Assembly: GCF_023150065.1 (NCBI RefSeq)
Contig: NZ_JAKLLN010000031.1
Coordinates: 243-42,135 of the forward strand
DNA from: Zoogloea sp.
GTDB taxonomy: Bacteria > Pseudomonadota > Gammaproteobacteria > Burkholderiales > Rhodocyclaceae
Length of the DNA stretch: 41,893 nt
Direction of reading: 5' to 3'
The position numbers and the translations under genes were made by a program. Positions 1 through 41,893 of the stretch are shown piece after piece (the first letter of the stretch is position 1; every line of letters begins with the position of its first letter). Below the pieces are notes generated by a model. The model was not told where the DNA came from. It saw only the letters and a list, made by a program, of their open reading frames with translations, and did not search any database.

Positions 1-118
1 TCTTCTTCGCACGCTCGTCGAGTGCCTTCACAATGGGGGGCCACACGAACTTCATCGTGACCCACGCCAGAATGAAGAACACAACGAGCTGGGCTACCAG
101 GGTTGCGTTCAGATTCAC
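1..118 (-). CDS. atpF: ATP synthase Fo subunit b (partial, 5' end)
   Basis: Only the N-terminal 39 residues lie in the window; the gene runs off the left edge. The translation starts [20 protein letters not shown] (initiator GTG read as Met) and continues to [18 protein letters not shown], the membrane anchor and start of the stator helix of subunit b. Subunit b links the a/c-ring sector to the F1 head through the delta subunit. I chose GTG at 116-118 because an AAGGAAGA ribosome-binding site lies just upstream and the alignment with the family starts there. It lies 35 bp downstream of atpE in the usual atpI-B-E-F order. Confidence 0.93.
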
Positions 119-153
119 GGTTGTCTTCCTTTAGTCAGGTTGGACCGCGAAAC

Positions 154-423
<270 letters not shown>

Positions 424-463
424 TTAAATTGAAACCGAAACGACTGCTTAAACCTGAAACTTC

Positions 464-1306
464 TTAGTGGCTTTCGTGGGCCTGCCCGATGTACACCAGG
501 GTCAACATCATGAAGATGAAGGCCTGCAGGGCGACGATCAGGATGTGGAAGACCGCCCAGATGGAGCCTGCAACGATGTGACCGAGGAAACCGAACACGG
601 TGGCGGTACCGCCCATCAGCGCGATCAGCATGAAGACCAGCTCGCCAGCATACATGTTGCCGAACAGTCGCATGCCGTGGGACACGGTCTTGGCCAGGAA
701 CTCGATCATCTGCATGAGGAAGTTGATCGGGTACAGCAGCGGATGAGAGCCGAAGGGAGCGGTGAAGAGTTCGTGAATCCAGCCACCGAAACCCTTGATC
801 TTGATGTTGTAGTAGAGACAGATCAGCAGAACACCGATGGACATGCCGAGGGTGCCGTTGAGGTCGGCGGTGGGCACGACGCGCAGATAGGCATGCTCGT
901 CACCGGAAATCAGCGCCCAGATCTTGGGCAGCAGATCAACCGGGAGGAAGTCCATGGAGTTCATCAGGAAGATCCAGAAGAACACGGTCAGCGCCACCGG
1001 CGCCACGAACTTGCGGGATTCGGCGCTATGCACGATACCCTTGGCCTGGTCGGCAACCATCTCGACGAGGATCTCGACGGCGGCCTGGAAACGGCCGGGA
1101 ACGCCGGAAGTGGCCTTGCTGGCAGCCTTGGTCAGCAGCAGCAGGGTGACAATGCCCAGGGCGATCGAGAAAAAGAGGGTATCGAGGTTCCAGACACTCC
1201 AGTCAATGATCGCGGTTTGCGCATGACCGGTGGAGTTCAGGTGGGTAAGGTGGTGGACAATGTATTCGCCCGCGGTCGGGCCGTGTGCTTCGGTGCCAGT
1301 GCTCAT
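464..1306 (-). CDS. atpB: ATP synthase Fo subunit a
   Basis: A 280-residue polytopic membrane protein forming the proton half-channels beside the c-ring. The essential arginine lies in [17 protein letters not shown], followed by the C-terminal helix [16 protein letters not shown]. An upstream in-frame start would add 25 residues (MVGVVYRVG...) that overlap atpI and have no counterpart in the family, so I place the start at ATG 1304-1306 ([16 protein letters not shown]), only 2 nt from the atpI stop. The tight spacing implies translational coupling with atpI. A gap of 64 bp separates it from atpE. Confidence 0.97.
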
Positions 1307-1308
1307 GG

Positions 1309-1650
1309 TTAGGTCTTCACCAAAAATGCAAATAAATTCGCCTTCAGCGCCACGACCAACCCGATAAACAACGCCAACCAATGGACGTCTGGATACACGA
1401 GCTGAACGGTCGCCAACAATCCTACGGTTGACGCGATCTTGAAGAACTCGCCAACAAAAAACTCAAGCGGGTACGACGCGGCCGGGCGCTTGGAGACCAA
1501 GCTGAGGCGCAGGGCGAACAACAAATTGGGAAGAACACAGGCTGCGCCTCCCAACGCCGCCGACAACGCACCGCGCGTCCCTGAAATCAATCCTGCAGCC
1601 AATGCCACCAGGATCGTCGCGCCTATCTGCAGGAATACCGCTTTTAACAT
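1309..1650 (-). CDS. atpI: ATP synthase subunit I (AtpI)
   Basis: A small four-helix membrane protein, 113 residues from the ATG at 1648-1650 ([20 protein letters not shown]). AtpI is known as an assembly factor or Mg2+-related accessory protein of the ATP synthase and is the usual first gene of the atp operon. A longer reading from a GTG at 1743 is possible, but it would put the sigma70 promoter at 1708-1736 inside the coding region, and AtpI proteins are usually 110-130 residues. A GAGAG ribosome-binding site precedes the chosen ATG. Confidence 0.9.
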
Positions 1651-1707
1651 TGGCTCTCTGCGTGGCACGTCGGGTAATGCGCCGTCCGCCGTACGAAAAA
1701 CGTGCGG

Positions 1708-1736
1708 ATAGTAGGGGTTAACCGCAGCAAAGTCAA
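1708..1736 (-). promoter_or_regulatory. Sigma70 promoter of the atp operon
   Basis: On the minus strand, TTGACT (1736-1731) and TACTAT (1713-1708) are separated by exactly 17 bp, a near-consensus sigma70 promoter. Transcription should start near 1701, about 50 nt before the atpI ATG at 1650. This supports the short atpI start. Confidence 0.75.
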
Positions 1737-1801
1737 TCGCCACCGCACCGCAGCATTATTGGACAGGTCGTCGGCATGGGCCCAATTGCCACGCCTGGCG
1801 C

Positions 1802-1830
1802 TTGACAGATACCGGAAACATATCGATCAT
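1802..1830 (+). promoter_or_regulatory. Sigma70 promoter of the arsR-aas-rrtA operon
   Basis: A perfect TTGACA (1802-1807) and GATCAT (1825-1830, 4 of 6 matches) are 17 bp apart. The predicted transcription start falls at about 1837-1838, practically on the ATG of the ArsR gene. The mRNA may therefore be leaderless, in agreement with the absence of a ribosome-binding site before that ATG. Confidence 0.55.
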
Positions 1831-1836
1831 TATCGA
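1823..1836. promoter_or_regulatory. Candidate ArsR operator
   Basis: The dyad TCGAT-CATT-ATCGA has 5-bp arms and overlaps the putative -10 element and start site of the downstream gene. Position and symmetry fit autorepression by the ArsR-type regulator encoded 2 bp downstream. This is inference from layout; the recognition sequence of this protein is unknown. Confidence 0.4.
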
Positions 1837-1837
1837 C

Positions 1838-2149
1838 ATGAATAACGACTACTCCCGGGCCATCCCCGAAACCTGGCGTGACATTTCAGCCATCTTCGCA
1901 GCCCTCGGCGACGAGCACCGGCAGCGCATTCTGCTGACCTTCGAGGCCGGCGAAAGGCTCAACGTCGGTCAGATCGCCGAGGTCTCCACCCTCGCCCGCT
2001 CAACAGTCTCCCATCACCTGAAGGTATTGCGTGAAGCCGGCGTGCTCGTCTCCGAGCGGGAAGGCAAGGAAATCTACTTTCAGGTGAATAAGGCCTTCCT
2101 GCAGGAAGCTTTCGCCAAAGTCTCCGCCTATCTCGACGCTTACCTCTGA
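1838..2149 (+). CDS. ArsR/SmtB-family winged-helix regulator
   Basis: A 103-residue repressor with the ArsR fold: DISAIFAALGDEHRQRILL (helices 1-2), then the winged helix with recognition segment LARSTVSHHLKVLREAGVL and the wing VSEREGKEIYFQVNK. The alpha3 metal-binding motif (ELCVCDL in ArsR/SmtB) is replaced by NVGQIAEVSTL without cysteines, so thiol-based metal sensing at that site is unlikely. I start at ATG 1838; an in-frame TTG at 1802 is the -35 TTGACA itself. It is 13 bp upstream of the aas-like gene and probably regulates the whole six-gene operon. The effector is unknown. Confidence 0.85.
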   Translation: MNNDYSRAIPETWRDISAIFAALGDEHRQRILLTFEAGERLNVGQIAEVSTLARSTVSHHLKVLREAGVLVSEREGKEIYFQVNKAFLQEAFAKVSAYLDAYL

Positions 2150-2162
2150 CCGGACCATCCCC

Positions 2163-4301
2163 ATGCGATCAATCATCAAGGCGCTGCTGCGCGCCCTCAG
2201 CTCCCTCCTGTTCCGGGTCAGGGTCAAGGGCCGTCCGCCAGCAGACGCCGGACGACTGCTGGTCGTGGCCAATCACGAATCCTTTCTTGACGGCCTTCTG
2301 CTCGGTCTCTTCCTGCCTCTCGATCCGGTGTTCGTCGTCCATACGGGAGTCGTCCGCAACCCGGCTTTCCGGCTGCTTCTCGCCCTGGTGGATTACCTGG
2401 CGGTCGACCCCACCAGTCCGATGGCCATGAAGAAGGTGATCCGGCTGCTGGAGAGCGGTCGCCCGGTCGTCATCTTTCCCGAGGGCCGCATCACCACCAC
2501 GGGCAGCCTGATGAAGACCTACGATGGCCCGGCCTTCGTGGCGGCCAAGACCGGTGCGACGATTCTTCCGGTGAGGATCGACGGCGCCGCCCGCACCTAT
2601 TTTTCCCGTCTCGCCGCCCACGTCCCGCGTCGTCTCTTTCCGCAGATCAGCCTGTCCATCCTGCCCACCACCCATATTCCGATGCCCGAGGCGCCCACAG
2701 CCCGTGATCGGCGACGCCGGGCCGGTGAGGCCATGCGGCGCCTGATGCAGGAGATGATCTTCGCCACGCGGCCGGACCAGACGCTCTTCACCACCCTGCT
2801 CGACGCCGCCGACATCCAGGGGCATGGCCACGCCCTCGTCGAGGACCTCAAGCAGATCGAGTACACCTATCGTGACCTGATCAAGATGGCCCTGGCCCTC
2901 GGACGGCTGGTCGCCCGGGAAAGCCAGCCCGGCGAGCGGGTCGGGCTGTTGCTGCCCAATCTGGCTCCGACGCTGGGGCTCGTCTTCGGCCTGTCGGCAC
3001 ACCGACGCACGGCTGCCATGCTCAATTACACGGCTGGCGTGGAAGGCATGCAGGCAGCGATCACCGCTGCGCAGATCCGCTGCATCGTCACCTCCCGGGC
3101 CTTTGTGGAACAGGCCAAACTCGGTGACAAGCTCCCCGCCCTGCAGGGCGTGCGAGTGATCTACCTGGAAGACCTGCGGGCTGCAATGGGCCTGGCCGAC
3201 AAGCTGTGGCTGCTGCTGTGGGCGCTGCCCTTTCCGAGGCTCGCAGTCCCGGCCGGCTCGCCGGAAGATGCGGCGGTCGTGCTGTTCACGTCGGGTTCCG
3301 AAGGCAAGCCGAAGGGCGTCGTGCTGTCTCATCGGGCATTGCTTGCCAACGTGGCGCAGATCCGCGCGGTGGTGGACTTCTCCATCGATGACAAGATTCT
3401 CAACGCCTTGCCCCTGTTCCACTCCTTCGGCCTGACAGCCGGCGGACTGCTACCGGTGCTGGCCGGGGCACGGGTCTTTCTCTACCCCTCGCCGCTCCAC
3501 TACCGGGTGATTCCCGAACTGGCCTACGACCGCAACTGCACAGTGCTGCTCGGCACCAGCACTTTTCTCGGCAATTACGCCAAGTTTGCCCATCCCTATG
3601 ACTTCTATCGCCTGCGCTATGTGATCGCCGGTGCCGAAAAGCTCGCCACGCCCGTGCGCGATCTGTGGTTCGAGAAGTTCGGGATCCGGATCTTCGAGGG
3701 GTACGGCGCCACGGAAACCGCCCCTGTGCTTGCAGTAAATACCCCCATGGCCTTCCGCAGCGGAACGGTCGGCCAGTTTCTCCCGGGCATCCAGTACCAG
3801 CTGGTGTCAGTTCCAGGAATTGCGGCTGGTGGCATGTTGCATGTGAAGGGCCCCAACCTGATGTCGGGCTACCTTCGCTTCGAGAACCCCGGCGTTCTCC
3901 AACCGCCCGCGTCCCCGGCTGGTGATGGCTGGTACGAGACCGGCGATGTGGTGGAGGTGAGTGAGGAGGGCTTCGTGAAGATCGTCGGGCGGGTCAAGCG
4001 CTTTGCCAAGGTGGCAGGGGAAATGGTTTCCCTCGAAGCCGTGGAGAAGCTGGCGGCATCGGCATCCCCGGCCGCGGCGCATGCAGCCTCCACCCAACCC
4101 GATCCGGCCCGGGGCGAGACCATCCTGCTGTTTTCCACCGACCCCGCACTGAGCCGCGAGCAGCTCCAGGGCGCAGCCCGCACCGGCGGCTGGCCCGAGA
4201 TCGCAGTCCCTCGCCGGATCATCACCGTCGACGCCCTGCCCCTGCTGGGTACCGGCAAGATCGACTACGTCACCCTCAAGCAGTGGGCCGAGAAGGCCTG
4301 A
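2163..4301 (+). CDS. aas: Bifunctional lysophospholipid acyltransferase / acyl-ACP synthetase (Aas-like)
   Basis: 712 residues, close to E. coli Aas (719). The N-terminal PlsC domain has the HX4D box NHESFLDG (His38, Asp43) and FPEGR (105-109). After residue about 215 comes an ANL adenylating domain with the P-loop LFTSGSEGKPKG (374-385), the core motif GYGATETAP and YETGD. Aas activates a fatty acid onto bound acyl carrier protein and reacylates 2-acyl-lysophosphatidylethanolamine at the inner membrane. No AAS-type transporter domain is attached; the LplT-like flippase is the last gene of the same operon. The C-terminal subdomain includes a low-complexity stretch (SASPAAAHAAS, about 635). 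The function is strong by domain order; the exact substrate is inferred. Confidence 0.88.
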   Translation: MRSIIKALLRALSSLLFRVRVKGRPPADAGRLLVVANHESFLDGLLLGLFLPLDPVFVVHTGVVRNPAFRLLLALVDYLAVDPTSPMAMKKVIRLLESGRPVVIFPEGRITTTGSLMKTYDGPAFVAAKTGATILPVRIDGAARTYFSRLAAHVPRRLFPQISLSILPTTHIPMPEAPTARDRRRRAGEAMRRLMQEMIFATRPDQTLFTTLLDAADIQGHGHALVEDLKQIEYTYRDLIKMALALGRLVARESQPGERVGLLLPNLAPTLGLVFGLSAHRRTAAMLNYTAGVEGMQAAITAAQIRCIVTSRAFVEQAKLGDKLPALQGVRVIYLEDLRAAMGLADKLWLLLWALPFPRLAVPAGSPEDAAVVLFTSGSEGKPKGVVLSHRALLANVAQIRAVVDFSIDDKILNALPLFHSFGLTAGGLLPVLAGARVFLYPSPLHYRVIPELAYDRNCTVLLGTSTFLGNYAKFAHPYDFYRLRYVIAGAEKLATPVRDLWFEKFGIRIFEGYGATETAPVLAVNTPMAFRSGTVGQFLPGIQYQLVSVPGIAAGGMLHVKGPNLMSGYLRFENPGVLQPPASPAGDGWYETGDVVEVSEEGFVKIVGRVKRFAKVAGEMVSLEAVEKLAASASPAAAHAASTQPDPARGETILLFSTDPALSREQLQGAARTGGWPEIAVPRRIITVDALPLLGTGKIDYVTLKQWAEKA

Positions 4302-4322
4302 ACCATCCCGGAAAGGACCGCC

Positions 4323-5153
4323 ATGCGCAAAAAAGCCCTCACCGCCATTCTTATCGCATCGTCCCTGCTGGCCGGCTGCGCCATGTGGTCGGAACGGGGC
4401 AACCACGCCCAGCGCGGCATGGTGGTTGACTACCTCTACCCGAAGAATCCGCAACCCGAACTCACACCGACCCTGCCGGAACTGAGCCTTCCGCTGCGGG
4501 TCGGCATCGCCTTTGTCCCGGGCGACCGCTATGCCGATCTGCCGGAGGCGGAACGTGATCGTCTGCTGCGCCGGGTCAAGGACGCCTTTTCCAACCGGCC
4601 CTACATCTCCGCCATCGAGGTCATCCCCACGGCTTACCTGCGTCCAAAGGGCGGCTTCGAGAACCTGGAGCAGGCGGCCCGGATGTTCAACGTGGACGTG
4701 GTGACCCTGATTTCCTACGATCAGGTCCAGTTCAGTGACAGCAATCGCTTGTCCCTGCTGTACTGGACCATCGTCGGCGCCTACGTGATCAACGGCAGCC
4801 AGTACGACGTGAGCACCCTGGTGGATGCCACCGTCTTCGATGTGAAGAGCCGCAACATGCTCTTCCGCGCCCCTGGAACCAGCCAGATCAAGGGTAGTTC
4901 GGCGCTGGTCAAATTGTCCGAGGCCTCCAGGGAGGCGCGCACAGAAGGCTATCGGCAAGCCATCGACGAGATGATTCCACGCCTCGATGCCCAACTCGAA
5001 GCCTTCAGGACAAGGGTCAGGGAAGAGAAGAGTGCAAAGATCGTCCATAAGCCCGGATACAGCGGCGGTGGCGGCAGCATGGACTTTGCCGCTGTCGGAC
5101 TGTTCGGGCTGGCCGCGGTGCTCACCGCAGCCCAGAGGCGCCGTGCCGGCTGA
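4323..5153 (+). CDS. Rhombotarget lipoprotein with GlyGly-CTERM tail
   Basis: 276 residues. The N-terminus is a lipoprotein signal (MRKKALTAILIASSLLAGC, lipobox LLAGC, lipidated Cys19). The C-terminus is a textbook GlyGly-CTERM signal: a Gly/Ser linker (YSGGGGS, 246-252), a hydrophobic helix (MDFAAVGLFGLAAVLTAA, 253-270) and a basic end (QRRRAG). In the established rhombosortase system this tail is cut by a rhomboid-like protease, and a lipoprotein like this is its adjacent, dedicated substrate. The central region (DVVTLISYDQVQF...) has no enzymatic motif I recognise. A good AAGGA site precedes the ATG. It starts 21 bp after aas, and the rhombosortase GTG lies inside its 3' end. Confidence 0.88.
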   Translation: MRKKALTAILIASSLLAGCAMWSERGNHAQRGMVVDYLYPKNPQPELTPTLPELSLPLRVGIAFVPGDRYADLPEAERDRLLRRVKDAFSNRPYISAIEVIPTAYLRPKGGFENLEQAARMFNVDVVTLISYDQVQFSDSNRLSLLYWTIVGAYVINGSQYDVSTLVDATVFDVKSRNMLFRAPGTSQIKGSSALVKLSEASREARTEGYRQAIDEMIPRLDAQLEAFRTRVREEKSAKIVHKPGYSGGGGSMDFAAVGLFGLAAVLTAAQRRRAG

Positions 5154-5691
5154 ACGACCACTCCTGGCCCTGCTGGTCAGCCTGTTTGCGCTCTCCAATC
5201 TGATGCCGGGAGAGAGCATGCAATTGGACCGGGACGCCATCGCAGACGGCGAAATCTGGCGGCTATGGACCGGGCAGTTGTGCCACTGGTCGAGTCTGCA
5301 TCGGGTCGGCAACCTGGCGGCCATCGCCGCCTTGGCGGTGATGGCCGGAAGGCCGCTGCTGCGCTGGCTCGCGCTGCTGCCCCTCGCCGCCCCGCTGTTG
5401 TCGCTGGCCCTGCTGGGCCTGCTGCCCGAGCTGCAGACTTACCGCGGGCTTTCCGGACTTGTCGCCATGCTGGTAGTTGGCGTAGCGGTGGATGGTGGCA
5501 CGATCGGCCGTGTCGCCGCATTGGCCTGGGGAGCAAAACTGGCATTCGACGCCATTTCCGGAACGCCATCACCGCTCCTGCCCGCAGGCATCGCCACCAC
5601 CTGGCAGGCCCACCTCGCCGGGTTTGTTCTCGGACTGGCTGCCGCCATGGGCTTTCTCCACCTTGACCGGAAGACTGCCTCGCCATCATGA
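5143..5691 (+). CDS. rrtA: Rhombosortase (rhomboid-family intramembrane serine protease)
   Basis: 182 residues from GTG 5143, which overlaps the stop of the lipoprotein gene by 11 bp and follows an AGAGG site. Rhomboid features in order: WTGQLCHWSSLHRVGN (40s-50s, the His/Asn oxyanion region), catalytic Ser104 in YRGLSGL and catalytic His157 in WQAHLAGF, spread over about six hydrophobic segments. It is shorter than ordinary rhomboids, as rhombosortases are. The family cleaves GlyGly-CTERM tails at the inner membrane; the neighbouring lipoprotein carries exactly such a tail. It ends in an ATGA overlap with the next gene, so the two are probably translationally coupled. Confidence 0.88.
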   Translation: MPAERPLLALLVSLFALSNLMPGESMQLDRDAIADGEIWRLWTGQLCHWSSLHRVGNLAAIAALAVMAGRPLLRWLALLPLAAPLLSLALLGLLPELQTYRGLSGLVAMLVVGVAVDGGTIGRVAALAWGAKLAFDAISGTPSPLLPAGIATTWQAHLAGFVLGLAAAMGFLHLDRKTASPS

Positions 5692-6923
5692 ATCGCCGCC
5701 CTTTCATCCTCGGTGCCGCTGCAGCGGCAATGCTGCTCGGTGCCGGCGGTACCGCCCTTGCCCGACGCACCCTGTGGAACCCCTGCCGGGCCAGCCTGCC
5801 GCCAGACATCACCGGTCACGAGATTGTCCGTGCAGCCTGGGAAGGCCTGGACCCCGCCCAGGTGTGGGACTGCCACGCCCACCTGGCCGGTATCGGCGAC
5901 GGGGGCAGCGGCGTCAACATCACCCCGCGCATGCTCAGCCCGTTGCACCCCACCGAGTATTTCCAGCGGCTCTTCTACCTGAACGCCGGCTGCGCCCACG
6001 AGGCCCCGGGACGGGTGGATCAGAGCTATGTGGAACGTCTGCACAACCTGATCGACGGCATGGCCACGGGCTTCAAGCTGATGCTGCTGGCCTTCGAGCG
6101 AACCCACGATGCGCAGGGGCAGGCACGCCCCGAGCTCACCGCCTTCCACATACCCAATGCGTACGCCCGGGATGTGGCGCGAGCCCACCCGACCTACTTT
6201 GAGTGGGCCTGCTCCATCCATCCCTACCGGCCGGATTGCGTCGAAGCTCTGGAGGCCGCGGCCCGTGATGGCGCGCGTGCTGTCAAGTGGCTGCCGCCCG
6301 CGATGGGGATTGACCCGGCCTCCCCGGCCTGTGACCGCTTCTACGCCGCCCTGGCCCGGCTCGACCTGCCGCTGATCACCCATGCCGGCGAAGAGAAGGC
6401 CGTGCATGGCGCCGGCCAGCCAGCCTGGGGCAATCCCCTGCGCCTGCGCCGGGCCCTCGATCACGGCGTGCGCGTGGTGATTGCCCACTGCGCCAGCCTC
6501 GGCGAAGACCAGGACGAAGACCGGGGCCGCAATGCGCCCCGGGTCTCCAGCTTCAGCCTGTTCTCGCGCCTGATGGGCGAGCAGCGCTATGCCACGCTGC
6601 TGTTCGGCGACATTTCGGCCATCAACCTGCGCAATCGCGACCTGGCCGTCATCCGCCAGCTGCTGGAGCGGGAGGACTGGCATCCACGCCTGCTGTTCGG
6701 CACCGACTATCCCCTGCCAGGCATTCTTCCCCTGGTGTCGGCGCGCCAGCTGGCCCGCGAAAAGCTCCTCGACCCGGCAGCGGTGCCGGTGCTGGAAACC
6801 CTGCGCGAGCACAATCCCCTGCTCTTCGACTTCGTACTCAAGCGCCACCTGCGCGCGGGACACCGGCGCTTCGCCACCGGCGTCTTCGAAACACGTCACT
6901 TCTTTGATCGGAAACCTGCATGA
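5688..6923 (+). CDS. Exported amidohydrolase-superfamily protein (Tat-type signal)
   Basis: 411 residues. It opens with a twin-arginine-like signal (MNRRPFILGAAAAAMLL, cleavage near ALA-RR). The TIM-barrel metal-hydrolase ligands are visible: DCHAHL (His63, His65), a strand-end lysine in VKWLPP, His in ITHAGEE, His in VIAHCAS and the catalytic Asp in LFGTDYPLP. This is the amidohydrolase_2-like group; the substrate cannot be read from sequence. It overlaps both neighbours by ATGA junctions, so it is a fixed part of the rhombosortase/lipid operon. A role in hydrolysing a head-group or amide product in the periplasm would fit but is speculation. Confidence 0.75.
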   Translation: MNRRPFILGAAAAAMLLGAGGTALARRTLWNPCRASLPPDITGHEIVRAAWEGLDPAQVWDCHAHLAGIGDGGSGVNITPRMLSPLHPTEYFQRLFYLNAGCAHEAPGRVDQSYVERLHNLIDGMATGFKLMLLAFERTHDAQGQARPELTAFHIPNAYARDVARAHPTYFEWACSIHPYRPDCVEALEAAARDGARAVKWLPPAMGIDPASPACDRFYAALARLDLPLITHAGEEKAVHGAGQPAWGNPLRLRRALDHGVRVVIAHCASLGEDQDEDRGRNAPRVSSFSLFSRLMGEQRYATLLFGDISAINLRNRDLAVIRQLLEREDWHPRLLFGTDYPLPGILPLVSARQLAREKLLDPAAVPVLETLREHNPLLFDFVLKRHLRAGHRRFATGVFETRHFFDRKPA

Positions 6924-8833
6924 GTGCCCGACCGGATCACCCCAAGGACGCCCCTCCCTCCCAGTTTCACCTGCTCGGAGAGAAGCGCTTCCGCCCCTTC
7001 TTCCTGACCCAGTTTCTCGGCGCCTTCAACGACAACCTGTTCAAAAACGCGCTGGTGGTGCTGCTCACCTTCCAGGCCGCCAGCTGGACGACGATTGCCC
7101 CGGAACTGCTGGCCAACCTGGCTGCCGGCATCTTCATCCTGCCCTTCTTCCTGTTCTCGGCCACAGCCGGCCAGCTTGCCGACAAGTACGACAAGGCCCG
7201 CCTGACCCGCCTGGTCAAGGTGCTGGAGATCGGCATCATGGTTGTCGCCCTGACCGGCTTCCTTCTTCATAGCCTGGTGGTGCTGTTCGGCGCACTGTTT
7301 CTGCTGGGTTGCCATTCGACCCTGTTCGGCCCGGTCAAATACGCCCTGCTACCCCAGCATCTGCGCGAGGACGAGCTGGTGGGTGGCAATGCGCTGGTGG
7401 AAGCCGGAACCTTCGTGGCGATCCTGCTCGGAACCCTGTGCGGCGGCCTGCTCGCCGGAGCCCCGAATGGTGATCTGTGGATTGCCGGCGGCGGCATCCT
7501 GGTGGCATCCGCCGGCTACCTCACCAGCCGGGGCGTACCGCCAGCCCCGGCGCCGGAGCCCGGTCTGTGCATCAACCCCAATCCCTTCACCGAGACCTGG
7601 CGCAACATCGGCTTTGCCCGGGAGAACCGGCCGGTGTTCCTGGCCATCCTCGGGATTTCCTGGTTCTGGCTCTATGGCGCCCTGTTCCTGGCCCAGTTTC
7701 CGGCCTATGCCAAAGGTGTGCTGGGGGGCGGCGAAGGCACGGTGACCCTGCTGCTGGCCACCTTCACGATGGGTATCGGGCTTGGCTCGCTGCTGTGTGA
7801 AAAACTCTCCGGTGGCCACGTGGAGATCGGCCTGGTGCCCTTCGGTTCCATCGGCCTGACCCTCTTCGGGCTGGATATCGCCTTCGCCTCCCCGGGTGTC
7901 CTTCCCGCCGGAGCACCCCTGGCCATCGGCGAAATCCTCAGCCAGCCCGGCATCTACCGGGTGCTTTTGGCGTTGCTGATGCTGGGCATGTTCGGCGGCT
8001 TCTTCATCGTGCCCCTCTACGCCATGATGCAGAGCCGCTCGGCACCCGGGCACCGGGCACGGGTGATCGCCGCCAACAACATCCTCAACGCCCTGTTCAT
8101 GGTGGTCGGGGCCCTGGGTGCCGGCGCACTGCTGGGCGCCGGGCTGTCCATGCCCATGCTTTTCGGCGTGGCCGCCATCATGAACGCGGCGGTCGCCTTC
8201 TACATCTACCGGCTGGTGCCGGAGTTCCTGCTGCGTTTCATCGTCTGGCTGCTGGTTCACACGGTGTATCGCCTGCGCACCGAAGGGCTGGAGCACATTC
8301 CGGCGGAGGGACCGGCGATCCTCATCTGCAATCACGTGAGCTTTGTCGATGCACTGGTGATCGCCGCGGCCTCACGCCGGCCGATCCGCTTCGTGATGGA
8401 CCACCGCATCTTCCGCTGGCCGGTGCTGTCCTTCGTCTTCCGTCACAGCCGGGCCATTCCCATTGCCTCCGCCAAGGAAGACCCGGCGATGATGGAGGCA
8501 GCCTTTGCCGAGGTCTCCGCGGCGCTGGCTGCCGGCGAACTGATCGGTCTGTTTCCGGAAGGGAAGATCACCGCCGACGGCGAACTGTGCCCCTTCCGCC
8601 CCGGAATTGCCCGCATCCTCGAAGCCAGGCAGGTGCCCGTCGTCCCCATGGCCCTGCGCGGGCTGTGGGGCAGCATGTTCTCCCGCAAGGATGGCCCAGC
8701 CCTAAGCCGGCCCTTGCGCCGCGGCCTGTTCAACCGCATCGAGCTGGTGGTGGGGCCTGCCCTTCCGCCGGAAACCGTCAGCCTGCCGGGCCTGCAGGTG
8801 CAGGTGGCGAGCTTGCGGGGTGACTGGAAGTAG
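6920..8833 (+). CDS. lplT: LplT-like lysophospholipid transporter fused to PlsC acyltransferase
   Basis: 637 residues with two parts. Residues about 20-430 form a 12-helix MFS transporter of the LplT type (FLGAFNDNLFKNALVVLL near the start, ADKYDKARL in the 2-3 loop). Residues about 440-637 form a PlsC acyltransferase with NHVSFVD (His472, Asp477) and FPEGKIT. LplT flips lysophosphatidylethanolamine inward for reacylation by Aas; in many proteobacteria LplT, PlsC and the ANL domain are joined in one chain. Here the ANL domain is in the separate aas gene 2.6 kb upstream, and each gene has its own PlsC domain. It starts in an ATGA overlap with the amidohydrolase and ends 15 bp from the convergent sod gene. 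Confidence 0.88.
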   Translation: MSARPDHPKDAPPSQFHLLGEKRFRPFFLTQFLGAFNDNLFKNALVVLLTFQAASWTTIAPELLANLAAGIFILPFFLFSATAGQLADKYDKARLTRLVKVLEIGIMVVALTGFLLHSLVVLFGALFLLGCHSTLFGPVKYALLPQHLREDELVGGNALVEAGTFVAILLGTLCGGLLAGAPNGDLWIAGGGILVASAGYLTSRGVPPAPAPEPGLCINPNPFTETWRNIGFARENRPVFLAILGISWFWLYGALFLAQFPAYAKGVLGGGEGTVTLLLATFTMGIGLGSLLCEKLSGGHVEIGLVPFGSIGLTLFGLDIAFASPGVLPAGAPLAIGEILSQPGIYRVLLALLMLGMFGGFFIVPLYAMMQSRSAPGHRARVIAANNILNALFMVVGALGAGALLGAGLSMPMLFGVAAIMNAAVAFYIYRLVPEFLLRFIVWLLVHTVYRLRTEGLEHIPAEGPAILICNHVSFVDALVIAAASRRPIRFVMDHRIFRWPVLSFVFRHSRAIPIASAKEDPAMMEAAFAEVSAALAAGELIGLFPEGKITADGELCPFRPGIARILEARQVPVVPMALRGLWGSMFSRKDGPALSRPLRRGLFNRIELVVGPALPPETVSLPGLQVQVASLRGDWK

Positions 8834-8848
8834 CAGGCTTTCGGGGCT

Positions 8849-9565
8849 TTATCCCAGGTTCTGCTGGGCGAATTCCCAGTTGAGGAGCTTGTCGATCAGC
8901 GCATTGACGTAGTCGGCACGACGGTTCTGGTAATCCAGATAGTAGGCGTGCTCCCACACATCGATGGTCAGCAGCGGCTTGAGGCCGACCGTCTGGGGCA
9001 GATCGGCATTGGCGGTCCTGATCACCTTGAGTTTGGCACCATCGGCCACCAGCCAGGCCCAGCCGCTGCCGAACTGGGACGTGGCAGCGGTTGCCAGCTC
9101 CTTCTTCAGGGCATCCACACTCCCGAACGAGGCTTCGATCTGCTTCTTGAGCGCTGCCGGCGGTTCGCCCCCCCCATTCGGGCGCAGGCTGTTCCAGTAG
9201 AACGTGTGGTTCCAGATCTGTGCCGCATTGTTGAAGATGGCGGTCTTGTCAGCCTTGCCAGCCGTAGCGGCAACAATCTTTTCCAGGGACAGATCAGCGA
9301 GATCCGATCCGGCCACCAGCCGGTTCAGGTTATCCACATAACCCTTGTGGTGCTTGCCGTAGTGAAAGCCGATGGTGTTGGCCGAGATCACCGGCGCCAG
9401 GGCGGAGTCCGCCCAGGGCAGGGCGGGGAGCAGGATGGGGCTGGCAGCCTGGACCGGGCGGGCCAGCCCACCCAGCGCTGTGGCGCTCAGGATACCCAGG
9501 GATGTACCGATGAACTGACGACGGCTGACACCCGTCGGGGACTCGGAATGGAGCAGCGATGACAT
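8849..9565 (-). CDS. sodB: Exported Fe-type superoxide dismutase
   Basis: 238 residues with an N-terminal extension that is a twin-arginine signal peptide ([20 protein letters not shown], with cleavage near PVQA-A). The mature part is a standard Fe/Mn superoxide dismutase: first ligand His68 in [14 protein letters not shown], second His in [10 protein letters not shown], and Asp and His in [15 protein letters not shown]. The [14 protein letters not shown] block matches the Fe type. Most SodB proteins are cytoplasmic, so a Tat-exported copy that folds with metal before export is notable. The start at 9565 is set by a strong GAGGAGAG site; an upstream start at 9601 has none. It is convergent with the lplT gene. 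Confidence 0.93.
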
Positions 9566-9673
9566 GGGGACTCTCCTCTGTGGGATCAATGGGTCCGGCA
9601 AGGGAAGGTCTCGCCGGAGACGGCATTATTCGCCACTCTGCAAGCCTCATGTCATGAATCGGTGCCGATCCTT

Positions 9674-10219
9674 TCAGGATGCGGGATGAACCTGCTGAAG
9701 CTGCAGGCTGAGGGTCGTCTCGCCGCCCGAGAACCAGATCTGCCCATCCTGGATCGTGCAGCTGAGGTTCATGGAACGCTCGGCCAGGGCAGCCAGGGCC
9801 CGGGAATCCTCCTGGGTTACGGCCAGCACCCGCAGGTTGCTCAGCTTGCCCAGGGTGGCAGCGTCCTTTTGCCACCAGATATCCACAACCCGCCCACCGT
9901 AGGCCAGCACGATCACTTCGTCCGCCCGCCCGGCAGCCCGCCGCAGCAGGCGTTCATCGGGCAGGCCCACCTCGATCCACTGCAGGATGCGCCCGGTGTC
10001 GTCCTTGTTCCACAGGGCCGGCTCGTCATCGCTGGAGATCCCACGGCCAAACTCCAGACGCTCCGCCGCATGCAGCGCAAAGGCCAGCACCCGCACCATC
10101 ATGCGCTCGTCCGTCTCGGACGGATGGCGGGCGATGGTCAGGCTGTGCTCGGCAAAATACCCCCGATCCAGATCGGAGACGGCGAGGGTGGCACGGAAGA
10201 TGGTGGATTTGAGAGCCAT
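9674..10219 (-). CDS. yaeQ: YaeQ family protein
   Basis: 181 residues with the hallmark opening MALKSTIFRATLAVSDLDRG, then YFAEHSLTIARHPSETDERM and LWNKDDTGRILQWIEVGLPD. YaeQ proteins are small, widely conserved in gammaproteobacteria and betaproteobacteria and structurally related to PD-(D/E)XK nucleases; the biological role is not settled. The longer reading (12 extra residues) is not conserved, so I start at the ATG at 10217-10219. It is 108 bp downstream of the sod start and on the same strand as its neighbours. Confidence 0.9.
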   Translation of the reverse strand: MALKSTIFRATLAVSDLDRGYFAEHSLTIARHPSETDERMMVRVLAFALHAAERLEFGRGISSDDEPALWNKDDTGRILQWIEVGLPDERLLRRAAGRADEVIVLAYGGRVVDIWWQKDAATLGKLSNLRVLAVTQEDSRALAALAERSMNLSCTIQDGQIWFSGGETTLSLQLQQVHPAS

Positions 10220-10288
10220 GGCAGGAACCCGGAGGGTCAACGAAAAACCGGGCACAGGGCCCGGTTCGGGAAGGACAACTGGCGGAAA

Positions 10289-10681
10289 TTACTTGCCGAC
10301 AGCAGCCTTGGCCTTGTCAGCCGCATCCTTGGCCGCATCGGCGGTGGCAGCAACGGCTTCCTTGCCGGCTTCCTTGGCAGCGCCAGCAGCTTCCTTGGCG
10401 GCGGAAACAGCATCCTTGGCCGCATCCTTGGTAGCTTCGACCGCTTCCTTACCCGCTTCCTTGGTTGCCTCAACGGCTTCCTTGCCTGCTTCCTTCGCGG
10501 CACCGGCAGCGTCCTTGGTGGCTTCGGCGGCCTGCTTGGCGGCCTCTTCAGCCTTCACGGCAGCTTCCTTGGCCGCATCGACGACGGGCGCGGGCGCCGG
10601 AACGGGGGCTTCTTCCTTTTTGGAACAGGCAGCCAGGCCAAGGGCGATGAGGGCGGCGAGGGCGAGGGAACGGGTATTCAT
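10289..10681 (-). CDS. Ala/Lys/Glu-rich repeat lipoprotein
   Basis: 130 residues. The signal peptide MNTRSLALAALIALGLAAC ends in a lipobox (LAAC, lipidated Cys19), followed by SKKEEAPVPAPAPVVDA. The rest is an almost pure run of Ala, Lys, Glu, Asp and Thr with a repeating AKEAGKEAVEAT / ATKDAAKDA unit of about 11-12 residues, predicted as one long amphipathic helix like LEA or apolipoprotein repeats. The DNA shows matching near-identical blocks (gcttccttggc/gctt), so copy number may vary. A GGAGAG site precedes the ATG at 10681. Function unknown; envelope binding or stress protection is only a guess. Confidence 0.85.
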   Translation of the reverse strand: MNTRSLALAALIALGLAACSKKEEAPVPAPAPVVDAAKEAAVKAEEAAKQAAEATKDAAGAAKEAGKEAVEATKEAGKEAVEATKDAAKDAVSAAKEAAGAAKEAGKEAVAATADAAKDAADKAKAAVGK

Positions 10682-10846
10682 GAATGACTCTCCAGCTGGG
10701 TGGTTATCAAAAGGGTTGAACCTTGGGTGAAACTCCGTCCGCCTTGGCAGACATGCTGCATACAACGCCGCGGGCCACAAAAGGATGACGACCGCAACAA
10801 AAGGCAACAAGGCCCCGGAGGACCTCGCTTGTCTTCCGGGAACGGC

Positions 10847-11407
10847 TTACTTGACGCGGTTGCGGTACTCGTCGGTGCGGGTGTCGATTTCGATCTTGTC
10901 GCCGATTTCAACGAAGGCCGGGACGGACAGCTCGAAGCCGCTCGGCGCAATGCGGGCCGGCTTCAGCACCTTGCCGGAGGTGTCGCCCTTGACGGCGGGC
11001 TCGGTGTATTCGACTTCGCGGACCACGGTGGTGGGCAGATCCACGGAGATGGCCTTGCCGTTGTAGAACACCACTTCACAGGGCATGCCGTCGATCAGGT
11101 ACTTGAGGGCGTCGGTCATGTTCTCGGCTTCGACCTCGTACTGCTCGTACTCGGCGTCCATGAACACGTACATCGGGTCAGCAAAGTAGGAGTAGGTCAC
11201 TTCCTTGCGATCGAGCACCACGATCTCGAACTTGTCGTCAGCCTTGTAAACCGACTCGGACGGGGCGCCGGTGAGCAGGTTCTTGAGCTTCATCTTGACG
11301 ACAGCGGCGTTACGGCCGGACTTGTTGTACTCGGCTTTCTGAACCACCAGGGGGTCGGCACCCACCATGATCACGTTGCCGGAGCGGAGTTCCATTGCGG
11401 TTTTCAT
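10847..11407 (-). CDS. efp: Translation elongation factor P (Arg32 type)
   Basis: 186 residues, normal length, with the three EF-P beta-barrel domains (KOW-like N domain, then [23 protein letters not shown], and the C-terminal domain with [22 protein letters not shown]). EF-P rescues ribosomes stalled on consecutive prolines. The loop that reaches the peptidyl centre reads [10 protein letters not shown] with Arg32 at the tip, not Lys34 as in E. coli. Arg32 EF-P is activated by rhamnosylation by EarP, whose gene is immediately upstream on the same strand. The start was moved to the ATG at 11405-11407 to fit the family N-terminus ([12 protein letters not shown]). Confidence 0.97.
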
Positions 11408-11464
11408 GCTGTTTCCTGCTTGCTGAAGTTGGCGCGGCACGTGCCACGGTAAATAGGTAACTTA

Positions 11465-12631
11465 TTATTCTATCTCAACTTTACAGAATCGCACCAGATT
11501 CCCGGCGAGGTCACCAGCGCCCTGCAACTGTAGCGACCACGTCGGAGCGTGACCCGCCAGGGCCGGCAGGGCGGCTTCGAAGGCCGGCCAGCAGGCACCC
11601 ACGCCTTCGCCCCCATTCCAGGCACGCCAGAATTCCTCCACCGCCTGGGCCGTCGACGGGCTCAACCCCGCCAGATAGCGCGTCATGAAGGCGTTCAGCT
11701 TTTCCAGATGCGCGTCTTCCTGCTGCGCATAGATGTGCCACACAAAGGGCACTTCGGCCCACTGCGCACGCACGAAGGAATCCTCACCGCGCACGAAATT
11801 CAGATCGCAGGCCCACAGAAGCTCGTCGTAGCGGGACTGCTCGACGAAGGGCAGCACCGTGACGCTGAGATTGCCCTTCCGGAGCCGGTCGCCGGGCTGC
11901 AGGCCGCTCACCCCAAACCAGGCAGCGAGCCCGGGAAGAACCCGCCCCTCCGGCACCAGGCACAGCACCTGCCGTTTGCCCTTGGACCAGCTCGCCAGCA
12001 ACTCCCCCAGGCCCGGATTCTCATAGGCAAACAGGGACACCAGACATTGCCCGGGTTCCCGCGGAGAAAGACCGAAGAAGCGGCGAAACGCATCTTCCGA
12101 AAACTGGCTGCGCCGGACCGTCAGATCGGCCTCGCGCAGCAGTCCGCCGGTGCCGTCATCCAGGCCGGGGAAGAAGAAATGCTGGACCAGGGGCAAGGCC
12201 GGGTGTGGCGAAGGCAGGCCGTGACAACCGGCAACCCAGGATTCGGCGCTCAGGTATTCGAGGTTGATCCAGCGGGGGCGCGGTACACAGCGGGCCATCG
12301 TGGCCAGGAAGATGTCCGGCAGGCTTCCAGCAAAGGCGGCAATCACCACTTCGCCCGGAAGCACCTCGCCCAGGGGTTCAACCCAGTGGCGAATCTCCAC
12401 GCCATCCACCTGTTGGCAGGCTGCCTGCGGATCCAGGGCCGGGATCAGACGGCGCGCGCTCTTCAGGTCGTCGACCCACAAACGGACGGCGAGCCCGTGC
12501 TCCGCAACCAGCTGACGGGCCAGACGCCAGCAGACGCCGATGTCTCCGAAATTGTCCACAACCGGGCAGAAGATGTCCCAGCAGGGTGCCGGAGCGGTGG
12601 GAAGACCGGATGGCTGCAGTTCGCTGGTCAA
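11465..12631 (-). CDS. earP: EF-P arginine-32 rhamnosyltransferase EarP
   Basis: About 388 residues. The family opening CWDIFCPVVDNFGDIGVCW is present, followed by RLARQLVAEHGLAVRLWVDD, INLEYLSAE and the C-terminal GEDSFVRAQWAEVPFVWHIY block. EarP is a GT-B glycosyltransferase that transfers rhamnose from dTDP-beta-L-rhamnose to Arg32 of EF-P. It lies 57 bp upstream of efp on the same strand. The start is uncertain: the open frame extends to a GTG at 12742, but conserved sequence begins near residue 55 of that reading and no ATG lies between. I give the TTG at 12629-12631; no clear ribosome-binding site is visible for either. Confidence 0.9.
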   Translation of the reverse strand: MTSELQPSGLPTAPAPCWDIFCPVVDNFGDIGVCWRLARQLVAEHGLAVRLWVDDLKSARRLIPALDPQAACQQVDGVEIRHWVEPLGEVLPGEVVIAAFAGSLPDIFLATMARCVPRPRWINLEYLSAESWVAGCHGLPSPHPALPLVQHFFFPGLDDGTGGLLREADLTVRRSQFSEDAFRRFFGLSPREPGQCLVSLFAYENPGLGELLASWSKGKRQVLCLVPEGRVLPGLAAWFGVSGLQPGDRLRKGNLSVTVLPFVEQSRYDELLWACDLNFVRGEDSFVRAQWAEVPFVWHIYAQQEDAHLEKLNAFMTRYLAGLSPSTAQAVEEFWRAWNGGEGVGACWPAFEAALPALAGHAPTWSLQLQGAGDLAGNLVRFCKVEIE

Positions 12632-12793
12632 GATTGGGGATAAACCGGGGTAAAAAGCTCGGGCAAATTGTGCACAAAGCCGTTCGCCGAATCGAGGGCA
12701 AATTTGCTCAACAATCACCACACAGCCTGACCAGACCTTCACCGACAGCTTTATGAACTGGCTATCTCCATGAAAAACATCAGAATAAAGTGG

Positions 12794-12802
12794 TTATCCA
12801 CA
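12794..12802. promoter_or_regulatory. DnaA box (exact TTATCCACA)
   Basis: Exact E. coli R1/R4-type DnaA box, followed by GAAAA, next to the AT-rich stretch 12806-12870. Confidence 0.6.
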
Positions 12803-13170
12803 GAAAAGTGACGAGCTATATAGTTAACAGTATTTATATGTAAACAAAAACAGTAAACAAAACAGGGATACACCAAAACTGCCCACTGAAGCCCCCTTTG
12901 AAGGCGAAACCCCAGCAGAGGAAAAAAGTGGAACCGCCTCTGAAGACATCCGACAACTTCAACCTGACTCCTGCCCGATCCGTGAATTTCCCTCCGGGAG
13001 ATCCGGGGTCTGTGCACAAGTACCCGGGGGAAGCTCCGGAAAAAATGTGGACAACCCTCCATCCAGCCCGGAGCTCAGGAATCGTCCCCAAACCGTCCCA
13101 CTCTTTCCCGTCCCCTTTTCCAGAGCTTTCTACAGAAAGCAAGGCACTGTTTTAAAATTAAAATATGTAC

Positions 13171-13179
13171 TTATCCACA
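13171..13179. promoter_or_regulatory. DnaA box (exact TTATCCACA)
   Basis: Second exact DnaA box in the same orientation and with the same GAAAA extension as the box at 12794. It sits inside the AT-rich stretch 13145-13250, a possible unwinding element. Confidence 0.6.
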
Positions 13180-13350
13180 GAAAATAGTCGTACACAGTAA
13201 ACATGTACTTATATATATAAAGAAAAATACAAGAACAAACCCTGAACAACTTTCTGCCCTACCGCAGGGGGCCCATACGGGTTGATCCCAAGCGCAGGCT
13301 TGCAGGACCTCCCCCATAATCCGGGGCCCTCCTGCCCAAGGCAGTCCTCC

Positions 13351-14256
13351 ATGTCCGCGCATCGTTTGCCCCGAGCTCTCTTCCATCCCTACCTGCTGTT
13401 GACGCTGACCGTCCTGTTCTGGTCGGGCAACATGGTGGTGGGGCGCGGATTGCGGGAGGCTGTTCCACCCATGAGCCTGGCCTTTGCGCGCTGGAGTCTG
13501 GCGCTGCTGCTGACCCTTCCCTTCGCCTGGCCCCATCTGAAGGCCCTGCGGGGCATGACACGGAAGCAGTGGGGCGTTCTGGCCGTGCTGGGGGTGCTGG
13601 GCGTCGGTGCCTACAACACCCTGGCCTACGTGGCGCTGGTGCACACCACGGCAACCAATGCGGCGCTGCTCAATTCCTTCATCCCGATCGCCATCATTGC
13701 CATCTCCTGGTTCATGGGGCACCGGGCCACCCTGGTGGAGTCCGTTGGGGTGGGGGTGTCCTTTGTCGGGGTGATGACCATCGTCAGTCGGGGGGATCTG
13801 GCCGTGCTGGCAGGCCTGAGCCTTAACGTCGGCGATCTGTGGATGCTGGCGGCCGTCCTCTCCTGGGCGCTGTACACCCTCGGGTTGCGCTGGCGGCCAG
13901 CCGGTCTGCACCCCATGGCCCTGCTGGCAACCCTGACAGTGATCGGGCTGATGGTGCTGGCACCGCTAGCATGGTGGGAGCTGGCATCCGGTGCGCAGTT
14001 GCAGCTGACGCCCTCCGCCCTCGCCGGAGTGGCCTATACCGGGATCTTTCCGGCTTTTCTCGGCTATGTTTTCTACAACCGGGCGGTGGGCGAGGTGGGG
14101 GCTTCCCGGGCCGGCCTGTTCATCCATCTGATGCCGGCCTTCAGCACCATCCTGGCCACGCTCTTCCTCGGGGAAGTGCCTAGGGCGTACCATTTTTTCG
14201 GAATTGCGTTAATTCTGACCGGCATCTGGCTGACGACCGGTTTCAAGAAAGGCTAG
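13351..14256 (+). CDS. EamA/DMT-family transporter
   Basis: 301 residues with ten predicted membrane helices in two EamA repeats (PYLLLTLTVLFWSGNMVVGR at the start of repeat one; GDLWMLAAVLSWALYTLGLR at the start of repeat two). The family exports small metabolites or amino acids in the drug/metabolite transporter superfamily; the substrate cannot be assigned. The open frame extends 23 codons upstream, but those residues are not transporter-like, so I start at ATG 13351. It is the first gene rightward of the AT-rich DnaA-box region and 28 bp upstream of the next gene. Confidence 0.88.
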   Translation: MSAHRLPRALFHPYLLLTLTVLFWSGNMVVGRGLREAVPPMSLAFARWSLALLLTLPFAWPHLKALRGMTRKQWGVLAVLGVLGVGAYNTLAYVALVHTTATNAALLNSFIPIAIIAISWFMGHRATLVESVGVGVSFVGVMTIVSRGDLAVLAGLSLNVGDLWMLAAVLSWALYTLGLRWRPAGLHPMALLATLTVIGLMVLAPLAWWELASGAQLQLTPSALAGVAYTGIFPAFLGYVFYNRAVGEVGASRAGLFIHLMPAFSTILATLFLGEVPRAYHFFGIALILTGIWLTTGFKKG

Positions 14257-14284
14257 ACTGCAGGGCTCACTTTGGGAGCCGCCC

Positions 14285-14758
14285 TTGCATTTCGAACACC
14301 TCATCGAGATCAACAACCCCCTCAATCCGCTCATCGAGCCCTTGAGCGTGGAACAGGTCTGGCACGGCCTGATGTACCGGGTGGAAGAGCCCACCGTGTT
14401 CCTGCCCGGGCTCGAGCGCTGCACGATCCTGTCGCGTCAGGCCGAGCGGGTGGAGCGCGAGCTGCATTTCGGTCCGGCCAGCGTGCGCGACACGGTCACC
14501 TTCCGGCATCTCGAATGGGTCTGTTTCGAGTCTGCCGCGACGGCTGAACATGCCGGCGGGCGCCTGACCATCCGTTTCGATCAGCCCGCCCCCGACCATC
14601 TTTACCTGCGCTTCACCTACGAAACCACCTTGCCCGACGGCCTCGGGGCTGCCGAAGGCGTGCAGGTATCCGAGTATGTGAAGGCCGCCTACCGGGAGTC
14701 CGACCTGGACACCGTCCGCATCATCCGTCTGATCGCGGCCAACGGCCGGCCCCAGTGA
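14285..14758 (+). CDS. AtaL-like protein (DUF1857, SRPBCC fold)
   Basis: 157 residues. The pattern ([39 protein letters not shown], then [18 protein letters not shown] at the C-terminus) is that of the DUF1857/AtaL group, small START/Bet v1-like hydrophobic-pocket proteins without an assigned role in bacteria. The start is a TTG at 14285 preceded by a good GGGAG site (about 14274-14278); no ATG fits. It is 28 bp after the EamA gene and 43 bp before the aminotransferase, so the three may be cotranscribed. Confidence 0.8.
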
Positions 14759-14801
14759 GGGCTCCGGAGCCCGACACACTAGAATGACATCAGGAGACAC
14801 C

Positions 14802-15935
14802 ATGAAAATCGATTCGCCCCGCATCGCTTCCTTCCAGCCTCCCGTGCGTACCCTGATGGGCCCCGGGCCGTCCGATGTGCCGCCGCGGGTGCTGGCAGCC
14901 ATGGCCCGCCCCACCATCGGCCACCTGGATCCGGCCTTCGTGGGCATGATGGACGAGCTCAAGAGCCTGCTCCGCTATGCCTTCCAGACCGACAACGAGC
15001 TGACTTTCCCGGTTTCGGCACCGGGTTCGGTGGGGATGGAGACCTGTTTCGTCAACCTGGTGAGCCCGGGCGACAAGGTGGTGGTGTGCATCAACGGGGT
15101 GTTTGGCCAGCGCATGGCCGAGAACGTGCGCCGTTGTGGTGGCGTGCCGGTGATCGTCGAAGACCCGTGGGGTGCGCCGGTTGACCCGGCCAAGGTGGAA
15201 GAGGCCTTCGCTGCCAATCCGGATGCGGCCCTGTTTGCCTTCGTGCATGCCGAAACCTCCACGGGGGCGCTCTCCGATGCTGCCACGCTGGCGGCGATCG
15301 CCCGGCGTTACGGGGCGCTGACGATCATGGATTGCGTCACCTCCCTCGGTGGGGTGCCGGTGCTGCTGGACCAGTGGGGCATCGACGCGGCCTATTCCGG
15401 CAGCCAGAAGTGCCTGTCGAGCACGCCCGGCCTGTCGCCGGTGAGTTTTTCGCCGGCAGCCGTCGAACGCATCCGCGCCCGCAAGTCCCCTTGCCCGAGC
15501 TGGTTCCAGGATCTGGGCCTGGTGCTGGGCTACTGGAGCGGCGCCAAGCGCACCTACCATCACACGGCGCCGGTCAATCCGCTCTATGGCCTGCATGAGT
15601 CTCTGGTGATGCTCGCCGAGGAAGGCCTGGAAAACGCCTGGCAACGCCACCACAACAATCACCTGCGCCTGCGCGCCGGGCTGGAGGCCCTGGGCCTCAA
15701 GTTCGTGGTCCGCGAGGATGCGCGCCTGCCCCAGCTGAATACCGTGTGGGTGCCGGAAGGGGTTGATGAAGCCCAGGTCCGCAGCCGCCTGCTCAACGAA
15801 TTCAGCATCGAGATCGGTGCCGGTCTGGGGGCGCTGGCCGGCCGTGTCTGGCGTATCGGCCTGATGGGGCACTCCAGCCGCCCGGCCAACATCGTCCTGG
15901 TGCTGGCCGCGCTGGAAACCGTGATCCGCGGCTGA
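14802..15935 (+). CDS. Class V pyridoxal-phosphate aminotransferase (alanine/serine-glyoxylate type)
   Basis: 377 residues. Class V signatures: [17 protein letters not shown] at the N-terminus, [21 protein letters not shown], the cofactor Asp in [14 protein letters not shown] and the Schiff-base lysine in [16 protein letters not shown]. The C-terminal block [20 protein letters not shown] is characteristic of the alanine-glyoxylate/serine-glyoxylate group, which moves amino groups between alanine or serine and glyoxylate. Exact donor and acceptor cannot be settled. I choose the ATG at 14802 with a CAGGAGACA site over one six codons upstream. A rho-independent terminator follows at 15943-15989. 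Confidence 0.88.
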
Positions 15936-15942
15936 TCAGGAC

Positions 15943-15989
15943 ATGGCCCGGATGACCGGCCTTCAGGGCGGGTGATCCGGGCCATTTTT
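15943..15989 (+). terminator. Rho-independent terminator after the aminotransferase gene
   Basis: A perfect 11-bp stem (ATGGCCCGGAT at 15943-15953 with ATCCGGGCCAT at 15975-15985), 21-nt loop, then a T run at 15985-15989. A second GC-rich hairpin (about 15992-16020, stem ACAGGCCCGGC / GCCGGGGCCTGT with one bulge) follows and could serve the convergent comEA-like gene, although it has no T tract. Confidence 0.8.
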
Positions 15990-16041
15990 CAACAGGCCCG
16001 GCGTCCTGCCGGGGCCTGTCTTCAAGGCAGCTCTGCCGCTT

Positions 16042-16311
16042 TTACTTCTTCGCTTCACCCCCCGTCACCGTCAGTTCGCCTTTCAGCTTGGCCAGATTCT
16101 TGTCGCCAAAGCCCTTGATGTTCTTCAGGTCGTCCACGCTCTTGAAGGGGCCGTTCTTGCTGCGGTAGTCGACGATCGCCTGGGCCTTGGCGGGCCCGAT
16201 GCCCTTGACGCCGTCCAGCTCTGCGGGCGTGGCGGTGTTGATGTTGACGGCTGCAAAGGCCAGGTTGATGCCGGCCAGGCTCAGGGCGATGAGGGACAGG
16301 ATGCGCTTCAT
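16042..16311 (-). CDS. ComEA-like helix-hairpin-helix DNA-binding protein
   Basis: 89 residues. A secretory signal (MKRILSLIALSLAGINLAFA) is followed by one double helix-hairpin-helix domain: VNINTATPAELDGVKGIGPA, KAQAIVDYRSKNGPFKSVDDL and IKGFGDKNLAKL. These small periplasmic proteins match the DNA-binding domain of ComEA, which receives DNA during transformation, but standalone copies are common and often have no proven competence role. A GGAGA site precedes the ATG. Transcribed alone, convergent with the aminotransferase gene. Confidence 0.9.
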   Translation of the reverse strand: MKRILSLIALSLAGINLAFAAVNINTATPAELDGVKGIGPAKAQAIVDYRSKNGPFKSVDDLKNIKGFGDKNLAKLKGELTVTGGEAKK

Positions 16312-16468
16312 GGTGGTCTCCGGGTTAATGACAATTACATTTTAATGTCAATCCATATGTCATTGGCAAGGCGCCATGTTCCGCCCCTGCAACATCCGGA
16401 GACGATTGCCCTGCAACCCGCGGCGGGATGCGGCGTTGAAGGGGGGCAACCTTTATTGGAGTGAAGTC

Positions 16469-16651
16469 ATGAAGCGCCTTATCTGCATCGTCCTGGCCGC
16501 CGCCTCCCTGAGCGCCTGTGTCGTCCTTCCGGTTGGTCATGAGCGTGGGTATGGCTATGGACACGGGCATCGCCACTATTCGCCGCCGCCGGTCATGGTG
16601 GTGCCGCCGGCTCCGGGGCCGGGCTATAGCCGGGGTTATCGTGGCTGGTGA
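16469..16651 (+). CDS. Small His/Gly/Tyr/Pro-rich lipoprotein
   Basis: 60 residues. The signal MKRLICIVLAAASLSAC ends in a lipobox (LSAC); the mature part is HERGYGYGHGHRHYSPPP followed by a Pro-rich and Gly/Arg/Tyr tail. The His cluster could bind metal, but no domain is recognised. The ATG at 16469 has a GGAGTG site; the longer open frame from 16376 is not supported. Similar small lipoproteins are widespread and usually left as hypothetical. Confidence 0.7.
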   Translation: MKRLICIVLAAASLSACVVLPVGHERGYGYGHGHRHYSPPPVMVVPPAPGPGYSRGYRGW

Positions 16652-16658
16652 GGGTAAA

Positions 16659-16677
16659 GGCCGGAAAAAATCCGGCC
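16659..16677. terminator. Short stem-loop after the small lipoprotein gene
   Basis: GGCCGGA (16659-16665), AAAAA loop, TCCGGCC (16671-16677). The stem is perfect but no T run follows on the plus strand, so termination is uncertain. Confidence 0.35.
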
Positions 16678-16738
16678 GGTGCGGGTGGATTGCGCTTATG
16701 CTCGACGCCTGCGACCAACCCGCCCCCGGTGGGGCGAC

Positions 16739-18571
16739 ATGCGCCCCCGCCGGCCCTGTCCGATGCCGTCCTCGTTGCGAACTGCCACTGTCCATGAACA
16801 CCGGCTGAGCCTGGCCGAAGTGCTCGATCTGCTCACCGCCGACCGGATGGTGGCGCAGGCCGATGCCGACAACCTGCGTCTTGCCCAGGGCATCCGGCCC
16901 TCCGATGCCCATCCTCTGATCATCATTGCCAGCCAGAAGTGGGCCTCCAGGCTGCCACCCCACCGGGTGCTGGGCCTGGAGGAGCTCACCGAGTGGCTGG
17001 CGGGCAAGGTGGAGCTGGACTACTACCGCATCGACCCCCTGAAGATCGACTTTGCCGCCGTGACAGCGGTGATGTCGTCGGCCTACGCTACCCGTTTCGG
17101 GGTGTTGCCGGTGCAGGTGGGCTTGCGCGAGGTGGTGGTGGCTACCACCCAGCCCTATCTGCGGGAATGGGAAAAGGAGGTGGCTGGCTACCTCAAGAAG
17201 GACATCCGCCGGGTGGTGGCCAACCCGGCGGACGTGGCGCGCTACCTGGTGGAGTTCTACAACCTCGCCCGTTCGGTCAAGAATGCAGCCCGCAGCAGCG
17301 GCCACACGGGGGCCAGCCTGTCGTCCTTCGAGCAGCTGGTGGAGCTGGGCCAGGGCAACCGGCAGTTCGACGCCAACGACAGTCACATCGTCAACATCGT
17401 GGACTGGCTGTGGCAGTACGCCTTCGAGCAGCGCGCCAGCGACATCCACATCGAGCCCCGCCGGGACATGGGCCTGGTGCGCTTCCGCATCGACGGGGTG
17501 CTGCACCAGGTGTACCAGATGCCGATGCCGGTGCTCACCGCCATGACCAGCCGCATCAAGATCCTCGGCCGCATGGACGTGGTGGAGAAACGCCGCCCCC
17601 AGGACGGCCGTATCAAGACCCGGGTGAGCAGCGGCAAGGAGGTGGAGTTGCGCCTGTCCACCCTGCCCACGGCCTTTGGCGAAAAGCTGGTGATGCGCAT
17701 CTTCGATCCCGAAGTGCTGGTGCGCAACATGGCCGAGCTGGGCTTTTCGGAGCAGGACGAAGCGCGCTGGCATTCCATCTCCGAGAAGCCCCACGGCATT
17801 GTCCTGGTCACCGGGCCGACCGGCTCGGGCAAGACCACCACCCTCTACTCGACCCTCAAGCAGCTCGCCACCCCCGAGGTGAATGTGTGCACCATCGAGG
17901 ATCCGATCGAGATGGTGGAGCCCGCCTTCAACCAGATGCAGGTGCACCAGGCCATCGAACTGGGCTTTGCCGACGGGGTGCGGGCCCTGATGCGGCAGGA
18001 CCCGGACATCATCATGGTGGGCGAGATCCGCGACCTGGAAACCGCCGAGATGGCCATCCAGGCCGCCCTCACCGGCCACCTGGTGCTGTCCACCCTGCAC
18101 ACCAACGATGCGCCGTCGGCCGTCACCCGCATGCTCGACCTGGGGGTGCCGGCCTACCTGCTCAACGCCACCCTGCTCGGCATCATGGCCCAGCGCCTGG
18201 TGCGCATCCTGTGCCCCCACTGCAAGCAGCCCCACCCCCTGACCCCCGATGAAGAGGCCATCTGGGATCACCTGGTGACGCCCTGGAAGGCGCCCCGGCC
18301 GAGCCGCATCCACAAGGCCGTCGGCTGTCTGGAATGCCGCATGACCGGCTACATGGGGCGCATCGGGCTGTACGAGATCCTGCTCATGTCGCCGGAGGTG
18401 AAAAAGGCGGTCAATGGGGAGATGGACATCGCCCGAGTGCGTGACATCGCCATCCGTGAGGGCATGAAGCCCCTGCGCCTGTCGGGGGCCCTCAAGGTGG
18501 CGGCCGGCATCACGACCCTGGAAGAGGTGGTGAAGATCGCGCCGCCCGCCGAGAGCAGCGAAAGCGCCTGA
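16739..18571 (+). CDS. GspE/PilB-family secretion/pilus ATPase
   Basis: About 610 residues. A MshEN-like N-terminal domain is followed by the type II/IV secretion ATPase core: SDIHIEPRRDMGLVRFRIDG, Walker A GPTGSGKT (359-366), Asp box TIEDPIEM, Walker B DIIMVGEIRD, His box TGHLVLSTLHTNDAPSAVTR and a zinc tetracysteine (CPHC...CLEC). These hexameric ATPases power type II secretion or type IV pilus extension. No gsp or pil partner is nearby, so it is an orphan here and the machine it serves is unknown. Start choice: ATG 16739 has a GGTGGGG site; GTG 16679 and ATG 16763 are alternatives. Confidence 0.88.
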   Translation: MRPRRPCPMPSSLRTATVHEHRLSLAEVLDLLTADRMVAQADADNLRLAQGIRPSDAHPLIIIASQKWASRLPPHRVLGLEELTEWLAGKVELDYYRIDPLKIDFAAVTAVMSSAYATRFGVLPVQVGLREVVVATTQPYLREWEKEVAGYLKKDIRRVVANPADVARYLVEFYNLARSVKNAARSSGHTGASLSSFEQLVELGQGNRQFDANDSHIVNIVDWLWQYAFEQRASDIHIEPRRDMGLVRFRIDGVLHQVYQMPMPVLTAMTSRIKILGRMDVVEKRRPQDGRIKTRVSSGKEVELRLSTLPTAFGEKLVMRIFDPEVLVRNMAELGFSEQDEARWHSISEKPHGIVLVTGPTGSGKTTTLYSTLKQLATPEVNVCTIEDPIEMVEPAFNQMQVHQAIELGFADGVRALMRQDPDIIMVGEIRDLETAEMAIQAALTGHLVLSTLHTNDAPSAVTRMLDLGVPAYLLNATLLGIMAQRLVRILCPHCKQPHPLTPDEEAIWDHLVTPWKAPRPSRIHKAVGCLECRMTGYMGRIGLYEILLMSPEVKKAVNGEMDIARVRDIAIREGMKPLRLSGALKVAAGITTLEEVVKIAPPAESSESA

Positions 18572-18662
18572 CCGGGCGCCCTGCCGGAGGTGACTTCCGG
18601 CCCACTTCCGGCCCTTTTGGGCGTACCCTGCGCAGCACTCTTGCTTACTCCTGGAGCCCTAC

Positions 18663-20189
18663 ATGGCCTCATCCCCCGAAAACGTCAGCATGGCCCTGTT
18701 CTGTGACTTCGAGAACGTGGCCCTGGGCGTGCGCGATGCGAACTACGAAAAGTTCGATATCAAGCTGGTTCTTGAGCGCCTGCTCCTCAAGGGCAGCATC
18801 GTCGTCAAGAAGGCCTACTGCGACTGGGAGCGCTACAAGGGCTTCAAGGCGACCATGCACGAGGCCAACTTCGAACTGATCGAGATTCCCCACGTGCGCC
18901 AGTCCGGCAAGAACTCCGCCGACATCCGCCTCGTCGTGGACGCCCTCGACCTGTGCTACACCAAGAGCCACGTCAATACCTTCGTCATCATCAGCGGGGA
19001 TTCCGATTTTTCACCGCTGGTGTCCAAGCTGCGCGAGAACGCCAAGCAGGTGATCGGCGTGGGGGTCAAGCAATCCACCTCCGACCTGCTCATCGCCAAC
19101 TGCGACGAGTTCATCTTCTACGACGACCTGGTCCGCGAGACGCGCCAGGTGGCGGCCCGCCGCGAACCCCGGGAAGCTCAGCAGTCCAGCCGGCGCAGCC
19201 CCGAAGAGGAAAAGCGCCGCAAGGAAGAGCTCGACGCCCGCCGTACCCGCGCTGTCGAGATCGCCGCCGAAACCTTCGAAGCCCTGCTCGCCGAGCGGGG
19301 TGATACCGGCAAGATCTGGGCCTCGGTGCTCAAGGAGGCCATCAAGCGCCGCAAGCCCGATTTCAGCGAAACCCGCTACGGCTTCCGGGCCTTCGGCAAC
19401 CTCCTCGAGGAGGCCCAGTCCCGCGGGCTGCTGGAGTTCGGCCGGGACGAGAAATCCGGCACCTACGTGTATCGCTCCGGCGCAGCCGCCGCCCGCACCG
19501 AGCAACCTGCGGCCGAACCCGCGGTGATGGCCGAAGGGCAGACCAGCAACGCCGTGGCGGAGCAGGCGGAATCCCGTCGATCATCCCGTCGCGGCGGCCG
19601 TGGCGGCAACAAGCCCAGGGCGGATGACCTGGAAACTGCCCGCAGTGAGCTGGAGGCCGCCTATGCCGAGCATGTGGCCCAGTCAGAATTCGCGCCCCAG
19701 GCCGAGCCCGCCGAAACCCGTCGCCCCCGTCACCGTGGGCGCAGGGACGGTGGCAAGCCCGCCGACGCGCCTGCAGCGGTCGCCGCCGAAGCGCTTGAAG
19801 TTGCAGCAGTGCCGGAAGCCCCGGAAGTCCTCCTGACCCCTGAGCCCGTTGTACCCGCGGCAGCCCCGGAAACGCCGCCGGTGGCCAAGGAAAGTCGCCG
19901 GCGTGGCCGCAGCGCCCCCAAGGTTGTGGAGCCGGCTGTCGAGCCGGTGGCTCCGCCCGCTCCTGTTGCCGAGGCTGCGGCCGAAGCCGCCCCCCGCCCC
20001 GATACCCGTCGCAAGGGGCGTGGCACCCGTAAGGCCACCGAAGCCGCGGTCGATGCGGGGGGAGATGCGGGCGCCGAGGCATCCTCCGCCGAGCCGGCTG
20101 CGCCGGTGCAGGCCACCGAGGCCGCAGAAAAGCCGGCACGCAAGGCTCCCGCCCGCAGCCGGCGCCCCCGCAAGCAGGAAGAAGCCTGA
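18663..20189 (+). CDS. NYN-domain (PIN-like) putative ribonuclease with OST-HTH/LOTUS-like domain
   Basis: 508 residues in three parts. Residues 9-160 are a NYN/LabA-type nuclease domain with the acidic set FCDFENVAL (Asp15), SADIRLVVDALDL and IISGDSDFSPLV, the Mg2+-binding residues of the PIN superfamily. Residues about 195-275 (AAETFEALLAERG ... TYVYRSG) fit an OST-HTH/LOTUS RNA-binding domain. From about 280 to the end the protein is disordered, rich in Ala, Pro, Glu and Arg (RRSSRRGGRGG, RRRGRSAPK, RRKGRGTRKA), like the tails of RNA-processing enzymes. It is probably an RNase or RNA-binding regulator; the target is unknown. The gene stands alone with a CTGGAG site. Confidence 0.85.
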   Translation: MASSPENVSMALFCDFENVALGVRDANYEKFDIKLVLERLLLKGSIVVKKAYCDWERYKGFKATMHEANFELIEIPHVRQSGKNSADIRLVVDALDLCYTKSHVNTFVIISGDSDFSPLVSKLRENAKQVIGVGVKQSTSDLLIANCDEFIFYDDLVRETRQVAARREPREAQQSSRRSPEEEKRRKEELDARRTRAVEIAAETFEALLAERGDTGKIWASVLKEAIKRRKPDFSETRYGFRAFGNLLEEAQSRGLLEFGRDEKSGTYVYRSGAAAARTEQPAAEPAVMAEGQTSNAVAEQAESRRSSRRGGRGGNKPRADDLETARSELEAAYAEHVAQSEFAPQAEPAETRRPRHRGRRDGGKPADAPAAVAAEALEVAAVPEAPEVLLTPEPVVPAAAPETPPVAKESRRRGRSAPKVVEPAVEPVAPPAPVAEAAAEAAPRPDTRRKGRGTRKATEAAVDAGGDAGAEASSAEPAAPVQATEAAEKPARKAPARSRRPRKQEEA

Positions 20190-20194
20190 TCACA

Positions 20195-20231
20195 GCCCGG
20201 TGCAGCAGCTTGCGTCGCTGCCGCACCGGGC
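20195..20231. terminator. GC-rich hairpin after the NYN gene
   Basis: Stem GCCCGGTGC (20195-20203) with GCACCGGGC (20223-20231), and an inner GCAGC/GCTGC pairing. No T run follows, so intrinsic termination is uncertain. Confidence 0.35.
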
Positions 20232-20311
20232 CGGGCAATGAACTTTCCTCCCCCTCGTCTGCCTGACCCACTTCTCCGATCCGTTCGCCCGGCACCACGC
20301 CGGCGTTGTGC

Positions 20312-21223
20312 ATGCCTGCCTTTCCCCCCTTCCTCGCCCGCTATCTGCCCGCGCTGGCGCTGATCGTCCTGTCGTGCACCTGGGGCTACACCTGGGTGTT
20401 GCTCAAGCAGGGGCTCATGTACGCCTCGCCCTTTGCCCTGGCGGCCCAGCGCTGCGTGGGCGGCGCGGTGGCCCTGGTGGTGGCAGTGAAACTGATGGGC
20501 AAGTCCATGCGCCTGGTGGCCCCGCGGGAGACCGCCGTGCTCGGCCTGGTGCAGATCACCGGCTTCGTGGCCCTGCAGACCTGGGCGCTCGTGGAAGGCG
20601 GGCCCGGCAAGACGGCGGTGCTGATCTTCACCATGCCGATCTGGACCCTGCTGCTGGCCTGGCCGCTGCTGGGCGAGCGGGTGCGCGGCAAGCAGTGGCT
20701 GGCTGCTGCGTCCACGCTGGGTGGGCTGCTGCTGATCATCGAGCCCTGGAACATGCACTCCAGCCTGTTCAGCAAGATGCTGGGCATCGGCGCCGCGGTG
20801 TGCTGGGCGGTCAGCACCGTGCTCCTGAAGCGCCTGCGCCGCCGTGAGCCGGTGGACCTGCTGGTGCTGACCACCTGGCAGATGATCATCGGCTCGGTGC
20901 CCCTGCTGCTGTTGGCCGAGCTGGCGCCCGGCCGGGCCACCGACTGGAGTAGCCACTACATCGCCATCATGGCCTTCCTGTCGGTTGCCAGTGTGGCCCT
21001 GTGCTGGTGGCTGTGGGTGTGGATTCTCGACCGGGTACCGGCCTGGGAGGCCAGCCTGTCGGTGCTGGGCACGCCGGTGGTGGCCATCCTGTCTTCGCGG
21101 CTGGCCCTGGGCGAAGCCTTCAAGACCAGCGAGATCGCCGGCATCCTGCTGATCGGCGGCGGGCTCGCCCTGCTCTCCCTGTTCGGCTGGATGTCCAGCC
21201 GGCGGGCCGCACAGGCCGGCTAG
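20312..21223 (+). CDS. EamA/DMT-family transporter
   Basis: 303 residues, ten predicted helices in two EamA halves (LALIVLSCTWGYTWVLLKQG; MLGIGAAVCWAVSTVLLKRL). The N-terminal CTWGYTWV motif is typical of DMT exporters. It is a different subgroup from the EamA protein at 13351 by sequence. Substrate unknown. Start at ATG 20312, two codons inside the open frame; no strong ribosome-binding site. It converges with mobA, leaving an overlap of 4 bp at the stops. Confidence 0.87.
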   Translation: MPAFPPFLARYLPALALIVLSCTWGYTWVLLKQGLMYASPFALAAQRCVGGAVALVVAVKLMGKSMRLVAPRETAVLGLVQITGFVALQTWALVEGGPGKTAVLIFTMPIWTLLLAWPLLGERVRGKQWLAAASTLGGLLLIIEPWNMHSSLFSKMLGIGAAVCWAVSTVLLKRLRRREPVDLLVLTTWQMIIGSVPLLLLAELAPGRATDWSSHYIAIMAFLSVASVALCWWLWVWILDRVPAWEASLSVLGTPVVAILSSRLALGEAFKTSEIAGILLIGGGLALLSLFGWMSSRRAAQAG

Positions 21224-21813
21224 CCGGATTGCCCCTGGCGGGCGAGTTCTTCTGGGGTGTTGATGTTGGAGAAGGCTCCGGGGCAGTCGGAGAAATCCAC
21301 CACGACATGGCGTGCCTCCCCCACCCAGCGCCGGATCTTCCGGCCGCCACCTTCGAGAAAGGCCGCCAGGCCAGGCGCGAGGCGCCGGTGGGCGAGCAGG
21401 AAGGCCGGCTCGGGCTGGCCGTTGGCGCTGGCCATGGCCACGTCGGCCTGTGCCGCCCGGGCCGCCGCGAGCAGGCGGGGTGCCAGATCCAGGGGCAGGA
21501 AGGGGGAGTCGCAGGGGCAGGTCAGCACCCACTCACCCTCCAGCACCGGCGCATGCAGCGCGGCATCCAGGCCGGCCAGGGGGCCGACGAAGCCCGTCAG
21601 CCGGTCGGGCAGCACCCACCGGCTGAACTGTGCGTAGGCTGCGGCGTTGCGGTTGGCGTTGATCATCAGCTGCTGCACCTGGGGCGCCAGACGATCCAGC
21701 ACGTGTTTCACCATGGGCTGGCCGGCCAGTTCGACGAGGCCCTTGTCCTGCCCGCCCATGCGGCTGCCGAGGCCGCCGGCGAGGATGAGTCCGGTGATGG
21801 TGTCGTGATTCAT
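21220..21813 (-). CDS. mobA: Molybdenum cofactor guanylyltransferase MobA
   Basis: 197 residues. The nucleotidyltransferase signature LILAGGLGSRMGGQDKGLVE lies at the N-terminus, followed by GPLAGLDAAL and the metal-binding CPCDSPFLP. MobA attaches GMP to molybdopterin to make the bis-MGD cofactor used by formate dehydrogenase and other DMSO-reductase family enzymes. It is the last gene of the minus-strand selenocysteine/formate dehydrogenase island, which explains its location. The start at 21813 (MNHDTITG) is set by the family N-terminus; the longer frame runs through the upstream gene. Confidence 0.95.
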   Translation of the reverse strand: MNHDTITGLILAGGLGSRMGGQDKGLVELAGQPMVKHVLDRLAPQVQQLMINANRNAAAYAQFSRWVLPDRLTGFVGPLAGLDAALHAPVLEGEWVLTCPCDSPFLPLDLAPRLLAAARAAQADVAMASANGQPEPAFLLAHRRLAPGLAAFLEGGGRKIRRWVGEARHVVVDFSDCPGAFSNINTPEELARQGQSG

Positions 21814-21830
21814 GGTGCCGGGGCGTGTGT

Positions 21831-22223
21831 TCAGAAACTCAGGGTACGCCAGGCCGGGTCGAGGCTGCGACCCAGGAAGGCGGCCGCACCGGCTTGCCCG
21901 GTCAGGGTGGGGATCAGTGCGCTGTCCGGCACGCCATGGCTGGCCAGGGCGGTGGGGCAGGCAAACAGCCGGACCCCGAAGGCCAGGGCCTCGCGCCGGA
22001 AATCCGCCACTGACTTGCCGCTGCCGGCGGCGGCCTCGAGTTTTTCGGCGACGCCCAGACGGAGCAGTTCCACCGAGCGGGCGGTGAAGTACATCTCCAC
22101 TTCCACATCCATGGCGGCGGCCGCTGCGGCGAAGTAGAAGGGGGTGGCGCAGAGCTCCGGCCGGCCGGGGTCGGCGGCCCATACGAGGATGGCGAGTTTC
22201 TGCAGCGGGGCTTCAGAAGTCAC
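21831..22223 (-). CDS. DsrE/DsrF-like family protein
   Basis: 130 residues from a GTG at 22223 that overlaps the stop of the GcvH-like gene by 11 bp. The fold pattern LAILVWAADPGRPELCATPF, AAAMDVEVEMYFTARSVELL and VRLFACPTALASHG fits DsrE-like proteins; the Cys in FACPTAL is where family members carry the sulfur-relay cysteine. Related proteins move persulfide sulfur (TusD, DsrE). The coupling to a lipoyl-type protein and position between tRNA-Sec and mobA are unusual. A sulfur- or selenium-relay task for formate dehydrogenase maturation is possible but inferred. Confidence 0.75.
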   Translation of the reverse strand: MTSEAPLQKLAILVWAADPGRPELCATPFYFAAAAAAMDVEVEMYFTARSVELLRLGVAEKLEAAAGSGKSVADFRREALAFGVRLFACPTALASHGVPDSALIPTLTGQAGAAAFLGRSLDPAWRTLSF

Positions 22224-22689
22224 GGTCGTCCTCGTGGAACAGCGGGGTGGAGAAGTCGGACAGGTCGCGGAAGGCGTAGCGGTCCATGATGCGGGTGATC
22301 TCCGGCCTGGCTTCGGGCCAGGCCAGCAGGGCCCCGGCGGGCAGCGCATCCACCGCCTTCAGTTCGACCATCCAGGCCTCGAAGGGGGCCCGGTTGATGG
22401 CCCGGGCGGAGGGGTCGAGGGCCTCGTTGGCGCGGAGCAGTTTTGCGTTGAAAGGCGATTTGACGGGGAACACCGTCTTGCCTGCTTCGAGCAGGCCAAA
22501 GCCGCGCCCCGCGTCCACGGTGGCGCCAGTGGGTTTGGGGGTGAATAGCAGGATCTCGCCGGACAGGGCGATGCCGAACTGGCTCACCCCCACCCGGTAA
22601 CGCCCTTCCCCCAGGGGTGCGAACCACAGGTGGCTTTCCGGGTGGTAGAGCAGCGTATCCGGAAAGTCGCAGCCGCGCAGCTGGGGCAT
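22213..22689 (-). CDS. Glycine cleavage H-like lipoyl-domain protein
   Basis: 158 residues, longer than ordinary GcvH (about 130). The H-protein pattern is visible: LLYHPESHLWFAPLGEGRYR, VGVSQFGIALSGEILLF, and the lipoylation site LLEAGKTVFPVKSPF with Lys71 in the position of the ESVK lysine; the C-terminus (DRYAFRDLSDFSTPLFHEDD) is not GcvH-like. No other glycine cleavage genes are near, so it is probably not part of glycine catabolism. Lipoate-binding H-like proteins of sulfur-oxidising heterodisulfide-reductase systems are one parallel. I start at ATG 22689; a longer start would run into the tRNA-Sec gene. It overlaps the DsrE-like gene. Confidence 0.72.
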   Translation of the reverse strand: MPQLRGCDFPDTLLYHPESHLWFAPLGEGRYRVGVSQFGIALSGEILLFTPKPTGATVDAGRGFGLLEAGKTVFPVKSPFNAKLLRANEALDPSARAINRAPFEAWMVELKAVDALPAGALLAWPEARPEITRIMDRYAFRDLSDFSTPLFHEDDRDF

Positions 22690-22714
22690 GGTGGGGCTCG
22701 CTGAAGTGTGAGGG

Positions 22715-22811
22715 TGGCGGAAGAGAATGGGAGTCGAACCCACCAGGAACCGCTTGACGGCCCCTCCTGGTTTTGAAGACCAGTCGCCCCACCGGGGGAC
22801 GCATCCCTTCC
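22715..22811 (-). tRNA. selC: tRNA-Sec (anticodon UCA)
   Basis: 97 nt including an encoded CCA (plus-strand TGG at 22715-22717). The 5' end is GGAAGGGATGCG, with an 8-bp acceptor stem, a long extra arm around GGAGGGGCCGTCAAGCGG and the T loop GGTTCGACTCC. The anticodon arm is CTGGT-CTTCAAA-ACCAG with UCA at plus 22776-22774, which reads UGA. The long variable arm and long acceptor stem are diagnostic for bacterial tRNA-Sec. It sits just upstream of the GcvH-like gene and downstream of selB, so selA, selB and selC are together. Confidence 0.97.
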
Positions 22812-22854
22812 GTTCAGAAAAGCGTTAATTGAACGTAGTTTATCGCATTTAAGC

Positions 22855-24783
22855 TCAATTTACCGGAAGATCGCCACGAATTCGGTGCTGCTCGTCGTGC
22901 CCCCGGCCGACCTTGCGGGTGAAGCCCACGCGGTCGAAGTATTCGAGGATCTGGATGGCCCGCTTGCGCCCCAGGCCGCTGTGGTCGCGAAAGGCAGCGG
23001 CCCGGATGCAGCCGTCTCCGTCCATCAGCTGGCTGGCGATGTGGCCCAGGCTGCGTACGGCGGAGGGGGCATAAAACAGGTCGCGAACCACCTGGCAGAT
23101 TTCGCCGCGGGCGGCGAGGCGTTTGAGGAGTTCGCGGGTCAGGGCTTCCGGTTCGCCGAGGCGGGTGGCGATGTCACGGACCCAGGGCGGCTCGAAGGGT
23201 TTTTCCAGCAGCCAGGGCAGGAGTTTTTCGGCACGCAGGCGATCGCGCTCATCCAGCTCGACCCGGTGCTCGGGCAGGTGCCAGGCGCCGCCGCTGCGGG
23301 CCAGACGGCCGGCGGCAAGCCAGGCGTCCAGCCACTCGGCAAAGGCGATGGCGGGGACGGCGGGGGCGACCATGCGGCGCAGGCGGTCGCGCTCGACACC
23401 CCGTTCGTCACCGTGTTGTTCGTGGTGCTGGGCGAGGCGGGCGGCGACCCGCCTGGCGAGGGCCTCCAGGGGCTGGCTGCCGATCAGCCAGCCGGCCCTT
23501 TCGCTATGGCAGGCGGTGGGCAGCAGGGCGACCAGGGTGTCGGGACGGCAGTTTTCGGCGGCGGCCAGCTGGCCGGCATCGAGACCCAGGGGTGCCCTGT
23601 TGAGCACGGCCTGCAGGCGTTCTGCCGGATCGGCGATGAGCTGGCTGGCCAGCACGGCGAGGCGCTCCGGTGCGCGCCGGTGACGTGCCGGGCCGAAGGG
23701 GTCGAGGATGCGTCCGCCGCCCAGGGTGTGCTGGCCGTGGCCGTCACGCAGCACCACCAGATCGCCCCGGCAGGCGTGCAGGGGGGCGTCGGCAAGCACT
23801 TGCGCGGGGCAGTTTCCGCCGGGGGGCAGGCCGGTCTTCTCGAGGGCCGCATCGAGCAGGGCGACCCGGCCGAGGAGGTGGCGGGTGCCGTGGTGGATCT
23901 GTACCACGGCGCCGTGGGCCAGGGCCCGGGGCGTATCGCTGGCGAGGTGCAGGTGGATGTCGAGGCGGGTGGCGGGTTGCAGCGTGGCCGCGCCCACCAG
24001 CCAGTCGCCACGCTTCACGTCGTCCACCGCCAGGCCGGCGAGGTTGAGGGCGCAGCGCTGGCCGGCATGGCCCTGACTGGCCTTGCGGTTCTGCACGTGC
24101 AGGCTGCGCACCCGGGCGGTCTTGCCGGCGGGGGCCAGGGTGACGGTGTCGCCCACGTTGATTTGCCCGGCGTGCACCGTGCCGGCCACGATGGTGCCGG
24201 CGCCGGAGAGGGTGAATACCCGGTCCACGGCGAGGCGGAATTCGCCCCCGACGCTGCGGGCGGGCATGGTTCGGGCCGCCTCGAGGAGATGGCTGCGCAG
24301 TGCGGCCACGCCGCTGCCGGTGATGGCCGACACCGGAAAGACCGGCGCTCCGGCCAGGGCGGTGGGGGCGAGCAGGGCCTGGATCTGGCCGGTGACTTCG
24401 GCGATGCGCTCGGGGCTGGCCCGGTCGGCCTTGGTGAGGGCCACCGCGCCATGGTCGAGACCGAGCAGCTCGAGGATCTGCAGGTGTTCGCGGGTCTGGG
24501 GCATGGGGCCGTCGTCGGCGGCTACCACCAGCAGGGCGAAATCCACCCCGCTGGCGCCGGCCAGCATGGTGGGGACGAATTTCTCGTGGCCGGGGACATC
24601 CACGAAGCCGAGCACCTGCTCCGGGTTGCCGTCGTCGGCGGCCAGGGGCAGGTAGGCGTAGCCGAGCTCTATGGTGATGCCGCGGCGCTTTTCCTCGGGC
24701 AGGCGGTCGGTGTCCACGCCGGTGAGGGCGTGGACCAGGGTGGTCTTGCCGTGGTCGATGTGGCCTGCGGTGCCGATCAGCAT
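22855..24783 (-). CDS. selB: Selenocysteine-specific elongation factor SelB
   Basis: 642 residues. The GTPase domain shows [14 protein letters not shown] at residue 7, [21 protein letters not shown] and the base-recognition ALTKAD. EF-Tu-like domains 2-3 follow, then four winged-helix repeats at the C-terminus ([33 protein letters not shown]) that bind the SECIS hairpin. SelB delivers Sec-tRNA to in-frame UGA codons, here the one in fdnG. Its ATG at 24783 overlaps the selA stop by 7 bp. tRNA-Sec lies 44 bp downstream. Confidence 0.97.
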
Positions 24784-26204
24784 GGGGCGAAACCGGCCTG
24801 GAACTGGGTGAGGAAGGCGGCCTCGTCGCCGGGGGGGAGGCAGCGCAGGTCCAGGTGCAGGGCCTTGTCGGCGATGCGCCCGATGACCGGCACCGGCAGG
24901 CCGCGCAGGGCCGCTTCGAGCTTGTTGAGCACACCACCCTTGCGGCCCTGGGGGCGGAACACCAGCCCGGCGGAGGGCAGGCGATCCACCGGCAGGCTGC
25001 CGGAGCCGATCTGGGACAGCATGGGTTCGATGCTGACGCTGAGGGGCCAGCCGGCCAGGGCGGTGGCCACGGGAGCATGCAGACGTTCAGCCTGGGTGAG
25101 CATGGCGTCCCGCGGGCGGGTGAGCAGGTGCAGGGTGCTCAGGCGTTCGGCCAGGGTGTCCGGGTCGCGGTACAGGCGCAGCACGGCTTCGAGGCCGGCG
25201 AGGGTGATCTTGCCGACCCGCAGGGCGCGCTTGAGGGGGTTCTTCTTGATCCTGGTGATGAGGTCCTTGCGGCCGACCAGGATGCCGGCCTGGGGGCCGC
25301 CCAGCAGCTTGTCGCCGGAGAAGCTGACCAGATCGGCGCCGTTGGCGATGGCCTCCCGGGGGGTGGGCTCGTGGGGCAGGCCCCAGCGTTCCAGGTCGGT
25401 GAGGGTGCCGCTGCCCAGGTCTTCGACAAAGGGCAGGCCGCGGGCGTGGGCGATGCGGGCCATGTCGGCCTGGCCGACGCTGGCGGTGAAGCCCTCGACG
25501 GCGTAGTTGCTGGTGTGGATCTTCATCAGCAGGCCGGTACGGGGGCCGATGGCTTCCTCGAAATCCCGGGGGTGGGTGCGATTGGTGCAGCCCACCTCCA
25601 CCAGCCGGGCGCCGGCGCGCTTCATGATGTCGGGCACCCGGAAGGCGCCGCCGATCTCCACCAGCTCGCCCCGGGAGACGATGACCTCCTTGCGTTGGGC
25701 CAGGGTGTTGAGGAGCAGGAAGACGGCGGCGGCGTTGTTGTTGACCACGGTGGCGGCTTCGGCGCCGGTGAGTTCGCGCAGCAGGTCGTTGACCACGTCG
25801 TCCCGGTCGCCGCGGCCGCCTGTGTCCACTTCGTATTCCAGGGCGCAGGGGGAGCGGGCGGCCTCCACCATGGCGGCGATGGCCTCCTCGGGCAGCACGG
25901 CGCGGCCGAGGTTGGTGTGGAGCACGGTGCCGGTGAGGTTGAAGACGCGCTTCAGCCGGGGGGTGGCGCGGGCCGTGAGGCGGGCTTCGGCGCCCCGGAG
26001 CAGGCCGCCGGGGTCAGGGGCGGCATGTCCTTCGCCAATCTGCTGGCGGGCGGTCGCGAGGACTGCCCGCAGCACCTGGGTGGTTTCGCTGCGGCCATGG
26101 GCCTCGATGAGGCCGGGGGCGGCGGCGAGAAGTCGGTCGAGACTGGGCAGGGCGCGGTAGGCGGTGCTGTCGTCGGACGTGGTGCCATGGACCATGGACG
26201 CCAT
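24777..26204 (-). CDS. selA: L-seryl-tRNA(Sec) selenium transferase SelA
   Basis: 475 residues (E. coli SelA 463). Features: [57 protein letters not shown] and the PLP lysine Lys299 in [14 protein letters not shown]. SelA converts seryl-tRNA-Sec to selenocysteyl-tRNA using selenophosphate; the selD gene that makes selenophosphate is not in the window. I start at ATG 26204, which follows a TAGGAGA site; an upstream frame (38 codons) overlaps fdhE and is not SelA-like. selA and selB overlap and fdhE is 13 bp upstream, so an fdhE-selA-selB transcript is likely. Confidence 0.97.
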
Positions 26205-26217
26205 CGTGGGGAGTCTC

Positions 26218-27150
26218 CTAGGGGGTGAACAGGAACAGGTTGCGGCCGGCCCGGTGGAAGCCGGCTTCATCCACCAGCATGTCGAGGGCCAGGGTGGCGA
26301 GGTCATCGGCGAAGGCATCCACCAGCGGGTCCTTTTCCATGGACACGATCTTCAGGCTGGCGTGGCATTCGGGGCAGGTTTCGGCCTTGACGCCGGGGTG
26401 CACGGCACCCTGCCGGCCTTCGAGGCTCTGGTAGCTGATGCCCTTGGTGTTGTGGCAGGGCACGCACTTGATGCGGGTGACGTGCCATTCGCAGGCGCAC
26501 AGGCTGCAGGTGGCGTAGCGCACGCCGTGGCCGGCGTCGCCGATGCGCACGATGGAGGCCACCGGGTGGGCACCGCAGGCCGGGCACAGGCTGTCTTCGA
26601 AGCCGGCGGGGATGTCGCTTTCGGCGATGGTCAGGGCGCGGGCTGTCCACGTGACCTGCAGGGCGGCGCCGACGAGGGGGGCGAGGGCCAGTTCGATGAC
26701 GGTGTCGGGTGCTTCCTCGCAGCGCAGGATGCTGCGGGCCAGTTCGTCCATGGCGCTGCGCTCCAGCCCGGGCAGGCTCAGCAGGGCCGATTGCAGCACC
26801 GGCGGGGCGTAGGCGTCGAGGGCGGTGGCGAGGTGCTGGAGCACGCCGAACCAGGCCTCCGGCAGCTCGCCGCCCTGGGCGTCGAGGGGCGGCATGCCGT
26901 GCTCGCGGCAGCGCTTGAGCAGGGCGGCGTCGGGGCGGGCGGTGAGGGGGCGCAGGCGCTCCAGTTCCTGCTGCTGGAGGTCGGCGATGCGCGCGCAGAA
27001 GAGCAGGAAGTCCGCCATGGCGTGGTCGCCGGCCAGGGCTCGCAGGCGCTCGGCGCGGTTGGCAAAGACCCAGGTGGAGGGGAGCCGGTTGGGGCTGTCT
27101 TCACCGACGGTCTGGGTGGCGATTTCTTCGGGACTGAGCAATGTCTGCAT
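26218..27150 (-). CDS. fdhE: Formate dehydrogenase accessory protein FdhE
   Basis: 310 residues (about 309 in E. coli). The C-terminal half has four Cys pairs typical of FdhE rubredoxin-like domains: [20 protein letters not shown] and CPEC. FdhE binds the Tat-exported catalytic subunit and is needed to assemble active formate dehydrogenase. The start at 27150 ([16 protein letters not shown]) matches the family; an in-frame upstream extension is Pro-rich and lies in the gap after fdnI. It is 109 bp downstream of fdnI. Confidence 0.94.
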
Positions 27151-27259
27151 GGCGTTCCAGAAAGGGCTTCGGGGCCCGGGCGCAGGCATTGCCTGACGGG
27201 CTCCGGGCGCCGGGAATTCGGGTGGCGGGGGCACCAGATCGGGCCCCCGCCGGGTTGTG

Positions 27260-27886
27260 CTACTTGCCGGTCACCTGGCGATACCAGGCCCGGTGATGCT
27301 GCTTGGCCCAGGCGCGGGTCACGGTGCCGTAGAGCATGGCCCGGATGGTGCCCCGGACCCAGATGGCGGCATACACGTGGACGATGATCGCAATGATCAT
27401 CACCGTGGCAAAGACCGCATGCAGCACGGCGCCGGTGCGGATCACGCCGATGGGGAAGTAGTGGGAGAAGTACGCCCGCCAGATGATGATGCCGGATACG
27501 AAGAGCACCAGCATGGCCAGGCCGAGGAACCAGAACAGCAGCTTCTGCCCCCCGTTGTACTTGCCCATCTCCGGCATGTTGTGGTCGTCGCCATCCACCA
27601 TCTCCTTCGCCCGCTTGACCCACTCCCAGTCGGTGTCGGTCATGTGGTTGAGGCGCTTGAAGCGGAAGAACATCACCACGAAGAACAGCATCATCACCAC
27701 CCCGATGAAGGGATGGAGGATGCGGGTCCACACCCCGCCACCAAACAGGCTGGTGAGGGGGAACAGGGCCGGGTGGAACAGAGCCATGCCGGAGAGCGCG
27801 AGCAGGATGAAGCAGATGCCCGTGACCCAGTGGTTGGCCCTCTCGGACGCGTTGTAGCGTTGCAGGTCGGACGGATCACGGATCAT
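27260..27886 (-). CDS. fdnI: Formate dehydrogenase gamma subunit (cytochrome b556)
   Basis: 208 residues (FdnI 217). Four membrane helices with candidate haem-ligand histidines: [18 protein letters not shown] in helix 1, [33 protein letters not shown] near the C-terminus. The subunit anchors the periplasmic FdnGH dimer and passes electrons from formate to the quinone pool. Start ATG 27886 overlaps the fdnH stop (ATGA). The final segment [17 protein letters not shown] is typical of the family. Confidence 0.95.
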
Positions 27887-28779
27887 TTTTCGGCCTCCAG
27901 TTCCTTTTCGACTTCGGCTTCGATCTCCTTGGAGACTTCGTTCGGGCCCTTCATCACGTAGTGGAAGAGGCCGCCCAGGGCCGCGGCGGCGATGCCGGCC
28001 ATGGCCAGGGGCTTGGCGAAGCCCTTCCACAGGGAGACGGTGGGCGCGATCGTCGGGTCGGCGGGCAGACCGCTGTACAGGCCCGGCTTGTCGGCGTGGT
28101 TGAGCACATACATGACGTGGGTGCCGCCCACACCGGCCGGGTCGTACAGGCCGGCGTTCTTGAAACCCCGCTCCTTGAGCTCGGTGATGCGCTCGTCGGC
28201 CAGCTCCTTCATGTCCTCCTTCGAGCCGAAGCTGATGGAGCCCGTCGGGCAGACCTTGACGCAGGCCGGCTCCAGGCCGACCGCAACGCGGTCGGAGCAC
28301 AGGGTGCACTTGTAGGCCTTGCTGTCCTTCTGGGAGATGCGCGGGACGTTGAAGGGACAGCCGGTCACGCAGTAGCCGCAGCCGATGCAGTTTTCCTGGT
28401 GGAAATCCACGATGCCGTTGGCGTACTTGATGATGGCGCCGGGGGATGGGCAGGCCTTGAGGCAACCCGGGTCCTCGCAGTGCATGCAGCCGTCCTTGCG
28501 GATCAGCCACTCGAGGCCCCGTTCCTCCGATTCCACTTCGGCGTAGCGCATGACCGTCCAGGAGTTGGCGGTCATGTCCGTGGGGTTGTCATAGGTGCCG
28601 CCGCAGCTCCCGACCTCCTCGTGGAGGTCGTTCCACTGGATGCACGCCACCTGGCAGGCCTTGCAGCCGATGCACTTGGAGACGTCGATGAGCTTGGCGA
28701 CCTCTAGGGTCTTGCGTGCCTGGGGCGATTCGGTCGTGGTGGCCGAGCGCTTGGCGATGTCAAGTGATTGCAGTGCCAT
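27883..28779 (-). CDS. fdnH: Formate dehydrogenase iron-sulfur (beta) subunit
   Basis: 298 residues. Four [4Fe-4S] motifs are visible: [35 protein letters not shown] and CTLCSDRV...ACVKVC. A single C-terminal membrane helix (about 255-275, [19 protein letters not shown]) anchors it and the acidic tail follows. It carries electrons from the molybdenum/Sec centre of FdnG to haem in FdnI. It follows fdnG by 10 bp and overlaps fdnI. E. coli FdnH is 294 residues. Confidence 0.96.
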
Positions 28780-28789
28780 GGCGATCTCC

Positions 28790-31700
28790 TCAGGCTTTCT
28801 CGACGTTGACCAGGAAGGACTTGAACTCCGGCGTCTGGGTGTTCCCGTCTCCCACGAAAGGCGTCAGGGTGTTGGTGATGAAGCCGTTCTTGGCCACACC
28901 CTTGAAGCCCCAGTGGAGCGGGATCCCGACGTGGTGGACTGTCTTTCCGTCGACCTTGAGGGGTTTGATGCGCTTGGTCACCACCGCCACGGCCTTGATA
29001 TAGCCCCGGTTGGAGCTCACCTTGACCTTGTCGCCGGCCCGGATGCCCTTCTCCGCGGCCAGTGCCTCGCCGATCTCGACGAACTGTTCCGGCTGGATCA
29101 CGGCATTGGAATGCACGTGCTTGGTCCAGTAGTGGAAGTGCTCGGTGAGCCGGTAGGTGGTGGCGGCGTAGGGGAAATCCTTGGCCGTGCCGAAGGCCTC
29201 CATGTCGCCCTTGAACACCCGCGCGGCCGGGTTGGACGTGGCCTTGGGGTTGTTGCGGTGCATGGGGTTCACACCGATGGGCGTCTCGAAGGGCTCGTAG
29301 TGCTCGGGGAAGGGGCCTTCGTTCATCATGCCGCGGGCAAAGAAGCGGGCGATGCCCTCGGGGTTCATGATGAAGGGGCCCATGCCGTCTTCGGGGGCGG
29401 AGTCCACCTTGAAGTCGGGCACGTCGGAGCCCACCCACTTGCTCTGGGCAGCATCCCACCACACCTGCTTGCGCTTGGCATCCCAGGGCTTGCCGGCCGG
29501 ATCGGCCGCCGCGCGGTTGTAAAGGATGCGCCGGTTGGCCGGCCAGGCGAAGGACCAGTTGAGGGTCTGGCCGTTGTGGTAGGGGTCGGCGTTGTCACGC
29601 CGGGCCATCATGTTGCCCTTCTCGGTCCAGGCGCCGGAGAAGATCCAGCAGCCACAGGCCGTGGAGCCGTCGTCACGCAGCTGGGCGAAGCCGTCGAGCA
29701 GTTCGCCGCCCTTCTTGATGAGCTTGGTCGGGTCCTTCGGGTCGGCCAGATCGGTCAGGGCCTTGCCGTTGTATTCCTTGGCCAGCTCTTCGGGTGAGGG
29801 CTCGTAGGGCACCTTGTAGGGCCACGACAGGTTGAGGATGGGGTCCGGGAAGGCGCCGCCGTCCTTCTTGTACATGTCGCGCAGGCGCAGGAACAGGCCC
29901 GCCATGATCTCGGGGTCGGTCTTGGCGTCACCGGGGGGCTCGGCGCCCTTCCAGTGCCACTGCAGCCAGCGCCCGGAGTTGACGATGGCGCCGTCTTCCT
30001 CGGCAAAGCAGGTCGTGGGCAGGCGGAACACCGTGGTCTGGATCTTGGCCGGGTCCACGTCGTTGAATTCGCCGTAGTTCTGCCAGAACTCGGAGGTCTC
30101 GGTGGCCAGCGGGTCCATGATGACCAGGTACTTGAGCTTGGCCAGGGCTGCGCTCACCTTCGCCTTATTGGGGAAGGAGTTGAGGGGGTTGAAGCCCTGG
30201 GCGATGTAGCCGTTCATCTTGCCCTGGTGCATCAGCTCGAAGACCTGCAGCACGTCGTAGGTCTTGTCCAGCTTGGGCAGGTAGTCGAAGGCCCAGTTGT
30301 TCTCCTTGGTCGCCGCTGCGCCATACCAGGCCTTCATCAGGCTGACGTGGAACTTGCCGTAGTTCTGCCAGTAGGAGAGCTGCCCCGGGCGCATGGGCTT
30401 GGGCGCGCGCTTGGCGATGTAGGCGTCGTAGTCGGTCTCCTTCTCGCCCGGCAGGGTCATGTAGCCCGGCAGCAGGTTGGAGAGCAGGCCCAGGTCGGTG
30501 AGGCCCTGGATGTTGGAGTGACCACGCAGGGCGTTCACGCCGCCCCCGGCCCGGCCGATGTTGCCGAGCAGCAGCTGCACCATGGCGGCGGTGCGGATGA
30601 TCTGCGAACCCGTGGAGTGCTGGGTCCAGCCCAGGGCGTACAGGATGGTCATCACCCGGTCCGGGGTGTGGCTGGAGGCGAGCAGCTCGGCCACCTGCAG
30701 GAACTTGTCCTTGGGTGTACCGCAGATGTTCTCCACCACTTCCGGGGTGTAGCGGCTGAAGTGGGCCTTCATCAGGTTCCACACGCAGCGCGGGTTTTCC
30801 AGGCTGGGGTCGGTCTTGACGAAGCCGTCCTCGCCCATCTGGTAGTCCCAGGTGGACTTGTCGTACTTGCGCTTTTCCGGGTCGTAGCCCGAGAAGAAGC
30901 CGTCCGCAAAGGCGAACTCCTCCTTCACCAGGAAGCTCATGTCGGTGTAGGACTTGATGTAGTCCATGTGCACCTTGTTGTTGGTGATCAGGTAGTGGAT
31001 CACCCCGCCCAGGAAGGCGATGTCGGTGCCGGTGCGGATGGGCGCATAGAGGTCGGCCATCGCGGCGGAGCGCGTGAAACGCGGATCTACGACCACGAGG
31101 CGGGCCTTGTTCTTGGCCTTCGCTTCGGTCACCCATTTGAAGCCGCAGGGGTGGGCTTCGGCGGCGTTTCCGCCCATGATCAGGATCACGTCCGCATTCT
31201 TGATGTCGGTCCAGTGATTGGTCATGGCACCGCGGCCATACGTCGGGGCAAGACTTGCCACCGTCGGGCCGTGTCAGACACGCGCTTGGTTATCGAATGC
31301 GAGCATTCCCAGGTTGCGCACCACCTTGTGGGTGATGTAGCCGGCCTCGTTGCTGGAGGCGGAGGCGGCGAGGAAACCGGTGGTGAGCCAGCGGTTAACC
31401 GTCACGCCATCGGCGTTCTTGGCGACGAAATTGGCGTCGCGGTCTTCCTTCATCAGCTTGGCGATACGGGTGAAGGCCTCGTCCCAGCCGATGCGCTTCC
31501 ATTCCTTGGTGCCGGGCTCGCGCACTTCCGGGTACTTGAGCCGGTTCTTGCTGTGCACGAAGTCGAGCAGGCCGGCGCCCTTGGGGCACAGGGTGCCGCG
31601 ATTGACCGGGTGATCCGGATCGCCCTCGATGTGGATGATCTCGGAGTGGGCGTTCTTGGCCCTGTCGCCGAGGCTGTACAGGATGATGCCGCAACCGACC

Positions 31701-31861
31701 GAACAGTACGGACAGGTGTTGCGCGTTTCCGTGGTGCGCGCGAGCTTGAAGGTGCGAACTTCGGCGAGGGCCGCGGTGGGCGAAAAGCCCATCGCGACCA
31801 GACTCGAACCGGTCAAGCCCCCGGCGGCCACCTTGAAGAACTGGCGCCGTGAGAGTTGCAT
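28790..31861 (-). CDS. fdnG: Formate dehydrogenase alpha subunit, selenocysteine-containing
   Basis: 1023 residues read through an in-frame TGA. It starts [20 protein letters not shown] (Tat signal), then the [4Fe-4S] site CPYCSVGCG, then FDNQARV[11 protein letters not shown] with Sec196 from TGA at 31276-31274. E. coli FdnG also has Sec at 196 and is 1015 residues. After the TGA the protein continues with [19 protein letters not shown] and the bis-MGD-binding domains to FLVNVEKA. A gene finder without Sec would split it at 31274. It oxidises formate to CO2 in the periplasm. GGGGAAG precedes the ATG. A SECIS hairpin follows the TGA, and a sigma54 promoter is at 31910-31926. Confidence 0.97.
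31240..31276 (-). promoter_or_regulatory. SECIS element and Sec-UGA of fdnG
   Basis: The TGA at 31276-31274 is followed by CACGGCCC, as in E. coli fdnG and fdhF. A hairpin follows with stem GGCAA/TTGCC (31259-31247) and apical GUC, close to the GGUCU apex bound by SelB. The outer stem is imperfect. Confidence 0.8.
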
Positions 31862-31909
31862 GGTGATTCTTCCCCCTTGTGGTGTTGTTGAAGAACGGTC
31901 TGAATGATC

Positions 31910-31926
31910 TGCAAGCTCCGAGCCAA
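31910..31926 (-). promoter_or_regulatory. Sigma54 (-24/-12) promoter of fdnGHI
   Basis: On the minus strand TTGGCTCGGAGCTTGCA matches the consensus YTGGCACGRNNNTTGCW with one mismatch, and the GG-N10-GC spacing is exact. The predicted start is near 31899, about 38 nt before the fdnG ATG. Confidence 0.8.
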
Positions 31927-31942
31927 GAGGCGTGGGCATAGG

Positions 31943-31955
31943 AATCAATGGCTTG
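31943..31955. promoter_or_regulatory. IHF-binding consensus between activator site and sigma54 promoter
   Basis: AATCAATGGCTTG is a perfect match to WATCAANNNNTTR. It lies between the -24/-12 element and the upstream palindromes, where IHF bends DNA in sigma54 promoters. Confidence 0.65.
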
Positions 31956-31977
31956 AATGAGCGCATTGGGAAATATC

Positions 31978-32012
31978 GGGACATTTTGTCCATGGGCTGG
32001 ACAAAATGTCCC
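31978..32012. promoter_or_regulatory. Upstream activator sequence: tandem GGACA-N3-TGTCC palindromes
   Basis: Two 13-bp palindromes, GGACATTTTGTCC (31979-31991) and GGACAAAATGTCC (31999-32011), are centred 20 bp (two helical turns) apart. Together they form a perfect 14-bp inverted repeat with a 7-bp spacer. They sit about 85 and 105 bp upstream of the predicted start and are the expected binding sites of the NtrC-type regulator at 34420-35796. Confidence 0.7.
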
Positions 32013-32033
32013 ATCCTTCCGGGGGCGGCCCCG

Positions 32034-32205
32034 GCGGCGCAGCGCTGCTGCGCGCCGAGGACGCCAAGTTCACCTCCCGCTTCATCACCGCCAGCGACAA
32101 CATCAAGAGCTTTGCCGACCTGAAGGGCAAGACCTTCGCCTTCGGTGCGCCCTCCTCCACCTCGGGCCACCTGATGCCGCGCTACTTCCTGCCCCCGGAG
32201 ACCTC
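32034..32205 (+). pseudogene. Fragment of a PhnD-like periplasmic binding protein
   Basis: In the plus-strand frame (ORF from 32006) residues FTSRFITASDNIKSFADLKG and KTFAFGAPSSTSGHLMPRYF match the central part of PhnD-like phosphate/phosphonate-type binding proteins. Both the N-terminal lobe and everything after MPRYFL are missing, and the open frame then runs into antisense of the sensor kinase gene. It is about 55 codons of a family of about 290 residues, so a remnant. PhnD-like proteins sometimes partner sensor kinases; the fragment lies next to one here. Confidence 0.6.
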
Positions 32206-32279
32206 GCCGGAGTTTCTGCTGCTGCTGGGCAGGGCCACCGTGGAGAACCTGGCCATGCTGCTGATGGTCGTGGATGGGG

Positions 32280-34397
<2,118 letters not shown>

Positions 34398-34419
34398 GGG
34401 CGGCCTGCCGTGCGGGGGC

Positions 34420-35796
<1,377 letters not shown>

Positions 35797-35843
35797 GCGC
35801 ACGATTTAACCACGGTCACCGGGGGTCCGGGGCCTGACACGTC

Positions 35844-35863
35844 GCCACGCTACGCAGCGTGGC
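35844..35863. terminator. Perfect hairpin between the regulator and DUF2058 genes
   Basis: GCCACGCT (35844-35851), ACGC loop, AGCGTGGC (35856-35863). An 8-bp perfect stem right after the DUF2058 stop, without a T run. It may reduce read-through into the two-component genes. Confidence 0.4.
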
Positions 35864-35871
35864 ACGCAGCA

Positions 35872-36414
35872 TCACCACATCAGGTCGTCGGGCACCTTGA
35901 AGTCGGCGTAGGGATCGTCCTCGGCCGGTGCTTCGGCCTGCTTCACGTACACCACCCGGGCCGGGTCGCGCTCGGCGATCTTGTTGCCGATGGCCCGGGG
36001 CAGCAGCTCGGCCGATTCGCCCTGGCAGACGATCACCAGATGCCCGGCGGCGATGTGATCGCGCACCTGGGCCGACACGAACATGCGCTTGATCTTGTTG
36101 TCGTGGGTGTAGTTGTAGGCCACCTCGGCCGCGCCCCGGGTGAGCTTGGCCTGCTTGTGCTGCTGGATCATCTGCACGATCTGCGCCTCGATGGCCTTCT
36201 GGCGCGCGGCCGCGTCGCGCTGGGCGTTGAGCTCCCGCGCCCGCTCGGCCTGCTGGCGCTGGATCTCCTGGGCGGCCAGCTTGGCCTCGTCCACCGTCTG
36301 TACCCCGGCCTTGCGGTCGAGCTTCTGCTGGCGTGACTTGTCCTGGTTGAGCTGCTTGGCCTTGCCCTTGCTGACCAGGCCGGCCTTCATGAACTGATCC
36401 TGCAACGACGCCAT
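35872..36414 (-). CDS. DUF2058 family protein (YaiL-like)
   Basis: 180 residues. The family opening ASLQDQFMKAGLVSKGKAKQ is followed by a long basic coiled coil (about 25-85: EIQRQQAERARELNAQRDAA) and the C-terminal domain YNYTHDNKIKRMFVSAQVRD. YaiL proteins are small nucleoprotein-like proteins, often described as RNA- or polysome-associated; function is not settled. A GGAGAT site precedes the ATG at 36414, and the 32-codon upstream extension is not conserved. Transcribed toward the response regulator gene. Confidence 0.88.
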   Translation of the reverse strand: MASLQDQFMKAGLVSKGKAKQLNQDKSRQQKLDRKAGVQTVDEAKLAAQEIQRQQAERARELNAQRDAAARQKAIEAQIVQMIQQHKQAKLTRGAAEVAYNYTHDNKIKRMFVSAQVRDHIAAGHLVIVCQGESAELLPRAIGNKIAERDPARVVYVKQAEAPAEDDPYADFKVPDDLMW

Positions 36415-36582
36415 GGGCGTATCTCCGTGATGGTTGGGTGCGGGCTGCTGCCGCGGCCGGGAAGCGGAGGATAGCAAGCGGCAAATCACTGCGCACGCAT
36501 TGATGACCACCCGCGGCAGCCCCTAGACTGCCGGCATCACCCCACACGCTGCCCGGCGCCAGGCCCGGGCAAGGAAAGCTCC

Positions 36583-37653
36583 ATGCGCATCCCCTGCCCC
36601 ACCCTTTACGTCGCCCTGCTGCTGGCGGCCCCCACCCTGGCCGCTGCCGACCTGCCCGGCACGCGCTTCTTTCATGGCGACTGGGAGCTGGCCTGCGACA
36701 ACACCCGCACTTGCCGTGCCGCCGGCTACAGCCCGGACGGCGTCGAGCTGCCCATCTCGGTGCTCTTCACCCGCCTCGCTGGCCCGCGGCAAGCGGTGAC
36801 GGCCAAGGTGATGGTCGGCCGCTATGGCGAAAACCCCGTCGTCGACAAACTGCCCCGGCGTTTCCAGCTCACACTCCGCATCAACGGCTCCGCCCAGGGT
36901 GCGGTGGGTTTTGACAGCGACAGCCTGCGGGGCGAACTCAACCCGGCCCAGACCCAGGCCCTGCTCGCCGCCCTCACCCGCAAGAGCAGCATCGAGTTTG
37001 TGCGCGGCGGCACCACCTGGGCGCTCTCCGACACCGGCGCCGCCGCCGTGCTGCTCAAGATGGACGAATTCCAGGGCCGCCTGGGCACCCCCGGCGCCCT
37101 CATCCGCCGCGGCACCGAACCCGAAAGCAAGGCCCTCCCCCTGCTGCTGGGCCTCGTCATCAAGCCGGGCGCCATCACCCCCGCCCGGCCGGGCGACAAG
37201 ACCTGGGTGAAGCAGCAGGGCCCCGCCCTGCTCAAGGCCCTGCGCGCCACCCTGAAGAGTGAAGAAACCGACTACTGCCCGGATCTCACCGAGCCCGACC
37301 CCTCCAACGAAGCACCCACCACCGTTACCCGCCTCACCGACACCCGCCTGCTGCTCTCCACCCGCTGCTGGAGCGGCGCCTACAACGTCGGCCACGGCTA
37401 CTGGATCGTCAATCAAGCCCCGCCCTACCAGCCCGTGCTGGTCACCACCCAGGGCTCGGAATACGAAGCCGGCACCATCACCGCCACCCAGAAAGGCCGC
37501 GGCCTGGGGGATTGCTGGTCGATGGAGGAATGGACGTGGGACGGCAAGGGCTTTGAGCTGGCCCACGCCACCTCCACGGGCATGTGCAGGCTGATCGCGC
37601 CGGGCGGCGCGTGGGATCTGCCGACGCGGGTGGGGCTGGGCGGGGGGGAGTGA
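36583..37653 (+). CDS. DUF1176 domain-containing exported protein
   Basis: 356 residues. A secretory signal (MRIPCPTLYVALLLAAPTLAAA) is followed by the DUF1176 pattern: FFHGDWELACDNTRTCRAAG at the start, TRLLLSTRCWSGAYNVGHGY in the middle and GRGLGDCWSMEEWTWDGKGF near the end, with conserved Cys probably forming disulfides. The function of DUF1176 is unknown. Base use stands out: the plus strand is C-rich here (for example 55 C and 34 G at 37021-37140), the opposite of other plus-strand genes to the left such as the one at 14802. Confidence 0.88.
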   Translation: MRIPCPTLYVALLLAAPTLAAADLPGTRFFHGDWELACDNTRTCRAAGYSPDGVELPISVLFTRLAGPRQAVTAKVMVGRYGENPVVDKLPRRFQLTLRINGSAQGAVGFDSDSLRGELNPAQTQALLAALTRKSSIEFVRGGTTWALSDTGAAAVLLKMDEFQGRLGTPGALIRRGTEPESKALPLLLGLVIKPGAITPARPGDKTWVKQQGPALLKALRATLKSEETDYCPDLTEPDPSNEAPTTVTRLTDTRLLLSTRCWSGAYNVGHGYWIVNQAPPYQPVLVTTQGSEYEAGTITATQKGRGLGDCWSMEEWTWDGKGFELAHATSTGMCRLIAPGGAWDLPTRVGLGGGE

Positions 37654-37681
37654 GGGGGAGGCCTGATGGGGTGTTGGAAAT

Positions 37682-37701
37682 ATTCCTGAGATCGCAGGAA
37701 T
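37682..37701. promoter_or_regulatory. HipB-type operator palindrome 1
   Basis: ATTCCTGAGATCGCAGGAAT, arms TTCCTG/CAGGAA. First of three copies spaced exactly 50 bp apart upstream of the hipB-like gene. Confidence 0.65.
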
Positions 37702-37731
37702 TCATCGGCTATCGGTGGATTCGGATCGAGA

Positions 37732-37751
37732 TTTCCTGCGATCGTAGGAAA
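37732..37751. promoter_or_regulatory. HipB-type operator palindrome 2
   Basis: TTTCCTGCGATCGTAGGAAA, same arms with one changed position (TAGGAA). It starts exactly 50 bp after copy 1. Confidence 0.65.
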
Positions 37752-37776
37752 TCATGGCGATCGCCGCAGCCCTTGA

Positions 37777-37806
37777 CTATTATTCCTGCGATTGCAGGAA
37801 TAATAG
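37777..37806. promoter_or_regulatory. HipB-type operator palindrome 3 (promoter-overlapping)
   Basis: The core ATTCCTGCGATTGCAGGAAT (37782-37801) starts 50 bp after copy 2. The dyad extends to a perfect 13-bp inverted repeat (CTATTATTCCTGC / GCAGGAATAATAG) with a 4-bp centre. A TTGACT at 37773-37778 overlaps it, so binding would block transcription of hipB. Confidence 0.7.
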
Positions 37807-37853
37807 TCGGACGAATCCTTCGTGAGACGACTGAGCGCTGAGGAAAGATCTCC

Positions 37854-38138
37854 ATGAAAAAAACGGTGGATTCCGTCTCGGATATCGGCACGGTGCTCCG
37901 TGCTGTCCGCAAAAGCTCCGGCATCCGGATCGACGACCTGGCGGGCATGGTGGGTGTCAGCAAGCAGTTCACGTCCGACGTGGAGAACGGCAAGGACACC
38001 GTGCAGATGGGGCGGGTGTTTCGCCTGCTCCGGGAGCTCGGAGTGCGCGTGTCCGTCGAGTTCCACGACTCCGCTGCAGCGGAGCTTGCCCGCCTGGAGC
38101 TGCGTGCGGCACAAAAGCGGGATGCCGGCGGTGAGTGA
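37854..38138 (+). CDS. hipB: HipB-like antitoxin (Xre-type HTH)
   Basis: 94 residues with one Cro/CI HTH domain: IGTVLRAVRKSSGIRIDDLA, GMVGVSKQFTSDVENGKDTV and the closing helices GRVFRLLRELGVRVSV, which is the Y4mF/HipB pattern. It should neutralise the HipA kinase encoded next and repress the operon through the three palindromes upstream. AGGAAAG precedes the ATG at 37854. The stop lies inside the hipA reading frame (17-bp overlap), so translation is probably coupled. Confidence 0.88.
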   Translation: MKKTVDSVSDIGTVLRAVRKSSGIRIDDLAGMVGVSKQFTSDVENGKDTVQMGRVFRLLRELGVRVSVEFHDSAAAELARLELRAAQKRDAGGE

Positions 38139-39414
38139 AGCGCGTGTTCTGGAGATCCATTTCGAGCGCCAGCGCGTTGGCCATCTGCTCGAAGAGCAGG
38201 ACATCTGGACGCTGAAATACGAGGCGTCGTGGTCAAGCTCTGCCCAGGCTTTTGACCTGTCACCGGCTCTGCCACGACATCAGCTCGAGCATCGCGACGG
38301 GAGCACGGTCAGAACCGTACAGTGGTTCTTCGACAACCTCCTGCCAGAAGAGCATCTGCGCGAAGCGGTCTGCCGGGAAGCCCATGTCCGAGATGCCTTC
38401 GACGTCTTGCGGTATCTGGGGAGGGAGTCGGCCGGCGCCCTGACCTTGCTGCCGCCCGGAGAGGCACTTCCGACCGACAGCGCCATTGTGCCGCTGCCCG
38501 ATGAGGCGCTTGTCCGCCGCATCCGCAATCTGCCGCAGCAGACCCTGATCCACGATGCACCAAAGAAGATGTCGGCCGCGGGTGCGCAGCACAAACTGCT
38601 GCTCGTCGTGAAAGACTGCCAGCTGTTTGAGCCGGCTGGCGCCACACCTTCCACGCACATCCTGAAGCCCGACCATCCCGACGTGGAGCGCTATCCGGCA
38701 TCGGCCTACAACGAATTTCTAACCATGCGGCTGGCCAGGGCGGCAGGGCTGCTTGTCCCGGACGTCACTCTGCGCCGCCTGCCCGGCGAGGTGGCGGCCG
38801 TACCGGTCTACATCATCGAACGCTTCGACAGGCTGGGCAGCTTTCCCGATACGCAGCGCAGACACATCATCGACGCTTGCCAGCTGCTCAACATCTCCCG
38901 CACGCTGAAGTACACCCGGGCATCCCTGGAGACCCTGTACGAGATCAGCACCCTCTCGGCGAATCCTGCGGCGACGCGCTTTCGACTCTTTCGATGGCTG
39001 GTCTTCAACGTCTTTCTGGCAAATGACGATTGCCACCTGAAGAATCTGTCATTTGTCATGACCGCCCTGGGGCCCGAGCTGGCGCCCCATTACGATCTGC
39101 TGAGCACATCCGCCTATCACACCAGAGCATTGGGCACCCAGGACGGACCGTGGCCCGCCGTGCGCATGGCCATTGAATTGCCAGGCGCCGTGAGATTCAA
39201 CGAGGTGAAACTCGACAGTCTCATCGAAGCAGGCAGGGCGTTGCGCCTTCCAGCGGAGGCGGCAGCGCGCATCGTGAACGACGTGGTAAAGGGGATCCGC
39301 AAGGCCCTCGCCAGCCCGGAGCTGGCGCCCGCTACGCCGATTGAGCTGCGGGTGTTCAAGGTTGTGGATCACATGATTGTTGGGGAGATGCTGGGGCGTT
39401 TTGACATAACATAA
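38122..39414 (+). CDS. hipA: HipA-like serine/threonine kinase toxin
   Basis: 430 residues, full length for HipA (440 in E. coli). The N-terminal subdomain ends in QWFFDNLLPEEHLREAV; then SAAGAQHKLLLVV, THILKPDHPD (nucleotide-binding region), YNEFLTMRLARAAGLLVPDV and VYIIERFDR. The catalytic loop is NDDCHLKN with Asp303 as the general base; Asp325 in PHYDLLST is the Mg2+-binding residue. HipA kinases phosphorylate aminoacyl-tRNA synthetases and induce dormancy when not held by HipB. The target of this one is unknown. The start at ATG 38122 overlaps hipB. Confidence 0.88.
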   Translation: MPAVSEARVLEIHFERQRVGHLLEEQDIWTLKYEASWSSSAQAFDLSPALPRHQLEHRDGSTVRTVQWFFDNLLPEEHLREAVCREAHVRDAFDVLRYLGRESAGALTLLPPGEALPTDSAIVPLPDEALVRRIRNLPQQTLIHDAPKKMSAAGAQHKLLLVVKDCQLFEPAGATPSTHILKPDHPDVERYPASAYNEFLTMRLARAAGLLVPDVTLRRLPGEVAAVPVYIIERFDRLGSFPDTQRRHIIDACQLLNISRTLKYTRASLETLYEISTLSANPAATRFRLFRWLVFNVFLANDDCHLKNLSFVMTALGPELAPHYDLLSTSAYHTRALGTQDGPWPAVRMAIELPGAVRFNEVKLDSLIEAGRALRLPAEAAARIVNDVVKGIRKALASPELAPATPIELRVFKVVDHMIVGEMLGRFDIT

Positions 39415-39461
39415 AATTTACTTTTATTAAGTTTTTGTCTATTTTTATGTTATGTCAAAAC
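39398..39461. repeat. 19-bp perfect inverted repeat over the hipA stop and the second hipB start
   Basis: GTTTTGACATAACATAAAA (39398-39416) and its exact complement TTTTATGTTATGTCAAAAC (39443-39461), 26 bp apart. The left arm contains the hipA stop and the -35 TTGACA (39401-39406); TATTAA at 39425-39430 could be the -10 (18-bp spacer). The right arm contains the ATG (39452) of the next gene. It is a likely operator and may also act as a transcriptional hairpin. Confidence 0.75.
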
Positions 39462-39820
39462 CTCCTCTAGCCCTAAGTTCATTGCCGCCGGAAGTCCTGG
39501 TCTCTTTGCAGACCCTTGGAGAGAGGCTGGCCGTGGCACGGCTTCGGCGTAAGGAGTCCCAGCGGCAGTGGGCCAGCCGTCTTGGGGTTTCTGTACCTAC
39601 CCTGATTCGCCTGGAGAAAGGGGACCCGTCTGTGAGCATGGGGGTGTATGCCTCCGCCTTGTGGCTGCTCGGTTTGGCGGACGGGCTTGGGGACTTGGCT
39701 GAACCGGGCAAGGATGTTCGGGCACTCGAATCCGACGTGCGCGAGGCCAGTCGTTTGCGCGCCCGCAGGACGCGTACAGCTGCTGCGGCGAGCGCTAACA
39801 AGGCAGGCGACGAAGCATGA
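39452..39820 (+). CDS. Second HipB-like HTH regulator
   Basis: 122 residues. Xre-type HTH at about 22-75: LGERLAVARLRRKESQRQWA, SRLGVSVPTLIRLEKGDPSV and SMGVYASALWLLGLADGLG. The tail (REASRLRARRTRTAAAASAN) is basic. This is the HipB-type partner of the truncated hipA that follows. The ATG sits inside a perfect inverted repeat, without a ribosome-binding site and about 15 nt after a predicted start of transcription. The C-terminus ends at the point where the hipA remnant begins in another frame, so the deletion joint may have altered its last residues. Confidence 0.78.
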   Translation: MSKPPLALSSLPPEVLVSLQTLGERLAVARLRRKESQRQWASRLGVSVPTLIRLEKGDPSVSMGVYASALWLLGLADGLGDLAEPGKDVRALESDVREASRLRARRTRTAAAASANKAGDEA

Positions 39821-40469
39821 GCACGCCTCCTTGACACTTGCCGCAAAGGCAGGGGTTGCGGTGGCGGAAACGCGGCCCATACCGTTTGCGCGGGGCGTTG
39901 CGCTGGCTATCAAGCGCTTCGACCGCTCGGAAGGCCGACGATGGCACGCGCTGTCGGCCAACGTGGCCTTGCGGGCCGCGGGTGTCGAGCTGTCGTACCC
40001 GAATCTGGCTCAACTCCTGCGCCGCCGGGGCGACGTCGCGACCCATCGCGCCCAGATGCATGAGCTGTTCCGGCGCCTGGTGTTCAACATCCTCATCGAC
40101 AACACGGACGACCACGAGAAGAACCACGTTCTCCTGGTCAACCAGGCGCAGCAGTACGCGCTCGCACCGGCTTTCGATGTGCTACCGATGGGGCAGTCAT
40201 TGGGCTATCAGGCGATGGCGGTGGGGACGCAGGGTGCCGAGTCCAGCATCGAGAACGCGCTCTCTGCCGCCGGGCAGTACTGGCTGACGCCTCAAGCTGC
40301 GAAGGCCGAAGTTCATCGGGTCGTGGACGTGGTGAATACATGGCGCGAACACTTCCTGGCCGCTGGGGTGCCGGCAGCCTCAATCGAAGAACTCGCTCAA
40401 CACATTGACCGTCCGTTCCTGCTGCGCCAACGCTTGGGGCAGTATCAGGCGAGCTATTTCAGCGTGTAG
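39813..40469 (+). pseudogene. 5'-truncated hipA-like gene (kinase C-lobe only)
   Basis: From about 39813 the frame reads KHEHASLTLAAKAGVAVAET, then VALAIKRFDRSEG, LVFNILIDNTDDHEKNHVLL (catalytic Asp and Asn kept) and APAFDVLPMG (Mg2+ Asp kept), to the end RQRLGQYQASYFSV. That is the C-terminal half of a HipA of about 430 residues; the N-terminal subdomain and the nucleotide-binding P-loop region (about 200 residues) are missing. The hipB-like gene runs directly into the break. No good start codon with a ribosome-binding site opens this frame. Most likely a deletion remnant; expression of a short kinase lobe cannot be excluded. Confidence 0.75.
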
Positions 40470-40504
40470 CGCTGTCAGCGACAGCTTGATCTGCAGACAT
40501 GGCC

Positions 40505-41086
40505 TCAGATCAGCTCACTGACCTCACGCAGTCTGGCCGCGCTCAGCGGTAGCTGAAGTCTTTCAAGCATCGTCACCAGTTCTGCTGCTTCAATGGGCGG
40601 TCTGCGCAGTCTGGCGCGCATGGCCTTGATCGCCTTGAGTGCCGGAAATGGCGCCAGATCGAGTTGATTAAGCAGGAAATCGTCTGGGTGTTGAATCTCA
40701 ACCTGCACCGTATCCATGACTTCAGCCGGGAAGTCCTTGAGATTGAAAGTCACGATTGCGTCGGCATGGCCGCGAAGTGCGGCTGCAACGACATGACGAT
40801 CATCCGGGTCCGGAAGTCCCGTAATGACCTGCTCTATGGGTTCCCACCCCGTCACGAAGCAATCCGGAATGGCACTGCTCATCAATGCGCAGGTGCGCCG
40901 CAGATCCTCCAGCTTCAGATCCGTCCGTTGCAGCAAGAGATTGCGAACCCATTCATCCTGAATCCGCTCAGACCAGCGAGCATGAAACAGACCCACACTG
41001 GCAAGGCTCAAGAGCACGTCGCGCAGAGGCGCGGGGTACAGCACGCAAGCGTCCAGAATCACTGTGTAGCGTGCTGAACCTGCCAT
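40505..41086 (-). CDS. PIN-domain toxin (VapC-like ribonuclease)
   Basis: 193 residues. PIN acidic residues are visible: first Asp in TVILDACVLYPAPLRDVLL, central Glu/Asp in WSERIQDEWVRNLL, then GLPDPDDRHVVAAALRGHAD and TFNLKDFPAEV. PIN toxins cut RNA with Mg2+. It starts at ATG 41086, 1 nt after the stop of the antitoxin gene, the standard antitoxin-first order. The longer upstream frame overlaps the antitoxin and is not PIN-like. Target RNA unknown. Confidence 0.87.
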   Translation of the reverse strand: MAGSARYTVILDACVLYPAPLRDVLLSLASVGLFHARWSERIQDEWVRNLLLQRTDLKLEDLRRTCALMSSAIPDCFVTGWEPIEQVITGLPDPDDRHVVAAALRGHADAIVTFNLKDFPAEVMDTVQVEIQHPDDFLLNQLDLAPFPALKAIKAMRARLRRPPIEAAELVTMLERLQLPLSAARLREVSELI

Positions 41087-41087
41087 A

Positions 41088-41555
41088 TCAGTACCCCAGA
41101 CCCAGCTCTTGAGCCTGGTCGGCCAAGGCCTGCAGTGCGGCATCCGATTCAGAGCGAGATTTCTGCTGATAAGCAATCATGTCCTCGAACAGGACACGCC
41201 GATGGCGACCAACCTTACGGCAAGGCAGGTGTCCTGCCTCGATCTCCTTGACCACGTACGGACGCGACACATTCAGCATGTTTGCCACTTCCTGAGTGGA
41301 GAGTTCAAGTTTCTGTGGCAGTACGGCTACAGGCTGACGCTGTGCCATAACCCCGAGCAGATCGGCCATGAAGCGCAGCACCTTCGGGGGAAGCTCGACG
41401 ACCGCCTGAGCTTGGTCTTCACCCTGTGCAATCAGGCGTATGGTTTCCGCCCGTGAATGATCCAACGCTGCCATCAAGCAACGTTGAGCGGCTTGCGCCA
41501 GTGCTGCATCGTGCTCATCAAGCACGGTGTCGATGACTGCTTGCGCGTTTGCCAT
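41088..41555 (-). CDS. Excisionase-type HTH antitoxin
   Basis: 155 residues. The C-terminal half carries a MerR/excisionase-family DNA-binding domain: LELSTQEVANMLNVSRPYVV, KEIEAGHLPCRKVGRHRRVL and FEDMIAYQQKSRSES. The N-terminal part (about 1-85) is helical. Such proteins are antitoxins of PIN toxins; the toxin gene follows at once. A strong GGAGGAAAG site precedes the ATG at 41555. Three 9-bp repeats at 41622-41648 lie upstream and could be its operator. Confidence 0.85.
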   Translation of the reverse strand: MANAQAVIDTVLDEHDAALAQAAQRCLMAALDHSRAETIRLIAQGEDQAQAVVELPPKVLRFMADLLGVMAQRQPVAVLPQKLELSTQEVANMLNVSRPYVVKEIEAGHLPCRKVGRHRRVLFEDMIAYQQKSRSESDAALQALADQAQELGLGY

Positions 41556-41621
41556 GATGCTTTCCTCCGGTTTGTTTCTCTGCGGGTGTGACCAGCAGTA
41601 GCACCTCGATATCCGTAATAT

Positions 41622-41648
41622 ACGAAACAAACGAAATAAACGAAACGT
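41622..41648. repeat. Three tandem 9-bp repeats (ACGAAAYRW), candidate TA operator
   Basis: ACGAAACAA (41622-41630), ACGAAATAA (41631-41639) and ACGAAACGT (41640-41648) are perfectly head-to-tail, 67 bp upstream of the antitoxin ATG. The last copy forms CAAACG...CGTTTG symmetry with the flank. Probably a cooperative binding site for the antitoxin. The rest of the gap to 41870 (about 220 bp) shows no gene or clear signal to me. Confidence 0.6.
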
Positions 41649-41870
41649 TTGTCGGCTTTTTTATCCTCCGGCCTTGGTTGGCCGCGTGCAGATTCCAGGG
41701 TGCGGAAGAAGGCCCCGACCTGGGCTTTGGCACAGTGTTTGGAGCCACCTGCAGGTGTTCTGCACAAGGCTCGAGTTGCCGAGGTGACTGGCCCTGTGGG
41801 TGGGTCGAGTGACGCAGTGTATTGACCCAGTGAAATCCTGCTCAGGTGTTAACCTTGAAAGGAATGACAC

Positions 41871-41893
41871 ATGAGCACGGCCATGGAAGACGA
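41871..41893 (+). CDS. Start of a gene cut by the right edge
   Basis: An ATG at 41871 begins MSTAMED before the window ends. A good AAAGGAAT ribosome-binding site lies 8 nt upstream. Seven residues are not enough to name a family. Confidence 0.5.

What the first reader, a model, noticed from the sequence alone, without database searches (positions are those of the whole stretch)
1838..8833. Rhombosortase operon fused to lysophospholipid remodelling
Seen: six consecutive plus-strand genes with gaps of 13 and 21 bp and then overlaps of 11, 4 and 4 bp: ArsR-type regulator, Aas-like, GlyGly-CTERM lipoprotein, rhombosortase, Tat-type amidohydrolase, LplT-PlsC. Known: rhombosortase cuts GlyGly-CTERM tails; LplT imports lysophosphatidylethanolamine and Aas reacylates it. 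As I recall from work on Vibrio, processed GlyGly-CTERM proteins can carry an ethanolamine-phosphate-type group. Inference: rhombosortase may transfer its substrate to a phospholipid or lysophospholipid head group, as a sortase or GPI transamidase does, with LplT/Aas recycling or supplying the lipid and the amidohydrolase trimming the product. I know of no description of this as one system.
Basis: partly seen in the sequence, partly recalled or inferred. Interest (0 to 1): 0.82.

Follow-up and report, generated by a model that had tools for sequence, protein, structure and literature searches.

The report
Rhombosortase inside a lysophospholipid-repair operon
The six-gene operon is real: a conserved membrane-lipid repair cluster that includes an unstudied exported hydrolase, into which Zoogloea bacteria have inserted a protein-sorting enzyme and its target; whether the two halves work together is suggested, not shown.

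Summary
In detail: six co-directional genes with the stated gaps and overlaps. Comparison divides them in two. The conserved core is regulator–Aas–amidohydrolase (AMH)–LplT(-PlsC): among the 80 AMH loci kept from genome contigs, LplT-type genes are near in 61 and Aas in 33; in 32 AMH loci of a class-wide sample, Aas and/or LplT is near in 13. The core often runs on into DUF2339/DUF3999, the families of Arc3A/Arc3B, a published pathway that stops lysophospholipid build-up under phospholipase-toxin attack (PMC8926400). The rhombosortase–rhombotarget-lipoprotein pair lies inside this core in Zoogloea (rhombosortase in 9 of 9 loci, lipoprotein in 8) and in none of 71 other genome-contig loci. Of 42 lipoprotein loci outside the window's family, 3 have Aas and/or LplT near. 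One, from another order, repeats lipoprotein–rhombosortase–AMH with the same 4-bp overlap in a separate lipoprotein lineage. The link is rare but recurrent. Transfer to phosphatidylethanolamine was already proposed in 2018 (PMC6219818) and is untested here. Most useful lead: AMH as an unrecognised partner of LplT/Aas/Arc3.

The parts
1838..2149 (+). ArsR/SmtB-type regulator; elsewhere its place is taken by an XRE-type (e.g. L072, L075) or a TetR (L031, L177, L188) regulator
2163..4301 (+). Aas: PlsC acyltransferase plus AMP-forming acyl-ACP synthetase
   Evidence: NF005959 982 bits over cut-off 886; PF01553 and PF00501
4323..5153 (+). Rhombotarget lipoprotein: lipobox Cys19, alpha/beta domain, C-terminal GlyGly-CTERM
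   Evidence: TIGR04179 298.5 bits; Cys19 in 50 of 50 aligned sequences; model pLDDT 86
5061..5150 (+). GlyGly-CTERM tail: SGGGGS, hydrophobic helix, QRRRAG
   Evidence: sequence; helix 255-275 in the model
5143..5691 (+). Rhombosortase, GTG start
   Evidence: TIGR03902 86.7 bits, cut-off 84; G102 and S104 in 34 of 34 rows (33 loci), H157 in 97%
5688..6923 (+). AMH: amidohydrolase-superfamily protein, predicted exported, the conserved partner of Aas and LplT
6920..8833 (+). LplT-like MFS fused to a PlsC acyltransferase
   Evidence: MFS_1 and Acyltransferase; matches part of the acyl-ACP-phospholipid O-acyltransferase profile NF005291, 549.7 bits, under its full-length cut-off 1349

Best explanation
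The operon is a lysophospholipid-clearing and phospholipid-repair cluster of the LplT/Aas/Arc3 kind, to which a dedicated rhombosortase pair has been added. Shown: gene content, order, overlaps and conservation. Inferred: lysophospholipids (lysoPE above all) arising in the periplasmic leaflet are flipped inward by the LplT-like domain and re-acylated by its PlsC domain and by Aas; AMH, exported, acts on a lysophospholipid or another product of phospholipid damage in the periplasm. Inferred and less sure: the rhombotarget lipoprotein, with an N-terminal lipid and a C-terminal membrane helix, is cut at its C-terminus by rhombosortase (by hydrolysis, or by transfer to an ethanolamine lipid as proposed for VesB) and serves the same envelope-lipid homeostasis, which is why its genes sit under this regulator in Zoogloea and beside AMH or LplT genes in at least two other, separate lineages.
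For: Core: 61 of 80 AMH loci have LplT-type genes and 33 Aas; 13 of 32 AMH loci of a class-wide sample have Aas and/or LplT, against 3 of 42 lipoprotein loci, Fisher p 0.0012, relatedness not corrected. AMH and LplT(-PlsC) overlap by 4 bp in 46 of 54 called adjacent pairs. DUF2339 and DUF3999 lie near in 19 and 8 of 71 non-Zoogloea loci (tblastn; one representative of each confirmed by Pfam); these are the families of Arc3A and Arc3B, Arc3A preventing LPE and monolysocardiolipin accumulation, and aas genes are said to neighbour arc3 genes in many bacteria (PMC8926400, passages). Added pair: where the pair is absent Aas overlaps or abuts AMH in 19 of 22 called cases, while in Zoogloea the pair sits between them and rhombosortase has the 4-bp overlap with AMH (9 of 10 called). 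G274 has TetR-Aas-LplT divergent from lipoprotein-rhombosortase-AMH, again with a 4-bp rhombosortase/AMH overlap; G584 has LplT-PlsC-lipoprotein-rhombosortase; their lipoproteins lie in other branches than Zoogloea's.
Against: The pair was found with AMH only in Zoogloea and G274, and 39 of 42 lipoprotein loci have no Aas/LplT in the stretch held (several stretches are cut by contig ends), so the two halves mostly occur apart. Genome-level co-occurrence of AMH and lipoprotein is weak (4 of 369 non-own genomes have both, p 0.045, at an AMH threshold I chose, relatedness not corrected). One Zoogloea MAG keeps rhombosortase with only an 18-codon open frame in place of the lipoprotein. The window's own genome has no DUF2339 match, so it is not itself an Arc3 locus. 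AMH's substrate is unknown; its nearest structures are decarboxylases, lactone hydrolases and uncharacterised proteins. 19 of 71 non-Zoogloea AMH loci have neither Aas nor LplT in the stretch held. The 80 loci are the best of 158 and so lean towards the window's kind.
Confidence: 0.6

Rival explanations
1. One reading: rhombosortase transfers the lipoprotein's C-terminus to phosphatidylethanolamine or lysoPE, LplT/Aas supply or recycle that lipid, and the amidohydrolase trims the product; the six genes are one machine.
For: VesB of Vibrio carries ethanolamine and glycerophosphoethanolamine on the glycine exposed by rhombosortase, and transamidation to phosphatidylethanolamine was proposed (PMC6219818, passages). 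Operon layout in Zoogloea and a second arrangement in G274.
Against: 52 of 71 non-Zoogloea AMH loci have LplT while none of the 71 has rhombosortase by tblastn, and rhombosortase occurs without Aas/LplT near in most lipoprotein loci that have it (21 of 23). Attachment to intact phosphatidylethanolamine would of itself yield no lysophospholipid to recycle (inference). Nothing here tests the chemistry.
Confidence: 0.15
2. Chance insertion: the pair landed in a regulated operon in the Zoogloea ancestor and is only co-expressed; the G274, G584 and G070 cases are coincidence.
For: Only 3 of 42 loci; if 0.2 to 0.6 were expected by chance (my rough guess), Poisson P(3 or more) is 0.001 to 0.02, and leaving G070 out P(2 or more) is 0.02 to 0.12. 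In G070 other genes lie between, on opposite strands, and no rhombosortase was found in the stretch.
Against: The same lipoprotein-rhombosortase-AMH order with a 4-bp overlap in a different lipoprotein lineage; rhombosortase kept in 9 of 9 Zoogloea AMH loci with near-constant spacing.
Confidence: 0.25

Closest known systems
LplT/Aas lysophospholipid repair (E. coli; P. aeruginosa PA3267)
   Same: Aas over the NF005959 cut-off; an MFS-PlsC fusion like PA3267 as described in PMC8926400 (passages); L031's separate LplT passes NF008397 (393.4 over 297)
   Different: Has both a full Aas and an LplT-like-PlsC fusion, a predicted exported amidohydrolase beside them, and in Zoogloea the rhombosortase pair; the window's MFS part is under the LplT equivalog cut-off
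Arc3 (Arc3A DUF2339, Arc3B DUF3999) phospholipase-toxin defence
   Same: In many relatives the Aas-AMH-LplT core runs on into DUF2339/DUF3999
   Different: The window's genome has no DUF2339 match; the word amidohydrolase does not occur in the paper's main text (its figures were not seen)
Dedicated rhombosortase/GlyGly-CTERM pairs (Haft and Varghese 2011, PMC3237569, section 15 and passages seen)
   Same: Target next to its rhombosortase, one rhombosortase over the cut-off in the genome
   Different: Sits inside a phospholipid-repair operon; the words lipoprotein and acyltransferase do not occur in that paper's main text
Vibrio cholerae RssP/VesB
   Same: Rhombosortase plus GlyGly-CTERM substrate; possible glycerophosphoethanolamine modification (PMC6219818, passages)
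   Different: VesB is a type II-secreted protease; here the substrate is a predicted lipoprotein whose modification is unknown

Membership tests
Rhombosortase (TIGR03902) | Profile match over the curated cut-off | tested here: met
   86.7 bits against 84
Rhombosortase (TIGR03902) | Rhomboid catalytic serine and histidine | tested here: met
   G102 and S104 invariant, H157 in 97% of 34 aligned rows from 33 loci; the assignment as catalytic residues is recalled from general knowledge of rhomboids
Rhombotarget lipoprotein (TIGR04179) | Profile match, lipobox cysteine, GlyGly-CTERM tail | tested here: met
   298.5 against 150 bits; Cys19 and tail
Dedicated rhombosortase system | Only one GlyGly-CTERM protein in the genome | tested here: inconclusive
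   One TIGR04179 match and one rhombosortase over the cut-off, with a second hit of 35.2 bits under it; the 22-residue TIGR03501 search at E 1 gave 3 other weak hits, one at its cut-off, and did not list this protein
Aas (NF005959) | Profile match over the curated cut-off | tested here: met
   982.2 against 886 bits
LplT equivalog (NF008397) | Profile match over the curated cut-off | tested here: not met
   85.9 against 297 bits for the window; so called LplT-like, fused to PlsC as described for PA3267 in PMC8926400
Arc3 system | Arc3A (DUF2339) in the genome | tested here: not met
   No match in G000, 97.85% complete; DUF2339 near AMH in 19 of 71 non-Zoogloea loci
Amidohydrolase superfamily (Amidohydro_2) | TIM-barrel fold and metal-ligand pattern HxH, K, H, H, D | tested here: met
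GPI-transamidase-like or sortase-like lipid transfer | C-terminus covalently joined to a lipid head group | not testable with these tools
   Needs mass spectrometry of the processed lipoprotein

The most novel reading that the evidence does not exclude
AMH is a hitherto unrecognised exported enzyme of the LplT/Aas/Arc3 lysophospholipid pathway, and where rhombosortase has joined, the doubly anchored rhombotarget lipoprotein takes the place of the Arc3 proteins (DUF2339 has no match in the window's genome) as the periplasmic part, its inner-membrane anchor being cut or exchanged for an ethanolamine lipid under the same regulator.
Probability: 0.2. Interest if true: 0.75.

Novelty: new variant of a known kind. 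Interest (0 to 1): 0.52.

Why it matters
How Arc3 proteins stop lysophospholipids from accumulating is stated to be unknown (PMC8926400, passages), and what rhombosortase leaves on its substrates is unsettled (PMC6219818, PMC11389362, passages). A conserved, predicted exported hydrolase whose gene overlaps that of LplT gives the first question a concrete candidate enzyme, and a one-target rhombosortase inside a lysophospholipid operon gives the second a simple test organism in Zoogloea, with a direct read-out in lysoPE levels.

Tried and rejected
Rhombosortase as an old part of the operon: rejected; not found in the 71 non-Zoogloea AMH loci from genome contigs (one search gave one 20-bit profile hit, in L088, away from AMH) nor in the 32 class-sample loci L173-L204. 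G274 (L031) is the one exception seen.

A plasmid-borne module: no match of AMH (E 1e-20) or the lipoprotein (E 1e-10) in the plasmid collection.

AMH substrate from structure or sequence: no PDB sequence relative at E 0.01, no NCBIfam model for AMH of the window (E 0.1) or of L031 and L102 (E 0.01); fold matches are decarboxylases, lactone hydrolases, a phosphotriesterase and uncharacterised proteins, which settle no substrate.

Home-made gene calling missed AMH in L086 and L131 and broke down on low-GC lipoprotein loci (one search ended in an error), so the counts use tblastn and profile searches; the junction distances do rest on it.

Recurrent neighbours of the lipoprotein within 6 kb, 41 loci: families in more loci than LplT (3) were rhombosortase (23), antisense shadows of the pair's own genes (17, 7), an ABC-ATPase cluster (6) and an unresolved cluster (4 loci, two of them near-identical genomes).

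Promoter and terminator scan: 2 promoter-like sites against 0.9 expected, 7 terminator-like against 5.0; not informative.

Searches aimed at the orders of G070 and G205 and the family of G584 held few genomes: 5, 4 and 10.

Rows dropped or kept: L035 (lipoprotein match under the cut-off) is kept in the 42; L220's AMP-binding hits (28 to 31% identity), L182's PlsC-only hit and L176's short Aas fragment were not counted as Aas/LplT. The AMH alignment used 57 of the 72 AMH proteins of 385 residues or more (window plus 71); the lipoprotein model used 45 of 50 (L030, L033, L034, L065, L068 left out). Of 61 genomes with AMH at E 1e-30 I followed only those at about E 1e-140 or better.
Full report
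1. What is there. Family searches bear out the labels: ArsR/SmtB regulator, Aas over its curated cut-off, rhombotarget lipoprotein (TIGR04179), rhombosortase (TIGR03902, 86.7 bits against 84), an Amidohydro_2 protein (here AMH), and an MFS-PlsC fusion whose MFS part falls below the LplT equivalog cut-off. The genome held, 5.2 Mb in 251 contigs and 97.85% complete, has one TIGR04179 match and one rhombosortase over the cut-off. The closest named relatives of AMH are Zoogloea (79 to 91% identity in most of 9 loci), from which I take the window to be Zoogloea; it is not named.

2. Lipoprotein and rhombosortase. The lipoprotein has a lipobox cysteine (50 of 50 aligned sequences) and a tail SGGGGS-helix-QRRRAG; the rhombosortase keeps GxS (34 of 34 rows) and a histidine (97%). 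A model (pLDDT 86) gives an alpha/beta domain, a long helix and a C-terminal helix; fold matches are weak and tied.

4. The core operon. A genome-contig scan with AMH kept the best 80 of 158 relatives, a set that leans towards the window's kind. LplT-type genes are near in 61, Aas in 33, both in 33. In Zoogloea (9 loci) all have Aas, LplT and rhombosortase and 8 the lipoprotein; among the other 71, 52 have LplT, 24 Aas, 19 DUF2339, 8 DUF3999, and none rhombosortase or lipoprotein by tblastn; a profile search added only a 20-bit hit to the rhombosortase profile in L088. Many loci are cut by contig ends. Without the pair, Aas precedes AMH in 22 called cases, within -19 to +1 bp in 19; AMH and LplT(-PlsC) overlap by 4 bp in 46 of 54 called cases, the window included. 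By the record titles the loci with Aas or LplT are mostly Betaproteobacteria, with 2 Magnetococcia and 1 Thermodesulfobacteriota; the single Gammaproteobacteria label (L140) is a doubtful title.

5. A less biased sample. In 370 genomes drawn from the class, AMH (E 1e-30 or better) is in 61. I followed the 33 non-own genomes at about E 1e-140 or better: 32 new loci plus G274, already held as L031. Of the 32, 13 have Aas and/or LplT in the stretch (11 Aas, 5 LplT), against 3 of 42 lipoprotein loci used as comparison (Fisher p 0.0012; chosen after the fact, relatedness not corrected).

6. Link to a known pathway. DUF2339 and DUF3999 beside the core (one representative of each by Pfam) are the families of Arc3A and Arc3B of Pseudomonas aeruginosa; loss of Arc3A lets lysoPE and monolysocardiolipin accumulate under a phospholipase toxin, the mechanism is stated to be unknown, and aas genes are said to neighbour arc3 genes in many bacteria (PMC8926400, passages). 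There the esterase gene estA beside arc3 was not needed, so a neighbouring hydrolase need not take part. The window's genome has no DUF2339 match. No paper of the library holds LplT, Aas and amidohydrolase together (the library is PubMed Central papers under open licences).

7. How often rhombosortase joins it. TIGR04179 at E 0.001: 18 of 370 genomes of the class (17 over the cut-off), 8 of 250 of the order, 5 of 47 of G274's order, 5 of 10 of G584's family, 14 of 397 of the phylum, 1 of 5 and 2 of 4 in two small orders (the sets overlap, and the class, order and phylum counts include the window's genome). I fetched all 42 distinct loci outside G000, none of them in its genus or family; rhombosortase lies beside the lipoprotein in 23 by profile search. 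Aas and/or LplT is near in three: L031 (G274: TetR-Aas-LplT divergent from lipoprotein-rhombosortase-AMH, the last two overlapping by 4 bp), L057 (G584: LplT-PlsC-lipoprotein-rhombosortase, LplT-PlsC 71% identical to the window's), and L034 (G070: Aas-LplT a few kb away on the other strand, no rhombosortase found). In a 50-sequence tree Zoogloea forms one supported clade; L031 and L057 lie in other supported groups; L034's branch is very long and its place unsure. Genomes with both AMH and lipoprotein: 4 of 369 non-own (p 0.045). Among specific neighbours of the lipoprotein, LplT (3 of 41 loci) is among the most recurrent after rhombosortase; an ABC-ATPase cluster (6) and an unresolved cluster (4) are in more.

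8. Reading. The operon is best seen as a lysophospholipid-repair cluster of the LplT/Aas/Arc3 kind with a dedicated rhombosortase pair added, in Zoogloea between Aas and AMH. The separate, differently arranged joinings argue for a functional tie, but they are few. What I found in no paper of the library is a rhombosortase system in such an operon (rhombosortase with lysophospholipid: none; GlyGly-CTERM with aas: none) and AMH as a conserved partner of Aas and LplT.

Noticed in passing
L070:9410-9466 (Zoogloea SB3 MAG): In place of the rhombotarget lipoprotein there is only an 18-codon open frame between Aas and rhombosortase, while rhombosortase is kept; a real loss or an assembly fault.
   Followed up: partly
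L119, L124, L099 (between AMH and LplT-PlsC); also upstream in L075, L098: A DUF2145 protein (Pfam checked for L124 only), with a small 134-145-residue protein in some, occupies a slot in or near the same core operon.
   Followed up: partly
L085, L087 (between AMH and LplT-PlsC): A 535-538-residue protein sits in the core operon of Methyloversatilis and a betaproteobacterial MAG; the L087 member has no Pfam or NCBIfam match.
   Followed up: partly
L112, L118, L126: A PlsB-like acyltransferase (GPAT_C and Acyltransferase in the L118 member) lies divergent from AMH in loci where no Aas or LplT was found.
   Followed up: no
L034:7046-7696: A PspA/IM30-type gene lies between the lipoprotein and Aas-LplT in G070.
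   Followed up: no
window 154-1743, minus strand: The operon lies next to divergent genes that read as atpE, atpB and atpI (labels by eye, no family search); AMH keeps this position in several other betaproteobacterial loci (e.g. L100, L103, L114, L130), even where Aas and LplT were not found.
   Followed up: partly
window 8849-9601, minus strand: An iron/manganese superoxide dismutase with a twin-arginine-like N-terminus converges on the operon; it is beside it in 7 of 9 Zoogloea loci.
   Followed up: no
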